Source of the DNA: a virus
IMG/VR virus record: IMGVR_UViG_3300029448_008119
Coordinates: 28,313 to 92,312 of that record
Reading direction: 5' to 3' (one strand)
DNA: 64,000 bases
Below the pieces are notes generated by a model. It was not told the DNA's origin. It saw only the letters and a list, made by a program, of their open reading frames with translations, and made no database searches. Shown one piece after another: positions 1 to 64,000 of the stretch (within the stretch, counting starts at the first letter, position 1; each line of letters begins with the position of its first letter). Both the position numbers and the translations under genes were made by a program.

Positions 1-437
1 ATACCGCTTATTGACAAGTCTCCATATCTACTGTTTATTTGAAATTTATTTTCTAATATTAAATCTTCCTCTGTTTCGTTCGTTAAATAGATATTAAAAT
101 CCTTTACCGCAAAAGTTCCAGTTATATCGGTTGATATGGTTGCTCCACCTGTTTCTATGATTCTGCCATTTTCAAAGTCAAAAACAAAATCATCAGCTCT
201 GCCGCTACCCATAAATTGAGTTGGAATAACTGGATTTATCGAGCCCGACACAGAAGAATCATTTACCCATTGTTTATAGTCACTTTGAAAAGAAGAATAA
301 GAGGTTGGAAGTCTTGAGTCAGATTTGCTGTAAAGTTGCCCAGTTTTGTTAGAATAAGCTTCTCCTTCTTGTAGTAGTTCGTGATCGAACCAAAGCATAA
401 AGCTTGTCATTAGTTCATGTTTATATTGGGGCTTCAT
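1..437 (-). CDS. Virion-associated hypothetical protein (partial, runs off left edge)
   Basis: An open frame starts with ATG at 437 and runs leftward to the window edge (145 residues seen; the C-terminus is missing). I do not recognise the family. The visible part begins MKPQYKHELMTSFMLWFDHE and is followed by a polar, strand-rich region without membrane segments. It lies just downstream of two neck-like genes, so a head-tail connector or other virion role is likely from context only. A GTGTAATTA element sits 7 bases before the ATG, so this gene probably has its own promoter despite lying only 18 bases beyond the previous stop. Confidence 0.6.
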   Translation of the reverse strand, partial: MKPQYKHELMTSFMLWFDHELLQEGEAYSNKTGQLYSKSDSRLPTSYSSFQSDYKQWVNDSSVSGSINPVIPTQFMGSGRADDFVFDFENGRIIETGGATISTDITGTFAVKDFNIYLTNETEEDLILENKFQINSRYGDLSISG

Positions 438-444
438 TTATTAT

Positions 445-453
445 TAATTACAC
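445..453 (-). promoter_or_regulatory. GTG-TAATTA phage promoter element (leaderless type)
   Basis: Reading leftward the sequence is GTG followed by TAATTA. Taking TAATTA as a -10 hexamer puts the predicted transcript start at 438, one base before the ATG at 437. No -35 box or Shine-Dalgarno sequence is visible. It is one of thirteen such sites in the window. Confidence 0.55.
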
Positions 454-455
454 TG

Positions 456-1040
456 TTAAAGCTGAAGGTTGGCAAATTCTTTTTGATACTTCTTTATGAG
501 TGCTGATATATACTGTGTATTTTTAAATTTAGATCCAGATTTTCTAACTTTTCTGGGAGATTGTATCCCAAGACCAGATCTACTACTATCTTTGCTTATT
601 TTAAGGTAATATCCTAATCCAGATATTCCAGTTTCTATTCCTTTCGCCCAGCTTCTTCCTGGCGCCCAAGGCATTGGTGTTGCAGCGAATATTTCAGCAG
701 CTTCAGGCATATCAATCTCAAACTCAACTGAGTTCCTGGTTGTCCGAGTGAATCTGAAATTAGTGGAAGATAGAATTTTTTCTATTGCATCTGTCGGGTC
801 TGAGCCAGATTCGAAGCCTATGAATGAGAATAAATTTGTAGCGCCTCCTAGGGTACCGCTAATATTACTAGAACTTGTGCCCCCTTTTATTTCAAGAGTA
901 ACTGGGTGATTGAGAAACTCAGCAATCATTTTATTTTTAAGTTTTTGAAAAGCTGGGGCAAATAGTTTTTGAACTTGCCCTCTTGCAAGATTGGGTACTT
1001 GCCTATTTATTTGAGATATATTTGAACTAGTTAATATCAT
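456..1040 (-). CDS. Putative neck/tail completion protein
   Basis: 194 residues, no signal peptide or membrane segment. The C-terminal third is basic and Gly/Ser-rich (GLGYYLKISKDSSRSG, then KVRKSGSKF), a look shared by phage head-tail completion and tail-terminator proteins, but no family can be fixed by eye. The start ATG overlaps by one base the stop of the 1040-1498 gene, so the two are translationally coupled. Position between a connector-like gene and the tail genes supports a neck or tail-terminator role. The role is inferred from context. Confidence 0.5.
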   Translation of the reverse strand: MILTSSNISQINRQVPNLARGQVQKLFAPAFQKLKNKMIAEFLNHPVTLEIKGGTSSSNISGTLGGATNLFSFIGFESGSDPTDAIEKILSSTNFRFTRTTRNSVEFEIDMPEAAEIFAATPMPWAPGRSWAKGIETGISGLGYYLKISKDSSRSGLGIQSPRKVRKSGSKFKNTQYISALIKKYQKEFANLQL

Positions 1041-1498
1041 TATTCTTCAATTGGAGAAAGATAAAAATGATAATACTGAGGCCCAAAAATGCCAGTGGGG
1101 TTACCTTTACTTTCTATTGTATATTTTCTTCCCTCAAATTCGCACCTTTTTGCTTCTTTTAAAATTACAAACCCACTTTCATCTACAGTGATTCTAACAG
1201 AACCATCTATGGTCTCTATTCCTAGTTGGCTAGAAATATTACCGTCTGAAAGGTTCTGTTCTCTTGCGTTTATGTATTTTATTCTAGCTTTTATTGTATG
1301 GGTAACAGAGGTTTTTGAAGTACTGGCTGTGCCGCTAGAAGTTTTTCCATATATCCCATTATATTCAGAGCTGGCAGATATTAAAATTTTCTTGCCTTCT
1401 TCGTAAACTGTTATATTTCTAGCAAAAGTTTCATGTATGTCATCAATAATAGCTTTGATCGTACTTTTTTGAGAATCTGATATCAAGGAGGTGGCCAT
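1040..1498 (-). CDS. Putative head-tail connector (neck) protein
   Basis: 152 residues. The N-terminus (DIHETFARNITVYEEGKKI) resembles phage neck proteins of the kind that begin with a helix and the phrase TFxRxITVY. The rest is beta-rich and ends in FYLSPIEE. First gene of the leftward unit 1498-1: it has a GTGTAAATA element seven bases before its ATG and no ribosome site, so a leaderless mRNA is predicted. It is divergent from the 1548 gene across a 49-base region holding back-to-back promoters. The neck assignment rests on the N-terminal pattern and on position. Confidence 0.5.
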   Translation of the reverse strand: MATSLISDSQKSTIKAIIDDIHETFARNITVYEEGKKILISASSEYNGIYGKTSSGTASTSKTSVTHTIKARIKYINAREQNLSDGNISSQLGIETIDGSVRITVDESGFVILKEAKRCEFEGRKYTIESKGNPTGIFGPQYYHFYLSPIEE

Positions 1499-1503
1499 GT
1501 CTA

Positions 1504-1512
1504 TATTTACAC
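1504..1512 (-). promoter_or_regulatory. GTG-TAAATA promoter element, left arm of a divergent pair
   Basis: On the minus strand GTGTAAATA precedes the ATG at 1498 by five bases after the hexamer; predicted start 1497. Together with the plus-strand copy at 1519 it forms a perfect inverted repeat TTTACAC-N6-GTGTAAA, so two polymerases would face away from a common centre. Confidence 0.55.
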
Positions 1513-1518
1513 TTTTTT

Positions 1519-1527
1519 GTGTAAAGT
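1519..1527 (+). promoter_or_regulatory. GTG-TAAAGT promoter element, right arm of a divergent pair
   Basis: GTGTAAAGT lies 20 bases before the ATG at 1548, farther than at the other sites. The predicted transcript would have a leader of about 14 bases. This leader contains AAGGA at 1539-1543, a Shine-Dalgarno-like sequence. The only site with a leader is therefore also the one with a ribosome site. Confidence 0.45.
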
Positions 1528-1547
1528 AATTCAGGTATAAGGATATT

Positions 1548-1838
1548 ATGATTGCAAAAGAATTTTTGTATGATCGTTCTGATCATCACATTCGGTATTT
1601 ATTTAAGTCTTTTTTGCTAACTTTGGAAGAGATGCAAAAGGTTCACGAGATAAATTTTGAAAAACTGTACAGCAATTTGCCAAAAGAGTCTCAGTCGTTA
1701 ATTGAGATGGCAGATTACTTCGACGAAGATCATTACGAAATGTATAGAAAAAAAATATTAGATATTGGAAATTCTGTTTTGCGAGATTATAATAGTGAGT
1801 TAGAAAACTTAACAGTAGAATTCAAATTTAAGAACTAA
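1548..1838 (+). CDS. Small phage protein preceding tail genes
   Basis: 96 residues, acidic, predicted mostly helical, no Cys and no membrane segment. It is not a family I recognise. It leads the rightward tail unit, is preceded by AAGGA four bases before ATG, and its TAA stop overlaps the next ATG (TAATG), so translation is coupled to the 1838 gene. A structural or chaperone role in tail assembly is suggested only by position upstream of the tape measure. Confidence 0.55.
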   Translation: MIAKEFLYDRSDHHIRYLFKSFLLTLEEMQKVHEINFEKLYSNLPKESQSLIEMADYFDEDHYEMYRKKILDIGNSVLRDYNSELENLTVEFKFKN

Positions 1839-2599
1839 TGTTAGACTATGGCAAAGGCAAAATTATGGCAAAAGAAAATATTTACGAATTTACGTTAAAG
1901 AAAAAAGTTAAAAAGCAGGTAGAAACCAAAAGAAAAAACAAAGATGGAGAAGAAGAAACCATCTTATCTAATCGGACGGTTACTGTGCCAGTAAAGTTTT
2001 TTGTAAAAAAGCCGACAAGGCGCATGGCCGATGAAGCTGAAGTGTTTTATTCAGTTCAGTTAAGCAAGGCTATTAAAATGGGAATAGTCACGAAAGCGAT
2101 GCTTATTAAAAAGTATGCTGACAATGGAGGGGCTTTATCAGAAGAAGAATCCAAACTGCTTTTAAAATCTTTGAAAAAACTCAATGATTTAGAAAACGAG
2201 TACAAACTCTCTGTTATTAAAAAAACAAAAGATAGTAAAAAGAAAAGTGACGAGCTCGCATTACAAATTGTAACTCTAAAAAGAGAACTTCAAGAATTAG
2301 AATCTTCTTTACAATCCGTTTATCAACATACAGCAGATTCTAAAGCAGAAAAAGAAGTTTTGCTTTGGTACGCTATTCAACTAGCTGAATTTTCAGAAGA
2401 CGAAGGTGAAAAGGAGGCATTTTTTAACGGACTGGACTTTGAAGAACAGTTAGAAGATTTATATAATAAATATGAAGTAGACGAAAGTTTTGAATCTGAA
2501 GCTACTTCAAAAATTTGCAAAGTAGTAGGATATTGGTTTTATAATCAAGCCGCAGAGAAAAAAGATATAGAAGAGTTCATCAAGCAAGATGAACAATGA
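1838..2599 (+). CDS. Putative tail assembly protein, coiled coil
   Basis: 253 residues. A basic N-terminus is followed by a conserved-looking stretch (EVFYSVQLSKAIKMGIVTKA), then a long heptad-rich coiled coil at about residues 110-175, and an acidic C-terminus. The start shown overlaps the previous stop (TAATG). A second ATG at 1865 (MAKENIYEF), preceded by an AAAGG-like stretch, is an equally good start and would give 244 residues. Position two genes before the tape measure is where tail assembly chaperones usually sit. No slippery heptamer was seen, so a lambda G/GT-style frameshift is not supported. Confidence 0.5.
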   Translation: MLDYGKGKIMAKENIYEFTLKKKVKKQVETKRKNKDGEEETILSNRTVTVPVKFFVKKPTRRMADEAEVFYSVQLSKAIKMGIVTKAMLIKKYADNGGALSEEESKLLLKSLKKLNDLENEYKLSVIKKTKDSKKKSDELALQIVTLKRELQELESSLQSVYQHTADSKAEKEVLLWYAIQLAEFSEDEGEKEAFFNGLDFEEQLEDLYNKYEVDESFESEATSKICKVVGYWFYNQAAEKKDIEEFIKQDEQ

Positions 2600-3563
2600 T
2601 AGAAATTTAGAAATAGTTTCAGAGATATTGCAGGGCGTTACCGTTGTTAGAGGCTCCTTCGGATCTTTGTACTTAAAGCACCTTTCTCAGTTTGAACAAA
2701 GAGAGGTATTGTCTCAATCAAAAATTTTTGAAAAAGAGGGGGTATCAAAAGGCCTGCTAACGGAAAAGCAAGGTCTTCAAAATATACTAGATCAAGATAT
2801 GTGGTCTTTGGATGATGAAAATTTAATAAAAAATTTAAAAAAAGAAATTGATGATTTGAAATTGTCATCCTCACAAGTTTTTTTACCATCTCAACAAAAA
2901 CAGTTTATAGACAAATCTAAAGAGAAAGAGAAGGAATTGTTTTCTCTTGAAAAAGAAAAATCGCAACTTATTGGCTTGACTAGCGAAAAGTATGCGAGGA
3001 ATAAAGTTCAAAAAACTATAGTAAATAAAATTCTTTTTTATGACAGGGGGTTTAATAAAGGGGTTTATGAAGATTTGTATCTAAATGAAAATATGAAAGA
3101 GGCGGAACTATTTAAGCTACAAAAAGATTTCTTTGAAAAATTTGAAGACTCAAACATTTCTGAAGCTGTTTTAAGTGATTATTTTTCAATGTATTTACCA
3201 TTCTGTGAAGATGTTATGGGCGTTTTTGGAAAACCCCTGGCCGATTTAACAAGTTATCAATTAAAGCTAATATCTTTTGGTAGGTACTTTTTAAACATAT
3301 TTAAAAACTCTCAAAAAGAAATTCCAGACAATATAGCTAAAGACCCAGAACTTTTAATTGCTTTCCATCAGAATCAAAGAAATGAAAGATCTAAAACAAA
3401 AGCACAGTCTTCAGAAGGAGGATCGGCTTTTTTTGGCGCGAGTAAAGAAGATATACAACAAATTAAATCAAACGACGAAAGAGCTGTAGATTTAAATGAA
3501 GAAGTGAAGAAACAGGGGGGCTCTCTTAATATGGAACAAATGATGAAATTGCACGGAGTTTAG
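2589..3563 (+). CDS. Putative tail assembly chaperone/structural protein
   Basis: 324 residues, helical and charged, with a coiled-coil stretch at about residues 75-125 and a Gly/Ser-rich C-terminal tail. Its ATG lies inside the last codons of the 1838 gene (11-base overlap, different frame), so it is probably expressed by translational coupling. It directly precedes the tape measure gene. I infer a chaperone or scaffold that coats the tape measure, but no family signature proves it. Confidence 0.5.
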   Translation: MNNDRNLEIVSEILQGVTVVRGSFGSLYLKHLSQFEQREVLSQSKIFEKEGVSKGLLTEKQGLQNILDQDMWSLDDENLIKNLKKEIDDLKLSSSQVFLPSQQKQFIDKSKEKEKELFSLEKEKSQLIGLTSEKYARNKVQKTIVNKILFYDRGFNKGVYEDLYLNENMKEAELFKLQKDFFEKFEDSNISEAVLSDYFSMYLPFCEDVMGVFGKPLADLTSYQLKLISFGRYFLNIFKNSQKEIPDNIAKDPELLIAFHQNQRNERSKTKAQSSEGGSAFFGASKEDIQQIKSNDERAVDLNEEVKKQGGSLNMEQMMKLHGV

Positions 3564-3572
3564 GTGTAATAT
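3564..3572 (+). promoter_or_regulatory. GTG-TAATAT promoter element before tape measure gene
   Basis: GTGTAATAT begins directly after the stop codon of the preceding gene. Taking TAATAT as -10 gives a transcript start at 3579, exactly the A of the ATG. There is no TTGACA-like box at the expected -35 position. Confidence 0.6.
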
Positions 3573-3578
3573 CATTAT

Positions 3579-6500
3579 ATGGCGGTAAAACTAGGAGTTG
3601 ATTTTAATCCAAATACAAAAAAGGTTGAGGCGGCTTTAGCTAGGATACAAGCCCAAGCTAAGGGCGTTCAATTTGGTGGGGGCGCAAGATCAATTGAGAA
3701 ACTATCGCGTCCTTTAGGAAAAATTACTGGACAGGCCTCTGAGTTCCAAAAATCACTAGAAGCTTCTAATGCTCGTGTTTTGGCTTTCGGTGCTTCTGTA
3801 GCTGTCATTAATAAACTTTCTCAAGCTTTTGGAGCGTTAGTTGCTAATACTGTTAAAGTCGAAGCATCTTTTGCTAAAATTAACACTATTCTTGGTGGAA
3901 CCCAAAGACAATTAGAACAGTTTGGAAATGGAATTTTTAAAGTTGCACAAAATACTGCTACATCTTTTGATCAAGTAGCCGAAGGAGCTTTAGAATTAGC
4001 TCGTCAAGGTTTATCTGTTGAAGAATCATTATCTAGGGTCGAGACCGCATTAAAGTTGGTTCGTGTAGCTGGAATTGATTCTCAGCAAGCCGTTGCTGGT
4101 TTAACTGCCGCTATAAAAGGTTTTGAGGGAGCTGGATTAAACGTTGCCCAAATAGCAGATAAGTTGGCAGAGGTTGACACAAAGTTTGCTGTTTCTACAG
4201 AAGATTTAATTAATGGACTTGAACGAGCATCTGCATCAGCTCGTGTTGCTGGGGTAGATTTTGATGAGCTTTTAGGCGTCATAACAACAGTTCAAGAAAG
4301 AACGCAACGTGGTGGTGCTGTTATTGGTAATGCATTTAAAACTATTTTTGCTAGATTGGGTAGAACAGATACATTAGTTGCTTTAGAGCAGTTAGGTATA
4401 CAAGTTTTAGATTCACAAGGTAATGTAAGAAGTGCCATACCTCTTTTCCAAGAACTAGCGGTAGAGCTTGATAGGCTTGGTTTGAAAAGCCTTGAAGCTG
4501 GAGACATTATTCAAAAAGTTGCTGGAGTCAGGCAACGTGATATTTTAATTAGTTTGGTAGAAGATTTAAATTCAGGACAAAGCCAATTTGCAAAAGCTTT
4601 AGAAGTTTCTGCTGGAGCTGCTGGGTCTTTGGATAGAAAAAATGCTCAATTAAATGATACATTAGAGGCCTTGATAAATAATTTAACTGTAGGCGCTCAA
4701 AAACTTTCAGCTGTACTCGGAGAATTAGGATTTGCTGATGCAGCTAAAGATATTTTAAAAGTATTCTCTGCGGCGGTAAATGGACTGAGTGATTTATTGC
4801 AAGGAGATTCAATCGGCGCCAAATTTGCACAAGGGCTTGTAAAAGGCATTGGAAGCATTTTAACTGGTCCTGGGCTTGCGTTAATAAGTGCTATATTTGT
4901 AAAGTTATTTGTTGATTTAGCTAAATTTGGATCTACCTCTCTTAAAAGTTTATTGGGTATAAATAAAGCAGCGGAACAACAAAATTTACTCCAAAAGTCT
5001 GTTTTTCAAACACTTCTGCAAAACGAAGCAATTCAAAGAGAAATTTTAGCTCTTGAGGGTAATAAGGTAGCGCAAGAACAATTACTTTTAAAAATATATA
5101 ATCAACAAGCTGCTGCTTTAGCTAGGGTACAAAAGGCTGCCGCGACCGTAAGTCCTGGTCTTTTTAGAGGAGGATTTAGAGGCGGTGAAGGCGGCGTAGG
5201 GAGAACTAGAAGAGGAGCTAGTGGTTATGTTGCCGCTGAAGCTCGTGATGTATCTAGAGGAGTTGGTGGAGCGCCCGCAAGTTCTAAAGTAGTATCAATT
5301 CCAAACTTTGCTTTTGGCGGCGGCAAGCGCGGGACAATGGTTGCTAATACTAGTGAGTATTTTGTTCCTAATTATGCTGGCGGTGGAGATGCAATATTTA
5401 ATCGTGACATGATCCGATCTAGCGGTCTTCCGTCTGGCGCTAGAAAAATAAATGCGGCTGATGGATATATACCAAATTTTGTTAGAAGTAGGGTTGGAGC
5501 TGGTCTTGCTGTAAATAATAGATTTAGAACCAACAATCTTTCTGAGCTTAAGAGGATGGATCCATCAAAATTAAAAGGCAAGGACCGAAAGGACTATGAT
5601 GCTGCACTAGCTTCCAAGCAAAAGGCTAAAGTAAAACCATTAAACCTAAGTGCTGCTGGATTTTCTTATCTAGTTCCCCAGCTTAATTTTTCACAAACAG
5701 GAGGGCCGCCCAAAAGAGGAAGTTTTAAAAAAGGAAAAAGAAGTTTTCCATTTTCTCTTTCTGGCTTCTCGGCGTTTGGCCCAAAAATACCAGGAGGGGT
5801 TGATGCTGCTGGAGATCCTCAAGATGAATTTCTTGAAGAAAATATAACCAATGCTTTAGTAAAAGAATCTCAAAAATATGCAAACATATTAACCAGAGCT
5901 GTTGGCGGTAGAACGGTAAGTGGGGGAAATTTAAGGACTAAATTTTCTTCTGGCGGTACAAAAGGTGCATTTGGCGCGTTAAGATCTTCCGTAGGTTCGG
6001 CCTTTGAAATAGCTACCTCAGAAGCGTTGGGAATAGATGATGCCGCTGTTAAAAAGGGTGGGGGAGATTTTGATATAAGAAATCCTAGCCCAGAAGCTAA
6101 GCAAAAATTACGAAAACTTTTTGGATCAGCAGGTGGTGCGAATCAAGGAGAATTTAAAGTAAGCACTTCCATAGATAACATTGCTAGTTTTGCTAAAAAA
6201 ATAGCTACAGAAAAGAAAATGGCTTCGGGTGGTTATATTCCAAATTTTGCTATGTCCCCTATTGACGATGCTGTTCAAAGAGAAAAAGATGCTGGCGTAC
6301 CAATTAATCAAATTAGAATTAATCAAAGCGGCAAACTTCGTAATGCTGGAAATCCAGATGGATTAGCTGTGACAAATACAAGAGATGAGCCGACTGGAAG
6401 AATTCCAAACTTTGCAGAAGTACCCAGAGGAAGCAGAGATACTTTGGCGACAGCAGCATCACAAAGTAAAGCTGCCGCTGCGGCTAACAAGGCCGCCGCA

Positions 6501-9410
6501 TCATCCGAAAAGCTTGGCAAAAGTTTAGATGTGTCTATCGGCAAGTTTTTTATTTTACAATCGGCTCTAGGGGGATTAACTAGCATGCTTGGCAGCACAC
6601 AAGAAAACGCAAGTGGTTTACAAAAAACTTTTACAGCTTTGGGTTCAGCCGCGATGGCTGCAGTAAATGCAATGTTTGTTATGTCAATGGTTGGAGTTAA
6701 TCCAATTGGAGCCTCAAAGATACCGACAGGAGCCTTAAAGGGTGTTGCTGGAGCTTTAAAATCTATGGGTAAATTTGGTAAATTTATAAAACCATTAGTA
6801 AAACTTTTTGGTGGTCTTGCTAGGTTTGCTGGGCCAGTGGGGCTTGGACTTGTTGCGCTAAATACTGCGTTAAAAGTATTTACTGGAAAAGGTATTTTAG
6901 GACAATTCGGTATTGGAGTTAAAAACGCTACAGACAGATTAAAAGATTTTGAAAAAGAGCTAGAAAATAAAAATACAGAGCAAAGAGTTGAAGCAAATGA
7001 AAAAGCGCAAAGTCGTGTTAGTAATCTGGAAGGGCAAAAGGCATTTTTTGAAAGGACAATTAAAGAAGACGGTCTCGGGCTTGGCGCGGCACGACGAGGG
7101 GAAGAAAGTAGTGACGTCACGCTTGCGAGAAGAGAACTAGCAAAAATAAATTCACCAGATGGTCGGCAGTCATTGTCTGTGGCACGCGCGGAGGCAAGGG
7201 TAACTCAAGCAGCAGTTGATGAAAGCGCTGCAGGCATAGCGTCGGGCGACTCTGGTTCTTTTTCAACTGGAAGATTTGCGTCAGACTTTTTAAGAAATTT
7301 TGGGCCGCTTGATAAAGGCAGGCAGGTGACGTCAGGCGTAGGAACTTCACCTTTCATTGGGCCTCAACAAAAAATTGATTTCTCAGACCCTGCTTCAATC
7401 GTAGCACCTAAAGTTGGAACACAGGGGACTGTAGGAAATAGAAAAAAACTACTACAAGAAGAACTTAAACTTGCAAAAGACCAAGGCACTGTAGATAAAT
7501 TTAACATAGAATCAAGAATAGCTGGATTAAAATTCGAAATAGAAGCGAATAAGCAAAGATTTCAAATTACTGACGAGTTTACAAAAAATTTAGAAAAGGG
7601 CGGAGCTATCTCCCAAAAATCTCTTAAGATTATACAAGAACAAGTTGAGAATGGTGGAGATCTAAAAGATATACAGAATGCGCTTACAAAGGAGGGGGAA
7701 AAACTAAGTGATGCAAGTGAGAAAATTTTAAAAAAAGATTTACAAAGACTAGCTACTCTGAATTTAAACTTAAGTGCCCAAGAACAGGAAGTGGCCAATG
7801 AGCAACTTATAATTAAATTCAAACAAGAACAATTTACAATTGAACAAAATCTAGCAAAATTACTAGCAAAAAATAAATCAAAAGCAGCAAGTGAAAGTCT
7901 GGGTAGAGACGTAAACACAAGAACATTATCTCTTCAGGCTAACAAAGGCCCTATCGGTTCAGGAGAAAGTAGGTCTATTAAATTTAAACAAGAGATGATT
8001 TCGCTGGATGAAGAATTGGCTGGTTTAAATCTTGAAAAACAGAACGCTGCAGATGAATTAGCTGCCCTTGAAAAGAAAGGTTTAACAATAGCTGATCAAG
8101 ATTTTGTAACGGCGCAGAATTTAGTAAATTCCACTCAAGAAAGGCTTGATAAAATGAAGCCACTAATAGAAGCTGAAAAGGAACTAGCTCAATTTAGATC
8201 TCAGCAAAGTGGTTTTAGCTTAGGTTTAGAAGAATTAGATTCGACAATACTAAGCTTTGAGGATAAGCTTGGCAGAGAAATACCAGGACTATTTGCGGAT
8301 AATTTAGGTACGGCAATTAAAGACGCTGTTACTGGAGCTGAAGATATAGGAGACGCTCTTTCGAAAGCTGGAGAAAGTTTCTTAGGCTACATTAGAGATG
8401 CGTTTTTACAACAAGCAGCAAACCAGGCCACTAGCGCTATATTTGGTGGAATGGGAGGCGGTGGAGCTCCAGGCACAGGCGGAGGTTTAGTCGGAGGTTT
8501 ATTTGGTGGTATTAAGGACGCATTTTCAGGAGGATCAGGCGGTACCGAAGGAGCAGCTGGTGGCGCAACCGAAGAAAAAAAGGGGGGTATAGGAGGATTT
8601 TTCTCTAATCTCTTCGGCGGAGGCAAAAAAGGCGCAGCTTTAGGAGCTACTCCAGCCTCGCCAATGTATGTTTCAGATGTTTCATTAAGTAAAGGTGGAG
8701 CTGGTGGGGCTTTAGAAAGCTTGACTGGTGAAAAAAAGGGGGAAATGTCTGTAGAGGGAGAAGAAGGAAAAGGATTTTTCTCTGGACTAACAACCAAATT
8801 TGGTGATTTATTTAGTGGCTTAAAAGATGGTTTTGGTGATATCCTTGGAGGATTTAAACAAGGTATTGGTGGACTGTTTGGCGGTGGAGCAGGTGGTGGT
8901 GGTGGAGTCGGCGGCCTATTCAGTAGTATTATAGGTGGATTTTCAAGTGGATTCGGAGGATTTGGAACGGCACTTGGTGGATTTTTTGGATTCCAAAATG
9001 GAGGCAGAGTTGGATTCGCAAATGGCGGCCCAGTTGGATCAACAGACACGGTACCAGCAATGCTAACACCTGGAGAATTTGTAGTAAAAAGATCTGCGGT
9101 AGATAAATACGGAACAGATTTCTTATCTAGTTTAAATAAGGGTATATTACCGATGCAAGGATTCCAAAACGGAGGTTCTGTGTCTCCAGTCGCATCGGAA
9201 GCTGGCGCTTCTGCAATGGGCGGAAACCAGATCAGCAACAATTCAGATTTCACTTTTAATATACAAGAAGGTAAAGTTAATGAAGAGGGTGGACAGTCAT
9301 CTTCAGAGCAGCAAAAAGATTTTGCTGCCAGAATAAGATCTGCGGTTACAACAACTATACAAGAAGAATCAAGAACTGGAGGTTCGTTAAATTATTTATA
9401 TAAAGGATAA
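3579..9410 (+). CDS. Tail tape measure protein
   Basis: 1943 residues, setting tail length and taking part in DNA delivery. The region from about residue 85 to 280 matches the core of TP901-type phage tape measure proteins (KINTILGGTQRQLEQFGNGI, then LARQGLSVEESLSRVETALK and GGAVIGNAFKTIFARLG). Hydrophobic segments occur near 460-490 and 1000-1100, and coiled coils near 1130-1550. The C-terminus is Gly-rich and ends with the tape-measure phrase GGPVGSTDTVPAMLTPGEFV. Odd features: five copies of an (I/V)PN(F/Y) motif (near residues 573, 594, 630, 885 and 941), and between them (about 770-870) a region resembling a PD-(D/E)XK nuclease core with FE, FDI and EFK spaced as expected. Preceded by a GTGTAATAT promoter with no leader. 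Confidence 0.93.
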   Translation: MAVKLGVDFNPNTKKVEAALARIQAQAKGVQFGGGARSIEKLSRPLGKITGQASEFQKSLEASNARVLAFGASVAVINKLSQAFGALVANTVKVEASFAKINTILGGTQRQLEQFGNGIFKVAQNTATSFDQVAEGALELARQGLSVEESLSRVETALKLVRVAGIDSQQAVAGLTAAIKGFEGAGLNVAQIADKLAEVDTKFAVSTEDLINGLERASASARVAGVDFDELLGVITTVQERTQRGGAVIGNAFKTIFARLGRTDTLVALEQLGIQVLDSQGNVRSAIPLFQELAVELDRLGLKSLEAGDIIQKVAGVRQRDILISLVEDLNSGQSQFAKALEVSAGAAGSLDRKNAQLNDTLEALINNLTVGAQKLSAVLGELGFADAAKDILKVFSAAVNGLSDLLQGDSIGAKFAQGLVKGIGSILTGPGLALISAIFVKLFVDLAKFGSTSLKSLLGINKAAEQQNLLQKSVFQTLLQNEAIQREILALEGNKVAQEQLLLKIYNQQAAALARVQKAAATVSPGLFRGGFRGGEGGVGRTRRGASGYVAAEARDVSRGVGGAPASSKVVSIPNFAFGGGKRGTMVANTSEYFVPNYAGGGDAIFNRDMIRSSGLPSGARKINAADGYIPNFVRSRVGAGLAVNNRFRTNNLSELKRMDPSKLKGKDRKDYDAALASKQKAKVKPLNLSAAGFSYLVPQLNFSQTGGPPKRGSFKKGKRSFPFSLSGFSAFGPKIPGGVDAAGDPQDEFLEENITNALVKESQKYANILTRAVGGRTVSGGNLRTKFSSGGTKGAFGALRSSVGSAFEIATSEALGIDDAAVKKGGGDFDIRNPSPEAKQKLRKLFGSAGGANQGEFKVSTSIDNIASFAKKIATEKKMASGGYIPNFAMSPIDDAVQREKDAGVPINQIRINQSGKLRNAGNPDGLAVTNTRDEPTGRIPNFAEVPRGSRDTLATAASQSKAAAAANKAAASSEKLGKSLDVSIGKFFILQSALGGLTSMLGSTQENASGLQKTFTALGSAAMAAVNAMFVMSMVGVNPIGASKIPTGALKGVAGALKSMGKFGKFIKPLVKLFGGLARFAGPVGLGLVALNTALKVFTGKGILGQFGIGVKNATDRLKDFEKELENKNTEQRVEANEKAQSRVSNLEGQKAFFERTIKEDGLGLGAARRGEESSDVTLARRELAKINSPDGRQSLSVARAEARVTQAAVDESAAGIASGDSGSFSTGRFASDFLRNFGPLDKGRQVTSGVGTSPFIGPQQKIDFSDPASIVAPKVGTQGTVGNRKKLLQEELKLAKDQGTVDKFNIESRIAGLKFEIEANKQRFQITDEFTKNLEKGGAISQKSLKIIQEQVENGGDLKDIQNALTKEGEKLSDASEKILKKDLQRLATLNLNLSAQEQEVANEQLIIKFKQEQFTIEQNLAKLLAKNKSKAASESLGRDVNTRTLSLQANKGPIGSGESRSIKFKQEMISLDEELAGLNLEKQNAADELAALEKKGLTIADQDFVTAQNLVNSTQERLDKMKPLIEAEKELAQFRSQQSGFSLGLEELDSTILSFEDKLGREIPGLFADNLGTAIKDAVTGAEDIGDALSKAGESFLGYIRDAFLQQAANQATSAIFGGMGGGGAPGTGGGLVGGLFGGIKDAFSGGSGGTEGAAGGATEEKKGGIGGFFSNLFGGGKKGAALGATPASPMYVSDVSLSKGGAGGALESLTGEKKGEMSVEGEEGKGFFSGLTTKFGDLFSGLKDGFGDILGGFKQGIGGLFGGGAGGGGGVGGLFSSIIGGFSSGFGGFGTALGGFFGFQNGGRVGFANGGPVGSTDTVPAMLTPGEFVVKRSAVDKYGTDFLSSLNKGILPMQGFQNGGSVSPVASEAGASAMGGNQISNNSDFTFNIQEGKVNEEGGQSSSEQQKDFAARIRSAVTTTIQEESRTGGSLNYLYKG

Positions 9411-9412
9411 CA

Positions 9413-10456
9413 ATGATTGAGGTATTGGCAACTTATGATAGAGATAACAATATAACTGGAACTATCGAAGCTAACACCTTTGTTCCAGAATATGGTTCTG
9501 TAGTCTCGTTTCAAAATAAAAATGTTCACATTAGTACCGCCGACAATTTTTACAAAAAGTTCCCAAAAGGTTTAAATGGTACAGAAATAAAATTAAATTT
9601 AAAGTACTCAAACAAAACCGAAGAAGAGGCAAGATCTTTTTTAAGTTTTTTGGAAGATAGATCTAGGATTGAGGATGGCCTTATTGATTTTAATAGTCCC
9701 AATTCAAATAGCGTTGAATTAGCTTTTCCGACTGGAGACATATATACGGATTTTTCGGGATTTAATATAGAGAATTATGATTTTAGATTTCACGATGGGC
9801 TTTTTGATATAGATTTGAAAGTGATGAAAAATTCACACTCTTCTTTTATAAACTGGAGCGGTTCTTCGTATTTAAATACTGATAATTTTCATAGTACTTG
9901 GTCTGATGCAACATCTTATTCTAAATTTGATGTCGTTTATTTTCCAAACTACAATACATCTGCGTATTCAAATTTTGATCCAGTTGCCAATAGAATTGAA
10001 AAGTTTTACTACTGTAATCAAAGCCACAATTCGAGCGAAGAAACAAGTCCAACAGGATCCAGCACAAAATGGACTAGATCTTTCTTTTATGATTTGGACG
10101 ACGATGTAAAAATAGCTACTGACAAAAAATCTGAGATAGTAAATTTTAAAAACTCATTTTCTTCTTTTGGAAAAACAAACGCTAATGCTGGTTTAATAAA
10201 AGGACTGACGTTGAATTTAAAAAACAGAACAGACAAGGAAACTAGATCAATCATCCATTTTTTAGAAAAACATGAAAACTTCATGCCTTTTGAATTGTCA
10301 ATACCGCAATTATATACAAGAAGAAAATTATTTGTTTGTGGCTCAATGAGCCATAAGTTTGTATATAAGAACTGCAATGATATAAACATTACAATAGATG
10401 AAGTAGTAAAGTTTAAGGCAGACCCTATGTTTGACAACCATCAGTATGACAATTAA
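9413..10456 (+). CDS. Minor tail protein, duplicated gpM-like domain with a sugar-binding-like insertion
   Basis: 347 residues. Two halves look like copies of one tail domain: IKLNLKYSNKTEEEARSFLS near residue 62 and LTLNLKNRTDKETRSIIHFL near 265. This fits the lambda gpM-like minor tail family that follows tape measure genes. Between the halves, residues about 163-220 (WSDATSYSKFDVVYF, then YYCNQ and KW) resemble carbohydrate-binding module 5/12. The ATG follows the tape measure stop by two bases with an AAGGA ribosome site at the end of the tape measure gene. A tail-tip baseplate component that touches host glycans is the best inference. Confidence 0.65.
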   Translation: MIEVLATYDRDNNITGTIEANTFVPEYGSVVSFQNKNVHISTADNFYKKFPKGLNGTEIKLNLKYSNKTEEEARSFLSFLEDRSRIEDGLIDFNSPNSNSVELAFPTGDIYTDFSGFNIENYDFRFHDGLFDIDLKVMKNSHSSFINWSGSSYLNTDNFHSTWSDATSYSKFDVVYFPNYNTSAYSNFDPVANRIEKFYYCNQSHNSSEETSPTGSSTKWTRSFFYDLDDDVKIATDKKSEIVNFKNSFSSFGKTNANAGLIKGLTLNLKNRTDKETRSIIHFLEKHENFMPFELSIPQLYTRRKLFVCGSMSHKFVYKNCNDINITIDEVVKFKADPMFDNHQYDN

Positions 10457-11483
10457 TGCAGACAGGCCAACAATAAGATATGAAAACGTTTCTTTACTAA
10501 AGGGCGGAGCGACTTCCTACTCAAATGCATCAAACAATGCTTCTTCAATAAAATTAGTTCCGCTTGTTCAAGATTTTTCTTTTAATTTTAATACCAAAAC
10601 GGAAGATATATTAACTCTAGGAAATAAATTTTACTCGAAGAGAATAAACAGATACGATGTAGATGTAAATTTAGACGTTACCTTGTTTGAAACGTTTGAA
10701 GATATGTTTTCTGGATTTTTTAGTGGAAACGCCCTTCTTGATGATTTAAACAAAGATGCTAGTTTTTACTTTTTAGTTGGTAAAAAGAAAAATTTTGATA
10801 ATTTTTCTGACGCAGATGAGACAATAAACTTTGGCAACGCATTTATTGAAAACTTTTCTCTTTCTCAGTCAAAAAATCAATTTTTATCTTCCAAGTATTC
10901 TTATAGCTGCAGCAATGTAAATGCCGAGGAATTAGTGTCTAATGATATAGCAAATCCAGCAATAGACTTAACGGGTACTCAGTTGCAAAATTTAACATCA
11001 ACACTGCCAGACGTACAATCTCTTTTAGATTCTCAGTCTAATTTACAGGATAAGGCATTTCCAGCTTACAAGACCAATGTATCTATATCTGGAATACAAT
11101 CCCAAGATATATTTCTAGTTAAGCCAGACATGGTACAAGATTTTAATCTTTCAATACCTTTTGATAGAAAGAAAATTTTTAAAATAGGAAAAAAATATCC
11201 CATACAAAGAAGATTTGTAGACACTACGGAGGCGTCTATTTCGATTTCGTGTATAACTTCAGAGTTTGTTTTAAATGGAAGCGATTCTAATTTAAAAAGT
11301 TTTTTAACTCAAAACGATTCTTATGTAATCAATTTAAACTTCTTAAGTGAAGGATCTCAATCTCAAAATTTTGAAATATCTGCAGCAAGGTTAAATTCTA
11401 ACTCACAATCAGCATCTTTAAGCCAAGATCTAAACGGCTCCTTTTCTTTCGATTTTAATCCTTTTGATTTTAAAAGACTGTAA
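10431..11483 (+). CDS. Minor tail protein, paralogue A
   Basis: 350 residues, beta-rich. It is paralogous to the next gene: VPLVQDFSFNFNTKTEDILT matches LPAVQDLKFGFDGLTKKNKS, and LFETFEDMFSGFFSGNALLD matches ILENFETLFEDVFTGGNLLH. It starts inside the end of the 9413 gene and ends one base into the next. Likely a baseplate or tail-tube-like minor protein, judged by position after the tape measure and gpM-like genes. No enzyme motif is seen. Confidence 0.6.
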   Translation: MTTISMTINADRPTIRYENVSLLKGGATSYSNASNNASSIKLVPLVQDFSFNFNTKTEDILTLGNKFYSKRINRYDVDVNLDVTLFETFEDMFSGFFSGNALLDDLNKDASFYFLVGKKKNFDNFSDADETINFGNAFIENFSLSQSKNQFLSSKYSYSCSNVNAEELVSNDIANPAIDLTGTQLQNLTSTLPDVQSLLDSQSNLQDKAFPAYKTNVSISGIQSQDIFLVKPDMVQDFNLSIPFDRKKIFKIGKKYPIQRRFVDTTEASISISCITSEFVLNGSDSNLKSFLTQNDSYVINLNFLSEGSQSQNFEISAARLNSNSQSASLSQDLNGSFSFDFNPFDFKRL

Positions 11484-12976
11484 TGACCGCAAGAAGATTA
11501 GTAAATAGGTCGGACGATATTGCTATATTTTATAGCGACGACCAGTTCAGCCAAGAACAAATGAATCATGGTAGCGGTATGTATTTTTTACCAGCTGTTC
11601 AAGATTTAAAATTTGGATTTGATGGATTGACTAAAAAAAACAAATCAATCGGATCAAGAAATCAAAGTTTTACTTACCCTAACCAAGCACCAGACATTTC
11701 TGTAGATATTTCTATACTAGAAAATTTTGAAACCCTATTTGAAGACGTTTTTACTGGAGGAAATCTGTTGCACAATTTCGACAGTGGGAAGAATTTTTAT
11801 TTTTTGATAAGTACAGACGAAGAAAGAACGGCATTAAGTAGATACAAAAACTCGATATCTGTAGGAAATTGTTTTTTAGATTCTGTAAATATAAGTCAAA
11901 GTATTAATGGAGTTTTAAAAAGTGATTATTCTTATGTTGGAAGTAATATACTTGCCCAAGAATATCAAGGGACTAGCGTAACTGATACTAGTGATATTAA
12001 CTTTTTTCAACCGATACCATCGAAGCCGCGCAGTTATAAAACTTTTATAGAATTAGCGAATAAAGCTGATGGTTCAAGTAGTCGGGACACACAAAATTTA
12101 ACGATAAAGGTAACCACCTTACCTCAAAATTTTGCTAGATATCGCATAGTAAAAACTGTAGCTAATGGTAATTTTTCCTTTAGTAGTAGTAAGCCCTTAT
12201 ATTTAGGATTCCAGACTATCACAGTGCCTGCTGTCGGATTTGATCGAAATGTTAGAATCCAATTTAGTAGTGATTCTATTGAGTTCGATTTCTTGCATGT
12301 AAACGGTCAGGCGCTTTGGCCATCTAGCGATCCAAGTTTAAGTAATAGATATATATCTAGTAGTGGTCTGGCCCCTTCTGTTAATTCAACTGGAGATCAA
12401 GAGCCTGTTGGTAATTTTTTCTTTAGCGGTATAAATCAAGAAATATCTAGTTCTAATTATTATGGAGAATTTACTGCTGGAAGAAAAACATTTGTAAAGG
12501 TAAGCGGGGTAGGCACTGACACTTCTTTTTTAATAACCCCTAATAATGTGCAATCTTTTGATATTGCATTAAACCTTAATCGAAAAAGGATAAATTCTGT
12601 AAATAAGTTTTTTCCCATGGGAAGGAAGGCTACGCCGCCCTTTTTAGGGACTATATCTTTAGAAAATAAATTTTCAGATATAGAAACTGGAGATTCTTTT
12701 ATAAATTTTTTAAAAAATCCAGAAGAGTACCATATTAGCATAAGTGGTGAAAAATTTAACGGCAAAAGCTTTATGTTTGATATCCCTAAGGCTTTTTTGC
12801 AGTCAAAAAATGTTCAAGGTTCAATTTCTTCAAATTTATCAGAAAAAGCTAATTTTATATTTGGTCTGGATAGCGTGAGTGTTTTAACTGATCTGACCTC
12901 TATAAACCTATGGAGTAGGAACAATGGTACAATTTGGGACGATAATGACTTTATTTGGAACACTATTAACGATTAA
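11483..12976 (+). CDS. Minor tail protein, paralogue B
   Basis: 497 residues, beta-rich. It shares the first ~170 residues and the C-terminal ~130 residues of the fold with the preceding gene. It differs by about 150 extra residues in the middle (starting near residue 190), which look like an inserted beta-sandwich or adhesin-type module. Tandem duplication followed by insertion is the simplest explanation. Last gene of the packed unit before a new promoter at 12989. Confidence 0.6.
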   Translation: MTARRLVNRSDDIAIFYSDDQFSQEQMNHGSGMYFLPAVQDLKFGFDGLTKKNKSIGSRNQSFTYPNQAPDISVDISILENFETLFEDVFTGGNLLHNFDSGKNFYFLISTDEERTALSRYKNSISVGNCFLDSVNISQSINGVLKSDYSYVGSNILAQEYQGTSVTDTSDINFFQPIPSKPRSYKTFIELANKADGSSSRDTQNLTIKVTTLPQNFARYRIVKTVANGNFSFSSSKPLYLGFQTITVPAVGFDRNVRIQFSSDSIEFDFLHVNGQALWPSSDPSLSNRYISSSGLAPSVNSTGDQEPVGNFFFSGINQEISSSNYYGEFTAGRKTFVKVSGVGTDTSFLITPNNVQSFDIALNLNRKRINSVNKFFPMGRKATPPFLGTISLENKFSDIETGDSFINFLKNPEEYHISISGEKFNGKSFMFDIPKAFLQSKNVQGSISSNLSEKANFIFGLDSVSVLTDLTSINLWSRNNGTIWDDNDFIWNTIND

Positions 12977-12988
12977 TATTTTCTTTTC

Positions 12989-12997
12989 GTGTAATTA
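12989..12997 (+). promoter_or_regulatory. GTG-TAATTA promoter element before the repeat fibre
   Basis: GTGTAATTA ends five bases before the ATG at 13003; predicted start 13004. No -35 box and no Shine-Dalgarno sequence. Confidence 0.55.
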
Positions 12998-13002
12998 TAG
13001 AT

Positions 13003-16000
13003 ATGGCAAACCTTGAAGGAAAAAGAATAGATTCAACATATGTTTATGTGTTGAATTCAGATCCAAATACGGCTATAGTAACAAATGGTGACGGAAGTGC
13101 TGTGAATTGGCACAAAAATTTAATAGTGTTACAAACTGGAAATCAAACCATTTCTGGTGTCAAAAACTTTGAATCTATACCTAAATATCAAGGATTAGAT
13201 ATTGTATATAAAAATAATCCACTTTCTGGACTTGGCGAGGGCGTTTTGCACCAGGCTCAAAATTCTAACGGGTCTATTATATTAGCTGGTAATATTAATA
13301 ATCTAAGTGGAAACTATTCTGTAATTTTAGCAGGAGAAGGACACGGATTGACTGGGGACAGGTCTGCGATTTTAGTTGGAGTAAATAACTTATTGACGGG
13401 AGATAGGTCTTTAATTGGAGCTGGATCTGGCAATTATGTAAGTGGAGATAATTCATCAATAGCAGGTGGAAAAGAAAACTCCGTGCAAGGCTCTGATTCT
13501 TTTATAGCTGCTGGATTTGATAATAAAATATTTTCTAATAAATCTATAATTGGGGCTGGAGATGAAAACAGGTGTCATTCTTTGGCAGGAGGAATTTTAG
13601 CAGGTCTAAATAATACAGTTAGTGGACAGAGGTCCGTCATAGGTGGTGGGTTTCAAAATGAAGCCGTGGGAGACATTTCTGCTATATTAGGAGGAAGAGA
13701 TAATCAAGTTCAAGAACACACTTATTCTAGTAACGTATTGGGTGGCAGATCAAATAAGGTAACTTCTGGAGACTATTCTTCTATAGCGGGTGGTCATCAA
13801 AATATTGTAAGTGGGTCTTTTTCTGCTATAGTTGGTGGAATCTTAAACAGTGTTGAAAATTCAGACAATTCTATAATTGGTGTAGGTACTGGCAATCTAA
13901 TAAAAGACTCAACTGGTGCAGCTTTATTTGGGGGTAACTCAAATATGGTTAGCGGCAATAGAAGTGTCCTTATTGGCGGCGGTGGAAATAAAGTTTTTGG
14001 GGACGAAATAGTCCTAATGGGTGGCAAAACAAATACTGCAAGCGGCGAATTTGCAACGCTTTTTGCTGGTGAAAATAACAATGTAACAGGTATAGCATCA
14101 ACAATCGTAGCTGGTAGAGAAAATAATATTCAAAACTCTAACGATAGTTCAATCATTGCTGGAAGTGGCCAGTTGATTGCTGGCGCTTTAAGATCTTCAA
14201 TTCATGGGGGGAGGGATAATACAAATACAAATTCTCATGATTCTTCTATAACTGCAGGAACTGGCAATACTTTAACAAGCAATACAAATTCGTTAATTGG
14301 CGCTGGAAGATCTAATACATTACAAAGCTCTCATGATTCAACCATTAACGCTGGAACTGGAAATACTATAGCATCATCTCAAAAATCTTTTATTGCAGCT
14401 GGACATACCAACGATATATTAAACTCTCTTCATTCTTCAATTAATGCTGGACATACAAATAAAATTACAGGATCTAATTACTCTTTTGTTTCAGCTGCAA
14501 TTTCAGGTCAAATTTTACAATCAACTGGCTCTGCAATTATTGCTGGGCTAGATAATAAAATTACAGGATCTATAGATTCTTTTATTGGAGGAGGAAATAG
14601 AAATTTAATAAGTAAGTCAGATAACTCTCTAGTTGGAACATCAGACGATTCTGTGATAGATATAAATACAGATGTAATTTTTACTTTTACTGGTTTTTCT
14701 AACGAAACCCTTGGGCACAAAAAAATAGTAGAACGAGGATTTGCATCAGACTTTACCAAATTTCCGTTTGCAGATATTAGTTCAGCTTCGTCGTTTTCGA
14801 ACTTTTCTGACGATGATTATACTTATTCTGATCAAGCTGGTTTTGAAAGAGTTTCGGGTTTGTGGCTTCAGGAAAAACGTTTTGACGAACCTGTATACGC
14901 GTCTATTTTAAATGGAAAAGAAAATAAAATCGAATCTGATTTTTCTACTATTTTAAATGGCTCTGGAAATGAATTGGCTGGAGCAAACTCAGTAATATTT
15001 GGCATAAACAATAAAGCTTCTGGTCATAATTCATACATTCTTGGAGGGACTGGTAATAAAATCAATTTAGGGTTTTTGCCAACTGGTTTAGTAGAAAATT
15101 TTAGTTTTGGGTTTGGTTTAACAAGAAATTATGAAAATTACAATACAATAATTGCTGGAGAAAATAATGAAATAGGCGCCAATGAGATTGGAGAAGTATT
15201 TGCAACTTTTGCTGGGGGATTTTTTGAGGGTGTACAAAATAGACATGTTCATATATTCGGAGGAGAGAAAAACTCTGCAAACGGAATAAGTAATTTTATA
15301 TTAAACGGCAAAAGAAACACTATACATGCAACGACTTTTTCTCCGCGTGCAGAATTTAACATTTCAGAATTTACAGCAGGTGACCAAGAGATTACTCAGT
15401 TTCATATACCAGAGCTAAGCGGGGTATTTGCAACTGATTTTATCCGCCATCAAAGTACGAAGAGACAAACCTACGAGGGTCACTCTTTTATTTCTTCTTC
15501 GGTTGGATGTACTACGCACGGAACATTTTTGTCAATAAATAATTCTATAAATTCAGATATAGAAAGTGGGCAAAAATTTAATAATAATTCAGTTTCTTCT
15601 ACTCAGGATGCTTATCCATTCTTTTGTAATGTGAACGGTAGTCTTGGCTCTTTAATTAAAGGGTCTCATTATGCTTCAATCTTTAATGGTATCGGAAATG
15701 AAATTTTGGAGGCTGATAATAGCTTTAGAATCAGTAATATCAACTCAACCATTTTAAATGGAAACAGAAATAAGATTGTTGGCAATGGCCCAGAGTTTGA
15801 CGCGGTAGACTCGACGATTAATAATACATACTGTACGATTTTAAATGGGCTGAGAAACGAACTTTATAACAAAAAATCTACAATTATAAATGGCTTAGAT
15901 AACATATCGTCTGGTAGGTCAACTTTAATTTTTGGTGACGACAATATTATTTCCGCTAGTGAGTTTGTTGATTCTCCAGCTGTGTCTTTTATATTTGGAA

Positions 16001-17142
16001 AAGCAAATACTATGAGTGGGGCAGCATTCACTACACAGCAGACAAGGCAAGACGGTAATTATATATTTGGAAGAAAGAATGAACTTAAAAACTGCTCTAG
16101 TGTGTTTGCTATTGGTGGTCATAAATTTACTGATGCTGGAAATACAATTTTGGTTGACAATAAGTTTATTCTGTGTCGTGATGTTTTTTCTTTTAATAAC
16201 GAGGTATCTGAAATTGCTGATTGCAATGACTCAAATATGGGTAATATAGTGTCTTCATATATAAGTGGAGTGTCTAATTCGTCACTGCAAAATATACGCA
16301 ATGTTACCACCTCACAGATTTTCGATGGACGATTAAATGTTGTAGATAGATCCACTATCCAAGCAAATATTTGTGATTTCTGTAACGTTTCTGATACAAC
16401 TATATCTGGAGTTAACACGTCTGCTCTTTTTAATGTTACTCACAGTGATATAACTGGCATGTCACATTCGCGTGTTCAAGGTTCCTATAATAAAATAGGC
16501 AACCTAAGCAATAATAACTGCGTCGACGATACGCAGATATTTGGAAATCATATTAATATAACTGGAAGAGTAGGTCTTGACGGGTCAAACATACATGGCG
16601 ACAATATTGATTTTAAAGTTAAGAATGAAGGAAATTTCTGCGACTATTCAAATATCGACATTCTTGGTAGCAACCACTCAATGTTTGGAAATCAAGGTGA
16701 TATGTTTCAAATAACGATTAGGGGAGGCAGTAATAATATTACAACATCAAGTCGTCTTTTTCTGCACGGTTCACAAATTGATGTAGAAGACTCGAATGAC
16801 TCTTTTTTCTTTGGAAAAAATATAGACTCAACTGGGGATAGTACTTTTATTTTCGGCGAAAAGATAAAATCTGAATTTAAGGGAGGATCTGTAATAAGAG
16901 ACAGTAATCCAGAAGGCTCATTCCTTGAATCTAAGGGGCAAGATACTCTTTTACTTAGCTTTGCAAAAGGAACTTATTTAAATATGCCATCGGGCAATTC
17001 AAGCAATACCACCCCAAATGATGGAGTCCCAGGATCTCTCTTGTATAGTGGAGAGTTTTTACTGGTAAAAACTGGACTTGGCTCAGCGACTAATAGTAAT
17101 CCGCATGGATGGGGCAAAATACAAATATCGTCCCTGGATTAA
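13003..17142 (+). CDS. Long tail fibre with left-handed beta-roll repeats
   Basis: 1379 residues. After about 70 residues of attachment domain, most of the protein is made of short repeats (about 14-22 residues) of the type SxIxGGxxNxVSG, for example SSIAGGKENSVQGSDSFIAA. This is the pattern of the head domains of trimeric autotransporter adhesins (YadA-like beta-rolls). The repeats run from about residue 85 to 545 and again, more loosely, from 630 to 1290. The C-terminus (GVPGSLLYSGEFLLVKTG) looks like a fibre tip. The protein is probably a trimeric host-binding fibre. It has its own leaderless promoter, and its stop overlaps by three bases the stop of a small gene on the other strand. Confidence 0.8.
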   Translation: MANLEGKRIDSTYVYVLNSDPNTAIVTNGDGSAVNWHKNLIVLQTGNQTISGVKNFESIPKYQGLDIVYKNNPLSGLGEGVLHQAQNSNGSIILAGNINNLSGNYSVILAGEGHGLTGDRSAILVGVNNLLTGDRSLIGAGSGNYVSGDNSSIAGGKENSVQGSDSFIAAGFDNKIFSNKSIIGAGDENRCHSLAGGILAGLNNTVSGQRSVIGGGFQNEAVGDISAILGGRDNQVQEHTYSSNVLGGRSNKVTSGDYSSIAGGHQNIVSGSFSAIVGGILNSVENSDNSIIGVGTGNLIKDSTGAALFGGNSNMVSGNRSVLIGGGGNKVFGDEIVLMGGKTNTASGEFATLFAGENNNVTGIASTIVAGRENNIQNSNDSSIIAGSGQLIAGALRSSIHGGRDNTNTNSHDSSITAGTGNTLTSNTNSLIGAGRSNTLQSSHDSTINAGTGNTIASSQKSFIAAGHTNDILNSLHSSINAGHTNKITGSNYSFVSAAISGQILQSTGSAIIAGLDNKITGSIDSFIGGGNRNLISKSDNSLVGTSDDSVIDINTDVIFTFTGFSNETLGHKKIVERGFASDFTKFPFADISSASSFSNFSDDDYTYSDQAGFERVSGLWLQEKRFDEPVYASILNGKENKIESDFSTILNGSGNELAGANSVIFGINNKASGHNSYILGGTGNKINLGFLPTGLVENFSFGFGLTRNYENYNTIIAGENNEIGANEIGEVFATFAGGFFEGVQNRHVHIFGGEKNSANGISNFILNGKRNTIHATTFSPRAEFNISEFTAGDQEITQFHIPELSGVFATDFIRHQSTKRQTYEGHSFISSSVGCTTHGTFLSINNSINSDIESGQKFNNNSVSSTQDAYPFFCNVNGSLGSLIKGSHYASIFNGIGNEILEADNSFRISNINSTILNGNRNKIVGNGPEFDAVDSTINNTYCTILNGLRNELYNKKSTIINGLDNISSGRSTLIFGDDNIISASEFVDSPAVSFIFGKANTMSGAAFTTQQTRQDGNYIFGRKNELKNCSSVFAIGGHKFTDAGNTILVDNKFILCRDVFSFNNEVSEIADCNDSNMGNIVSSYISGVSNSSLQNIRNVTTSQIFDGRLNVVDRSTIQANICDFCNVSDTTISGVNTSALFNVTHSDITGMSHSRVQGSYNKIGNLSNNNCVDDTQIFGNHINITGRVGLDGSNIHGDNIDFKVKNEGNFCDYSNIDILGSNHSMFGNQGDMFQITIRGGSNNITTSSRLFLHGSQIDVEDSNDSFFFGKNIDSTGDSTFIFGEKIKSEFKGGSVIRDSNPEGSFLESKGQDTLLLSFAKGTYLNMPSGNSSNTTPNDGVPGSLLYSGEFLLVKTGLGSATNSNPHGWGKIQISSLD

Positions 17143-17306
17143 GTTTCTGAATCTGCTGAAGAATTTTCTTTTTCAACCTCTTCAGATTGTAACTTTGATT
17201 CAATAATCTTCATTATCTGTTGAACCTTGTTTAATTCTTTAATTGGAAAATCTGTAAGGATTGTATTAATTAAGTTAATTTCTTCTTGTTCTAGTATTGA
17301 TTTCAT
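17139..17306 (-). CDS. Small acidic helical protein (55 aa)
   Basis: An ATG at 17306 opens a 55-residue frame beginning MKSILEQEEINLINTILTD and ending NSSADSET. It is helical with an acidic C-terminal tail and fills an otherwise empty gap between the fibre gene and the FmdB-like gene. Its stop overlaps the fibre stop on the opposite strand. Codon use and the unbroken fit into the gap argue that it is real. Function unknown. Confidence 0.55.
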   Translation of the reverse strand: MKSILEQEEINLINTILTDFPIKELNKVQQIMKIIESKLQSEEVEKENSSADSET

Positions 17307-17320
17307 TTTTTATAATAATT

Positions 17321-17734
17321 TTAAATTTCTATATTTATACCCTTTTTTGAGGCTTTTTCTACAGCTTTGTTGAATTTTTCTTTTTGCTCTTGAGGGTGAA
17401 GTTTGCCGTTGGTCATTTTTTTATAATCGTCATATGATTTTTGTTTTACTGGATCAACGCCTCCAGCTTGTTGGGCTCTCATTTCAGACGCTTCAGCGCT
17501 ACGTTCAAAAAGCTGTCCATATGTGTCGTTTTTACCAACAGTTGAAGCTCTAAATGATGATTGACTAAATGGATCGAGTTTGGTGTCTGTACACATATTA
17601 GGATTAACGTATATGCGCCTCCAGAGGCCTTTCTCCGATTCATCCTCACCGTTGTACTCGTGAGTGTCGTTCATCGCTTGTAGGACCTCTAAGACCTCTC
17701 CAGTCTCTTTGTTTTCATATAAATATAAGGGCAT
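17321..17734 (-). CDS. FmdB-like N-terminal domain protein
   Basis: 137 residues. The start (MPLYLYENKETGEVLEVLQA) follows the pattern of FmdB-type zinc-ribbon regulators (MPxYxYxCxxCGxxFE), but the cysteine pairs are absent; phage members of this kind often lack them. The rest is polar and helical with a basic C-terminus. The ATG is predicted to be the first codon of a leaderless mRNA: TATAAT lies at 17740-17745 (minus), right after the terminator of the hsp20 unit. The role is unknown; similar small proteins occur next to tail genes in other phages. Confidence 0.5.
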   Translation of the reverse strand: MPLYLYENKETGEVLEVLQAMNDTHEYNGEDESEKGLWRRIYVNPNMCTDTKLDPFSQSSFRASTVGKNDTYGQLFERSAEASEMRAQQAGGVDPVKQKSYDDYKKMTNGKLHPQEQKEKFNKAVEKASKKGINIEI

Positions 17735-17739
17735 AACTA

Positions 17740-17745
17740 ATTATA
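17740..17745 (-). promoter_or_regulatory. TATAAT -10 box directly behind a terminator
   Basis: A perfect TATAAT on the minus strand overlaps the U-tract of the upstream terminator. The predicted start is 17733 and the ATG begins at 17734. There is no space for a separate -35 box except within the hairpin. Confidence 0.45.
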
Positions 17746-17778
17746 AAAAAGCCCCCGACATTTTCAATCGAGGGCTTT
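17744..17778 (-). terminator. Rho-independent terminator after hsp20
   Basis: Reading leftward, AAAGCCC and GGGCTTT pair, extended by three more pairs past one mismatch, around a nine-base loop and followed by TTTTTT. It ends the leftward unit 21018-17782. Confidence 0.8.
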
Positions 17779-17781
17779 GAT

Positions 17782-18147
17782 TTATTCTACTGAAATTTTA
17801 ACAGTTTTAGAATTTTCTGACTTAGGGAGCTTAATTTCAAGAATTCCGTTCTTTAACTTAGAGGATATCTTAGTAGCATCAATGTAATCAGTGTCAATTC
17901 TTAAACTAACAGCATCAGTTGGTTTTTCTTTTTCGTTCTTTACAAAAACCTTTAGAATACTTTTTCTTACATTTGCTGTAATGTCATCAGAGTCGAAGCC
18001 TACAATTATTTTTTTAATTAAATAAAAATCTTCTTCGTCTTTAATTTCTAGTGGACCTACATAACCTTTTCCTAGCTTACGGAAAGAATTATCGCTAAAG
18101 CCTTCGTGAAAGGCGTTTTCAATTTGATTTATTAATTGTGAATACAT
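17782..18147 (-). CDS. Small heat shock protein (Hsp20/alpha-crystallin family)
   Basis: 121 residues from ATG 18147. The C-terminal half carries the alpha-crystallin domain with its closing phrase (LKNGILEIKLPKSENSKTVK), matching the GVLxIxLPK and xKxIxV signature of Hsp20. Such ATP-independent holdase chaperones are known from T4-like cyanophages and are thought to protect virion proteins during assembly. A TTG at 18177 would add ten residues and sit two bases after the preceding stop, so it is a possible alternative start. Last gene of the leftward unit, followed by a strong terminator. Confidence 0.8.
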   Translation of the reverse strand: MYSQLINQIENAFHEGFSDNSFRKLGKGYVGPLEIKDEEDFYLIKKIIVGFDSDDITANVRKSILKVFVKNEKEKPTDAVSLRIDTDYIDATKISSKLKNGILEIKLPKSENSKTVKISVE

Positions 18148-18179
18148 AGACTTACTGTTTTGCAAAGCCCGTGCCAAAA

Positions 18180-19268
18180 TTAAGACATCTCTTCAATCCC
18201 TTTAAGTAAGCGGTCTACAGAGCGACTGTAAGAAAATTCGTCTTTTAGTTTCTCTCCTTCTGTGTTGATTTGTCCCTTTTTAGAGACAGCTAAATCCATG
18301 CACTCTGCCACATTGTCACTATTCCAAGTATAAATATTTCCTTGATTAAACGAAGAACCTTCTTGAAAAAACTTGCCATCATAACAAGGTTCAGTTCCGT
18401 TTGAGTCAACTAAAATAGAGTTGACATTATTGGCCCAGTCTTTGTGGGCAGTCTCATTTAGTACTATTGACCATTTACCCAAGCAAGAAGCATTAAATGC
18501 TGGTAAGTTCCAGCCCTCGGCGCCACTTAAACCAGTTAAGTCAATATCAATCGAATTTAGCAATTGATTAACTTCTGAATTAGATTTTAAATAAGGAAGA
18601 AAATTGATATTAGTATATCTTTTGCCTGACAAACAATTTGATAAAATACTATTCATTTCTTTTTCGTTAAAGAATGGGTTTGTGGCACAAACAGTAAGTT
18701 GAAACTTATTGTTATTTCCAAATTTAGAAAGCCAAAGTTTTATAATTTTTTCTGTATGTTTTCTTTTCTCAAATTTTCCCATTAGTCCAAAATGAATAAT
18801 TTCTGGACTCAATGAACCATTTTCTATTTTCTTAAAATCCTCGTCAAAACCAACAGGTATAACTGAAGCGTCTACTCCTTGATTCTTAAAAAGGTCTGCT
18901 GAATATTGACTAGAAAAATAAACTTTATCTTGAAGTTTTGCTAAATTAACTTCTGATTCAGTTGGCTGATCTAATTCATAAAAAGTATAAAGAGCCTGCT
19001 TAGGTCCTATTCTACTTTGGGAGCCATTTAAATGCCAAAGCTTAAAAGACGGAACATCTTTCTTTACTTTTAAATTAGCTGTTAGAGCTGATTCCTTCAA
19101 CCATTCAAAAAAGTCTTTGTCCATTTTATCAAAAGACTTAAAGTCTGTATTTCCTCCCAATGGAAATAAGTTAACATTAACACCCTTCCGCCATAATTGG
19201 CGGAGGATGTTATATGATACGTTCCCAAAAGAAAGGGAATTAAGGGGAGCCTCTACGCTTAAATCCAT
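18180..19268 (-). CDS. Glycosyltransferase, GT-B fold (GT4-like)
   Basis: 362 residues. The overall pattern is that of GT-B glycosyltransferases: an N-terminal domain with LSFGNVSYNILRQLWRKGVN, then the C-terminal nucleotide-sugar domain (IHFGLMGKFEKRKHTEKIIK) and the acidic loop GLSGAEGWNLPAFNASCLGK, which corresponds to the E(x7)E donor-binding region. It would transfer a sugar to an unknown acceptor in the cytoplasm, perhaps virion protein, DNA or host surface glycan. Its ATG overlaps by one base the stop of the SSB gene. Its position inside a replication operon is unusual and raises the possibility of DNA or protein glycosylation during infection (inference). Confidence 0.75.
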   Translation of the reverse strand: MDLSVEAPLNSLSFGNVSYNILRQLWRKGVNVNLFPLGGNTDFKSFDKMDKDFFEWLKESALTANLKVKKDVPSFKLWHLNGSQSRIGPKQALYTFYELDQPTESEVNLAKLQDKVYFSSQYSADLFKNQGVDASVIPVGFDEDFKKIENGSLSPEIIHFGLMGKFEKRKHTEKIIKLWLSKFGNNNKFQLTVCATNPFFNEKEMNSILSNCLSGKRYTNINFLPYLKSNSEVNQLLNSIDIDLTGLSGAEGWNLPAFNASCLGKWSIVLNETAHKDWANNVNSILVDSNGTEPCYDGKFFQEGSSFNQGNIYTWNSDNVAECMDLAVSKKGQINTEGEKLKDEFSYSRSVDRLLKGIEEMS

Positions 19269-19627
19269 TAGAATGGAATTTCTTCGTCAGTTCCAGCGCT
19301 TGAAGTTTTAGCTTCTGCTTTGTCGTTCTTACCGCCCATAAATTGGACGTTATCAGCCTTGACATAAAGCTTGGACTGCTTCTTTCCATCTTTTTCCCAA
19401 GTGTCTTGGACTAACCGACCTTCAGCCAATACTTGACGACCCTTAGTAAGATACTGTTGACAAATGTCACCAAGCTTACTCCAAGCGTCTACGTCAATAT
19501 AGGAAACCTTATCCTTTTGACGAGCGTCATTTACTGCTACCACAAGACGAGTTACATTTGTTTCGCCAGCCTTGCGCGATTCTGGATCTCTTGCGAGATT
19601 TCCTACTATTACTGTTTTACTATACAT
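19268..19627 (-). CDS. ssb: Single-stranded DNA-binding protein
   Basis: 119 residues with a single OB fold at residues 1-105: YSKTVIVGNLARDPESRKAG, WSKLGDICQQYLTKGRQVLA and the closing VKADNVQFMGG. A short acidic tail ends EEIPF, the partner-binding tip of bacterial SSB proteins that recruits helicases, nucleases and polymerases. It coats ssDNA at phage forks. It overlaps the sigma-like gene upstream by eight bases. Confidence 0.92.
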   Translation of the reverse strand: MYSKTVIVGNLARDPESRKAGETNVTRLVVAVNDARQKDKVSYIDVDAWSKLGDICQQYLTKGRQVLAEGRLVQDTWEKDGKKQSKLYVKADNVQFMGGKNDKAEAKTSSAGTDEEIPF

Positions 19628-20177
19628 ATTTTTTTATCTCTGTTAAATGTTTGTTGTGAATATTTATACATCCTTGAATTGATAAGTCAAGCTTTTTCGC
19701 AATTTTTTTCCAAGGAGTGAGTTTTCTCCCATCCTGATATCTCATTCTAAATATTTTTTTAACCCTATCATCTTTCATGGAATCTATCCTATTAAATATT
19801 TTTTTTATTAACTCTTCTTTTTCCATTGTCTTCAACTCGGAATCGCAACTAACAGTATCGTCAAAAATTTCAGAAATACAAGATTGGGGAAATTTAATAT
19901 TTTTATTATAAATATTCAAACACTTCCATCTTGCTAAATTACCTATATATGTGCTGAATTTTGCGTTTTTGGTATCATCAAACTTTATAGCTGCGTCATA
20001 TATACAAAAATCTTTGTCTTGTAGAACGTCTTCTTTATTGAGGCCCTCGCTAGATTCTGGAAGATATTTATTAACCATATCCACATAAATACCAGAGTGT
20101 CTATCAATAAGCTCTCTCATTGATTCTTGGTCTGCATATTTTTTAACCTTATCTATTAAGTATATATCGTTTTCCAT
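19620..20177 (-). CDS. Phage sigma-like factor (candidate late sigma)
   Basis: 185 residues. The middle (DDTKNAKFSTYIGNLARWKC) resembles sigma-70 region 2, where KFSTYI followed by an aromatic/basic helix contacts the -10 element. The C-terminus (LTPWKKIAKKLDLSIQGCIN) resembles the helix-turn-helix of region 4.2. It has no region 1, and the linker is short. The length equals that of phage T4 gp55, the late sigma factor, but that is only a size match. It lies in the leftward replication unit, ahead of SSB. It is the best candidate in the window to recognise the GTGTAA(A/T) elements. A sigma-like DNA-binding or terminase-related helix-turn-helix protein is the alternative. Confidence 0.6.
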   Translation of the reverse strand: MENDIYLIDKVKKYADQESMRELIDRHSGIYVDMVNKYLPESSEGLNKEDVLQDKDFCIYDAAIKFDDTKNAKFSTYIGNLARWKCLNIYNKNIKFPQSCISEIFDDTVSCDSELKTMEKEELIKKIFNRIDSMKDDRVKKIFRMRYQDGRKLTPWKKIAKKLDLSIQGCINIHNKHLTEIKKYV

Positions 20178-20731
20178 TGTTTACCATTTTGATTAAGCAT
20201 TTGCCATAATATCTCTGCATGTTGTTCGCATTCTTCCATGTCGTCAGGTTCATATTCTGGCCAAGAATGGCATACGTCTGCCACCTTCTGTACAAGGGGA
20301 TCATTTCTAGCTTCTATTTCGTTTGGTGGTTGATTTCCTATTTTTGATATGTGAACAATTAATCCATCATTCTTTTTTATCTTTTCCGCTTCAAAATCAA
20401 ATCTAACATCAGAGATTATAGGAAAAAAAACGTCTTTGCTGTTTTTGATATTATCTATCACTAGATCTGCCCAAATTGTATCGCCATAAATCTTCTTCAT
20501 GGTTTCTCCGTGACTAACCAAAATATCTCTGATTATTTGTTTTTCTTCTGTATCTTCAGTATATGGGCTTATATTATAATGATCATGAATCACATCTTTC
20601 ATTTGCCACTTTATTCTATCGGCAAAAGATAAAATTTTAACCTCTAAACCTAATTCAGAAGTTATTATCTTGGCCAAATTTTTGGCTAATGTATCTTTAC
20701 CTGCCCTCGCTAGTCCACTTATTCCAATCAT
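20156..20731 (-). CDS. Deoxynucleoside monophosphate kinase
   Basis: 191 residues. A P-loop at the N-terminus (GISGLARAGKDTLAKNLA) and the LSFADRIKWQM and ISDVRFDFEAEKI stretches match the T4 gp1-like dNMP kinase family, which phosphorylates dNMPs to dNDPs with ATP. Together with the ribonucleotide reductase encoded divergently at 21274 it would supply dNTPs. It overlaps by 22 bases the sigma-like gene and by four bases the upstream small gene. Confidence 0.8.
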   Translation of the reverse strand: MIGISGLARAGKDTLAKNLAKIITSELGLEVKILSFADRIKWQMKDVIHDHYNISPYTEDTEEKQIIRDILVSHGETMKKIYGDTIWADLVIDNIKNSKDVFFPIISDVRFDFEAEKIKKNDGLIVHISKIGNQPPNEIEARNDPLVQKVADVCHSWPEYEPDDMEECEQHAEILWQMLNQNGKQWKTIYT

Positions 20732-21018
20732 TTTTTTAAATTTTTAAAAATTTCAGACATAGATCGAGATTCTTTATGCATGCCTATATCTGCTAAAACT
20801 TTATCTATTCTAATCAAAATATCTGAATCTTCAAATTTTTCTTCTATTTTTTTTACCCTTAAACACGGAGATATTAATGCGCCCTCCTTAAGTTCGCCCA
20901 TCACCTTGGTCACAGCTTTATTTGCAGCATCATTTTCGTTTTCGGCCTTCACAATTGTAGACCAGTCAGCGCTAGTACAAAAAAAGAAATCGTTGATATC
21001 TTGTTCTAATTTAATCAT
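20728..21018 (-). CDS. Hypothetical protein, first gene of leftward replication unit
   Basis: 96 residues. The start MIKLEQDINDFFFCTSADWS followed by IVKAENENDAANKAV suggests a small alpha/beta domain, but I do not recognise the family. The ATG at 21018 is preceded by TTGACT-N17-TTATTA on the minus strand, predicting a transcript start at 21020. It overlaps the dNMP kinase start by four bases. Confidence 0.55.
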   Translation of the reverse strand: MIKLEQDINDFFFCTSADWSTIVKAENENDAANKAVTKVMGELKEGALISPCLRVKKIEEKFEDSDILIRIDKVLADIGMHKESRSMSEIFKNLKK

Positions 21019-21026
21019 TAAACATT

Positions 21027-21055
21027 TAATAAATACATCAAAACAAATAAGTCAA
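21027..21055 (-). promoter_or_regulatory. TTGACT-N17-TTATTA promoter, leftward replication unit
   Basis: The -35 box is at 21055-21050 and the -10 box at 21032-21027. The predicted start at 21020 is two bases before the ATG. The inverted repeat at 21054-21069 abuts and overlaps the -35 box and could be an operator. Confidence 0.45.
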
Positions 21056-21238
21056 GACAATTTTGTCTTATTATAATATATTTTTATAAATACTTATAAA
21101 ATACTTAAATATTTAATATATATATATTAATTACTCGTCAGCTCACTGCGTTCGCTAACTCGTAATAAACTCTATTTTAACACGAATACACGAAAAGTCA
21201 AGTGGTAAAAAATATTTTTATGAATTTAAAGAAAATAG

Positions 21239-21266
21239 TTGACTTTTAAATATGACGGTGTAAATT
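21239..21266 (+). promoter_or_regulatory. nrdB promoter: TTGACT plus GTG-TAAATT element
   Basis: TTGACT at 21239-21244, 16-base spacer, TAAATT at 21261-21266, which is also the hexamer of a GTGTAAATT element (21258). Predicted start 21273, one base before ATG. This is the only GTGTAA site with a -35-like box, so it may be read by both host and phage sigma factors. Confidence 0.5.
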
Positions 21267-21273
21267 TAGGCGT

Positions 21274-22245
21274 ATGTTATTTGAAGAACAGGTATCGAGG
21301 AAACCAAATTTATATCCCTGGACGGATGAATTTGTAAACGCCATGCATAATGGCTTTTGGACTGACAAAGAATTTAACTTCCAGTCTGATGTACAAGATT
21401 TTAAAGTAAATCTAAATGACCAAGAGAGAGAAATTATAAAGAGAACTCTCTCTGCTATTGGTCAAGTTGAGGTTTCCGTTAAGAAGTTTTGGGCTAATTT
21501 GGGTAACCATTTGCCACACCCAGGAATCACTGACCTTGGATATGTTATGGCCAACATTGAAGTTATCCATAATAATGCTTATGAGCGCCTACTAAGCGTG
21601 CTTGAATTGGAAGACGTTTTTGAAGAAAACCTCAAACTTCCTATCATTAAGGGGCGGATTGATTATCTAAAAAAATATCTAGAAAAATGCTACAAGGATG
21701 ACAAGAAACAGTATATTTACTCAATGATTTTGTTCACTTTGTTTGTTGAAAATGTTTCGTTGTTTAGCCAGTTCTATATCATTAATTGGTTCAATAGATT
21801 TGACAATGTGCTTAAGGACACTGCTCAGCAAGTAGCTTACACAAGCCGTGAAGAAAATATTCATGGACTAGTTGGCACAAAAATCTTAAATACCTTAAGA
21901 GAGGAATACCCAGAGCTATTTAACGCCGATCTACCAGATAGATTAAAGGAAGAGGCTCAATGTGCCTTCGAAGCGGAGTCTAATATTATTGATTGGATTA
22001 TTGGCGATTATGATAGAGAAGGCCTCAATGCAGGCATTTTAAAAGAATTTATTAAAAACAGACTAAATGAATCTTTAGAACAAATTGGGTTCGAAAAGGT
22101 TTTTGATGTTGACAAAGATAAAATAAACCTTACTATGTGGTTTGATGAAGATGTATTAGGCAATTCCGCCACCGACTTCTTCTTCAAGCGTCCTGTCGAA
22201 TATTCGAAAAAGGACAAATCATTTGACGAAGACGATTTATTTTAA
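21274..22245 (+). CDS. nrdB: Ribonucleotide reductase class I, beta subunit
   Basis: 323 residues, close to normal for NrdB. Di-iron ligands are visible: E and H in ANIEVIHNNAYERL, E in FVENVSLFSQF, and E and H in SREENIHGLVG. The tyrosine seven residues after the first of these glutamates (NNAY) matches the radical Tyr122 of E. coli. The position corresponding to the first ligand Asp84 appears to be Glu (QVEVSVKKFW), as in some variant subclasses. It generates the radical used by NrdA to reduce ribonucleotides. First gene of the nrdB-small ORF-nrdA unit. Ends in an acidic tail FDEDDLF for binding the large subunit. Confidence 0.93.
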   Translation: MLFEEQVSRKPNLYPWTDEFVNAMHNGFWTDKEFNFQSDVQDFKVNLNDQEREIIKRTLSAIGQVEVSVKKFWANLGNHLPHPGITDLGYVMANIEVIHNNAYERLLSVLELEDVFEENLKLPIIKGRIDYLKKYLEKCYKDDKKQYIYSMILFTLFVENVSLFSQFYIINWFNRFDNVLKDTAQQVAYTSREENIHGLVGTKILNTLREEYPELFNADLPDRLKEEAQCAFEAESNIIDWIIGDYDREGLNAGILKEFIKNRLNESLEQIGFEKVFDVDKDKINLTMWFDEDVLGNSATDFFFKRPVEYSKKDKSFDEDDLF

Positions 22246-22247
22246 TT

Positions 22248-22454
22248 ATGGATTATTTAGAAGCGATATTACAAAAACTAATTGGCCAAAAGGCCATAGA
22301 AACACAAGATTTAATGATATACCTTAGCAACCCAGTTGGGGTTGGAGAGCACTCTAATATAGGCGAAGAGGTAGAAAAAAAGGTATCTAATATAGATCAA
22401 ATCAGTTCAAAAATTGATACTATTCAAGAATTACTCAAAACATTAAATCAATAA
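22248..22454 (+). CDS. Small protein between nrdB and nrdA
   Basis: 68 residues, two bases after nrdB and one base before nrdA. It is helical with a C-terminal coiled coil (VSNIDQISSKIDTIQELLKT). No cysteine pair, so not a glutaredoxin. A regulator or structural partner of the reductase is possible from location alone. Confidence 0.5.
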   Translation: MDYLEAILQKLIGQKAIETQDLMIYLSNPVGVGEHSNIGEEVEKKVSNIDQISSKIDTIQELLKTLNQ

Positions 22455-22455
22455 A

Positions 22456-24105
22456 ATGAACAAAGATTATTACTGGCTAAATAAGGATTCAAGAACTTTC
22501 CTTAAAAGGGGTTATCTAGAAGATGGCGAAACTCCAGAAGAAAGAATAGCCACCGTAGCTGACGCTGCTCAAAAAATTCTAGCCATACCTGGATTCTCTG
22601 AAAAGTTTCAAAGCTATATGGCAAAAGGATGGTACTCCCTGTCATCACCCATTTGGGCTAACTTTGGAAAAGAAAGAGGATTGCCGATTTCTTGCTTTGG
22701 TTCTTACATAGAGGACACAATGGAAGCCATCCTAAAGAAAAGCTCAGAGGTTGGCATGATGACGAAAGGCGGAGGAGGAACCTCTGGATATTTTGGAGAA
22801 CTCAGAGAAAGAGGTGCCGAAATAAGCAGCGGAGGCAAATCAAATGGGCCAGTTCATTTTTTAGAAATTTTCGAAACGATAGCAAACGTAGTTTCACAAT
22901 CCAATGTTCGCAGGGGTAGCTTTGCCGCTTACTTGCCAGTAGAGCACTCAGACATTTTGGAATTCCTACAAATCAGAGGAGATGGTAACGCCATACAGAA
23001 TCTATCAATAGGTGTCACAATTACGGACACCTGGATGAAAGAGATGCTTGCTGGGGACAAAGACAAGCGTAAGGTATGGGGAGCTATCATCAAAAAAAGA
23101 TTTGAAAGCGGATACCCTTATGTTATGTTTAAAAACGCTGTTAACAGAAATTCTCCCCAAGTCTATAGAGACAAGGGGATGGATATTCATGCAAGTAATC
23201 TGTGCTCAGAAATAGCACTTCATTCAAACAAAGATGAATCGTTTGTATGCAATCTTTCTTCCATGAACTTACTTCATTACGAAGAATGGAAAGATACGGA
23301 CGCAGTCGAAACTCTCACTTACTTCTTAGATGCGGTAATGACCGAGTTCATCGACAAATGTAAAGGTAAGCCATTCATGGAAGCTCCAATGAATTTTGCG
23401 AAGAATCAAAGAGCGCTTGGTATAGGTGTGCTAGGCTGGCACTCCCTCTTACAATCAAGGATGATTTCATTTGAGTCAATGAAGGCTAAGTTTTTGAATA
23501 CAGAAATTCATAAAGTAATACAAGAAAAATCTCAATATGCCACGGAACAGCTGGCAGAGGTTTATGGAGAGCCCCCCTTGCTAAAAGGATATGGCAAGAG
23601 AAATGTTACCACAATGGCGATTGCACCTACAACCTCTAGCTCATTTATTCTTGGGCAAGTATCTCCGAGCATTGAGCCGTTAAATAGTAATTATTTTGTA
23701 AAAGATCTAGCCAAGGGTAAATTTACATATAAGAATCCATACCTAGAATCATTGCTTGAAGAAAAAGAAAAAAATACACCAGAGATATGGAAAGATATTC
23801 TAGTTAAAGGCGGTTCGGTTCAGCATTTAAAGTTCTTTTCAGATGATGAAAAAGCCGTTTTTAAGACATTTGGTGAAATAAGTCAAAAAGAAGTCTTGAT
23901 TCAAGCTGCTCAACGTCAAAAGTTTATTGACCAATCTCAAAGTTTAAATATCATGGTTCATCCTAAATCTTCTCCAAAAGATGTCAGCCAACTAATGATT
24001 TTTGCTTGGGAACAGGGAGTCAAAAGCCTATACTATCAAAGAGGGACTAACCCATCACAAGAATTGAGTAGAAATTTATTAGAATGTCAATCTTGCTCTG
24101 GTTAA
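22456..24105 (+). CDS. nrdA: Ribonucleotide reductase class I, alpha subunit (no ATP cone)
   Basis: 549 residues, short for the family because the N-terminal ATP-cone is absent; allosteric dATP shut-off is therefore unlikely. Active-site residues are visible: the redox cysteine in LPISCFGSY, the thiyl radical site NLCSEI (N-x-C-x-E), the partner cysteine in SFVCNLSSMN, the radical-relay tyrosines in SLYYQRG and the C-terminal CxxC of LLECQSCSG. It reduces ribonucleotides to deoxyribonucleotides with NrdB. The CxxC tail means a host or phage thioredoxin/glutaredoxin must recycle it. Confidence 0.94.
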   Translation: MNKDYYWLNKDSRTFLKRGYLEDGETPEERIATVADAAQKILAIPGFSEKFQSYMAKGWYSLSSPIWANFGKERGLPISCFGSYIEDTMEAILKKSSEVGMMTKGGGGTSGYFGELRERGAEISSGGKSNGPVHFLEIFETIANVVSQSNVRRGSFAAYLPVEHSDILEFLQIRGDGNAIQNLSIGVTITDTWMKEMLAGDKDKRKVWGAIIKKRFESGYPYVMFKNAVNRNSPQVYRDKGMDIHASNLCSEIALHSNKDESFVCNLSSMNLLHYEEWKDTDAVETLTYFLDAVMTEFIDKCKGKPFMEAPMNFAKNQRALGIGVLGWHSLLQSRMISFESMKAKFLNTEIHKVIQEKSQYATEQLAEVYGEPPLLKGYGKRNVTTMAIAPTTSSSFILGQVSPSIEPLNSNYFVKDLAKGKFTYKNPYLESLLEEKEKNTPEIWKDILVKGGSVQHLKFFSDDEKAVFKTFGEISQKEVLIQAAQRQKFIDQSQSLNIMVHPKSSPKDVSQLMIFAWEQGVKSLYYQRGTNPSQELSRNLLECQSCSG

Positions 24106-24114
24106 GTGTAAATA
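24106..24114 (+). promoter_or_regulatory. GTG-TAAATA promoter element
   Basis: Starts at the first base after the nrdA stop. Predicted transcript start 24121 equals the ATG of the next gene. Confidence 0.6.
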
Positions 24115-24120
24115 TCTCAT

Positions 24121-24432
24121 ATGGAGCTAGATTTTTCAGATCAAATTAAAAGTAACTCGAGTCTTTGGGAAAATATTCGCAAAAAAAAAGAGCGCATCAA
24201 GCGAGGCTCTAAAGAGAAAATGCGCAAACCTGGAGAAAAGGGTGCACCTACAAAAGAGCAAATAGAAAGAGCTAAGGGAGAAAAAAAGGTCATCGACGAG
24301 GAGAAAGACTTTAAACCGCACATGATGTATGATCCAAAAACAGGTAAAGGCTATGAAGCGAAAACCTACAAGGATCATTTAAAAATGAAAGACATGGGAT
24401 ATACCCATGAAAAGCCTAATAAAAAAGTGTAA
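24121..24432 (+). CDS. Small basic protein with MELDFS N-terminus
   Basis: 103 residues, very rich in Lys and Glu, with no hydrophobic core except the C-terminal GYEAKTYKDHLKMKDMGYTH. Its first six residues, MELDFS, are identical to those of the 27653 protein, although the rest is unrelated, and both genes follow a GTG-TAA element. A virion-packaged or DNA-binding protein is possible. The family is unknown. Confidence 0.55.
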   Translation: MELDFSDQIKSNSSLWENIRKKKERIKRGSKEKMRKPGEKGAPTKEQIERAKGEKKVIDEEKDFKPHMMYDPKTGKGYEAKTYKDHLKMKDMGYTHEKPNKKV

Positions 24433-24435
24433 ATC
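24427..24435 (+). promoter_or_regulatory. GTG-TAAATC promoter element overlapping a stop codon
   Basis: The element overlaps the last two codons and stop (TAA) of the preceding gene. Predicted transcript start 24442, ATG at 24441. Confidence 0.55.
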
Positions 24436-24440
24436 ACTTT

Positions 24441-24791
24441 ATGGCAGCAGGAACCTTTAACATAACAATAGAAAAAAGAGCTTCTTTTTCGTTTGAGACT
24501 ACTTTTACGCAAGCTGATAATACGCCACTAGATCTCTCAAACAGAACTCTTTCTGGAGAAATTAGACGAAATTTTGACAATGGCCTAGAAGCAACTTTTA
24601 CCATTGCCAAAACAAATGCGTCAGGCGGAATTGCAACCATTTCTCTGTCAAAGGTAAAAACAGCCTCTTTGACGGAAAGTCCATGCACTTATGATGTATT
24701 TGCTGACCATCTCTCAGACGGAAGCTCTATAAAATTACTTACTGGATCTGTAACTATTATTAAAAATATAACTTCAGCTAACCTTATCTAA
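24441..24791 (+). CDS. BppU-like Ig-fold tail/baseplate protein
   Basis: 116 residues of beta-sandwich: FNITIEKRASFSFETTF, DLSNRTLSGEIRRNFDN, TISLSKVKTASL and YDVFADHLSDGSSIKLLTGS. This succession matches the N-terminal domain of lactococcal phage BppU-type proteins, which anchor receptor-binding proteins on the baseplate. It directly precedes an 842-residue fibre, so it probably attaches that fibre. It has its own leaderless promoter. Confidence 0.6.
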   Translation: MAAGTFNITIEKRASFSFETTFTQADNTPLDLSNRTLSGEIRRNFDNGLEATFTIAKTNASGGIATISLSKVKTASLTESPCTYDVFADHLSDGSSIKLLTGSVTIIKNITSANLI

Positions 24792-24795
24792 TAAT

Positions 24796-27324
24796 ATGGC
24801 AGAAATAAAAGTAACAATTACGGAACAAGTTAATCCGTCTGTAACGATAAACACAATTGCTAGTTCTTCTTTATCTCAATCCCTTTCGGCTAATAGCAAT
24901 CAACTATCTTCGCTAAACACAGCTACTGGCGTGCTGTCTTCAAAACAAGGACAGCAACAACAGGCAATACTTGACCTTGAGGACGCAACTGGTCTACTTA
25001 ACACAGCAACGGGTGCACTTGATAGTAGCTTTTCGGGTTTACTGGTAGACGCCGATCTTAAGAACTTGACCGTTACTGGGGATACAACATTTAACAAAAC
25101 AGTTAATATATTTCCACCACAAGGCAGAGCAATTACTGCACGAGCTACAAATTCAAACAATGCAGCTATACAAGTTGTTTTTGAAGGCCCAACAACTGTT
25201 GGCCACGATCTTTTCAAAAAAGGCGGATTTACAAATGGATTTGGCGATGGTTCTAATCATTTTCACGACTTAACGGATATAAATCGCATCGAACAAGCTC
25301 CCGAAGGAGACGTTAAAAACTTAGAGCGTGTTCAAGAAAGATATTACGCCATAACAAATAACAACCTAGCAAACGGTAACGCGGCTTTTTGGGCTTGGCA
25401 TAGGGTAGCTAGAAAAATCAGCACGTCCAACGTAGATACTAGTAGTGCCACATTAGATGTCTCTGCTTTACAAAATTCATCTAATCGTCAGTCAGACTTT
25501 CAATTCCCTTTTAGATCTAACACAAGTCCAAGTAGAAAATCCGAAGAAATAGTTATCACCCTAAACGGCCATTCGTTTTCTGACGGAGATACCATAAGAA
25601 TGATATTTGGACAATCTTTTGAAGGGCCAATTGTAGCAGCTGGGCTTTTTGGTATAATTGTAAGCTCAACTACAAATACAATTAACGTCGAACTGTATGG
25701 AGGTAACTATAAAACAACTAGTGAAGTTCCATTAGGAACTAATCAAACTGCTCTAAGTTTTGATTTTGTTACTCTTCAATCTATTGGCACAGATACACTA
25801 GTTCAAAATAACAACAAATCCGATTTTCAACATTATGCCAATACAAATTTTACCCCAAATAGACTAAGAAACAATACAGTAAAAGCCACCTGGACATCTG
25901 ATCACGGACTCAAAAAAAACGAAACGCTAATGATAATTACCGACGGCAGGGCCAGTATTGATGGGTCTGACGGTTTAGAGATAAAACAAGGCGGTTATGT
26001 TCTTGATCCAGATCCAGACGGAGACGGTAATAGTGCTATAATAGCATATGGCCGAAGGGTTGATACAATAGATATTTCTCCGTTTTCTGCATTTGGTAAC
26101 ACTAATTGGTCAATACATAAAGGAAGTATAGACGGCATTCACGATGATACCTTAGGAGACAACTTATTTAATTTTAACGCAAATAATGTTGGTGAATATA
26201 AACAGTATCAAATTGGCCCAGGTTGTGAAACTGATGCCGATTGTATTTCAATTGGCAAAAATGTTTATAACAGAGACGCTTCTACAATTAAGATTGGTTA
26301 TGACAATCAAATGCTTGATATTAGATCTGATGGCGTTGTAGTTGATGGATCTATAAGTTTAAACGCTGGCGATATTCAGCCAGAAATTACTGCCCCAGGC
26401 ACGGGAACTGCGCTAGGCGGGTCGGTAGCAGGAAACGATATCAGAATAGATGCAGGCATGACAGCTGGTAATGGCTCAACGGGTGGTAATTTATTTCTAA
26501 ATGGAGGCAAAGCTCTTCAAGTCGCAGGTCAAACTGTTACAGATGGCAAAGTCTCAATAGGCGCCGACCATACAGAAAAGCTAGAAATTACTCCAAATAC
26601 AGATATTTTTGGAAACCTAAACGTTTCAGGCGAGATTGCGACAACTGGAATTATAAGAAGCAACAAACTTAATGTTTCTACTGGCAAGCTTTTTGTTGAT
26701 GACGATAGCACTAATTATTCAGTTAAAATTGGAGCTTATGGTCAAGGGACATTCTTTGGTAAAGATGGTGCAGAAAATGGAGCTCAATATACTTTAGCAG
26801 TAGGAACTGGAGGCAAAATATGTGAAGACCTTAGAGTACAAACTTTTAAAATTAGTGGAGATGGCTTCTTAAACTTAAATGCATCTCCCAAAACCCTTAT
26901 TGCTACTCCTGGTGCTGGCAAGGCAATTCGCGTCCACGACATTTGCTTTTATGTAGACCACAATGGAAATAAAGGCGTGGGCGCTGGAGGCTTCGATCAA
27001 GGCAGCGAAGCATGTTATAATGTTGGTATACACAGCGATACTACATATGCTTCTAATGAACAATTTTATGCAATGGCTGGACTTCCAAGAAATATACTTA
27101 ATTCAGAGCCTGGCGATTTTATATGGGCTGGAGAACCAGATGATGATTTTAGAGTTTTGCCTAATAGAGCCTTGTTGTTAAAATCACCAGCGACAAATGA
27201 AATAACAACTTCAAATACCGCCGCAAAACCAGGCGGAGCACATTACATTAAGATTAGGTATCAAATCTTAAATTTGTCTTCAGATTTTCAAAATGTTGCA
27301 AATTTAACTACAATTACTAGTTAA
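24796..27324 (+). CDS. Tail fibre protein
   Basis: 842 residues. The N-terminal 80 residues form a coiled-coil-like trimer stem (SLNTATGVLSSKQGQQQQAI). After this come shaft-like phrases (NLTVTGDTTFNKTVNIFPP, NLNVSGEIATTGIIRSNKLN) typical of phage fibres and, at about 630-842, a globular C-terminal domain. No peptidase or lyase motif was recognised. It follows the BppU-like gene by four bases and no promoter is needed in between. Confidence 0.75.
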   Translation: MAEIKVTITEQVNPSVTINTIASSSLSQSLSANSNQLSSLNTATGVLSSKQGQQQQAILDLEDATGLLNTATGALDSSFSGLLVDADLKNLTVTGDTTFNKTVNIFPPQGRAITARATNSNNAAIQVVFEGPTTVGHDLFKKGGFTNGFGDGSNHFHDLTDINRIEQAPEGDVKNLERVQERYYAITNNNLANGNAAFWAWHRVARKISTSNVDTSSATLDVSALQNSSNRQSDFQFPFRSNTSPSRKSEEIVITLNGHSFSDGDTIRMIFGQSFEGPIVAAGLFGIIVSSTTNTINVELYGGNYKTTSEVPLGTNQTALSFDFVTLQSIGTDTLVQNNNKSDFQHYANTNFTPNRLRNNTVKATWTSDHGLKKNETLMIITDGRASIDGSDGLEIKQGGYVLDPDPDGDGNSAIIAYGRRVDTIDISPFSAFGNTNWSIHKGSIDGIHDDTLGDNLFNFNANNVGEYKQYQIGPGCETDADCISIGKNVYNRDASTIKIGYDNQMLDIRSDGVVVDGSISLNAGDIQPEITAPGTGTALGGSVAGNDIRIDAGMTAGNGSTGGNLFLNGGKALQVAGQTVTDGKVSIGADHTEKLEITPNTDIFGNLNVSGEIATTGIIRSNKLNVSTGKLFVDDDSTNYSVKIGAYGQGTFFGKDGAENGAQYTLAVGTGGKICEDLRVQTFKISGDGFLNLNASPKTLIATPGAGKAIRVHDICFYVDHNGNKGVGAGGFDQGSEACYNVGIHSDTTYASNEQFYAMAGLPRNILNSEPGDFIWAGEPDDDFRVLPNRALLLKSPATNEITTSNTAAKPGGAHYIKIRYQILNLSSDFQNVANLTTITS

Positions 27325-27332
27325 AAAAATTT

Positions 27333-27620
27333 ATGTCCGAAAACCAAGATAGACTAACCCGAATAGAAGAGAAGGTTGATAAATTATCAGATGCCATTAT
27401 CTCTATAGCCAGAGCCGAAGAAAAGTTAATTCAGCTAGGTACTTTAACTGACGTACTGTTCAAAAAAATAGAGGACATGAACTCAAGGATGATGGATATG
27501 GAAAAATCCGTAGCTGAAACAAAAGCTTTTATGAGTGGTTTTAATAAAGTTACTTGGGTTTTTATTAGTGGATTATTGACGACCGTAGCTGCTGCTATAG
27601 TATATAAACTCTGGGGTTAA
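27333..27620 (+). CDS. Holin-like/XhlA-like protein: coiled coil plus C-terminal membrane segment
   Basis: 95 residues. A charged coiled coil (RLTRIEEKVDKLSDAIISIA) is followed by one membrane segment near the C-terminus (WVFISGLLTTVAAAIVYKLW). This is the architecture of XhlA-type haemolysin/holin accessory proteins and of some tail-associated membrane proteins. The gene lies between a fibre and a virion-type gene. No endolysin was recognised nearby, so the lysis role is an inference. Confidence 0.55.
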   Translation: MSENQDRLTRIEEKVDKLSDAIISIARAEEKLIQLGTLTDVLFKKIEDMNSRMMDMEKSVAETKAFMSGFNKVTWVFISGLLTTVAAAIVYKLWG

Positions 27621-27635
27621 AATTTTTTAAAAAAA

Positions 27636-27644
27636 GTGTAATAC
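27636..27644 (+). promoter_or_regulatory. GTG-TAATAC promoter element
   Basis: Lies after a poly-A run; the predicted start 27651 is two bases before the ATG at 27653. Confidence 0.55.
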
Positions 27645-27652
27645 TATATATC

Positions 27653-28567
27653 ATGGAACTAGATTTTTCAGAAGAACTTCAAGCTGGCAGAGCAGGACCT
27701 AAAAGTGCCGCTCAAACCCCAGCTAAACCAGAAGAAAGAAAGAAGGGCTCTTCTGTAAATGAGCCTGGTTCCGCTGCTGGCGCAATTACCTTTAGTGAAA
27801 AAGTCACAACAGCTCTCAAAAACAAAGTAAAAAAGCACAACGAAAAACACTCCAAAAAGGTAACTTTAGGAATGTTGAAAAAAATATATCGTAGGGGTGC
27901 GGGAGCCTTTTCCACTTCACATAGACCAGGCCAAACCAGAGGAAGCTGGGCGATGGCTAGAGTAAATATGTTTCTAAAGATGGTTCGCGGCGGTAAGGTA
28001 AAGAAATCTTATAGAGCAGCAGATCAAGATGTAGCAAAAGCTTCAGAAGAAGAACTCCTTAACTTAGCAGACGTATTTAGTGAGTGGAGTCCAGGAGATT
28101 TCTCAGAAGCTAGAGATATTTCAAATGTACAATTCGCTTTAGCTAGAATTGATTTATTAGGCGCAGGTGCAACTCCAACAGAAATGTTAGAGGGAGATGC
28201 ATCCCAAGATTTTATATTAGAAGCTAAAGAAAAAAAAACTTTAAATAAACCATTTAGACTTCCAAGCGGTTCGAAAAAAAAGTTTGGAGTTTATGTTAAA
28301 AACGAAAAAGGTAACGTTGTTAAGGTAACCTTTGGCGATCCAAACATGGAAATTAAAAGAGACGACCCAGAGCGTCGTAAATCATTTAGAGCTAGACATC
28401 AATGCGATACAAATCCTGGCCCCAAATATAAAGCACGATATTGGTCTTGTAAACAATGGAGAGCTGGTAAAAAAGTAGAAGGGTCTGAAGAACTTGAATC
28501 TGATGCCTCACTTCTTCTTATAGATCCTAAATTAGCTGAAGCTCCAACTATTCAAGAAAAAGAATAG
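27653..28567 (+). CDS. Putative virion protein with two conserved basic domains
   Basis: 304 residues. Two separate modules are visible. The first is at about 50-120 (TLGMLKKIYRRGAGAFSTSH, then RGSWAMARVNMFL). The second is at about 200-280 (GVYVKNEKGNVVKVTFGDPN, then RRKSFRARHQCDTNPGPKYK and YWSCKQWR), rich in basic residues with two cysteines. From memory, both modules recur in large phages, sometimes fused to structural or maturation proteins. The function is not known to me. It shares the MELDFS start with the 24121 protein and has its own GTG-TAA promoter. Confidence 0.55.
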   Translation: MELDFSEELQAGRAGPKSAAQTPAKPEERKKGSSVNEPGSAAGAITFSEKVTTALKNKVKKHNEKHSKKVTLGMLKKIYRRGAGAFSTSHRPGQTRGSWAMARVNMFLKMVRGGKVKKSYRAADQDVAKASEEELLNLADVFSEWSPGDFSEARDISNVQFALARIDLLGAGATPTEMLEGDASQDFILEAKEKKTLNKPFRLPSGSKKKFGVYVKNEKGNVVKVTFGDPNMEIKRDDPERRKSFRARHQCDTNPGPKYKARYWSCKQWRAGKKVEGSEELESDASLLLIDPKLAEAPTIQEKE

Positions 28568-28568
28568 A

Positions 28569-28757
28569 ATGACTGGTCACTTTGCCACTGGTTCCACATT
28601 ATACCAAGAATTTTTGGCGGAAAGAGAAGAGATCTTAAAACATAAATGGATTGAGTCAGAAAAAGCTGGCAAAGACATAGGATTTGAAAGGGCTTTATTA
28701 ACTTGGGTAACTGGATACCGAGTTGAGTGGAAAAAAGACCGAGGCAGTTTAAAATAA
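28569..28757 (+). CDS. Small conserved protein (HKWIESEKAG motif)
   Basis: 62 residues, starting one base after the preceding stop. The motif EILKHKWIESEKAGKDIGFE followed by ALLTWVTGYRVEWK looks conserved: small proteins with this pattern are familiar from many bacterial genomes, but I cannot assign a function. No membrane segment. Confidence 0.55.
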   Translation: MTGHFATGSTLYQEFLAEREEILKHKWIESEKAGKDIGFERALLTWVTGYRVEWKKDRGSLK

Positions 28758-28763
28758 ATCCTA

Positions 28764-29021
28764 ATGGAACAATTCTTAGGTTTGGTATATACAATATGCT
28801 TTAGTACTTGCATTTGGCCGCAAATAATTAAAAGCGTAAAAACAAAAAAAGTAGAAGATGTTAGCATCTCTCTCTTTATTCTTTCTATTGTCGGATACGT
28901 GTCCGCTATATCTTACACTATACTAAGGGTAGGCTTTGATTTTTGGTGGTTGATAAATTATTGTTTGAGCTTATTATCAGCTATAATCATGGTTATACTA
29001 TGGTTTAGATATAAGAAATGA
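28764..29021 (+). CDS. SemiSWEET / PQ-loop membrane transporter
   Basis: 85 residues with three membrane helices and the PQ motif in the first (CIWPQIIKSVKTKKVEDVS), followed by SISLFILSIVGYVSAISY. This is a single triple-helix bundle of the SWEET/PQ-loop family; bacterial SemiSWEETs of this size dimerise to move sugars across the inner membrane. It leads the surface-sugar cassette and overlaps by four bases the aminotransferase gene. Transport of a sugar used or made by the cassette is an inference. Confidence 0.75.
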   Translation: MEQFLGLVYTICFSTCIWPQIIKSVKTKKVEDVSISLFILSIVGYVSAISYTILRVGFDFWWLINYCLSLLSAIIMVILWFRYKK

Positions 29022-30106
29022 AAATACCAATTTATAAACCCTGGATAACTAAAACAGAAAAAAATATACTGCAAGATGCCATAGACTCAGGGTGGTTTTC
29101 TTCTATTGGTAAATATATAAATTTATTTGAAGATAAATTTAGTGAATTTATTGAATGCAAATATTCTGTAGCATTGAATAACGGTACCTCTGCTTGTCAT
29201 TTATCTTTATTGAGTAGTGGTATTAAAAGCGGAGACGAGGTCATAGTACCAGCATCAACTTTTATTGCTTGTCCAAATTCAGTTAAATATTGCGGCGCAG
29301 TACCCGTAATTGCTGATGTAGATAAAGATACTTGGAACATATCTCTTAATGAAATAAAAAAGAAAAAAACAGAAAAAACAAAAGCTGTTTTTCTGGTTCA
29401 TATGCTTGGTAACCCCTGTGATCAAGAAATATATGACTGGTGTGAAGAAAACAATATTCTATGTATAGAAGATGCTTGTGAATCTATAGGAGCCTCTTTG
29501 AATGAAAAAAAAACTGGTACCCTAGGTAGCTGTGGGGCGTTTAGCTTTTTTGGCAATAAAAATCTTACAACAGGAGAGGGCGGAATGTTGACAACTAACG
29601 ACAAAACAATCTTTCAAAAAGCCAAGTATTTAAGGGGCCAAGCCCAAGACTCAACATATCGTCACGGAGACATAGGGTACAATTACAGAATGACGAATAT
29701 ACAAGCAGCTTTGGGCTATAGTCAAATGTTGAGGATTCAAGAAATTATGTCCGAAAAAGATAGAGTCTTTAATTGTTATAAAAAAAATCTAGAATCTCTT
29801 GTTGGTCAGGATTCATTTAAAATTCAAAAAACTACTGAAAATTCAAAACACGCCAATTGGATGTTTGCTATATATTCCAAGAAAAAAGATAATATTAAAA
29901 ATGTTTTAAATAAAAATGGAGTAGACACAAGGCCAATGTTCTACCCCGTAAACTCCATGAATCCTTATCTGTCTGAGGAGGTTCATCGCGTAGCTGGTGA
30001 TTTAAGCTCTAGGGTAATTATGCTTCCGTCATATCCTGAATTAAAAGATAGCCAGATTGAGAAAATATGCGAATTAGTAAAGGATTCTAATGGAAAAAAT
30101 ATCTAA
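29018..30106 (+). CDS. DegT/DnrJ/EryC1 sugar aminotransferase, perosamine-synthase-like
   Basis: 362 residues, normal for the family. PLP enzyme: the catalytic lysine is in SFFGNKNLTTGEGGML, and the cofactor-binding ALNNGTSACHLSL and EDACESIGA stretches are present. The N-terminus (IPIYKPWITKTEKNILQDAI, SGWFSSIGKYI) resembles GDP-perosamine synthases (RfbE/Per), which convert GDP-4-keto-6-deoxymannose with glutamate to GDP-perosamine. The GDP-mannose dehydratase that makes this substrate is encoded at 31982, supporting the assignment. Overlaps the genes on both sides. Confidence 0.8.
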   Translation: MKIPIYKPWITKTEKNILQDAIDSGWFSSIGKYINLFEDKFSEFIECKYSVALNNGTSACHLSLLSSGIKSGDEVIVPASTFIACPNSVKYCGAVPVIADVDKDTWNISLNEIKKKKTEKTKAVFLVHMLGNPCDQEIYDWCEENNILCIEDACESIGASLNEKKTGTLGSCGAFSFFGNKNLTTGEGGMLTTNDKTIFQKAKYLRGQAQDSTYRHGDIGYNYRMTNIQAALGYSQMLRIQEIMSEKDRVFNCYKKNLESLVGQDSFKIQKTTENSKHANWMFAIYSKKKDNIKNVLNKNGVDTRPMFYPVNSMNPYLSEEVHRVAGDLSSRVIMLPSYPELKDSQIEKICELVKDSNGKNI

Positions 30107-30758
30107 AACACTAATTAACAATTATGTCTTAGATTTGGACGGTATACACATCTTAGAATGTGGCGCTTATGATGGCTCAGAAACAAAAAGCCTTAGAGGT
30201 AAGCATAACTGTTGGTATTTAGAGCCCGACAAAGACTTATTTAATAAGTTAAACCTAGATACAGATAATTGTCTAAACTTAGCTTTATCAGATAAAGACG
30301 GTGAAGCTGAACTTAAGGTAACTAACATTCCTGGTAATTCTAGCATAGGTCATAACGCCAAACATCTTGAAGATATAAGAATAGTTGATACAGTAAAGAT
30401 TAATACAATATCATATAAGACTCTCCTTGATAAACTCCAGATAAAAAAAATCAACATTCTTATATTAGATGTCGAAGGCCATGAAGATATTATATTAAAT
30501 AATATTTTTTCAAGTTTAGATCAGGATAGTTGGCCAGACGTATTATGCGTTGAGTGTGGATATGATTGGAAGTCCAGGCAAAAAATTATTCTAGATGCTG
30601 GATATAGTCAGGATTTTTACTCTTACAACAATTGTTTTTTTAGTAATGGAAAACTTCAAATAAATAAAGAGTCCGTGAAAAAAACAAATTTAAACAACCA
30701 GAATTTTATTTTTCAAAAAAAATTAATTTATGAAAATGATTGTCAGGAATATAAATAA
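30090..30758 (+). CDS. FkbM-family methyltransferase
   Basis: 222 residues. SAM-binding motif I is ILECGAYDGSETKSL, followed by WYLEPDKDLF and the acidic INILILDVEGHEDIIL typical of FkbM-type O-methyltransferases, which often methylate sugars. An AAAGGA ribosome site precedes the ATG, which lies inside the aminotransferase gene. A role in O-methylating the cassette sugar or glycan is likely but inferred. Confidence 0.78.
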   Translation: MEKISKTLINNYVLDLDGIHILECGAYDGSETKSLRGKHNCWYLEPDKDLFNKLNLDTDNCLNLALSDKDGEAELKVTNIPGNSSIGHNAKHLEDIRIVDTVKINTISYKTLLDKLQIKKINILILDVEGHEDIILNNIFSSLDQDSWPDVLCVECGYDWKSRQKIILDAGYSQDFYSYNNCFFSNGKLQINKESVKKTNLNNQNFIFQKKLIYENDCQEYK

Positions 30759-31155
30759 ACAAAATAAAGATTTAAAAATCTTTGTGGATAATTTATCAAT
30801 ATCATCTGATACTTTTACTTATTTTAAATCAAGATGTTTCGACGCATTAGATAATCACACACTTACAGCCTTGGGTTATGTTAAGAACAGTCCAGTAGCT
30901 TATGGCCATTTAGACAAGGATGGCGATACTGTTTGGTTGGGTATTTGTGTCGTAGGCTCGGAAGTTGGTAAGGGTTACGGAAAGAAAATGATGGAGTACT
31001 TAACTGAATATGCCGATAAAAATAAAATAAATTTAAAATTATCAGTGCATAGATTTAATATACAAGCAGTAAACCTATACAAAAAATTTAATTTTATAAA
31101 AACATCAGAGTCTGATAAAAGTTTTTATTTTACCAGGCCTTATTTAAACAATTAA
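30730..31155 (+). CDS. GNAT-family N-acetyltransferase
   Basis: 141 residues. The acetyl-CoA pyrophosphate loop is visible (VVGSEVGKGYGKKMMEYL), followed by the C-terminal SVHRFNIQAVNLYKKFNF of the GNAT fold. Encoded between a sugar aminotransferase/methyltransferase pair and a glycosyltransferase, it is well placed to N-acetylate the 4-amino group of perosamine. Overlaps the FkbM gene by 29 bases. Confidence 0.75.
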   Translation: MKMIVRNINKQNKDLKIFVDNLSISSDTFTYFKSRCFDALDNHTLTALGYVKNSPVAYGHLDKDGDTVWLGICVVGSEVGKGYGKKMMEYLTEYADKNKINLKLSVHRFNIQAVNLYKKFNFIKTSESDKSFYFTRPYLNN

Positions 31156-31164
31156 TCACACAAT

Positions 31165-31980
31165 ATGAAAAATATAGCAGTATGTTCTCTTTTCAAGGAT
31201 TCCGTCTCTTGGCACGGAATTCAAACAGATCAAGTTAATAAGTTTTTTGAAACCATGGACACGCAAAAACAGAATTTAAGCGAAAACTTTGATATATCTA
31301 TAAGTGTTTTAGAAAACAATTCTGCCGACGATACAGAAAAACACATTAGAGCTAATCAAAAAAAATACGAGAATGTTCATTTTTTAAAATTAAGTGATAG
31401 TTTAAACCTAGGGGAAGTAAGGTCTGTCTCATCCTCAGAAAGAATTAATGCTCTCGGTTTTTTGGCTAATTTGCTTTTTTCTTTTGCCAAGAATTTTAAT
31501 TCAGAGTATATTTTATGGACAGAGTCAGATTTAATTTTTCCACAAAAAGATACAATAAATCAGTTGGTTGAAAAAATGGAATCTGATAAAAGCATTTCGG
31601 CAATTTCCCCAGTTATATTTTTTGATGCCGATATGTCGGAAAACGGCAACTTCAAATGTGACAGTAATGGCAAACTTTCAAAGGGCTATAAATATTTTTA
31701 TGACACATGGGCATATGAAAACAAAAACACTTCTACCTGGACAAACAACCCCCCATACAATATAGAATATGCGCTCACAAAAGAAAGATATATTGAAATG
31801 AATGCTGTTGGCTCCTCTTGTCTGTTTAGGACCGCTGATGTTAAAGATATAAGTTTTGATGATCAAGCCTTCAAAGGAATATGTTCTAAAATTATTTCAA
31901 ATGGTGGTAAAATATTTTTAGATAAAGAACTAGAAATATTACATCCAACAAATTACTATATGAAACAAAGACTTATTTAA
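31165..31980 (+). CDS. Glycosyltransferase, GT-A type
   Basis: 271 residues. An N-terminal nucleotide-sugar domain (ISVLENNSADDTEKHI) leads to YILWTESDLIFPQKD, where ESD takes the place of the metal-binding DxD motif. The downstream region (NAVGSSCLFRTADVKDISFD) resembles the Anp1/GT62-like and GT2 families. It would transfer a nucleotide-activated sugar, most simply the perosamine derivative made by neighbouring genes. Two bases from the dehydratase gene. Confidence 0.7.
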   Translation: MKNIAVCSLFKDSVSWHGIQTDQVNKFFETMDTQKQNLSENFDISISVLENNSADDTEKHIRANQKKYENVHFLKLSDSLNLGEVRSVSSSERINALGFLANLLFSFAKNFNSEYILWTESDLIFPQKDTINQLVEKMESDKSISAISPVIFFDADMSENGNFKCDSNGKLSKGYKYFYDTWAYENKNTSTWTNNPPYNIEYALTKERYIEMNAVGSSCLFRTADVKDISFDDQAFKGICSKIISNGGKIFLDKELEILHPTNYYMKQRLI

Positions 31981-31981
31981 T

Positions 31982-33028
31982 ATGAAAAAAGTAATAATTA
32001 CAGGAGTAACGGGTCAAGTTGGATCCTATATGGTTGACTATCTTTTAGCAAATACTGATTATAAAATCTACGGGGCAATTCGTAGACTCAGTGTTCCAAA
32101 TCATAGAAACATTGAACATGTTGACTCAGACAGGTTTGAATTTATCGAAATGGACTTGGGTGATGAGCATAGCATTTTTGCTATAATTCAAGACATTAAA
32201 CCAGATTATTTTATAAATTTTGCAGCTAATTCTTTTGTTGGCGGCAGTTGGCACATGCCAGTTAATCATTTTGATACGAACGCTCTTGGTGTCATGCGAC
32301 AGCTTGAAGCTATTCGTAAAATTTGTCCAAAGTGTCGTTATTATAACGCAGGATCTTCAGAAGAATTTGGCGATGTAGCATATAGCCCACAAGACTTAAA
32401 CCACCCGCCAAGACCAAGAAGCCCATATGGAGCATCTAAAGTTGCCGCTAGGCAGATAGTTAAGGTTTGGAGAGATTCTTATAACTTATTTGCAATCCAA
32501 GGTTATCTTTTTAATCATGAATCAGAACGTCGTGGTGAAGAATTTGTAACTCGAAAAATAACAAAAAATGTAGCACGAATCGCGAAATCTATACAACAAG
32601 GAAATGACGATTTTGAACCTCTCGAACTTGGTAATGTAGACGCTAAGAGAGACTGGAGTCATGCAGAAGACTTTGTAGAAGCGGTTTGGCTAATGTTAAA
32701 CGAAGAAAGCCCGAAGGATTATCTACTTGCTTCTGGAGAAACTCACAGCGTTAGAGAGTTTGTTGAGCTTGCTTTTGATAATGCTGGCTTAGAAGGTTAT
32801 TGGTCTGGCGAAGGAGTTGATGAAGTTTACAAACTAAGAGGAGAAGTCCTCGCAGATATTACTCTAATGAAAGTAAATCCTAATTTTTATCGCCCAGCAG
32901 AGGTTGATTTGCTTCTTGGAGACCCTTCTGAGGCAGAAAAAGAATTAGGCTGGAAGAAAAAGGTTGACTTTAAATCATTGGTATGCAGAATGTGCGAACA
33001 TGACTTTAAAGAAATTAACGCCACATAG
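31982..33028 (+). CDS. gmd: GDP-mannose 4,6-dehydratase
   Basis: 348 residues. Extended short-chain dehydrogenase with the NAD(P)-binding GVTGQVGSYMVDYL, the catalytic SPYGASKVAAR (YxxxK), and the GMD phrase NVDAKRDWSHAEDFVEAVW. It converts GDP-D-mannose to GDP-4-keto-6-deoxymannose, the branch point to GDP-perosamine, GDP-rhamnose and GDP-fucose. With no epimerase/reductase seen and a PLP aminotransferase three genes upstream, the perosamine branch is favoured. GMD is also virus-encoded in chloroviruses. Confidence 0.9.
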   Translation: MKKVIITGVTGQVGSYMVDYLLANTDYKIYGAIRRLSVPNHRNIEHVDSDRFEFIEMDLGDEHSIFAIIQDIKPDYFINFAANSFVGGSWHMPVNHFDTNALGVMRQLEAIRKICPKCRYYNAGSSEEFGDVAYSPQDLNHPPRPRSPYGASKVAARQIVKVWRDSYNLFAIQGYLFNHESERRGEEFVTRKITKNVARIAKSIQQGNDDFEPLELGNVDAKRDWSHAEDFVEAVWLMLNEESPKDYLLASGETHSVREFVELAFDNAGLEGYWSGEGVDEVYKLRGEVLADITLMKVNPNFYRPAEVDLLLGDPSEAEKELGWKKKVDFKSLVCRMCEHDFKEINAT

Positions 33029-33356
33029 AAGGCGACAGCTAGCAATCCAAAAGCTAATCGAAGTCCCTAAAACCCAAAAAAGATTGTTTTGGGCTAGGGA
33101 AATGAAGCTATTGAAAGATCTAGAAGCTAGATATTCTCTAGACTTTTTGGAAATTGTTACTTTTCCAAAGAAATACGACAGCTTAGCTTACTTAGTATCT
33201 AAAGAACTTAAATCGACAATGGATAGAAAATGGCGCAATTTTAACTTTAAAGTTGACTTATCTAAGTATGAGACTATTGTTTTAGGAGAAAAAACTGGAA
33301 AAGATTATATTCCCAGTGATAATAAACCAAAAAATACAAAAGATTTATTTAAATGA
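33000..33356 (+). CDS. Hypothetical protein upstream of recA
   Basis: 118 residues from ATG 33000, inside the gmd 3' end. The N-terminus is basic (HRRRQLAIQKLIEVPKTQKR). No motif was recognised. An ATG at 32964 would extend it by 12 residues but lies deeper in gmd. It overlaps the recA start by four bases, so it belongs to the recombination unit and may be a nucleic-acid-binding accessory. Confidence 0.55.
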   Translation: MTLKKLTPHRRRQLAIQKLIEVPKTQKRLFWAREMKLLKDLEARYSLDFLEIVTFPKKYDSLAYLVSKELKSTMDRKWRNFNFKVDLSKYETIVLGEKTGKDYIPSDNKPKNTKDLFK

Positions 33357-34465
33357 GCGATAAAGATTCAGAAATATTAGAAAAGTTTCTTAAAGACAAA
33401 AAGGGACAGCATTATAACTTCGAAGAGTCGATTGATTACAAGGCATCAAGCGGATCTCTCCAACTAGACCTAAACCTTAACGGTGGCTTTGGGCCAGGAT
33501 TACACAGGTTTGTAGGTATGAATGAGGGCGGTAAAACTTCAGCAGCTCTCGAGGTTATGAAAAATATGTTAAATACACAGGAACAAGGCAAAGGTTTCTA
33601 CATTAAGGCAGAAGGTCGTCTTTCAAATGAGATGGTGGCTCGTTCTGGAGTCAAGTTTGTGTATGATGCAAAAGACTGGGTTGCAGGCACCTGCTTCGTT
33701 TTTGAAAGCAATATTTATGAGGTTGTAGTTGATGCAATCAAGACCCTAGTCGACCAAAACGAAGATAAGCACCGCTACTGCTTTATATTAGACTCAGTAG
33801 ATGGCCTAATCTCACAGCAAGATATAGATAAATCCTTTTACGATTCCAACAAAGTAGCTGGCGGTGCGGTCATCGCAGCCAACTTTATGAAGAGAATGTC
33901 TATCTCTCTTGCAAAAAGGGGTCATATGGCCATCTTCATTAGCCAGGTGAGGGCAGACATCAAACTAGACCCCTACTCCAAAGCTCCGATACGTCAGACG
34001 TCAGCAACGGGTGGTAACGCACTTTTGCACTTTGCTAACTATATCATCGAGTTTGAGCCTAGATTCAAGTCTGATATGATTTTACAAGACCCAGCAAAAA
34101 AGCAACCAGATCCCAAAACCAATCCAATTATTGGCCACTGGGCAAAAGCTACCATTAAGAAGTCCCCAAATGAGAAGACAAATAACACAATTCCCTACCC
34201 CATTAGATACGGTAGGACTGGAGGCAAGTCCGTTTGGGTAGAGAAGGAGCTTGTCGACTTATTATACATGTGGGAGTTTGTCACCAAAAAGGGCGCTTGG
34301 ATCACTATTGGAGAAGAGCTAAAAGAGCTTGTACAGGATGTTGTACAAGATTTACCAGAAAAAGTCCAAGGAGAAGCTAATTTATTTAAGATGGTGGAAG
34401 AAAACGAAGAGCTTTCTAAGTTTTTAATTAATTATTTTAAATCTAATATTGGCGAATTAGTTTGA
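33353..34465 (+). CDS. recA: RecA/UvsX-type recombinase
   Basis: 370 residues. Walker A at residues 55-62 (GMNEGGKT), Walker B in YCFILDSVDGL, the L1 region FISQVRADIKLD, and the L2-proximal TSATGGNALLHFANYIIEFE are all in RecA order. The N-terminal domain is short, and the C-terminus is helical and acidic. It forms filaments on ssDNA for strand exchange in phage recombination-dependent replication and repair. Flanked by a small unknown gene and a nuclease gene. Confidence 0.88.
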   Translation: MSDKDSEILEKFLKDKKGQHYNFEESIDYKASSGSLQLDLNLNGGFGPGLHRFVGMNEGGKTSAALEVMKNMLNTQEQGKGFYIKAEGRLSNEMVARSGVKFVYDAKDWVAGTCFVFESNIYEVVVDAIKTLVDQNEDKHRYCFILDSVDGLISQQDIDKSFYDSNKVAGGAVIAANFMKRMSISLAKRGHMAIFISQVRADIKLDPYSKAPIRQTSATGGNALLHFANYIIEFEPRFKSDMILQDPAKKQPDPKTNPIIGHWAKATIKKSPNEKTNNTIPYPIRYGRTGGKSVWVEKELVDLLYMWEFVTKKGAWITIGEELKELVQDVVQDLPEKVQGEANLFKMVEENEELSKFLINYFKSNIGELV

Positions 34466-34863
34466 AATTTTTAACCTTATATGGCAAAGAGAAGCCGCTT
34501 AGGAATCCACATAAGTACAAAATTAAGTGGAATGGCAAATGTCGTAGTAAATTTCAAGCAGAAGTAAGAAAATACTTATATAAGTATTGGAAATATGATG
34601 CCGTATACGAGGAATTTAGGGTTATAGGAACCCAATTATCCTTAGATTTCTACAATCATAACAGAAAAATAGCTATTGAAGTACAAGGGGCCCAACATTT
34701 ACGGTTTGTAAAACATTTTCATAAGACAAGGGCTAATTTTGTTCGTCAAATACGCAGAGACAATAAAAAAATAGAGTTCTGCGAGATGAATGACATAAAA
34801 TTAATAGAAATTTATCCAGACGACGAATTATCAGAAGATTTTTTCGCAAACCTTTTGGGGTAG
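34462..34863 (+). CDS. PD-(D/E)XK nuclease (Vsr/restriction-like), TTG start
   Basis: 133 residues. The core SLDFYNHNRKIAIEVQGAQH supplies the D-x(n)-E-x-Q metal site of PD-(D/E)XK nucleases, with a following basic helix and FCEMNDIKLIEIYPD, as in very-short-patch-repair and related phage endonucleases. The only in-frame start near the N-terminus is TTG at 34462, which overlaps the recA stop (TTGA); translational coupling is therefore likely. A recombination intermediate nicking role is inferred. Confidence 0.65.
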   Translation: MKFLTLYGKEKPLRNPHKYKIKWNGKCRSKFQAEVRKYLYKYWKYDAVYEEFRVIGTQLSLDFYNHNRKIAIEVQGAQHLRFVKHFHKTRANFVRQIRRDNKKIEFCEMNDIKLIEIYPDDELSEDFFANLLG

Positions 34864-34871
34864 TGTAAAAC
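34863..34871 (+). promoter_or_regulatory. GTG-TAAAAC promoter element
   Basis: Overlaps the last base of the nuclease stop codon. Predicted transcript start 34878, ATG at 34879. Confidence 0.5.
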
Positions 34872-34878
34872 AGTACAG

Positions 34879-35127
34879 ATGGAATCTAAACCTAAATTTA
34901 AAAATTTTGAGTTGCCCCCCAAAATTCTAACGCAATTATATGAACTTACAGGTGGAGCAGAGTCCTACAAGGGGTTTATAATAGCGTACTGCAATGAAGA
35001 GGGGACTCCAGTCGTTTATACAAACTGTGAATCCCAAATTACGGAATCTGGCTTAATAAAGTCCTTAGAGAATTATTTAGAAGAGTACACTCAAAATAGT
35101 TACGAAGTAGGCCAAGAGTCAGAATAA
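34879..35127 (+). CDS. Hypothetical small acidic protein
   Basis: 82 residues with a compact alpha/beta look (ILTQLYELTGGAESYKGFII, then EEGTPVVYTNCESQITESGL). It is not recognised. It is transcribed from its own GTG-TAA element although it lies between recA/nuclease and helicase genes; so it may be expressed at a different time from its neighbours. Confidence 0.55.
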   Translation: MESKPKFKNFELPPKILTQLYELTGGAESYKGFIIAYCNEEGTPVVYTNCESQITESGLIKSLENYLEEYTQNSYEVGQESE

Positions 35128-35130
35128 TGC

Positions 35131-35168
35131 TTGACAAGTTATTTGTTTTATGTAGTATGGACTACATA
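35131..35168 (+). promoter_or_regulatory. TTGACA-N16-TAGTAT promoter inside a perfect inverted repeat
   Basis: TTGACA at 35131-35136, TAGTAT at 35153-35158. The inverted repeat TATGTAGT-ATGG-ACTACATA (35149-35168) encloses the -10 box and reaches the ATG at 35168. Predicted start 35165. A repressor dimer bound here would block the -10 box; alternatively the repeat is a hairpin at the mRNA 5' end. Confidence 0.6.
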
Positions 35169-36682
35169 TGATATATAGTCTTGAAATTGAAAAGCAGGTT
35201 TTGGCCGCTTTTATACAGAAACCAAATACACTTATAAACTTTATGCATCTGATTGGTGAGTCAGATTTCTATGATGGTTCGCTGCTGCACAAAACAATTT
35301 TTGCAGTCATAAAAAGAGCTTGCCAGAAAGACGAGAATATCGATGATATAGTATTGGTCCAAAGAATCAAAGACTTAGGAATAAAGTTTGAAGAGGATAT
35401 TTCTTTAGTTGACTATGTAAGATCCCTTTCAATGAGAAGGATAAACTCAGAAGAAAAAATTGAGTCATCAATTAAAGAGCTTAAAAAATACAGCGTTCGC
35501 AGAGAGATTACAAAGACGGCTAACAATATTGCTGAATCAATGAAGAGCGTATCTACAGATACTTCTTATTTAAAGATTATTGAAAATGCTGATCAGATAT
35601 ATAATGATAAGATCAATTTATTTGAAGTTGGCGACGATGTTCCATCAAATATTTACGAGGAAATGGAAGATTTCATTGAGGATCGTGGCAATAACCCAAT
35701 CGACGAGTTTGGCATGATGGGCCCGCACCCAAAAATTAATGAAATATACGGGTCTCTTTTACGTCCAGGAAATATCACGGTTATAGTTGCGCGTTCTGGC
35801 GTAGGTAAGACGCAGTTTTGCATGCATTATGCTACTCAAGTTTCATCCAAGTATGATGTCCCAGTTTTACACTTCGATAACGGAGAGATGAGTAAGGAAG
35901 AATTAATTATTCGACAATGCGCTTCTATCTCTGGAGTCCCATCACACTTATTAGAAAGCGGCAAGTGGAGACAGGCTGGTCCAGAGGTTGTGTCTAAAGT
36001 TCGTTCCGTTTGGAGTAAGGTTAAAAAACTTCAGTTTTATTACTACAATGTCGGTGGTATGGATGTTGACTCTATGATTAATACGTTAAAACGTTTTTAT
36101 TATTCAAAGGTCGGTCGAGGGAACAAGATGGTATTTTCTTTTGACTATATTAAAACATCTTCAGAAAACGGCGGAAATAAAAGCGAATGGCAAACAGTTG
36201 GAGAAATGGTTGATAAGTTCAAGAAGTGTATCCAAAAAGAAATACTAGAAGAAGGTAATCCAGTAATTCCAATGATCACATCAGTACAGTCGAATCGAAG
36301 CGGGATTACAACCAATCGTCAGAGTGCAAATATTATAGATGACGAATCTATTGTTTCACTCTCTGACCGAATAACTCAGTTTTGTTCTCATATGTTTATC
36401 TTGCGCCAGAAAACAAACGACGAGGTTGCAGAAGAGGGTAATCAGTTTGGCACACATAAACTTATAAATGTAAAGTCTAGACACCTAGGTAAAGACATCG
36501 CAGGTGCAGTTGAGCCAGTCCAAGTTGACGACAATCTTCGTAAGAATTTTATTAATCTATCTTTTAGAAACTTTAACATCACAGAGTGTGGAGACTTACG
36601 AGACATCGTAAACTTTAGAAATACTGGAGGAGATTTAAACGAATCTTCTTCTAATGAAATCCCTTCTTTTGATGACCTATAG
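35168..36682 (+). CDS. dnaB: Replicative DNA helicase, DnaB family
   Basis: 504 residues. The N-terminal helical domain (YSLEIEKQVLAAFIQKPNTL) binds primase in the family. The RecA-like motor follows, with Walker A VIVARSGVGKTQFCMHYA, Walker B FSFDYIK and the ssDNA-binding SVQSNRSG region. It unwinds DNA at the phage fork as a hexamer. Transcribed from a TTGACA promoter with an operator-like inverted repeat; first gene of the helicase-primase-nuclease unit. Confidence 0.85.
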   Translation: MIYSLEIEKQVLAAFIQKPNTLINFMHLIGESDFYDGSLLHKTIFAVIKRACQKDENIDDIVLVQRIKDLGIKFEEDISLVDYVRSLSMRRINSEEKIESSIKELKKYSVRREITKTANNIAESMKSVSTDTSYLKIIENADQIYNDKINLFEVGDDVPSNIYEEMEDFIEDRGNNPIDEFGMMGPHPKINEIYGSLLRPGNITVIVARSGVGKTQFCMHYATQVSSKYDVPVLHFDNGEMSKEELIIRQCASISGVPSHLLESGKWRQAGPEVVSKVRSVWSKVKKLQFYYYNVGGMDVDSMINTLKRFYYSKVGRGNKMVFSFDYIKTSSENGGNKSEWQTVGEMVDKFKKCIQKEILEEGNPVIPMITSVQSNRSGITTNRQSANIIDDESIVSLSDRITQFCSHMFILRQKTNDEVAEEGNQFGTHKLINVKSRHLGKDIAGAVEPVQVDDNLRKNFINLSFRNFNITECGDLRDIVNFRNTGGDLNESSSNEIPSFDDL

Positions 36683-37712
36683 AGAATCATTAGATAAATT
36701 AGGATACCCTCTTCAAGATTGTGGAAGCCATTGGAGAACTCGTGCTATATATAGAAATGGAAAAACAAATACTTCTGTTATTATCTATAAAGACAGTGGC
36801 GTTTGGAAAGATTTTGGCACAGACGGTCAAGCCAAACCCTTTTCTGCTTTAGTGCAGGAAACACTAAATACAAATGACCCCAAGACGCTTAAAGAATATT
36901 TGATCGATGGCTCAGATCAACAATATAAACCCAAACTCAAAGAAGATAAAATAGAAATGGAAAAAATATATCCCGAATCCTATCTAGATAAACTTTTGCC
37001 AATGAAGACCTTCTATGAAAAAAGAGGCATCTCTTCTAAAATCCAAGATAAATTTAAATGTGGTTATGCTGGTGGCGGTAAAATGTATCGTAGAATTGTT
37101 TTTCCTATTTATGATTTAGATAATCAAATACATGGTTTTTCTGGTCGCAGTATTACAGATGGCGACAATATCCCCAAGTGGAAACATATGGGTCGCAAAA
37201 CTAATTGGATTTACCCTCATCATCTTTCGCATAAAAGCATAGAAGAAAAAGAAGAAGTAATACTGGTAGAAAGTATTGGAGACTGCATGGCTCTTTACGA
37301 AGCTGGACACAGCAATGTGTTAATGCTAGCTGGGCTAGACATTTCTGCTAAGATGATTTCCTATCTCAATACATTTGACTTAAAAAGAATTATTATCGCT
37401 ACAAATAACGACAATAACAAAGATGTAAACACTGGAGCATTAGCCTCTATCAAAATTGCATCCAAGCTGTCAACTGTTTTTGATTTACCTTTAATAAAGA
37501 TCAATCCTCCTATTTGTAATGACTTTGGTGAAATGCTAGAGCGTGATACAGGAATGCTAGAGAATTTTAGACAATGGCATGAACGCAAAGACAAGTGGGG
37601 CTTAGGAAAAGATTCTTTCCAAAAGTATATTGTTAAACAAATCAATAAATACGAGCAATTGAAAAAAAATGGTCATTGCAAAAAATTAATTAAAATTTTA
37701 AATGGAAGTTAA
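36654..37712 (+). CDS. DNA primase with Toprim domain
   Basis: 352 residues. An N-terminal domain (HWRTRAIYRNGKTNTS, VWKDFGTDGQ) resembles the CHC2-type fold but without zinc cysteines. Toprim follows at about 190-260: EEVILVESIGDCMAL gives the first Glu and Asp, while the usual DxD is ATNNDNN, with the first Asp replaced by Asn. It makes RNA primers for the phage polymerase together with the DnaB-like helicase, whose gene it overlaps. A start at ATG 36672 (MTYRESLDKLGY) is equally likely. Confidence 0.75.
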   Translation: MKSLLLMTYRESLDKLGYPLQDCGSHWRTRAIYRNGKTNTSVIIYKDSGVWKDFGTDGQAKPFSALVQETLNTNDPKTLKEYLIDGSDQQYKPKLKEDKIEMEKIYPESYLDKLLPMKTFYEKRGISSKIQDKFKCGYAGGGKMYRRIVFPIYDLDNQIHGFSGRSITDGDNIPKWKHMGRKTNWIYPHHLSHKSIEEKEEVILVESIGDCMALYEAGHSNVLMLAGLDISAKMISYLNTFDLKRIIIATNNDNNKDVNTGALASIKIASKLSTVFDLPLIKINPPICNDFGEMLERDTGMLENFRQWHERKDKWGLGKDSFQKYIVKQINKYEQLKKNGHCKKLIKILNGS

Positions 37713-38700
37713 ATTATCAGCAAGTCGTATCAAAACGGCACAATCGTGCAGTTGGATATACTGGAACAAGTATAAACAAAAACTGCCAGATACAAATAAC
37801 GACGGAGCTCGTCGAGGCACGGTATGTCACAACGTTTTTGAGTTTTTGTCTAAACAAAAAACCAAGACTCATTTTAATAAAGTTGTAAAAGCAAAAGACC
37901 CATTCGCTTCTAAAGCTGTTGAAGATTTAATTATGTCAGATGCGACAGAGCTTGGCGTTACAGATGATGATAATATGAATCTAATTAAAGAAATGATTCT
38001 TAATGGACTTAGCTGTAATTTCCATGGAGAAGATTTGGGCATACCAGATGAAGCTCACGCTGAGTTAGATTTTGATATAGAACAAAACGGTTATCACATA
38101 CGTGGGTTTATTGATCAATTGTTTTTGTATAAAGATAAAAAGATTGCGATTATCCGTGACTACAAAACCAGCAAAAAAATGTTTGAGGGAAAAGAAAAGG
38201 AAGACAACCTCCAAGATTATATGTATTCCCTTGCGGTAAAAACTCTATTTCCAGAATACGTTAATAGAACATCTGAATTCTTATTTTTAAAATTTAATTT
38301 AAAAAAGAATGGCCTTATGAAAATGAAGTCAATTGACGAAGATGATCTAGAGGGTTTTGAGTTACAACTTAAATCAATTCAAGACTACCTAGAAAACTTT
38401 GACGAAAAAGATGCCGTATCGAACTTCGCCATAGATAAAGGATTTCCAGACGATGGCTCTTTTGGAGGTAGGCTCCAATGCGGCTTTGCTAAAGAAAAAG
38501 GCCAACTAAAAAAAGACGGAAGCGTTATGTGGCACTGCCCATATAAGTTCGATTTTTGGTATGTTACTATTTTTGACAAAGACGGCGAGTTTCACTCTTC
38601 TTGTTTCCAAGATGATTTTAAAAAAGAGATGGTTCCAGACCAAGGGAGTCACGAAATAAAATATTACGAAGGTTGCCCAAAACACTTGACAAATAGATAA
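37702..38700 (+). CDS. Cas4/RecB-like PD-(D/E)XK nuclease with likely Fe-S cluster
   Basis: 332 residues. Near the N-terminus SASRIKTAQSCSWIYWNKY is the opening typical of Cas4/AddB-type nucleases (first cysteine). The catalytic part is HIRGFIDQLFLYKDKKIAII followed by RDYKTSKKM (D, then D-x-K) and the helix QDYMYSLAV (motif QxxxY). Three later cysteines (RLQCGF, WHCPYKF, YEGCPKH) could complete a 4Fe-4S cluster. A 5'-3' end-resecting exonuclease for recombination or host DNA breakdown is likely. Overlaps the primase gene by 11 bases. Confidence 0.78.
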   Translation: MEVKLSASRIKTAQSCSWIYWNKYKQKLPDTNNDGARRGTVCHNVFEFLSKQKTKTHFNKVVKAKDPFASKAVEDLIMSDATELGVTDDDNMNLIKEMILNGLSCNFHGEDLGIPDEAHAELDFDIEQNGYHIRGFIDQLFLYKDKKIAIIRDYKTSKKMFEGKEKEDNLQDYMYSLAVKTLFPEYVNRTSEFLFLKFNLKKNGLMKMKSIDEDDLEGFELQLKSIQDYLENFDEKDAVSNFAIDKGFPDDGSFGGRLQCGFAKEKGQLKKDGSVMWHCPYKFDFWYVTIFDKDGEFHSSCFQDDFKKEMVPDQGSHEIKYYEGCPKHLTNR

Positions 38701-38722
38701 TAGTATATACATTGTTATGTAT
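38686..38722 (+). promoter_or_regulatory. TTGACA-N16-TACATT promoter with inverted repeat at start codon
   Basis: TTGACA overlaps the end of the nuclease gene (38686-38691), TACATT lies at 38708-38713, and a perfect repeat ATACAT-TGTT-ATGTAT (38707-38722) covers the -10 box and the ATG at 38721. Predicted start 38720. The -10 box is weak. Confidence 0.45.
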
Positions 38723-39410
38723 GATACCTTTATTTAAGACTCATTTTTCCATAGGTCGCAGTATTCTTCGTATCAATGATATAGATAGAATCTGCACAGA
38801 CGAAAACATAGAAGAGATTTTCTTAGTCGAAGACACGATGGCTGGTTTCCCAGAAGCCTTCCGTACTTTTGGAGATAAGTTAAAGTTTGGTTTTCGTTTT
38901 TCTATTTATAACGAAGATTTAAGTGATGATTCCGAGAGCAAGATAATTGCGTTTCCAAATGGTGATGTAGGCGCCAAAGAGTTATATTCCCTCTATACGC
39001 AAAGCTTCGACAGGAAGATTACAAGTCCCTGGCAATTTACTAAAAATATACAGTATGCTGTCCCTTTTTACGATTCCTTCTTGCATAAAAATTTGACTTC
39101 ATTTTCAAACTGCATAATTGACTTGCCTTCCGATATTACTTTCTTCATAGAAAGAAATAGTTTGCCGTTCGACATGATTCTTGAAGAAAAAATTATAGAT
39201 TATATTACTAATACTTTTGGTAAGGTCGAAGAATATGTTGAGTTAGCAAAATCAGTTTATTACGAAAATGTCGAAGACGTTAGCGCTTTTCAAACATACA
39301 AGTGCATTTGCAATCGTCAGCCTGGTCGACAAGCTAGCTTATCTAATCCACGACTTGACCATTTTGGCAGTGATCGTTTTTGCATAGAAGCATGGAAGGA
39401 GGAGAAATAA
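38721..39410 (+). CDS. PHP-like domain of a split DNA polymerase III alpha
   Basis: 229 residues from ATG 38721 (a TTG at 38712 is inside the promoter and was rejected). FKTHFSIGRSILRI stands for the HxHSxYSxLDG start of the PHP domain, with one ligand His lost; VEDTMAGFPEAFRTFGDKLK then GFRFSIYNE parallels the Pol III phrase ending GxEVYV. It ends with CICNRQPGRQ. It is followed directly by exonuclease and polymerase core genes, which supports the assignment. The metal site looks degenerate, so a structural role in the polymerase is more likely than catalysis. Confidence 0.6.
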   Translation: MIPLFKTHFSIGRSILRINDIDRICTDENIEEIFLVEDTMAGFPEAFRTFGDKLKFGFRFSIYNEDLSDDSESKIIAFPNGDVGAKELYSLYTQSFDRKITSPWQFTKNIQYAVPFYDSFLHKNLTSFSNCIIDLPSDITFFIERNSLPFDMILEEKIIDYITNTFGKVEEYVELAKSVYYENVEDVSAFQTYKCICNRQPGRQASLSNPRLDHFGSDRFCIEAWKEEK

Positions 39411-40042
39411 TGGAAGATTTATTGAGATTTAAATTTGATCAGAAATATGTTATCTTTGATACTGAGACTGAAGGTCTCAACCTTGTCTCATCTAAGCCTT
39501 GGCAGTTAGCTTGGATCGAAGCTACTGGTAAAAAAATTACAAAAAAACAAAACAGATTCTTAAAATGGGAAGAACTTAATGTCTCAGAGGATGCTGCAAG
39601 AATTACTGGATTCAGTAACAAAGACTATCTTTCTAAAGCAGAAGATCCAGCTGTAGTCTTCAAGGAGTTTATGGATTTAATAAGTCAAGATGACGTTATT
39701 GTTGTCGGCCAGAATATTCTTGGCTACGACTTATACATGCTCGGGGTTATTGCTCGTAATTTAAATGTAAAAATAGATTATTCTTTTGCCAAGCGATGCT
39801 TCGATACCAAGGCAATTGCTACAGCTATCGCTAAAGACAGTAAAAATCCAGACAAGGAAGATTTCTTAGCTTGGCAGTTAAGATACCTTAATTACAGAGA
39901 AAGAGGCCTAAAATCAAGTCAAAAGTTCCTATTGGAGCATTATGATATTGACTTTGACGAAAAAAAGCTACATGATGCTTTGTACGATATAGAAAAGAAC
40001 TTTGAAATATTTCAAAAACAATTATGGGAATTAGAAATTTAA
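39410..40042 (+). CDS. DnaQ-type 3'-5' proofreading exonuclease
   Basis: 210 residues from ATG 39410, chosen because a strong AAGGAGG site precedes it and its ATG overlaps the PHP gene stop; an ATG at 39380 is upstream of that site. DEDDh residues are visible: FDTETEG (D, E), GQNILGYDLYML (D) and LHDALYDIEK (H, D). It proofreads for the polymerase core encoded next, whose start it overlaps by 19 bases. The order PHP, exonuclease, core mirrors the domain order of Gram-positive PolC. Confidence 0.88.
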   Translation: MEDLLRFKFDQKYVIFDTETEGLNLVSSKPWQLAWIEATGKKITKKQNRFLKWEELNVSEDAARITGFSNKDYLSKAEDPAVVFKEFMDLISQDDVIVVGQNILGYDLYMLGVIARNLNVKIDYSFAKRCFDTKAIATAIAKDSKNPDKEDFLAWQLRYLNYRERGLKSSQKFLLEHYDIDFDEKKLHDALYDIEKNFEIFQKQLWELEI

Positions 40043-42600
40043 ATGCTCTCGAACGTCCGATGCCTCCAGGCGTTCGGTTGCCAGAAATTGAGGTAGAAAG
40101 GCGCGTCTATTATCAGCTTGATCTAGACCCTAAATCTTCCAACTACGACCTTCTGAGGGCATTGTGCCTCCGTGGAGTACAACAGAGAGGCATTGACAAG
40201 CTAGATAACAAAAAGGAATACTACGATCGCGTTAAAATGGAGCTTTCCATTTTAAAAGAGCTAGGATTTATCGATTATATTCTTTTGAATTGGGATGTTT
40301 TAAATTTTTGTCATGAAAATGAGATACCAACTGGCCCAGGTCGAGGATCTGCTGCTGGCTCTTTAGTTCTTTATCTGTTGCGCGTCACTAATGTAGACCC
40401 AATCAAATATGACCTTTTCTTTGAGCGTTTCGTCTCTAAAAGCCGAGCAAAGAAGACTATTGTAGATGGCATTACCTACCTTGATGGGTCTCTACTTGCT
40501 GACGTAGATAACGATATTTCTTATGATCGTCGCCAAGAAGTTATAAAATATATTGAACAACAGCACAAAGGTAGAACTTGTAAAATTCTGACTCTCAATA
40601 CTTTAAGCAGTAAATTGTGTGTAAAGGAGTGCGGTAAAATAGTTGGAGAGATGTCTGAAGATGAAGTAAATCAGATAAGTTCACTCATCCCCAAGCAGTT
40701 TGGCAAGGTAGCTAAACTAGACCAAGCACTAGAAGAGAGCGACAAATTCAAAGAATTTGCGGATAAAAACACAAAAATATACAAAATTGCAAAAAAATTA
40801 GAAGGATTAAACAAAAATACAGGAGTTCACCCATCTGGCATCGCCATTAGTTTCTACGATATTGAAGAGATTATGCCGATGCAAAAAACAAACGACGGCG
40901 ACTTAATATCCGCCTATGACATGAACGACGTTGCCTCTTTGACTGTCAAGTTTGATATACTTGGACTTAGAACCCTTTCTGTAGTAAGTGATACTTGCAA
41001 GCAGTTAGGTATAAATATCGAAGATATAGATGTTGGACTCCCAGAAATATATGAAAACTTCAAATTCATTGAGGCACCAAAAGGTTTATTCCAGATTGAA
41101 GCGGATACAAACTTTAAAGTCTGTAAAAAAGTCTCTCCTAGAAGCCTGGAAGAGCTATCAGCTGTTGTTGCCATTGCTCGTCCTGGCGCACTTGACTACT
41201 TGGATACTTATGCTGAGTATAGATCAACGGGCAGCTTTCAGTCTGTTAATGAATACTTTGACGACGTCTTATCTTATACTGGCGGTATTCCACTATACCA
41301 AGAACAGTTGATGAAAATGGCTGTAAAAGTCGGGTTCACTCTCGATGAAGCGGAACAATTACGTCGTATAGTTGGCAAGAAAAAAGTAGATCAAATGCCA
41401 GCTTGGAAAGCCAAGATTGAAGAAAAGATCGAAGAAAGAAATTTAGATAAAGAAGTTGGCGAAGTTCTCTGGAAGGTCGCAGAAGACTCAGCAAACTACT
41501 CTTTCAATAAGTCTCACTCAATAAGTTATGCGATTCTAGCAGCAATTACGACTTACTTAAAGTTCAAGCATCCGCAAGAGTTCTTTTTATCTTTGCTTAA
41601 AATGACAAAGCACGAGCCAGATTCTCATGCAGAAATAGCTCTCATTAGTCAAGAGTTGTGCCAGTTTAATATAAAACTTCTACCACCAGATTTATCAAAG
41701 TCAGACATTAACTTTGGCATTGAAGGTCGCAACATTAGATATGGCGTCAACAGTGTTAAAGGCGTTTCAGAAAAAACACTAGAGAACTTAGTTGATTTTA
41801 GAAAAGCTCAAGAGACCAATCAAAACAAGTATGATATCTTCACCAACGCAAAACAGTCAGGGATTAACATTGGGGTTCTTTCTGGATTGATTCAAGGTGG
41901 CACAATGGACTCTTTCTGTGAAACGAGCTCTTCTTCACCTAATCGTTGTCGCTTGGTCTTAGAGGCTCAGTCGTTTAACATACTTACGGATAGGGAAAAA
42001 AGAAATGTTATCCAAATAGGAGAAGAGTATAAATATGACGTTCTGAATACTATACAATCAATCGTAAAGGATTCTTTAATAGCTGACGATGGAAGGCCAA
42101 TCATGAAGCCGTCACGCTTCCAAACATTTAAAAAGAAGTATAAAGGTTATAAGGATATATACGAAAAAAACAAGAACCACCTTGAGTTTGCCAATTGGTT
42201 TTTTGAGAGAAAGTATTTAGGATACAGCCACTCTACAGAAATTAAAAAAGTTTTTAAAAACTCTGGCAATCTTTATAATAGCTTAGAAATGAAATCCATA
42301 GCTGACCATGATAGAGTTAAGTTTGTGGGGGTAGTTACAGATTGCATTTCTAGAACAAGCAGAAACGGCAATAAGTACATGAGGGCTGAAGTTCAAGATG
42401 ATTTTGGTAAGGTTAATTTTATGCTTATGAATAATAGAAGGTCTTCCACGTTAGATAACTACCTAAACAATGGTGGCAAAAAACCCAAAGAAGGAGAAAT
42501 AGTTTTTGTTTATGGTAGCAAGGGAGACGACGTCATCTTTGGAGAAAAGCTTACAATCCTTGATGAGAAAATTTATACAAAATTATCAGAAATAAACTAA
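40024..42600 (+). CDS. dnaE: DNA polymerase III alpha catalytic core
   Basis: 858 residues; lacks the PHP domain, which is encoded separately. Palm motifs: GPGRGSAAGSLVLYLL, the catalytic ADVDNDI (PDxDxDF in DnaE), NTGVHPSGIAIS, KFDILGLRTLSVV (third Asp) and YSFNKSHSISYA. Helix-hairpin-helix region near 600 and a C-terminal OB fold (RVKFVGVVTDCISRTSRNGN) complete the core. It is the phage replicase. No clamp or clamp loader is seen in this window, so host beta clamp or genes outside may serve. Confidence 0.92.
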   Translation: MGIRNLNALERPMPPGVRLPEIEVERRVYYQLDLDPKSSNYDLLRALCLRGVQQRGIDKLDNKKEYYDRVKMELSILKELGFIDYILLNWDVLNFCHENEIPTGPGRGSAAGSLVLYLLRVTNVDPIKYDLFFERFVSKSRAKKTIVDGITYLDGSLLADVDNDISYDRRQEVIKYIEQQHKGRTCKILTLNTLSSKLCVKECGKIVGEMSEDEVNQISSLIPKQFGKVAKLDQALEESDKFKEFADKNTKIYKIAKKLEGLNKNTGVHPSGIAISFYDIEEIMPMQKTNDGDLISAYDMNDVASLTVKFDILGLRTLSVVSDTCKQLGINIEDIDVGLPEIYENFKFIEAPKGLFQIEADTNFKVCKKVSPRSLEELSAVVAIARPGALDYLDTYAEYRSTGSFQSVNEYFDDVLSYTGGIPLYQEQLMKMAVKVGFTLDEAEQLRRIVGKKKVDQMPAWKAKIEEKIEERNLDKEVGEVLWKVAEDSANYSFNKSHSISYAILAAITTYLKFKHPQEFFLSLLKMTKHEPDSHAEIALISQELCQFNIKLLPPDLSKSDINFGIEGRNIRYGVNSVKGVSEKTLENLVDFRKAQETNQNKYDIFTNAKQSGINIGVLSGLIQGGTMDSFCETSSSSPNRCRLVLEAQSFNILTDREKRNVIQIGEEYKYDVLNTIQSIVKDSLIADDGRPIMKPSRFQTFKKKYKGYKDIYEKNKNHLEFANWFFERKYLGYSHSTEIKKVFKNSGNLYNSLEMKSIADHDRVKFVGVVTDCISRTSRNGNKYMRAEVQDDFGKVNFMLMNNRRSSTLDNYLNNGGKKPKEGEIVFVYGSKGDDVIFGEKLTILDEKIYTKLSEIN

Positions 42601-44099
42601 TGGATTTATCTAAATTTAATTTAACGCCCTCAGCTAAAAAAGCTTTAAAGGATTCCGAGTTTGTGGCTGAAACATTTGGTCATTTAAAAGTAATAGATTT
42701 GCATCTTACACTTTCGATATTAAATTTTAATCACAATAATATAGATTACGTATTTAGCTCAAATGGAATTGTTAAAGAAGGGATTAAAAAAAGTATTGAG
42801 TATGCCCTAGCTTGCTACAAAGAGCCTAAGCGAAAACATAAAATATATTCTAAAGAAATACAAAATATTTTAGAAGACTCCCTTAAGTTATCTTCGAAAT
42901 TAAAGGACGAATTTGTAGGCATAGACCATATGCTATTAATCATACTCAGTACTCGAGAAGAGATATGCGATTTTCTGCTTTCCCTTGATATCGATTTAGA
43001 AAAAATTAACAAGGATCTAAAAAATACTATAAAAAATGGAATACCAAAAGACCTAGTGGTATCACATCAATCAAATAAAAAGCCGAACAACGAGCCTATA
43101 TCTGACATTTCAGATTGGTGCGAAGACTTAAATGAAAAAATAAGCGAAAGAGGGGACTTTGAAATTTTTGGTAGAGATGAAGAAATAGATAGAATCTTTG
43201 AAGTTCTTTTAAAAAAAAATAAAAGCAATGTAATTTTAGTAGGAGAGGCTGGGGTTGGCAAAACTGCTATTGTAGAGGGCATGGCTGAAAAAATATTAAA
43301 AAGACAATGTCCAGATTTACTCTTGCATAAAAAAATACTCTCGTTAGACTTGGCTTCGGTTCTTGCTGGTACGATATACCGAGGACAGATGGAAGAGAAA
43401 CTAAAAAAAATTCTAGACCAGCTATCATCAGATAATCATTATATTCTTTTTATTGACGAAATACACAATATAATTGGTGCTGGGGGCGGATCAGATGGCG
43501 GTGGCTTAGATTTTGCGAATATAATGAAGCCAGCTCTATCTAGGGGCGATATTTCATGTGTTGGGGCTACCACTAAAGAAGAATACGAAAGATTTTTTAA
43601 AAAAGATTCTGCCTTAAATCGTCGTTTTGAAAAAATTGATATTAAAGAGCCAACCAAAGAAGAAACTTTTGAATTAATTAAAGTCGCAAAAAAATCTTAT
43701 GAAAAATTTCATCAAGTTGAGTATAAAGAAGATGTGCTTGCTAAAATAATAGATCTTTGTGATATTTATTTAACAAATAAAAAATTTCCAGACAAGGCTT
43801 TTGATATCTTAGATGAGTCTGGCGCTAGGAGCAAAAAAATAAATTTCGTTCGCCCTCAAAAAGCTAAAAATATGGAGAGCAAGTTAATGGATTCTGAATT
43901 TCAAGAAAGCCCGCAACACGCTAAGTTCCAGAAGGCCTACTCTAAAATCATAGAAAAATGGGGAAAAAGTCTCGAAAACAAGGTTTTTCCTGTTGACATT
44001 GAATTAATATATGATATATTTGCATATAAATTAAATACTTCTAAAGAAAATATTAGAAGTGGTAAAAATGTTCCATTATCAGGTAAAATAGGATTTTAA
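42600..44099 (+). CDS. ClpA/ClpC-type AAA+ ATPase with D1 ring only
   Basis: 499 residues. The N domain (SAKKALKDSEFVAETFGHLK, DEFVGIDHMLLIIL) and the first AAA+ module are complete: GRDEEIDRIFEVLLKKNKSN, Walker A GEAGVGKT (about 215-222), Walker B ILFIDEIHNIIGAGG, sensor 1 CVGATTKEEY, arginine finger NRRFEKI. The protein stops after the D1 lid, so the second ring, the tyrosine pore of D2 and the ClpP-binding loop are missing; full ClpA/B/C are 750-860 residues. The ATG overlaps the polymerase stop. It may remodel or inhibit host Clp machines or act on replication proteins (inference). Confidence 0.82.
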   Translation: MDLSKFNLTPSAKKALKDSEFVAETFGHLKVIDLHLTLSILNFNHNNIDYVFSSNGIVKEGIKKSIEYALACYKEPKRKHKIYSKEIQNILEDSLKLSSKLKDEFVGIDHMLLIILSTREEICDFLLSLDIDLEKINKDLKNTIKNGIPKDLVVSHQSNKKPNNEPISDISDWCEDLNEKISERGDFEIFGRDEEIDRIFEVLLKKNKSNVILVGEAGVGKTAIVEGMAEKILKRQCPDLLLHKKILSLDLASVLAGTIYRGQMEEKLKKILDQLSSDNHYILFIDEIHNIIGAGGGSDGGGLDFANIMKPALSRGDISCVGATTKEEYERFFKKDSALNRRFEKIDIKEPTKEETFELIKVAKKSYEKFHQVEYKEDVLAKIIDLCDIYLTNKKFPDKAFDILDESGARSKKINFVRPQKAKNMESKLMDSEFQESPQHAKFQKAYSKIIEKWGKSLENKVFPVDIELIYDIFAYKLNTSKENIRSGKNVPLSGKIGF

Positions 44100-44108
44100 T
44101 AATTTATT

Positions 44109-44318
44109 ATGAGAAAAACAAATCGTATCGTAAAAACAATGAAGCAAAGCGGGGGTCGATTCTTTGGCCTTCGGACAAAGGACGGAGCTAGTTACAACGC
44201 TCAGTTTGTTAATGAGACTCCTAGTTATGTGGTTATTCATGACCGAAATGCTGGTATTAGGCGGAAGTTCGCTAAAACCAGTCTAACTGGACTCAAAATG
44301 GGTACAGTCAGTATCTAA
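44109..44318 (+). CDS. Small basic SH3-like protein
   Basis: 69 residues, basic, beta-rich (GRFFGLRTKDGASYNAQFVN, then YVVIHDRNAGIRRKFAKTSL), resembling small SH3/KOW-like nucleic-acid-binding phage proteins. It is the last gene before a strong terminator. Function unknown. Confidence 0.55.
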   Translation: MRKTNRIVKTMKQSGGRFFGLRTKDGASYNAQFVNETPSYVVIHDRNAGIRRKFAKTSLTGLKMGTVSI

Positions 44319-44326
44319 TCAACTAG

Positions 44327-44350
44327 GGCGGTAGAAATACCGCCTTTTTT
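44327..44350 (+). terminator. Rho-independent terminator
   Basis: Perfect 7-bp stem GGCGGTA/TACCGCC with a GAAA tetraloop, followed by TTTTTT. The next base begins a GTG-TAA promoter element. Confidence 0.92.
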
Positions 44351-44359
44351 GTGTAATAT
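44351..44359 (+). promoter_or_regulatory. GTG-TAATAT promoter element abutting a terminator
   Basis: Starts at the base after the terminator U-tract. Predicted start 44366, ATG at 44365. A usual -35 box would fall inside the terminator hairpin, so this promoter must work without one. A TATAAT also begins at 44357, but it ends two bases before the ATG, too close to serve this start. Confidence 0.65.
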
Positions 44360-44364
44360 AATCT

Positions 44365-45579
44365 ATGGCTATCAAAGGGAAAGAAATATATCTCAATAAT
44401 TATTTTTCGGTGGACATTAGGCCCGACCAAAGAGATGCGGAAATATCAGAATTCGAACAAGAGTTGATTAAATCGTACCTTGAAAATATACTCCCAGATA
44501 TAGAACAAGCCGAAAGCACAATTGAATTAGTTAATTCAAATTTTTTTTATGAAAGCTATTCTTTTTTATCCGATAATAAAAAATATTTATTAAAAATCAG
44601 TTTAGATCCAGACAATAAAAAACTTTCTACTGAAAAAAAAGCTTTAGATTCTGTAAGTGATTTAATATCACCCGAAGTTATAAATTATACAAACGACGAA
44701 GACTCTAAAATTGAATTTATGCTTTGTAGTTGGGAAAATGGCGAAAATTTTGATTTTTTTGGCATAGATGAACTTTTACATAATTTAGGAACTCTTGTGT
44801 GTAATTTAGATTTTGTGCATGAATCAGATTCTTCAGATATGATGTCTTTTGAAGATAAACTTATTGAAAACGAATCAATTTTAGAAACTATTGAAGCTGT
44901 AGGTGAAAAAGAAAAATCTATTTTTGAAAAATTAATAGATTTAGACATAGATAATCTTAAACATATTTTTTCAAGACTTAAACGAGTTTTTGAAGAAAAA
45001 TATTCGGAAGATATAACTGTGCTGTGCCACTCTAATTTAAAAAAAAGTAATATTTTATATCAATCAGAATATATAAAGTTTATTAATTTTGAAAACTCTC
45101 ATAAAGCAGATATTTATTACAGCCTTCTAAAAGTCGTTAATAATCTAAACCTTTTTAAATCAGCTAAAAAGGTCAGTTCTTTTTTAACAAAATACCACTC
45201 TAATTCTAGATTAGTTAATCACCTTTCTTATGAAGAATTTTTAAAAAATTATGAAGAAAAAAAAGAAACAAATCAGCTTTTGCTTTTTCAAGATATATTA
45301 CATAAGGTACTTTTTCATTTTAACGCTTATGGAGCCTTTTATAAATTAGAGAATTTGACGAGCTGTACTGATTTATATAATAACCTTAGACCGACAGTTC
45401 AAAAATATTTTTCTGATCATGTTGAAGGTTTAGATAAATTATTTTACACTTGTATTACAAGTGTTAAAACTTACGACATCGACGAATTAAATAAAATAGC
45501 TGGGGCAATTGAAGAAGATGAAGAAGATACAGATGAATATTCAAATCAAGGAATAGAAGAATATCAAGCTGAAGATTAG
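44365..45579 (+). CDS. Aminoglycoside/choline-kinase-fold protein, catalytically degenerate
   Basis: 404 residues. The kinase outline is visible: Lys77 in KKYLLKIS (beta3 lysine), a catalytic-loop-like LCHSNLKKSNILY with His222 and Asn229, and FINFEN where Asp-Phe-Glu is expected. The catalytic Asp is Asn224 and the metal-binding Asp is Asn241. This suggests a pseudokinase of the APH-like family, or an enzyme with altered chemistry. The C-terminus is very acidic (IEEDEEDTDEYSNQGIEEYQ). It has its own leaderless promoter behind a terminator, so it is probably made with the late genes. Confidence 0.55.
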   Translation: MAIKGKEIYLNNYFSVDIRPDQRDAEISEFEQELIKSYLENILPDIEQAESTIELVNSNFFYESYSFLSDNKKYLLKISLDPDNKKLSTEKKALDSVSDLISPEVINYTNDEDSKIEFMLCSWENGENFDFFGIDELLHNLGTLVCNLDFVHESDSSDMMSFEDKLIENESILETIEAVGEKEKSIFEKLIDLDIDNLKHIFSRLKRVFEEKYSEDITVLCHSNLKKSNILYQSEYIKFINFENSHKADIYYSLLKVVNNLNLFKSAKKVSSFLTKYHSNSRLVNHLSYEEFLKNYEEKKETNQLLLFQDILHKVLFHFNAYGAFYKLENLTSCTDLYNNLRPTVQKYFSDHVEGLDKLFYTCITSVKTYDIDELNKIAGAIEEDEEDTDEYSNQGIEEYQAED

Positions 45580-45607
45580 GCTGTATAAAATAATAGAATA
45601 TTGCAAT

Positions 45608-45622
45608 GATCATATTATAATC
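45608..45622 (+). promoter_or_regulatory. TATAAT -10 box in an imperfect inverted repeat
   Basis: TATAAT at 45616-45621 predicts a start at 45628, one base into the ATG at 45627. The surrounding GATCATATTATAATC pairs at six of seven positions. No -35 box is evident. Confidence 0.4.
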
Positions 45623-45626
45623 TTGC

Positions 45627-46094
45627 ATGAGTCACAAGCAATACGATATTTATAAGCCAAATTCTTCCAACTCTGGATGTGCGTTTTCTTTCAAGATTGT
45701 TGAAAAAGATAAAGAGGGTAACAGCCAGAAACCTTCATTCCTGGTTCAATCAATTAAACAAGCTAGCTGGAATAATCAAAAAAGGACAGGATCTTTTAGT
45801 GCGAACGCCAAAGACCCAGAAAAAAATATTTATTTTAAGTTAGGGGAAAATGAAATAGGCGGAATGCTGAACGCAATTGAAAATTATACAGATTTCTCCG
45901 CTTATCATAGTTATAACGAAGATAAAACTCAAATATCTTTCAAGCCTTACACAAAAAAAAATGGACAAAAAGCTTTTTCTTTTAGTGTAGTTAAAAACTC
46001 TACTCTAAAATTCGGAATGGGAGTTGAGCTATCAGAAGCTAGAACTCTAAAAGGCTTATTCGATCTTTTCTTATTTAAATACTTCAATTATTAA
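45627..46094 (+). CDS. Putative ssDNA/nucleic-acid-binding protein (PC4/whirly-like pattern)
   Basis: 155 residues. Beta-rich with many aromatic and Lys residues: QSIKQASWNNQKRTGSFSAN, NIYFKLGENEIGGMLNAIEN, TQISFKPYTKKNGQKAFSFS, then a C-terminal helix. This layout resembles small PC4/whirly-like ssDNA-binding proteins seen in some large phages, but the match is by pattern only. It ends at the ATG of the glycosyltransferase gene. Confidence 0.4.
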   Translation: MSHKQYDIYKPNSSNSGCAFSFKIVEKDKEGNSQKPSFLVQSIKQASWNNQKRTGSFSANAKDPEKNIYFKLGENEIGGMLNAIENYTDFSAYHSYNEDKTQISFKPYTKKNGQKAFSFSVVKNSTLKFGMGVELSEARTLKGLFDLFLFKYFNY

Positions 46095-47776
46095 TGAAAA
46101 AAGTTCTTTTCCATTCTAATTCAGCCAAGGCTTTTACTGGATTTGGTAAAAATGCAAAAAATATTTTACGTTATTTATATAAGACCAATAAATACGAAAT
46201 TATTGAATTAGCAAATGGTATGCAATGGGGTCACCCATCTCTTTCATTAAGGCCTTGGAAGGCTCAGGGCTCTTTGCCCAACAATCCTTCCCTAGTAAGA
46301 GAAATGAATTCCGATCAGTCCAAGTCTAGGATGGGGTTATATGGAGCATTTACTATTGATCAGGCCATAAAAGAATATAAACCAGATATTTACATAGGGT
46401 GTGAAGACATTTGGGCTTTTGGAAATTATTGGGAAAAACCTTGGTGGGATAAAATCAATAATATGATTTGGACGACCCTCGACAGTCAGCCAATACTCCC
46501 TCAAGCCTTAGAAGCGGCACCTAAAACTAAAAACTTTTACGTCTGGGCATCTTTTGCAGAAAGAGATATGAAAGAATTGGGCCACGATCATGTAAATACT
46601 TTGCACGGAACAGTAAACACAGAAGACTTTTATAAAATTAGCGATCTCGATAAGAGAAAAATAAGAAGCAAGTTTAATCTTTCCGATGAATTTATTATTG
46701 GCTTCGTATTTAGAAACCAACTAAGAAAAAGCGTACCTAATTTACTTGAAGGCTTTAAAGTATTTAAAAAAGATTGTCCTAAAGCTAAATTATTATTGCA
46801 TACGCATTGGAGTGAAGGTTGGGACATACCAAGACTTTTAAAAGAAAAAGGTATAAACAATGAAGATATTCTAACTACTTATTTTTGCTCTTCTTGTAAA
46901 AGTTATGGCATAGCTCCCTTTTGTGGACAAGAACAAACTTGCCCATTTTGTGGCTCCGAAAAGACTTTTAGTACTACAAATACTAAAAATGGAGTAGATG
47001 AATCTCAGTTAAATGAAATTTATAACATTATGGATGTTTATTGTCATCCATTTACTAGCGGCGGTATGGAAATACCAATCTTTGAAGCAAAAATGACTGA
47101 GCTTATAACATTAGTCACAAATTATTCTTGCGGAGAAGATTCTTCTAGTTCCGAATGTGGAAGCTTCCCGCTTGATTGGTCAGAGTACAGAGAGCCAGGA
47201 ACTCAATTTATTAAAGCTTCAACTTACCCATCTAGCATAGCCAAACAACTTAAAAAAGTTTATAATATGAAGCCAGAAAAAAGGCTTCAAATGGGCAAAA
47301 AAGGAAGAGAGTGGACTATTGAAAACTATTCTACAGAGTCGGTCGGTAAAAAACTAGAGAAAATTATAGACGAAATGCCCGATATAGATTACAATTTTGA
47401 TTGGGATAAAGACGAGAAAAGTATAGATTTAAAAGATTTGTTAGATGAGGGTAAGCGGATAGCTATTGTTATGCCCCAATCGGCTGGCGATTTATTGGCT
47501 ATTAACTCCTTAATTGACAATCTGCAAGATCTTTATGAAGATCATGACATTTATGTCTTTACTATGCCCACCTTCTTTCCTTATATAGAAGACAATCCCA
47601 AAGTTCATAAGGTTTTAACATATTCTCCGCAAATAGACAATTCCCATGCCCTGGAAGGTGCTGGAAATAACGAGGGCCTTTTTGAATTAGCGTTTTTCCC
47701 TTTTTATGGAACTCAAAAATTTCAAAATTATCATCATAACGGATTAGATAAAACACAGTATAAATTATATGAGTAG
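46094..47776 (+). CDS. Large GT4-type glycosyltransferase with zinc-ribbon insert and GT9-like half domain
   Basis: 560 residues. Residues 1-420 form a GT-B enzyme (FHSNSAKAFTGFGKNAKNIL, EFIIGFVFRNQLRKSVPNLL, acidic loop MDVYCHPFTSGGMEIPIFEA). At about 269-293 a zinc-ribbon-like element (CSSC, then CPFC) is inserted in the nucleotide-binding domain. From about 450, RIAIVMPQSAGDLLAINSLI looks like the N-terminal half of a GT9 (heptosyltransferase-like) domain, whose other half appears in the next gene. The genes overlap by eight bases in different frames. Likely modifies virion or host glycan. Confidence 0.68.
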   Translation: MKKVLFHSNSAKAFTGFGKNAKNILRYLYKTNKYEIIELANGMQWGHPSLSLRPWKAQGSLPNNPSLVREMNSDQSKSRMGLYGAFTIDQAIKEYKPDIYIGCEDIWAFGNYWEKPWWDKINNMIWTTLDSQPILPQALEAAPKTKNFYVWASFAERDMKELGHDHVNTLHGTVNTEDFYKISDLDKRKIRSKFNLSDEFIIGFVFRNQLRKSVPNLLEGFKVFKKDCPKAKLLLHTHWSEGWDIPRLLKEKGINNEDILTTYFCSSCKSYGIAPFCGQEQTCPFCGSEKTFSTTNTKNGVDESQLNEIYNIMDVYCHPFTSGGMEIPIFEAKMTELITLVTNYSCGEDSSSSECGSFPLDWSEYREPGTQFIKASTYPSSIAKQLKKVYNMKPEKRLQMGKKGREWTIENYSTESVGKKLEKIIDEMPDIDYNFDWDKDEKSIDLKDLLDEGKRIAIVMPQSAGDLLAINSLIDNLQDLYEDHDIYVFTMPTFFPYIEDNPKVHKVLTYSPQIDNSHALEGAGNNEGLFELAFFPFYGTQKFQNYHHNGLDKTQYKLYE

Positions 47777-48866
47777 TATAACAGAAGTTTATGCCAAAGA
47801 TCTTGGCGTCAAAATAGGTGGTAAGGCCAAAATTACAGATCATTTTTGCCCGATTCCAGAAGAAAAATATATAACATTCTTTAAGGATGACCCAGATCAA
47901 GTTAATCAATATGACCATTGGGAAATTGTTCTGTCTTTATTAAATCCAATTTTTAAAAAACATAAAATAAGAGGTTTAGAAATATTTGATAATAAAAATC
48001 AAACTGTTAAGCAAAATAATTTTTTAATTAAAAACTCTGAATTATATTTAGGAAGCGCAAATCATTTTATGCTAACTGCAGATATTTATGAAAAGCCATC
48101 TGTTTGTCTTTTGCCTAATCTATATTCTAACAATATAAATCACAAATATTGTAAAATTATTACCCCAGATTTCTCTTTAATTAAGCCCTCGTTTTCTTCA
48201 CAGGAGGCTAAAAAAAGAATTAATGAAATATTGCCAGAAAATATCGTACAATCGGTTTTAGATAAATTAAACATTGAAGAAAAAATAAAATTTAAAACCA
48301 TAAGAATTGGCTCTGCCTACAATCAAGATATTGTAGACATTGTACCTAACTTTTTCTCTGCGTATAAAGATTTAATAAATAAAAATATAAACATTAAATC
48401 AGATATTCATTTTGACAAACAGAATATTATTAATTGGTGCAGACATTCAAATGTAAATCTTTTTCTAGATCAGATTATTGATGACGAGATGATTGATGCT
48501 TGTACGAATTTAAAACAAGTGGTATTCAACTATCATAACAAACATAAAGAGTTAGACCTCACAAATTTTATTAAAAAATTAAAAAATAATAGAATAAACT
48601 TTGTTATCCAGGTCCAAGATAAAGAAATCTTTCCCGATGTCTGTGTTAATTATTTTGATAACAATGTCATCCAAAAAAACAATACTGAACCAACTAATAT
48701 TCCAGACAAGGAGTGCAAATTCATTTCTAAAAAAAGATTTATATCAGATGGAAATTTATTTAATTCACAGTTTTCTTCTAAAACGCTTGACAATTCTAAT
48801 AAATTTGTTTATGATGAAGTCTCAAAATTAGAAATAGAAAGCTTATACCTATATGTCGAAGAGTAA
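47769..48866 (+). CDS. GT9-like C-terminal half plus unknown domain
   Basis: 365 residues. Residues 1-125 (KYITFFKDD, then NFLIKNSELYLGSANHFMLT and CLLPN) resemble the nucleotide-sugar-binding half of GT9 enzymes, completing the half domain at the end of the preceding protein. Residues about 165-345 form a second domain that I do not recognise (RIGSAYNQDIVDIVPNFFSA). The ATG lies inside the previous gene's last codons, so the two polypeptides may assemble, or may derive from one longer gene by a frameshift. Confidence 0.5.
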   Translation: MSSITEVYAKDLGVKIGGKAKITDHFCPIPEEKYITFFKDDPDQVNQYDHWEIVLSLLNPIFKKHKIRGLEIFDNKNQTVKQNNFLIKNSELYLGSANHFMLTADIYEKPSVCLLPNLYSNNINHKYCKIITPDFSLIKPSFSSQEAKKRINEILPENIVQSVLDKLNIEEKIKFKTIRIGSAYNQDIVDIVPNFFSAYKDLINKNINIKSDIHFDKQNIINWCRHSNVNLFLDQIIDDEMIDACTNLKQVVFNYHNKHKELDLTNFIKKLKNNRINFVIQVQDKEIFPDVCVNYFDNNVIQKNNTEPTNIPDKECKFISKKRFISDGNLFNSQFSSKTLDNSNKFVYDEVSKLEIESLYLYVEE

Positions 48867-49599
48867 ATTATATGGCCCAGATTTGTGGCAACGCAATAAA
48901 GACGGACTTTTAGAGTCTGTTGATTATGAATTTAACCAAGATGGATCAGTCAACTGGCGAGCCATGATTAGCCCAGAACATCTATATCCAAACAAGGATC
49001 ACTTCGAAATGCGCAAAATGCCAGTTCCAGATTCTATTGAGGGGCTTGAAGACAATCAGCTTTTGATTAAGCTCGGCGGAATTAAGGAGCTTGCGAAGCT
49101 TCGTGGATTTCACAATGTAACTTATGACATTACGGAGTCTTCGGATAGCCGCGTTGTTGTTCAATGCATGATAAATTGGATAGAAAATTATGAAGGCTCT
49201 TACGGACACACTCAAACCTTTAGTTCTATAGCCAATGCTACAACACATAATACAAATGGATTTGCTGCTAAGTTTTTAGAATGTATTGCAGAAAATCGTG
49301 CATTTGTACGCACTGTTCGTAACTTTCTTGGTATTCACATTGTTGGAGCTGACGAGATTGATTCCTCTAAGAACAAATCTCCTATAGTGCCACCTCCATC
49401 ATCCTCTGGAGCGAAGGACATTAGCCCACAAGGGATCTTAAAAGAAAAAGCAGGTACAGACTTCAATTCATTTAAAGGATGCCTTAGAGCATGGTATAAG
49501 ACTGGTGCATATACTAATGATCCAGAAGTTATCAAAGAGTGGTCGGATTACAAAGATGTTCCCGCCAAAGAGTGTCGGAAGCTTTTAAAACTTTTATGA
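48853..49599 (+). CDS. Putative single-strand annealing/recombination protein (Rad52-superfamily-like)
   Basis: 248 residues. The segment TYDITESSDSRVVVQCMINW followed by SSIANATTHNTNGF and CIAENRAFVRTVRNFLGI resembles the core of Rad52/Sak-type annealing proteins, which end their core with AExRAxARALRxxLGI. A flexible Pro/Ser linker (near 176-186) precedes a small C-terminal domain (FKGCLRAWYKTGAYTNDPEV). It would anneal complementary ssDNA in recombination, alongside RecA and SSB. The call rests on pattern only. Confidence 0.4.
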   Translation: MSKSKLYGPDLWQRNKDGLLESVDYEFNQDGSVNWRAMISPEHLYPNKDHFEMRKMPVPDSIEGLEDNQLLIKLGGIKELAKLRGFHNVTYDITESSDSRVVVQCMINWIENYEGSYGHTQTFSSIANATTHNTNGFAAKFLECIAENRAFVRTVRNFLGIHIVGADEIDSSKNKSPIVPPPSSSGAKDISPQGILKEKAGTDFNSFKGCLRAWYKTGAYTNDPEVIKEWSDYKDVPAKECRKLLKLL

Positions 49600-50042
49600 T
49601 TTTTGAAGTGAAAACAGAATCTGAATTACTAGAACTAAGAATTGTTTTAGAAAATTTTTATCAAATATTGCCATATAAAAAAGATTTAGATGGCGTTCGA
49701 AAAAATTGGATTCCACTTTGGAAAGATTTAATTAAATCTAAAAAAGGTAAAATATTTGCTTTAGAAGATGAAAAAAAAATTATTGGAGCTTTAGGCTTCT
49801 TAACAAGCTTATCTCTTGAAGACGGTGCTCTCACTTGTACCGAAGCTTTTTGGTATGTAGATAAAGAACATAGGGGCGCTGGATTAAAACTTCTTAATAA
49901 ATTTGAGTCTTATGCAAAATCTATAGGATGCAAAAGAATAGTTATGGCCCATTTAGAAAACTCAATGCCAGACAAATTAAAAAAATTATATATTCGAAAA
50001 AAATACAAACATGTTGAAAGTATGTATTTAAAAGAGCTATAA
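49596..50042 (+). CDS. GNAT-family acetyltransferase
   Basis: 148 residues from ATG 49596, which overlaps the preceding stop (ATGA). Motif A of the GNAT fold is visible as YVDKEHRGAGLKLLNKFESY, preceded by GALGFLTSLSLEDGALTC and followed by CKRIVMAHLENS. Substrate unknown. GNAT proteins of this kind are common in phage tail and DNA-modification neighbourhoods. An upstream start at 49539 would lie wholly within the previous gene and is less likely. It converges on the tail tip module with a ten-base gap. Confidence 0.7.
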   Translation: MIFEVKTESELLELRIVLENFYQILPYKKDLDGVRKNWIPLWKDLIKSKKGKIFALEDEKKIIGALGFLTSLSLEDGALTCTEAFWYVDKEHRGAGLKLLNKFESYAKSIGCKRIVMAHLENSMPDKLKKLYIRKKYKHVESMYLKEL

Positions 50043-50052
50043 TACTTTATTA

Positions 50053-50964
50053 TTATCTCAGATTAAAACTTCTCCCGCCAAGTCCACCCTTGGATTCGAT
50101 AGTAAATTCTGTATCTTCTGATCCTGAAGTTACGATTGCATTGTCGACTAGTGGAAAGTCTTCCTCTGGTAAAGAAGTTGTTATTGTAGCCCCGCTTATT
50201 CCAGTGATTGTTAAGTTACAATTTGTTCTGAATATAAAATCTCCAGCAAAATCGTTGGGCGGTGTATTGTCAATTTCTATTACAAGATTTGGGGTAGCAA
50301 TGCCCATTAAAATACCTTCTCGATCTACAAATAAATCATTCGCATTAGTTCTAGATATTGTGAATGGGCTTGAAAATAAGTTAGCATCAGGAAAACCATC
50401 AAACATTTCTCCACTTACGGCAGCGCTTGCTGTTCCAAAGGTTAAGTAGTCAGTAGGCACAACCTTGTAATATATATTTTGATTAAGTTTTGTTGCATCA
50501 GGCACTCCATTAAATCCTGTTAGATCATTTCTACTAACTTGGATTGGAAAAGTAATTTCTCCAGGGCTTAATTGCATAGGAAATTGAAGTATTCTATTTG
50601 AATGATTAATTAAATCTACTGAAAAATTTCTATCTGACCCAGTATAAACATCCGCATTTTTTACATTTTGGGTACCAAGTGTGTCTCCGATTGTATCTAA
50701 ATCTCCAGAAAAGGTCGCTTGTATATTTACAAAATCAACTATTTGCTCTATAGCGTCCATAGAGCTAGCGGGTTCCGTTAAAAGATTTTTTCCTTCAAAT
50801 GTCAAATTAGAAACGGCGAATTTAGGAAATTCTATTTCAAGTCTGCCAGAGCCGCTAACAAAGCCTACGTTTGGATCAATTAATTCGCTTCCTTTGACCA
50901 AGCATTCTACTATATAACCAGACTCTGCTGGATGTCTTCCTATAAGTGTTTCATTAAATATCAT
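50053..50964 (-). CDS. Tail tip-associated hypothetical protein
   Basis: 303 residues, beta-rich, without Cys clusters. It follows the J-like gene (four-base overlap) and has a clear AGGAG ribosome site before its ATG. The sequence consists of Ig-like strands (RLEIEFPKFAVSNLTFEGKN, NLTITGISGATITTSLPEED). Position at the distal end of the L-K-I-J operon suggests a tip or side-fibre accessory. No family recognised. Confidence 0.55.
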   Translation of the reverse strand: MIFNETLIGRHPAESGYIVECLVKGSELIDPNVGFVSGSGRLEIEFPKFAVSNLTFEGKNLLTEPASSMDAIEQIVDFVNIQATFSGDLDTIGDTLGTQNVKNADVYTGSDRNFSVDLINHSNRILQFPMQLSPGEITFPIQVSRNDLTGFNGVPDATKLNQNIYYKVVPTDYLTFGTASAAVSGEMFDGFPDANLFSSPFTISRTNANDLFVDREGILMGIATPNLVIEIDNTPPNDFAGDFIFRTNCNLTITGISGATITTSLPEEDFPLVDNAIVTSGSEDTEFTIESKGGLGGRSFNLR

Positions 50965-53900
50965 AATTCTCCTGTTACTCCTACTTGTAAAAAGTTAAAA
51001 TTAGAAGTTAAACTTCTGTTTATTATTGATTGAGACCTTTCTACATCTCCGACCAAACTCACAGTCGACGTGTTATCGGTAGAAATATCTTCAAGAGCTG
51101 GTTGCGGACGGTTCACCTGCGATGCGTTAACATCTAATATAAATTTTGCACTGGGCGAGTCTACAAATGCACTCTGAAAAGTAGATGGAAATGTATAATG
51201 ACTCACTGAAGAAGTCCTACCACTTAGTAATGCAATATAATCAATTATATAACCACTAGTTAAAGCTTCTCCATTTAATTCTGAATTACCTAGTATTTTA
51301 AAACCCGTCTCTGCATCAAAGGTCTCAAGAAGAAAATTATCAAATGTTGGAGCATTACTTCCAGGATGTGAAGATGCTAATAGTGAAGTAAATAAATCAA
51401 GAGGGCTGGTGCTATTTGTTATTGTGCCATTTAATATTGTTTCTCCTCCAGTCCAAGCAGTTACCTCCCATGGGTAATTTTCATTTTGGCCTCCTGACCA
51501 AGCGATTCTGTTATGCGAAAGTAGTCCTGAAAATCTATTGAGTGGACTAGTACTATCTGTTATTGTCCCGTCTTGAATTGTAGCTCCGCCCGTCCATGCA
51601 GTAACATTTCCTGGAAAGTTTACATTTTCTCCACCAGACCAAGCAATTCTATTATGAGAATAGGTGTTGGCTAAATCTTCATCAACAAAAATCCAAGTAT
51701 TATTAGAACCACTCTTTTTAACTCTTAATCCAAAGTTACTTGTATTTATAAATAAATCAGCGCCTCCAGTATACGTTCCGTCAAAGCTATTTGGATTATC
51801 TACCATTCCGCTACCAATGCCATCTATTTCAAATCCAGTAAAGTAAGTATTATTTGGATCATCATCGCAGAAGACCCAAGTATTATTAGATCCAGTTTGT
51901 TTCAACCTCAATCCAGATGTTGTTGTGTGTTGATACAAATTGGTTCCTCCAGTATATGTGCCATCAAAGCTGCCTGTATTATTTACCATTCCACTTCCTA
52001 TACCTGGGTCCATGGTAAATCCAGTATAAAAAGCTCCTCCAGACCATGAAGTTGAAGCCGCACCATATGGCGTGACAAGATGAGGATGGACTATGTTTTC
52101 TCCCCCCGACCAAGCTATTGGAGTATTTATGTAATCAATGGAAGGATCGTCATCAACAAGTATCCAAGTGTTGTTAGATCCAGTCGTTCTTACCCTTAAA
52201 CCACTTGATACGGTGTTTTGATATAAATTTCCATCTCCAGTATACGTTCCATCAAAATCTCCTGTATTTTGTGGCATTCCACTTCCAACCCCTTGTATTG
52301 TAAATCCAGTAGAGTGTTGAGTTACGTCTTGATTAACATGTTGATTGTCACCATCTATTAGTCCCTCTGAATACAGCTGGCGAGTTACCTGGACCTGAAG
52401 ATTATGCAAATTGCCATCATTTAAAGAAACTCCTCCATTACCAGTAATGGCTAAATGGTCTACTCCATTTAAATTAATATAATTTTTTCCATCTCCAGAT
52501 TGGAACCAAGCTATTCCAGTTCCATTTTTATGAGATTCTAATAAATATTGCTTTCCATCAAGACCTGGGTCAAATTTTACCCAAGCTTCCATTGTGAAAT
52601 CACCAGTTCCTACATTTAACCCACTTCCAGTTACAAAAATATGATTATCTGATCCATTGGTTTGGTTGGCTCTTATACCAATATCAAGACCACTTGCCAA
52701 CATTTGTTGGTGAAGTTTATTTTGATCGCCAGTTTCGGTGACTACAAAATATTTTTCCTTTAGATTATCATCTTCTCCAGATCTTTGACAGAAAACCGCA
52801 TATTGATCGTGAGTAAATGTATTGTTTGTAGTTGAGGGATTTGATTTATTAAACTGATCTAAAATAGAGTCTGATTGAAAAGAGAAATTTTCATTTTCAC
52901 TACCCGCATAATTTATTACATTTACAGGTAAATCTGTATCGTACGTATTGTTAAATGCTGATTTATCTACGGCTATATAAGCATATTTACCAGTTGAGCC
53001 TGCTGCAACATTGTTTTCCTGAAAAGCGGCGAAGTGAAATCCAGTATGGGATACTCCAGTTACACAGGTTTGAGAAGTATCATGAGGTGATGCTTGGATA
53101 TGCGGTTGTTGCAATTGTATAATAATAGTAGGAGCTGCGGCAAATGCTTGAGAAAACAATACAGGTTGATAGCCTGTATTATCATTTTTACTTACAAAAT
53201 CAATTTCTATATTTTTACCATCAACAACATATCTTCCAGTCTGAGAAGCTAGGTATGTATAATCACCATTATTAATTGCGTCAGAATTTGGTCTAACTGT
53301 AAATCTTGTATTCTCTGTAGAAATTCTTCCTTCTGGCTTATAAACATCTGTAAATAAACCAGTGGCTTTTTGTTGAATAAACAAAGCGGGGGCCTCTGAA
53401 AATGTCGCATCAAAATTAACTTGTAAATTAGCTCCGTAAGCGCCAAGTATCTCAAAACTATTTACTTCAATATTTAGACTTGGAGGTATTCTATATTTAC
53501 CTTCTCCAGTATATCCAAACATTTCATCAATTTGCGAATTTAATATTTCGAAAGAGCCCTCGGTTGTCAATTGTTTAAAGTTACCTGATTTTAAATTGTC
53601 TTGAGTATCATAAATATTTATAATCTGTTCATTTACATCAGCTTGTACGCTAGGTCCAGCATTTCCAAATATATCCTCATATTCTAAATTTACCGTAGCG
53701 TTTATTAAAGGATCATTTTCAAAAAAAGAATTTACAGCATGCCCAGTTTCAGCGCTGTTATTAAATGTAGAAGAAAAGGCCGTGTCTATAAAAATGTTTG
53801 AATATTCAGTAAAAGCGTCTTGATTTACTGTAAAGCCAAAAGTTGATAGTGAAGTTGTGAACTCGACAAGAAACGCCGAAGTTGTTCTGGCTACGGTTGG

Positions 53901-56804
53901 CGTGATGTTTTGCGAGAATACACTTATTGCGTAATCTCCTACTTGATCTATTTTAGAATCTCCACTCAATACAATGTTTGTTGGATTACTATTGCTCCTA
54001 AAATGTTCACTAACAACAGTGTTTGAATTAGGCTCTTCTAAAATAACTATATACTTATCTGGTGATTTTGCTGCGTTACTTGGGTCAAAAATTGACACAT
54101 TTAAATTTTTACTGCTACCAACACCGTTTGAAAAACTCGTTGTAACATTTGATGGTAAGTCAGGTCTTTGTACTTCTGTTACGGAAAGGTTAGGTTGAAA
54201 TGAGCTTCCATCTAAATCAAAAGATGTATTTTCTTCTACAAATTTAAATTTTCCAGTATGATGTATTGTAGCTGATACATTAAATCCTGCATCTTTATCT
54301 TCTGATATATTTAATACTCTATAATATCTTGGATCTCTACCACTCGCATCAATGTTATATACTGACCCATGTTTTATATTTGCATCTTTTTCTGAATACC
54401 ATTGACTACTTGTATTTCCAGGAGTATCTGCTCCAGTTATAAATATAGCGACACCACTATCTATAATTTCATAACTAACATTTGTCTCACCAGGATTAGT
54501 ATCTTTTATTTTTAAAGACATTACTTGTGGATTATGTATTTCTCTATACAAGCTATTATCTGAAGATGGGTTATTGTAAAAATCTTCAATTCCAGACTTA
54601 CCTATCGGATTATATATATGTATGTTTCCTCCAGTTACATAATCGGTTAAATCACTGCCTATTGCTGGCTCGACTATTATAGCCGAAGGCCCTTGCCCTA
54701 TATTACTTGTAGTTCCATCTGGATTGCTATAATTAGTAGTCCCACTTGCCCCCAAAACTGTCCCGTAGTTTCGAGTAAAATTTCTCATTTCATCGTCGAT
54801 CTTTATAATATCTCCTGGCTGCATCAAAAGAGCTTCGAATCCAGCACCAAAAGATACTGTTTCTGTGGTATTTTGCGATTCAAACAAAATGTATTTTCCC
54901 AGTCTATGAGCTTGAGCTTTTGAGGTTACTCCGATGCCTTCTATCTGTTTAAAATTTAATCCTACGGTTTTTATAGCTTCAGCATCCTCTACATACTCTG
55001 TCTGCGCTGTAAAATTATTTCTTTTATCTATAAAAGAAACTTCTACAGCCGATAGCTTTGTTTGCCTATCTACATCTGCATACGAAAACATTCCATCTTT
55101 AACGTTCAAATTATTAAAAATCAAATGAGGTGGAAATTTATTTTCTTTTGGCGCTGTTGTACTGGTATTATTAAAGTCTTCAAAAAAGTATGGCCTATCT
55201 ACCCTAATTGAAACGCAAGAATTATTAAAATACGTCATTGCCCTAAATGATCTAGCTAGATTTTGAATAGCATCAAAAGCGTCAGTCTGATCTTTCATTA
55301 ATATATTGCAACTAAATCTAGGCTCAAGTCCGCCAAATCCATCGTCTAATCCAATAAATATACCAGCCCCTCCCGCTACGTTGGTAGCTTTACTTCCGTC
55401 GTGCATTGTCACTGCATCGCAATACATACCTATTTCATATAGAGTCCATTTATCTATTATATCTATATCTCGTAGATAATTTCCTAAGCCGTACCTTCTA
55501 TTAGTTAAAAGGTCATAATATATCCAAGCTGGATTATCAGACCAAGCATATTTAAAAGTCCCATCCCATTGACCAATCTGTAACCCAGGAGATGCTGCGT
55601 AAATAACGTTGCCACTTGTAGTGCCATCACTAGAAAATCTTCTATCTGTTCCGTCAGCATTTGTTGGATTATAATTAGAGGGTATTTTTATTTTTTTACC
55701 TTTAACTCTATAAGTTCTTGCTGGGATATTTTGATAATATTGAGAATCTATAATTGTAGCTATATAACAACTTCCAGGGTAGTAATAAGTGTCGTTATAT
55801 TTTTCTGTTATTGCATTCACGCCACCATCTCTTGTAACTAGATTAGAAATTGTCTCATGATCTAGCTTACTTATTTCTACAAAATTATATAAATCTGTTT
55901 CGCCTAGAACTGGTAAAGGAAGATTTTCTAAAGTTAATGTATACGGAGACGTAATAATTCCACTGACTGTGAACCTTCCAGTTGCCCTTCCAACCGTTTT
56001 ACCTTTTCCTGGCCTAACTGTAAACTGGGCATTTTGGGTTGTTATTGTTCCATTTTTATCCGATTTCCCAACTATAACCTTAAATCTTATTGATATTGCC
56101 AGGGGCTGCCCCATTCTGCTCCTGCCCGCTTCATTTTCTTGTTTACTAGATTTAGATACTGTGTCACTTAAACCATCTATTTGCAAGCCCACGTCCACTA
56201 GATCTATATCTTTATCATAATTTGTATATCTATATGGTTTTGCGGCCCTTTCCTTTGGCACATATCTTTGCCAATTTACAAAGTCTCTCGCGCTCGTTCC
56301 TTCGTATCTTACGTCTCTACTTCCATATCCATTCCTAGCGCCATTTTGGATTGCATTCATATCATACGGCCCTTTAATTGGACCTGATAATTTTGTTAAT
56401 TTAGTTGGCGTTTTTACAACATTACATTTGCCTTGTAAAATTCTTCCTGACTTAAATTCAATATCATATTTAGAATGGGTTGAATTATTATTAGAATCCC
56501 TCAGCGGTGTGTCATTATAATAAATTCCTTGATCAATAGGTAAATCACCTGCAGATGATGAACTCCCAACGGTAAGGTGTTCTTGGTTAAAAGGTTTTTT
56601 AGCTCTCGTGCCAATTAAAGTTTTTCCGTGTTGACCAACTAAACCTTCTACTTCACCTTCGCATATTAAATCTATCGATTCATATATTTGATAACCCTGC
56701 TTAGCGTTAGCTGCACTTGGAGGTAATAGATAAGAAGGTTTAGCTCCTTTACTCCTACCAGCAATAATTAACTTGTTATTAAATATGCTTTTGTAAAAAC
56801 CCAT
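50961..56804 (-). CDS. Tail tip host-specificity protein (lambda J-like)
   Basis: 1947 residues. The N-terminal 900 residues match J-type central tail hub proteins: YQIYESIDLICEGEVEGLVG, the RRYGLGNYLRDIDIIDKWTL segment, KLSAVEVSFIDKRNNF and GDIIKIDDEMRN. Fibronectin-like domains follow. At about 1400-1480 a LamG-like sandwich (GTGDFTMEAWVKFDPGLDGK) is present. After it come three ~80-residue repeats (GSGMxxNxxxFDGTYTGxxx) and two ~45-residue repeats (SHNRIAWSGGENVNF). It forms the tip that binds the receptor. The C-terminal modules are likely recent, host-range-determining additions. The gene starts one base into the I-like gene stop. Confidence 0.88.
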   Translation of the reverse strand: MGFYKSIFNNKLIIAGRSKGAKPSYLLPPSAANAKQGYQIYESIDLICEGEVEGLVGQHGKTLIGTRAKKPFNQEHLTVGSSSSAGDLPIDQGIYYNDTPLRDSNNNSTHSKYDIEFKSGRILQGKCNVVKTPTKLTKLSGPIKGPYDMNAIQNGARNGYGSRDVRYEGTSARDFVNWQRYVPKERAAKPYRYTNYDKDIDLVDVGLQIDGLSDTVSKSSKQENEAGRSRMGQPLAISIRFKVIVGKSDKNGTITTQNAQFTVRPGKGKTVGRATGRFTVSGIITSPYTLTLENLPLPVLGETDLYNFVEISKLDHETISNLVTRDGGVNAITEKYNDTYYYPGSCYIATIIDSQYYQNIPARTYRVKGKKIKIPSNYNPTNADGTDRRFSSDGTTSGNVIYAASPGLQIGQWDGTFKYAWSDNPAWIYYDLLTNRRYGLGNYLRDIDIIDKWTLYEIGMYCDAVTMHDGSKATNVAGGAGIFIGLDDGFGGLEPRFSCNILMKDQTDAFDAIQNLARSFRAMTYFNNSCVSIRVDRPYFFEDFNNTSTTAPKENKFPPHLIFNNLNVKDGMFSYADVDRQTKLSAVEVSFIDKRNNFTAQTEYVEDAEAIKTVGLNFKQIEGIGVTSKAQAHRLGKYILFESQNTTETVSFGAGFEALLMQPGDIIKIDDEMRNFTRNYGTVLGASGTTNYSNPDGTTSNIGQGPSAIIVEPAIGSDLTDYVTGGNIHIYNPIGKSGIEDFYNNPSSDNSLYREIHNPQVMSLKIKDTNPGETNVSYEIIDSGVAIFITGADTPGNTSSQWYSEKDANIKHGSVYNIDASGRDPRYYRVLNISEDKDAGFNVSATIHHTGKFKFVEENTSFDLDGSSFQPNLSVTEVQRPDLPSNVTTSFSNGVGSSKNLNVSIFDPSNAAKSPDKYIVILEEPNSNTVVSEHFRSNSNPTNIVLSGDSKIDQVGDYAISVFSQNITPTVARTTSAFLVEFTTSLSTFGFTVNQDAFTEYSNIFIDTAFSSTFNNSAETGHAVNSFFENDPLINATVNLEYEDIFGNAGPSVQADVNEQIINIYDTQDNLKSGNFKQLTTEGSFEILNSQIDEMFGYTGEGKYRIPPSLNIEVNSFEILGAYGANLQVNFDATFSEAPALFIQQKATGLFTDVYKPEGRISTENTRFTVRPNSDAINNGDYTYLASQTGRYVVDGKNIEIDFVSKNDNTGYQPVLFSQAFAAAPTIIIQLQQPHIQASPHDTSQTCVTGVSHTGFHFAAFQENNVAAGSTGKYAYIAVDKSAFNNTYDTDLPVNVINYAGSENENFSFQSDSILDQFNKSNPSTTNNTFTHDQYAVFCQRSGEDDNLKEKYFVVTETGDQNKLHQQMLASGLDIGIRANQTNGSDNHIFVTGSGLNVGTGDFTMEAWVKFDPGLDGKQYLLESHKNGTGIAWFQSGDGKNYINLNGVDHLAITGNGGVSLNDGNLHNLQVQVTRQLYSEGLIDGDNQHVNQDVTQHSTGFTIQGVGSGMPQNTGDFDGTYTGDGNLYQNTVSSGLRVRTTGSNNTWILVDDDPSIDYINTPIAWSGGENIVHPHLVTPYGAASTSWSGGAFYTGFTMDPGIGSGMVNNTGSFDGTYTGGTNLYQHTTTSGLRLKQTGSNNTWVFCDDDPNNTYFTGFEIDGIGSGMVDNPNSFDGTYTGGADLFINTSNFGLRVKKSGSNNTWIFVDEDLANTYSHNRIAWSGGENVNFPGNVTAWTGGATIQDGTITDSTSPLNRFSGLLSHNRIAWSGGQNENYPWEVTAWTGGETILNGTITNSTSPLDLFTSLLASSHPGSNAPTFDNFLLETFDAETGFKILGNSELNGEALTSGYIIDYIALLSGRTSSVSHYTFPSTFQSAFVDSPSAKFILDVNASQVNRPQPALEDISTDNTSTVSLVGDVERSQSIINRSLTSNFNFLQVGVTGEL
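51380..52320 (-). repeat. Tandem modules in the J-like gene
   Basis: Three diverged copies of a module holding GIGSGM, FDGTYTGG, GLRxKxxGSNNTW and DDDP (about 52320-52145, 52030-51850 and 51845-51660), followed by two copies of a module holding HNRIAWSGG, VTAWTGG and TITDSTSPL (about 51665-51520 and 51520-51380). Copies are similar at the DNA level, so recombination between them could change repeat number. Confidence 0.7.
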
Positions 56805-57388
56805 TATCCTAAATCTTCACTAGTGATATTTGTCGAAATGATATTAGAGCCAACACGAAGCTCTCCATATAATAATGGTATAGGAAAACCCTGAACAGCA
56901 TTGTTTTCTAAATTACTGAAAATATAGCTAGACATGTCAATTTTACTTTCTGACGTTTGTGGCTTTGGGGTCTCAACTGGAAATAATAAAGACATCACAC
57001 CTTGAATTAAGACTCCAATTGCTAAATTTGCTAAAAATCCACCACCTGCTAAAAATGTTCCTATTGTAGCAGCAGCGGTAACTGCAAACCCTACAAACGC
57101 CGCAATCAAACTAAAAAGAAATGCTCCACTTATAGTTGGAACAATGTGTATTTCTTTAGGAGCTCTAGCTGCAGCTAAAGCTTCCGCTGTTTTCCACTCT
57201 TTATTTGGGTTTTTGGGGTCTATAAAAGCGTAACCTAAGCCTTCTTTAAATTTAGAAATCAAATAATTTTTAACTCCTGGATTATTCGCTTCTAATGCGT
57301 TAGTAATCTCCAAAAGCCTATTAACTTTAAATTTATGATTTTTACCATAAATTTCTCCAAATTCTCCGTGTATAGTTACATTAATCAT
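56804..57388 (-). CDS. Tail assembly protein, lambda gpI-like
   Basis: 194 residues. The N-terminus is ubiquitin-like (INVTIHGEFGEIYGKNHKFK). It is followed by a Gly/Ala-rich hydrophobic middle (SLIAAFVGFAVTAAATIGTF) and a C-terminal GFPIPLLYGELRVGSNIIST, the layout of phage lambda tail assembly protein I. It is needed for tip assembly and is not usually in the mature virion. Preceded by an AAAGGAG ribosome site and overlapping the K-like gene by eight bases. Confidence 0.82.
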   Translation of the reverse strand: MINVTIHGEFGEIYGKNHKFKVNRLLEITNALEANNPGVKNYLISKFKEGLGYAFIDPKNPNKEWKTAEALAAARAPKEIHIVPTISGAFLFSLIAAFVGFAVTAAATIGTFLAGGGFLANLAIGVLIQGVMSLLFPVETPKPQTSESKIDMSSYIFSNLENNAVQGFPIPLLYGELRVGSNIISTNITSEDLG

Positions 57389-57797
57389 CCAAAAACTCCT
57401 TTAACATTATTACACCTTTTTCTGATCTTTGGAAATTGGGCATATCAAATAAAGCAAACCTCTCTGTGACCAAAGAGTATATTAAGAACGGATAAAGACA
57501 GTTTTTTGAATTTTCTATATCGTATTCAGATGGCTCCTCTCTTCCGCTTACATGAGTGTGGAATATAGCCAACAAATCGCCATTTAGTTTAACTTTCAAA
57601 AAATCCGCTGGATTAATTAAAAACACATCATCATCATTTGAATGATTTTTGGCGGCCTTAAAAATTAATTCACCGTCTTTATATAGAACAAAACCGCAAA
57701 CTTCTTTTCCTAAGTCCGTATTGGCGTATTCAATTAAATCTTTTTTAAAATTATCTGTTTTTGGGTTGGTATGCATGAGTTCCTGGAAATCCTCCAA
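57381..57797 (-). CDS. JAB/MPN metallopeptidase, tail tip (lambda gpK N-domain-like)
   Basis: 138 residues. The JAMM zinc site is intact: Glu in GKEVCGFVLYKDGE, then HTHVSGREEPSEYD (H-x-H-x(7)-S-x-x-D). Lambda gpK has this domain fused to an NlpC/P60 cell-wall hydrolase; here the second domain is absent. It may cleave a tail tip protein during assembly. Overlaps the L-like gene by 47 bases in another frame. Confidence 0.85.
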   Translation of the reverse strand: MEDFQELMHTNPKTDNFKKDLIEYANTDLGKEVCGFVLYKDGELIFKAAKNHSNDDDVFLINPADFLKVKLNGDLLAIFHTHVSGREEPSEYDIENSKNCLYPFLIYSLVTERFALFDMPNFQRSEKGVIMLKEFLDD

Positions 57798-58752
57798 ATC
57801 TTAAGCCAGTTTTTCCAAATCTTAGTTTGCAGGCTGATATTTTCTTTGAACATTCGTCTTTTTGCCATTTTTTAGATATTGGTGGGAAATCTTCATTTCC
57901 GTTTGCGCTAGAATCGACTAAAACATACATGGTTCGTAAAGGCCTGATTGAAGCCCCATTTACAGAGCTTTCTGAATCATCGTCAGAGATATCATGGCCA
58001 GCAGTCTCTATGTATACCCATTGTCCTTTGCTGTATGTGGTAAGATTACTCCATTTGCCTTTAAAGGCTCCAACTGGAACCGTAGCATCACTAGAATCCT
58101 TAAAATCACTATCATTTGCTGATTTTAGGGGGGCGCCAGCATAAAGGCATCCGCATCCTCTATATATCCATGTACAGTATTTTGCGTAAACATTTCTGTT
58201 TGGCAGATAAGTATTATCTAATTCAAAAACAGTAGATAGTTCTAGTTCTACAATATCTTTTGTTTCTGCTATTCTTCTATTTATATAATAGGTTTGATCT
58301 GGCAAATAAGAAGTAGCAGAAGCTTCGCTATTTTGAGTAGTTACATCAAAATATGGATTTTTTCCTCCTGGAAAATTTAAATCGTCTAAAAATCTAGCAA
58401 AAGTCCTTTTTCTTATTACCTTACAACCAATTAAGTTATTATGTACTTTTAAATATTTTGATATGGCAAAGTTTATATTTGATACTTTTATTCTTGGTCG
58501 AGGAAGACTATTATCTCCTTTTACTTCAAAACCACTAACCTCCATGGGATAAGATATGTATTCTTGACTTTGCCATACGATTCTGTCTGCTGTCAGCGTA
58601 CCGCGTTGCATACCAGCTGTAGTGGGGCATAAAGCTAATACACTACTTGTATCACCTGGCCAAGCATAATATATCAAATAAAACTCTAATATTTGACTAG
58701 GCTCGAGAGACATAGCCTCACTTGCTACTTTTTCATTTATTCCTCCTGCCAT
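57751..58752 (-). CDS. Minor tail protein, lambda gpL-like, with a sugar-binding-like insert
   Basis: 333 residues. The C-terminal region carries the cysteines of the Fe-S-binding gpL family (KYCTWIYRGCGCLYAG, then ECSKKISACKLRFG and RFGGFPGTHAY). Between these cysteine groups, about residues 232-296 (KGKWSNLTTYSKGQWVYIET to SKKW) look like an inserted carbohydrate-binding module 5/12. First gene of the tail tip operon, with a GTG-TAAAGA promoter and no leader. Confidence 0.82.
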   Translation of the reverse strand: MAGGINEKVASEAMSLEPSQILEFYLIYYAWPGDTSSVLALCPTTAGMQRGTLTADRIVWQSQEYISYPMEVSGFEVKGDNSLPRPRIKVSNINFAISKYLKVHNNLIGCKVIRKRTFARFLDDLNFPGGKNPYFDVTTQNSEASATSYLPDQTYYINRRIAETKDIVELELSTVFELDNTYLPNRNVYAKYCTWIYRGCGCLYAGAPLKSANDSDFKDSSDATVPVGAFKGKWSNLTTYSKGQWVYIETAGHDISDDDSESSVNGASIRPLRTMYVLVDSSANGNEDFPPISKKWQKDECSKKISACKLRFGKTGLRFGGFPGTHAYQPKNR

Positions 58753-58757
58753 ATTTA

Positions 58758-58766
58758 TCTTTACAC
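58758..58766 (-). promoter_or_regulatory. GTG-TAAAGA promoter element of the tail tip operon
   Basis: On the minus strand, five bases from hexamer to the ATG at 58752; predicted start 58751. No -35 box or ribosome site. Confidence 0.55.
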
Positions 58767-58837
58767 TTGGTTTGCTTGTTTTATTATATATTATATAACG
58801 CAGAATTAAACATTTTTTTATATATCAAAAAAACAAA

Positions 58838-59377
58838 ATGGACGAGAACAAATATGAATTTTTTCATGAGGCAAATTCAGCCGAGGTTTATAAAATAGCC
58901 AGAACACAATTTAAAAAAATTATTAAAAATTTTAATCAATATGACTTCAAAGATAACTTCGAAGAACTGTTTCACGGGGGCGATAGTTATTATAAACTTT
59001 TTTTGAAGAAAAATGATATTATATTATGCGGTAACCTTTCGTACATATTTGAAGATTGCATCCTAACAGATATATATTTTTGGAATGACGTTTCGTTCCC
59101 CAGAAACAACGAAGAAGTCAGATTTTTTCATGAGAAATTTTTCAAGGAAACTTCTCTATTAGGTATAAATAATACTATAATGCCCCTAGATACGTCGAGG
59201 TTTAGACATGAGTCGTTTAAAAAATACTGTAAAAAATTGTTTTTTACAACCCATGAATACAAGACAAACGATCGATTAATCAACGAAGCGTACAAAAATC
59301 ATTATCTCTTAAAAGTAAATCATAAAAATTATTTCAAAAAAGCGGAAGAGGCCAACGTCAGGATTTTACATAAATGA
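58838..59377 (+). CDS. Hypothetical protein, possible GNAT-like fold, paralogue 1
   Basis: 179 residues. Paralogous to the next gene: FKKIIKNF, LFLKKNDIILCGNLSYIFED, DIYFWND and EYKTND all have counterparts there. The arrangement (strand, strand ending in DIYFW, helix with GINNTIMPL) resembles a GNAT fold without a clear acetyl-CoA loop. Preceded by AT-rich DNA with a possible TTGCTT-N16-TATAAC promoter at 58772-58799, leaving a leader of about 30 bases. Function unknown. Confidence 0.5.
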   Translation: MDENKYEFFHEANSAEVYKIARTQFKKIIKNFNQYDFKDNFEELFHGGDSYYKLFLKKNDIILCGNLSYIFEDCILTDIYFWNDVSFPRNNEEVRFFHEKFFKETSLLGINNTIMPLDTSRFRHESFKKYCKKLFFTTHEYKTNDRLINEAYKNHYLLKVNHKNYFKKAEEANVRILHK

Positions 59378-59405
59378 AAGGCAAAAAAACCATACTTTGA
59401 TTAAC

Positions 59406-59909
59406 ATGAAAAATCTAGAATTTACGCAAGACTCAGGATATCACGAGCCTTTTTTATTATCAAGAAAAGAATTTAAAAAAATTATTAATAATTTTGACTT
59501 TGAAAAATTTAAATCAAACTTTGATGAGGTCTTCTTTAATGAAGACAAATTAAGTCTTTTTTTAAAAAACGAAAATCATCTTATTTGTGGTGCTCTTGGC
59601 CATATATATGAAAAAAGAGTTTTTATGGATATATTTTTTTGGAATCATGATTTGGGCGGATACAATATGCACACTGTTAGAGTGTTTTTTGAAAATTTTT
59701 TTTTAAAAAGCCAAGAAATGGGTGCTACTGAGGCTATTTTACCACTAGATGAGGATAGAAAAAAGTTTTTATCATTTAAAAAACATAATCAAATATTTTT
59801 TCGGTCTACTGAGGAATTTAAAACAAATGACTCTTATATAAGGGATCATTATAAGCGCCAATATCTTTTAAAAGTAAATTATGAGCATTATTTTAACGAA
59901 TCCAAGTAG
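59406..59909 (+). CDS. Hypothetical protein, possible GNAT-like fold, paralogue 2
   Basis: 167 residues from ATG 59406; a TTG at 59397 would add three residues. It aligns along its length with the preceding protein (FKKIINNF, HLICGALGHIYEKRVFMDIF, EEFKTND, QYLLKVNYEHYF). Tandem duplication is clear; sequence identity is moderate, so it is not recent. The pair lies between two tail-fibre regions. Modification of fibre residues is possible if the fold is catalytic, but catalytic residues were not identified. Confidence 0.5.
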   Translation: MKNLEFTQDSGYHEPFLLSRKEFKKIINNFDFEKFKSNFDEVFFNEDKLSLFLKNENHLICGALGHIYEKRVFMDIFFWNHDLGGYNMHTVRVFFENFFLKSQEMGATEAILPLDEDRKKFLSFKKHNQIFFRSTEEFKTNDSYIRDHYKRQYLLKVNYEHYFNESK

Positions 59910-59918
59910 GCAAAAAGA

Positions 59919-59927
59919 GTGTAATAC
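59919..59927 (+). promoter_or_regulatory. GTG-TAATAC promoter element
   Basis: Predicted start 59934, exactly the ATG. No -35 or ribosome site. Confidence 0.6.
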
Positions 59928-59933
59928 ATATAT

Positions 59934-60344
59934 ATGGCAGAAAGCCCAAATTTATTAAGAAGAGAAATTTTATCTACATTCGACCCTACTATCATTGGAG
60001 GGGGTTCTTTTCAAGATAGAATAACCGACTTATACGATACTTATCCAACTGGAGATTCTCAAAATTTCCTTATGTTTGTGCATATAATACAAGAGTTAAA
60101 CAGAAAATTAAACACTTTTGGCTTTGCCGACCAAATCGTAGAGCCGATTGATGCTGGATTTCGCCCAGAGACACTTGAACTGGGTGGGGGCTATGGATTT
60201 TGGACTTATAGCACTCCAGCAGGGGGTAATAGAGCAAGTATTAATGTGGTTACAAGTGGCCCAATCGAGATTGATTGGGGCGATGGAAGTACAAAAGACA
60301 CGATAAGCTCTGCTGGTTATCACACTAAAAATCATACCTATTAA
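59934..60344 (+). CDS. Fibre-like protein ending in a WGDG motif (possibly truncated)
   Basis: 136 residues. A helical N-terminus (LRREILSTFDPTIIGGGSFQ) resembles a fibre attachment domain. A beta part ends in GPIEIDWGDGSTKDTI and HTY. The WGDG motif usually starts a PKD/LRR-type surface module (xIDWGDGxxxxxxxxxxHTY), which would continue beyond this point; here the gene stops right after HTY. A leucine-rich-repeat gene lies on the opposite strand 460 bases away, so this may be the front part of a rearranged fibre. Confidence 0.5.
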   Translation: MAESPNLLRREILSTFDPTIIGGGSFQDRITDLYDTYPTGDSQNFLMFVHIIQELNRKLNTFGFADQIVEPIDAGFRPETLELGGGYGFWTYSTPAGGNRASINVVTSGPIEIDWGDGSTKDTISSAGYHTKNHTY

Positions 60345-60352
60345 TTTTTTGG

Positions 60353-60390
60353 TTGACATTTATGTTATTTAGCTTTACTATGCTAAATAA
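60353..60390 (+). promoter_or_regulatory. TTGACA-N17-TACTAT promoter inside a 9-bp perfect inverted repeat
   Basis: TTGACA 60353-60358, TACTAT 60376-60381. TTATTTAGC and GCTAAATAA (60365-60390) pair perfectly around an eight-base spacer that holds the -10 box. Predicted start 60388, ATG at 60390. Strong host-type promoter with an operator-like site. Confidence 0.65.
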
Positions 60391-60578
60391 TGAGCAAATG
60401 GACGGAAAAACAACGGGGAGCCTTTTGGAAAAAAGAAGGCAAAAATGGCAAATATCTAGCTGGCTATGTAGTGATAGACGGCAAAAAACACCCCGTCACG
60501 GTTTTCCCTAATCAGTATAAAGAAAAGCAAAACCAGCCAGAATTTATTATTTACGAGACTTTTTCTAAGGAGTCTTAA
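60390..60578 (+). CDS. Small basic protein
   Basis: 62 residues. The pattern WTEKQRGAFWKKEGKNGKYL, VTVFPNQYKEKQNQPEFIIY resembles small phage proteins of the DUF736-like type (WxxRxxGAxWK... NKYKxxxxQPDFxIY). No function is known to me. Under a strong TTGACA promoter with an inverted repeat at the start, it is probably expressed early. Its last four bases overlap the convergent gene. Confidence 0.55.
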   Translation: MSKWTEKQRGAFWKKEGKNGKYLAGYVVIDGKKHPVTVFPNQYKEKQNQPEFIIYETFSKES

Positions 60579-60784
60579 GCGAAAGAAATATTATTTTCTT
60601 CTAAATATAGATCAAACTCTTCTTGATCATCATAAAGGATCAAAGAGTGAATCGAAGCCATTGTCCCGACGCACTGAGTCGGAGTACTCAAAATCTTTTT
60701 TGCGGGCATATCGTATAATACCCACCATTTTTTTTCGTCTGCGATATCGTAGTCGTTTAAATTTTCTATTATTGTAAGTGACAT
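60575..60784 (-). CDS. Small acidic hypothetical protein
   Basis: 69 residues with two short halves (IENLNDYDIADEKKWWVLYD; LILYDDQEEFDLYLEENNIS). No membrane segment or motif. The start codon lies in a 17-bp tandem duplication that also provides an out-of-frame ATG upstream, so translation may be reduced or re-initiated. Follows the LRR gene on the same strand. Confidence 0.5.
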   Translation of the reverse strand: MSLTIIENLNDYDIADEKKWWVLYDMPAKKILSTPTQCVGTMASIHSLILYDDQEEFDLYLEENNISFA

Positions 60785-60804
60785 ATTATTGTAAGTGACA
60801 TATT
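60771..60804. repeat. Perfect 17-bp tandem duplication over a start codon
   Basis: ATTGTAAGTGACATATT occurs twice in a row. On the minus strand each unit contains ATGTCACTTACAAT, the start of the 69-residue gene. The upstream copy gives a ten-codon frame that overlaps the true start. Confidence 0.85.
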
Positions 60805-60805
60805 A

Positions 60806-61729
60806 TTATTGGTAATGTACAGACCAATTACCCCTTGCATCGCCCGTAAGTGTATCTTTATGGGCAAGTGCGGCTGCCGTCATTCCGCCATTCCTAGCGA
60901 CATTGACAAACCCACCATTAGCTCCAGCAGCTACAAGAGCGGCCAATAAATCCTCTACAACAGCAGCACTAAAATCATTGCCGTCTGCTATTAATTTTTT
61001 AAGAGAAGCTGGTAAAGTGGTTCCAGCCCAACCAGTTAGATTGTTGCCAAAGCACGAAAATGTGTGCAGACTCGTATTGTTAGCTAAATCTGGAATAGAT
61101 CCAGTTAAATCATTTGAATTGCACCACATCTCAAGCAAACTTACGTTTGTCGATGTAGAAACAATTTCTCCAGTTAAATTATTTGATGCAGTATCAAACC
61201 ATTTCAATGCAGTATTATTAGTAATCGAAGGCATGGCTCCAGTAAAAGAATTACGATCAAGTTGTAAATCTTCTAAGTATACGTTGGAATCTACATTAGG
61301 GCAGGTTCCTGTAAAATTACTATTATGCAAGAATATACCCCTCATCTGAGGGCTCGAAGAAAAATCTGGAGCTGATGGGTTAGTCAGATTGTTGTCTGAA
61401 ACATCATAATATCTAAAATTACTCGTAGCAGGTGGCACTGGTGCGTCACCAGTAAAATTATTAAATGGTACATTGAAAGCATGCATATTAAGTTGTCCAC
61501 TTATCACTGGAATAGAACCAGTAATTGCATTTTGATCAGCTCTAAATTTATGATACTGCTTATTGCTCATATCCATATCCAACGCTGTGACGCCTTGATT
61601 GACCACTCTAAAGTCGGTTAAGTTGGTGAACTTAGTTAACTGCATAGTCCCTCGAAGTCTTGAGCCTCCAGGTCTAGTAATATGCAATTGGGTTATGTTT
61701 TCTGGATTATCTATCGATACTCTTGGCAT
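60806..61729 (-). CDS. Leucine-rich-repeat protein (plant-type LTGxIP repeats)
   Basis: 307 residues. About ten LRR units of ~22 residues with the phrase NxLTGxIP (NALKWF... NNLTGEI, NDLTGSIPDLANNTSLHTFS, NNLTGWAG), a type common in plants and in bacterial and phage surface proteins. No signal peptide or membrane segment, so it is probably a virion (fibre tip) protein rather than secreted. The end ARGNWSVHYQ is polar. It has its own GTG-TAAATA promoter, consistent with late expression. Confidence 0.78.
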   Translation of the reverse strand: MPRVSIDNPENITQLHITRPGGSRLRGTMQLTKFTNLTDFRVVNQGVTALDMDMSNKQYHKFRADQNAITGSIPVISGQLNMHAFNVPFNNFTGDAPVPPATSNFRYYDVSDNNLTNPSAPDFSSSPQMRGIFLHNSNFTGTCPNVDSNVYLEDLQLDRNSFTGAMPSITNNTALKWFDTASNNLTGEIVSTSTNVSLLEMWCNSNDLTGSIPDLANNTSLHTFSCFGNNLTGWAGTTLPASLKKLIADGNDFSAAVVEDLLAALVAAGANGGFVNVARNGGMTAAALAHKDTLTGDARGNWSVHYQ

Positions 61730-61734
61730 ATTTT

Positions 61735-61743
61735 TATTTACAC
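61735..61743 (-). promoter_or_regulatory. GTG-TAAATA promoter element of LRR gene
   Basis: Five bases between hexamer and ATG 61729; predicted start 61728. Confidence 0.55.
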
Positions 61744-61759
61744 TAAATAATTAGATGCA

Positions 61760-61867
61760 TTATTTATATTTTTTTATTAACCACCTTAACTCTTGAACTA
61801 TAATTATAGGAATCATCAGAACTAGACAAAGAAGAATTTGAATTAAATCGCCTAGAGAACGTTTCAT
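61760..61867 (-). CDS. Small single-membrane-segment protein (35 aa)
   Basis: Begins MKRSLGDLIQILLCLVLMIP and ends basic (LRWLIKKYK). One hydrophobic helix and basic flanks predict an inner-membrane protein with a cytoplasmic tail. It starts five bases after the stop of the barrel gene, so it belongs to the same operon. Holin-like, spanin-like or envelope-stress functions are possible. The small size makes the call uncertain. Confidence 0.5.
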   Translation of the reverse strand: MKRSLGDLIQILLCLVLMIPIIIVQELRWLIKKYK

Positions 61868-61872
61868 TTATA

Positions 61873-63021
61873 TTAAAAATTCCAACGATATCCAACAAAT
61901 GCCTTGTTTTTAAATACGTCGGCGTCTTTATTCAATAGATGCAGGCCTTGGTAACCAATTTCAGCATAGTGACTCTCGTTATACTTCCAAGAAAAAGTTA
62001 TACTCGACATAAACACTTCTTCTTCACGTTCTAATCCAGCGTTATACCTATTACCAATATCTTTGTATGAGGTAAGAAGATGAGCACCCATTACGTTTAC
62101 TTCAAGTTTTGGTGTGATTGGGTATTTCATCATAAGAGATGTTTTTAAATTCTCTTTCATGTTCCAATATGCTACAGATGAATCTAGCACTTCATACACG
62201 GTGCCTAATAAAATCACTGTGCCTTTTTCGGTAAAGTATGTTATATTTGCCCCATACGTGGGAGTTGAATATTCAGTTAGTGTGCCATATTGATCTTCTA
62301 TCAAGGCGTCGATTATACCATAGTTTATTTTTAGAACAGTTGATGGGTTCATTATATACGAAAACTGCGCATAATACATATCAGTATCAATTGCCCCACG
62401 AACTCCACTATAATCTAAAAATGATTTCTTGCCTATTAATTCTAGAATAAAACGCTTGCCAAGAATTTGTTCTGCGCCAAACGTAAATGCATCTTTGGTG
62501 AAGTCGCCATTGGTTAATTCGTCACCAGCTCCTACGGGCAGGTTTTCTGACCAACGTTTGATATGGTTTTCATAACCGCCTTTAAGTTTTAAGAGATGCC
62601 GAGGTTTCCACGTTAGCATGTACGAACTCTTATATATAAAATAAGTTACATCTAGATCGTCATCAATGTCACTTGGCTCCCTTTCTAAATGAGAGAATGA
62701 ATCGGTAGAATTAAGAATAAGCTTTGGTGTTATTTCGTATTGACCTCTCATGCCAATATTACCAAATATTAATGTTTTATTATCAACGCTTCTGTGTCTT
62801 ATTTCTGGTTGAGCTTTTAGATTTATTAAGTCTCTAAAGAACTTGCCCTCTACTCCTAGCGATTGGCTGAAGTAAAAAGTTGATGTTTGGTTGGGCGTCC
62901 CAGCCGCCCTCATAAAAACATTATCGTCGTAGAATATTCTACTGAATGAAGTCAGTTTAAACTTCTTTTCTGCGTAGAGGGTTGATGCTACTAATAATAA
63001 AACTATAAGAAACTTATGCAT
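61873..63021 (-). CDS. Outer-membrane beta-barrel protein
   Basis: 382 residues from ATG 63021 (a TTG at 63033 would add four). Signal peptide MHKFLIVLLLVASTLYA with cleavage before EKK. The mature part is a succession of amphipathic strands with aromatic ends (SRIFYDDNVFMRAAG near the front, HYAEIGYQGLHLL near the end) and finishes FVGYRWNF: a terminal Phe, the signal for Bam-dependent insertion. This looks like a host-derived porin-like protein. Start overlaps the PEP-CTERM gene stop (ATGCATAA). A phage gene for an outer-membrane protein could mask or replace a receptor. Confidence 0.78.
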   Translation of the reverse strand: MHKFLIVLLLVASTLYAEKKFKLTSFSRIFYDDNVFMRAAGTPNQTSTFYFSQSLGVEGKFFRDLINLKAQPEIRHRSVDNKTLIFGNIGMRGQYEITPKLILNSTDSFSHLEREPSDIDDDLDVTYFIYKSSYMLTWKPRHLLKLKGGYENHIKRWSENLPVGAGDELTNGDFTKDAFTFGAEQILGKRFILELIGKKSFLDYSGVRGAIDTDMYYAQFSYIMNPSTVLKINYGIIDALIEDQYGTLTEYSTPTYGANITYFTEKGTVILLGTVYEVLDSSVAYWNMKENLKTSLMMKYPITPKLEVNVMGAHLLTSYKDIGNRYNAGLEREEEVFMSSITFSWKYNESHYAEIGYQGLHLLNKDADVFKNKAFVGYRWNF

Positions 63022-63667
63022 TTCTTCTGCCAATTGCTACATACAAGAATGCAAAACAACACGCAATGAGAGTGAAGATTGATGGTTCGGGTATTGTTGC
63101 AGATGAGATATAACCAGGCCCTGTAATATTTACATCCATGTCACCAAAGGCTTCATGGTCAAAAGAAGTAAACACAATAGTATACTCTACATCTTTTTCT
63201 AAATCAAATGAGCCATAGAATGCTCCAGGTTGTCCAACAAATGTTGGTGTTCCACCTTCACCCTCTGATGGGCCGCTTTGTGGTACGCCACCTGTAAAAC
63301 CAGTATCAGTTCCATTATTGAATCCCCAAGGTGCACTTATGATAAGCTGTTGAGGTGGTTCTTGATAAATCAATATTTGTGTATCTGTTGTTGCACCTTC
63401 AAGACCAATTAAGCTACTGGCATAGTTATCAAAAAGATAGCTTCCTGCTTTAGTCGGTGTAGCAATAAACTCTTGATAATATGTTTTATTAGTTTCTGTT
63501 TGATTGCCCGACAAGCCAAAACCTTCAACATACTTTGTTAAGTTAAATTCTACGTGGAGATCGTAGCCAATTAAATCGCCGCTAGCAAATGGTTTGTCTA
63601 AACCATCTATGTCGCCATAAGCGAATGAAGATGCAATAAGTAGTAGTAATGTAATCAGTTTTTTCAT
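63014..63667 (-). CDS. Secreted protein with PEP-CTERM sorting tail
   Basis: 217 residues. Signal peptide (MKKLITLLLLIASSFAYG), a beta-rich body, and a C-terminal tail made of IPEPS, a hydrophobic helix (IFTLIACCFAFLYVAI) and GRRNA. This is the PEP-CTERM signal that is recognised and cut by exosortase in Gram-negative bacteria with exopolysaccharide or extracellular matrix. The body contains no recognised enzyme. It is the second gene of an operon whose next gene encodes an outer-membrane barrel. A phage gene with this signal would depend on a host exosortase. Confidence 0.8.
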   Translation of the reverse strand: MKKLITLLLLIASSFAYGDIDGLDKPFASGDLIGYDLHVEFNLTKYVEGFGLSGNQTETNKTYYQEFIATPTKAGSYLFDNYASSLIGLEGATTDTQILIYQEPPQQLIISAPWGFNNGTDTGFTGGVPQSGPSEGEGGTPTFVGQPGAFYGSFDLEKDVEYTIVFTSFDHEAFGDMDVNITGPGYISSATIPEPSIFTLIACCFAFLYVAIGRRNA

Positions 63668-63837
63668 TTTTTAAATATATTTTTTATAAAGTTGATTGCG
63701 TCTCCTATTAAGCCAAAAAATCCAGATTTTTTTTCGCCTTTGGGTAGAATGTGAAACACGATAGATAAAATACCTATTGTGGCTATTGTTATTTTAAGTA
63801 AATTGCCTTTTGCTAATTCTATTATTTCTTGTATCAT
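63664..63837 (-). CDS. Small membrane protein (57 aa)
   Basis: ATG at 63837 opens a 57-residue frame starting MIQEIIELAKGNLLKITIAT, with one membrane segment (ITIATIGILSIVFHIL) followed by an amphipathic basic end (GDAINFIKNIFKK). Its stop overlaps the ATG of the PEP-CTERM gene (ATGA). It could be a small holin-like protein or a partner of the secreted proteins. Confidence 0.55.
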   Translation of the reverse strand: MIQEIIELAKGNLLKITIATIGILSIVFHILPKGEKKSGFFGLIGDAINFIKNIFKK

Positions 63838-63841
63838 TTTT

Positions 63842-64000
63842 TTATGTGGTTAAAGGTCCAGATGGAGATACTACGATAGCATCGTCTGGTGTTAATACTG
63901 CTGGAAGTTCCGCCTCAATAATTTCTCCAGCGTCATTGCTTTCCATGTCTGAGTGCGGTTTAATTGGGTCTAGTTCGTCTATTGAAGGCTCTTCTGCCTC
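63842..64000 (-). CDS. Acidic protein, C-terminal part (runs off right edge)
   Basis: The frame is open from the right edge and ends with TAA at 63842; 52 residues are visible, acidic and Pro-rich (EAEEPSIDELDPIKPHSDME, ending VSPSGPLTT). The 5' end lies outside the window. Its stop is four bases before the next ATG, so it belongs to the same leftward unit. Confidence 0.5.
   Translation of the reverse strand, partial: EAEEPSIDELDPIKPHSDMESNDAGEIIEAELPAVLTPDDAIVVSPSGPLTT

Follow-up and report, generated by a model that had tools for sequence, protein, structure and literature searches.

A PEP-CTERM-type protein encoded within a conserved multi-gene phage module

A gene for a PEP-CTERM-type protein, located near the end of a viral contig, is part of a conserved phage module of four to five genes. 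The module encodes, in this order, an acidic protein, a membrane peptide, one or two PEP-CTERM proteins, and a predicted β-barrel, and it is common to at least two phage types. The uncultured phages carrying it probably encode a substrate of the host exosortase, which would be delivered to the surface beside a phage-made barrel and would serve to change the surface of the infected cell. PEP-CTERM proteins are already known; what appears to be new is a phage-borne copy within a conserved multi-gene phage module.

Bacteria normally use the PEP-CTERM tag as an address label that directs proteins of their own to the cell surface. Many environmental bacteria have exosortase systems, and the functions of the substrates of these systems are poorly known. 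The DNA analysed here, referred to as the window, comprises 64,000 nucleotides and corresponds to bases 28313–92312 of a 92,312-bp IMG/VR contig, with the right end of the window being the end of the contig. A first-pass annotation of the window had recognised the tagged protein and missed the larger context of the conserved module.

The PEP-CTERM-type protein of the window

The PEP-CTERM-type protein comprises 217 amino acids and is encoded on the reverse strand at positions 63014–63667, with an ATG start and a stop codon at 63014–63016. Its N-terminus, MKKLITLLLLIASSFAYG (residues 1–18; 63614–63667, reverse strand), has a KK-hydrophobic-AYG pattern and, judged by eye, resembles a signal peptide. 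The C-terminal sorting-type tail IPEPSIFTLIACCFAFLYVAIGRRNA (63017–63094, reverse strand) consists of PEP, a transmembrane (TM) helix, and a basic end. The TM helix was predicted at residues 190–208. In the AF2 model (pLDDT 68), an N-terminal helix is followed by about ten strands and a C-terminal helix at residues 197–216, and the ectodomain is accordingly modelled as a β-sandwich between two terminal helices. Sequence, TM prediction, and AF2 model agree on PEP, a single TM helix, and basic residues at the extreme C-terminus.

The ectodomain of the window copy contains 0% Cys, 2.9% Lys and Arg, and 21.8% Ser, Thr, and Asn, and shows the poverty in basic residues and cysteine and the richness in Ser, Thr, and Asn by which PEP-CTERM proteins are recognised. 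Across the module, the ectodomains of the PEP proteins lack Cys and contain 1–3% Lys and Arg and 21–28% Ser, Thr, and Asn. This composition is close to that of cellular PEP-CTERM proteins, for which few basic residues and very little Cys have been described (Haft et al. 2006, PMC1569441). The phage proteins also share with this family (PF07589, TIGR02595) the lack of an internal TM helix and the C-terminal arrangement of PEP, TM helix, and basic cluster, and their N-terminus, judged by eye, is signal-like as in the family. Unlike the cellular proteins, the phage copies share their operon with genes for a barrel, a small TM peptide, and an acidic protein, and this operon includes no exosortase gene.

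The genes of the PEP protein and the barrel evolve under purifying selection. The dN/dS ratio of the PEP protein is 0.10–0.48 in eight pairs, and thus its reading frame is not a product of chance. The barrel is strongly conserved, with a dN/dS of 0.035–0.11, and the PEP protein less so.

A fold search of the modelled PEP protein against the PDB returned weak β-sandwich matches, including CBM35 and yeast flocculins, with a best E-value of 2e-3 and a TM-score of about 0.3. As these matches are weak, they give at most a hint of carbohydrate binding. A viral protein (BFVD A0A516MBN4) matches nearly the whole model, with an E-value of 7.5e-9 and TM-scores of 0.57/0.61. It is alike in fold and differs in sequence, with 21% identity.

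Conservation of the module

The survey of the module covered 27 barrel loci, two of which (L009 and L015) start at the barrel and were left out of the upstream count. In every one of the other 25 loci, window included, the barrel gene directly follows a gene whose product ends in a tail with PEP or PES. These 25 loci represent about 17 distinct cases, as some contigs are near-identical (L006/L007/L008, L012/L013/L014, L016/L017, L018/L019/L026, and L021/L023). The search for the gene in related phages, which the first-pass annotation had proposed, was thus positive. The spacing between the PEP-CTERM-type gene and the barrel gene ranges from −49 to +7 nt in the 25 loci. Two complete PEP-type genes are present in four loci (L011, L018, L019, and L026), while in L148 the second one is truncated. 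In every locus with enough sequence, genes for the small peptide and for the acidic protein also lie upstream.

The slot of the PEP protein is occupied by at least two types of ectodomain. In L144 and L145, the arrangement of the module is intact though the barrel is just 26–27% identical to that of the window. That the module is conserved at this level of divergence is a strong argument for a joint function of the four genes.

Comparison of the tail with PEP-CTERM models

The first-pass annotation had identified the tail as a PEP-CTERM signal and had named the PEP-CTERM model as the check. The outcome differs between the window copy and its relatives. The whole window protein matches neither PF07589 (Pfam) nor any NCBIfam model. 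The tail alone reaches 12.7 bits on PF07589 (E-value 0.14), which is below the cut-off of 20.7 bits, and has no match in NCBIfam. The window copy by itself fails the formal model test. The close relatives pass, with 21.8 bits on PF07589 for the L001 protein, which is 77% identical to the PEP protein of the window, and 21.9 and 23.5 bits for the relatives in L005 and L026, respectively. L026 also encodes a second PEP protein, which scores 21.1 on TIGR02595, above the cut-off of 16. These scores of the relatives support an assignment of the window protein to the PEP-CTERM type.

When whole records were scanned with PF07589, 12 of 15 viral records matched at E ≤ 0.05, six of them above the curated cut-off. 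After conversion of the contig coordinates, all 14 matched places were found to lie in module genes. Of the three records without a match, L002 contains a gene truncated ahead of the tail, L009 starts at the barrel, and L016 has PES. According to Haft et al. (PMC1569441), PF07589 recognises only 22% of the instances found by the model of these authors.

In the tails encoded by L016:7311-7958, L017:2277-2924, and L011:8007-8567, the last being the second protein of L011, PES replaces PEP. The exact PEP motif is therefore not always kept. With these PES copies, and with a window copy that scores below the model cut-offs, the phage proteins depart from the norm of the PEP-CTERM family. The PES copy of L011 also has a weaker basic end.

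The tail could be a mere PEP-CTERM-like anchor that keeps the protein in the inner membrane, facing the periplasm, without the involvement of an exosortase, for example to block the entry of DNA from other phages. The score of the window tail below the cut-off, the three PES variants, and the phage records tested, which are without exosortase, are in line with such an anchor. However, several tails pass curated PEP-CTERM models, the ectodomains are of the cellular type in their composition, and PEP is present in at least one gene at 23 of the 25 module loci despite otherwise diverged ectodomains. An anchor of this kind is considered quite improbable, and processing of the tail by an exosortase is the preferred reading.

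Barrel, membrane peptide, and acidic protein

The barrel gene (61873–63021, reverse strand, ATG at 63021) overlaps the PEP-CTERM ORF by 8 nt and encodes a protein of 382 amino acids with about 25 viral relatives. A signal-like start, a C-terminal Phe, and long regular strands in an AF2 model of low confidence (pLDDT 44) lead to its prediction as an outer-membrane β-barrel. With BBP2_2 proteins (PF10082) and PEP-CTERM-system-associated outer-membrane proteins, it shares a length of about 380–490 amino acids, the signal-like start, the richness in strands, and the aromatic C-terminus. A further feature in common with BBP2_2-type proteins is a YDDN/YTDN-type motif close to the N-terminus of the mature protein. 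The phage barrel differs in being a stand-alone phage gene and in a similarity that remains sub-threshold. The barrel of the window does not match PF10082 (cut-off 23.7 bits), that of L026 reaches 13.3 bits, and hhalign comparisons with barrels of exosortase loci and of the BBP2 type gave probabilities of 1–19%. The protein is therefore described as a predicted barrel and is not assigned to BBP2. Homology to XrtA-locus barrels was also considered and was not supported, and profile comparisons with exosortase-locus barrels of Porticoccaceae were negative or weak.

The small peptide of 57 amino acids is encoded at 63664–63837 on the reverse strand and overlaps the start of the PEP-CTERM gene by 4 nt. 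It has a single TM helix, predicted at residues 13–31, and a basic amphipathic C-terminus (GFFGLIGDAINFIKNIFKK). Across the loci, it comprises 57–61 amino acids and is kept wherever enough upstream sequence exists. The large acidic protein is represented in the window by the translation of its 3′ end (63842–64000, reverse strand), the last 52 codons (...VLTPDDAIVVSPSGPLTT), which extends to the contig end. Full-length relatives comprise 435–558 amino acids, about one third of which are Asp and Glu. The acidic protein of L014 belongs to no family in Pfam or PHROGs. A KKxGFF motif is common to the small peptide and the acidic protein. Repeated KKKKxGFF..GGDDEE motifs were observed in the acidic proteins (L026:450-2069, L014:5879-7186, and relatives) and are echoed in the 57-aa peptide.

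The module could also be a lysis or release device that opens or loosens the envelope or the polysaccharide at the end of infection, either replacing spanins or acting beside them. In that case, the peptide and the acidic protein would act at the inner membrane and in the periplasm, and the outer membrane would be the site of action of the barrel and the PEP protein. Several features fit a role in release: the tightly packed gene block joins an amphipathic inner-membrane peptide with an outer-membrane protein, the basic amphipathic C-terminus of the peptide resembles membrane-active peptides in its sequence, and the KKxGFF motif is shared by peptide and acidic protein. Nevertheless, a sorting tag processed by the host would be an odd part for lysis. 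Furthermore, the module adjoins replication genes in T4-like contigs, and in the contig G002 the module is far away from an ORF that is lysozyme-like by sequence (L064:17151). A function in release, the main rival reading, is therefore regarded as unlikely, and a change of the cell surface is preferred.

Phage origin and distribution

The contig of the window contains genes for a terminase, a tape measure protein, a J-type host specificity protein, and a minor tail protein. The same PEP gene was found inside contigs of 16–142 kb, between phage genes, and the module as a whole has phage genes for tails or replication on its flanks. In the window, less than 1 kb separates the PEP gene from the contig end, and the first-pass annotation, which had taken the gene to be phage-borne, had named a chimeric join to host DNA as the finding that would speak against it. 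An origin from host DNA joined to the contig, or from a mis-binned host fragment, is exceedingly improbable. The same gene is internal in many independent phage contigs, and the first gene of the module, encoding the acidic protein, persists for 52 codons before the contig end of the window, which argues against a chimeric end. Besides a phage contig in the metagenome-assembled genome (MAG) G001, 369 Gammaproteobacteria contained no cellular relative of the barrel or the PEP protein, and 398 Pseudomonadota genomes none of the barrel. The gene is therefore treated as phage-borne, as first annotated.

Their gene content places the carriers of the module in at least two unrelated types of phage, a lambda-tailed type, to which the window belongs, and a T4-like type. 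Seven records, including that of the window, encode the lambda-L-type minor tail protein phrog_18. Other module records encode a T4-like gp32, a clamp loader, and a 'peptidase' that is about 33% identical to those of T4-like cyanophages. The gp23 model PF07068 had no match in the module records, nor in the controls, and is thus uninformative. Contig G002, with a length of 141.7 kb, has ends that are 84% identical over 676 bp; as this similarity may be due to tail-fibre paralogy, neither circular closure nor completeness is claimed.

Near the module, the flanks in L007, L011, and L014 contain arrays of related tail-fibre-like genes ('M(A/S/P)DKKISELTELT...'), which are apparently tandem duplicates. 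In the window, a leucine-rich-repeat-type protein is encoded at 60806–61729, between the module and the tail-tip genes (LRR_1 18.1 bits, cut-off 20.6). This gene is also present in L004, and other genes take its place in most relatives.

The first-pass annotation had called the gene an unusual phage cargo, and the database searches agree. No relative of the three PEP types or of the barrel was found in 50,697 GenBank phage records, and the module proteins have no match in PHROGs. A search of open-access papers returned no earlier report of phage-encoded PEP-CTERM proteins.

Exosortase and host

A search for exosortase (PF09721) was negative in 22 viral records, including the 92-kb contig of the window and the 141.7-kb contig, and positive in the control genome; the viral records are partly fragments, and an exosortase elsewhere in the phage genomes is possible. 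With 22 phage records lacking the enzyme, the tag would have to be processed by an exosortase of the host. The tie to an exosortase-bearing host, drawn in the first-pass annotation, is in this respect sound, and it does not extend to the identity of the host. The carriers of the module should infect exosortase-positive bacteria, and the module may in this way help in host prediction.

Among the cellular genomes searched, the barrel has a sole match, on a T4-like phage contig of 12 kb that is part of a Porticoccaceae MAG (G001). The GTDB MAG 'Porticoccaceae bacterium NP1052' includes L026 (PCCK01000047.1), a T4-like contig of phage origin. A single binned phage contig gives weak evidence, and no host is therefore named. 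Exosortase is present in 34 of the 98 Porticoccaceae genomes searched, and PEP-CTERM proteins were detected in 11 of 12 exosortase-positive genomes tested. The PEPS-x-[YF] pattern, found in the tails of the commonest phage type, is absent from all ten tails that were extracted from these Porticoccaceae genomes. For the exosortase of MAG G001, the nearest match is XrtC of VPDSG-CTERM, with 271 bits at a cut-off of 300. An assignment of the host to Porticoccaceae through this MAG was rejected, as the contig carrying the exosortase (C82) contains, besides the gene for the XrtC-like enzyme, mainly polysaccharide genes and may have been binned with the MAG in error.

Proposed mechanism and purpose

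In the proposed mechanism, a compact operon would supply, on infection, the acidic protein with its KKKGFF motifs, the small inner-membrane peptide, the PEP protein or proteins, and the barrel. One or two PEP-tailed β-sandwich proteins would be exported by Sec and kept in the inner membrane by their tails until the host exosortase cuts at PEP. The cleaved protein would then be passed to the outer surface or the polysaccharide layer. The co-translated phage barrel would be located in the outer membrane and work with the PEP protein, and the infected cell would display a phage-made surface protein. We infer export, anchoring, cleavage, and surface delivery from the established reading of PEP-CTERM proteins. 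The PEP protein and the barrel are probably partners at the outer membrane.

The first-pass annotation had suggested that the host envelope is altered during infection, for instance to exclude competing phages. An altered envelope fits the signal-like start, the sorting tag, and the co-encoded barrel, and the exclusion of competing phages by the module is speculation. As for the benefit to the phage, an altered surface is the first choice, speculative as it is: it may repel further virions, or spare the progeny from sticking to the dying host or its polysaccharide. In this regard, the module resembles phage surface-altering morons, such as superinfection-exclusion and serotype-converting genes, which are likewise carried by phages and expected to alter the envelope of the host. 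To our knowledge, no such moron uses the PEP-CTERM/exosortase route, and a search of open-access papers returned none.

A bolder and doubtful possibility is that the four or five proteins form a trans-envelope apparatus, shared by unrelated phages, with a surface part installed by the host exosortase. This would be a new exclusion or release machine. The conservation of the module in two phage types suggests that the exosortase sorting route matters during infection. For exosortase research, the module provides a compact and testable set of a client and its partners.

The window also contains a block of genes of the surface-sugar type at 29018–33028, which, judged from sequence, includes aminotransferase-, methyltransferase-, glycosyltransferase-, and GDP-mannose dehydratase-like genes. 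This block is consistent with an interest of the phage in the surface polysaccharide of its host.
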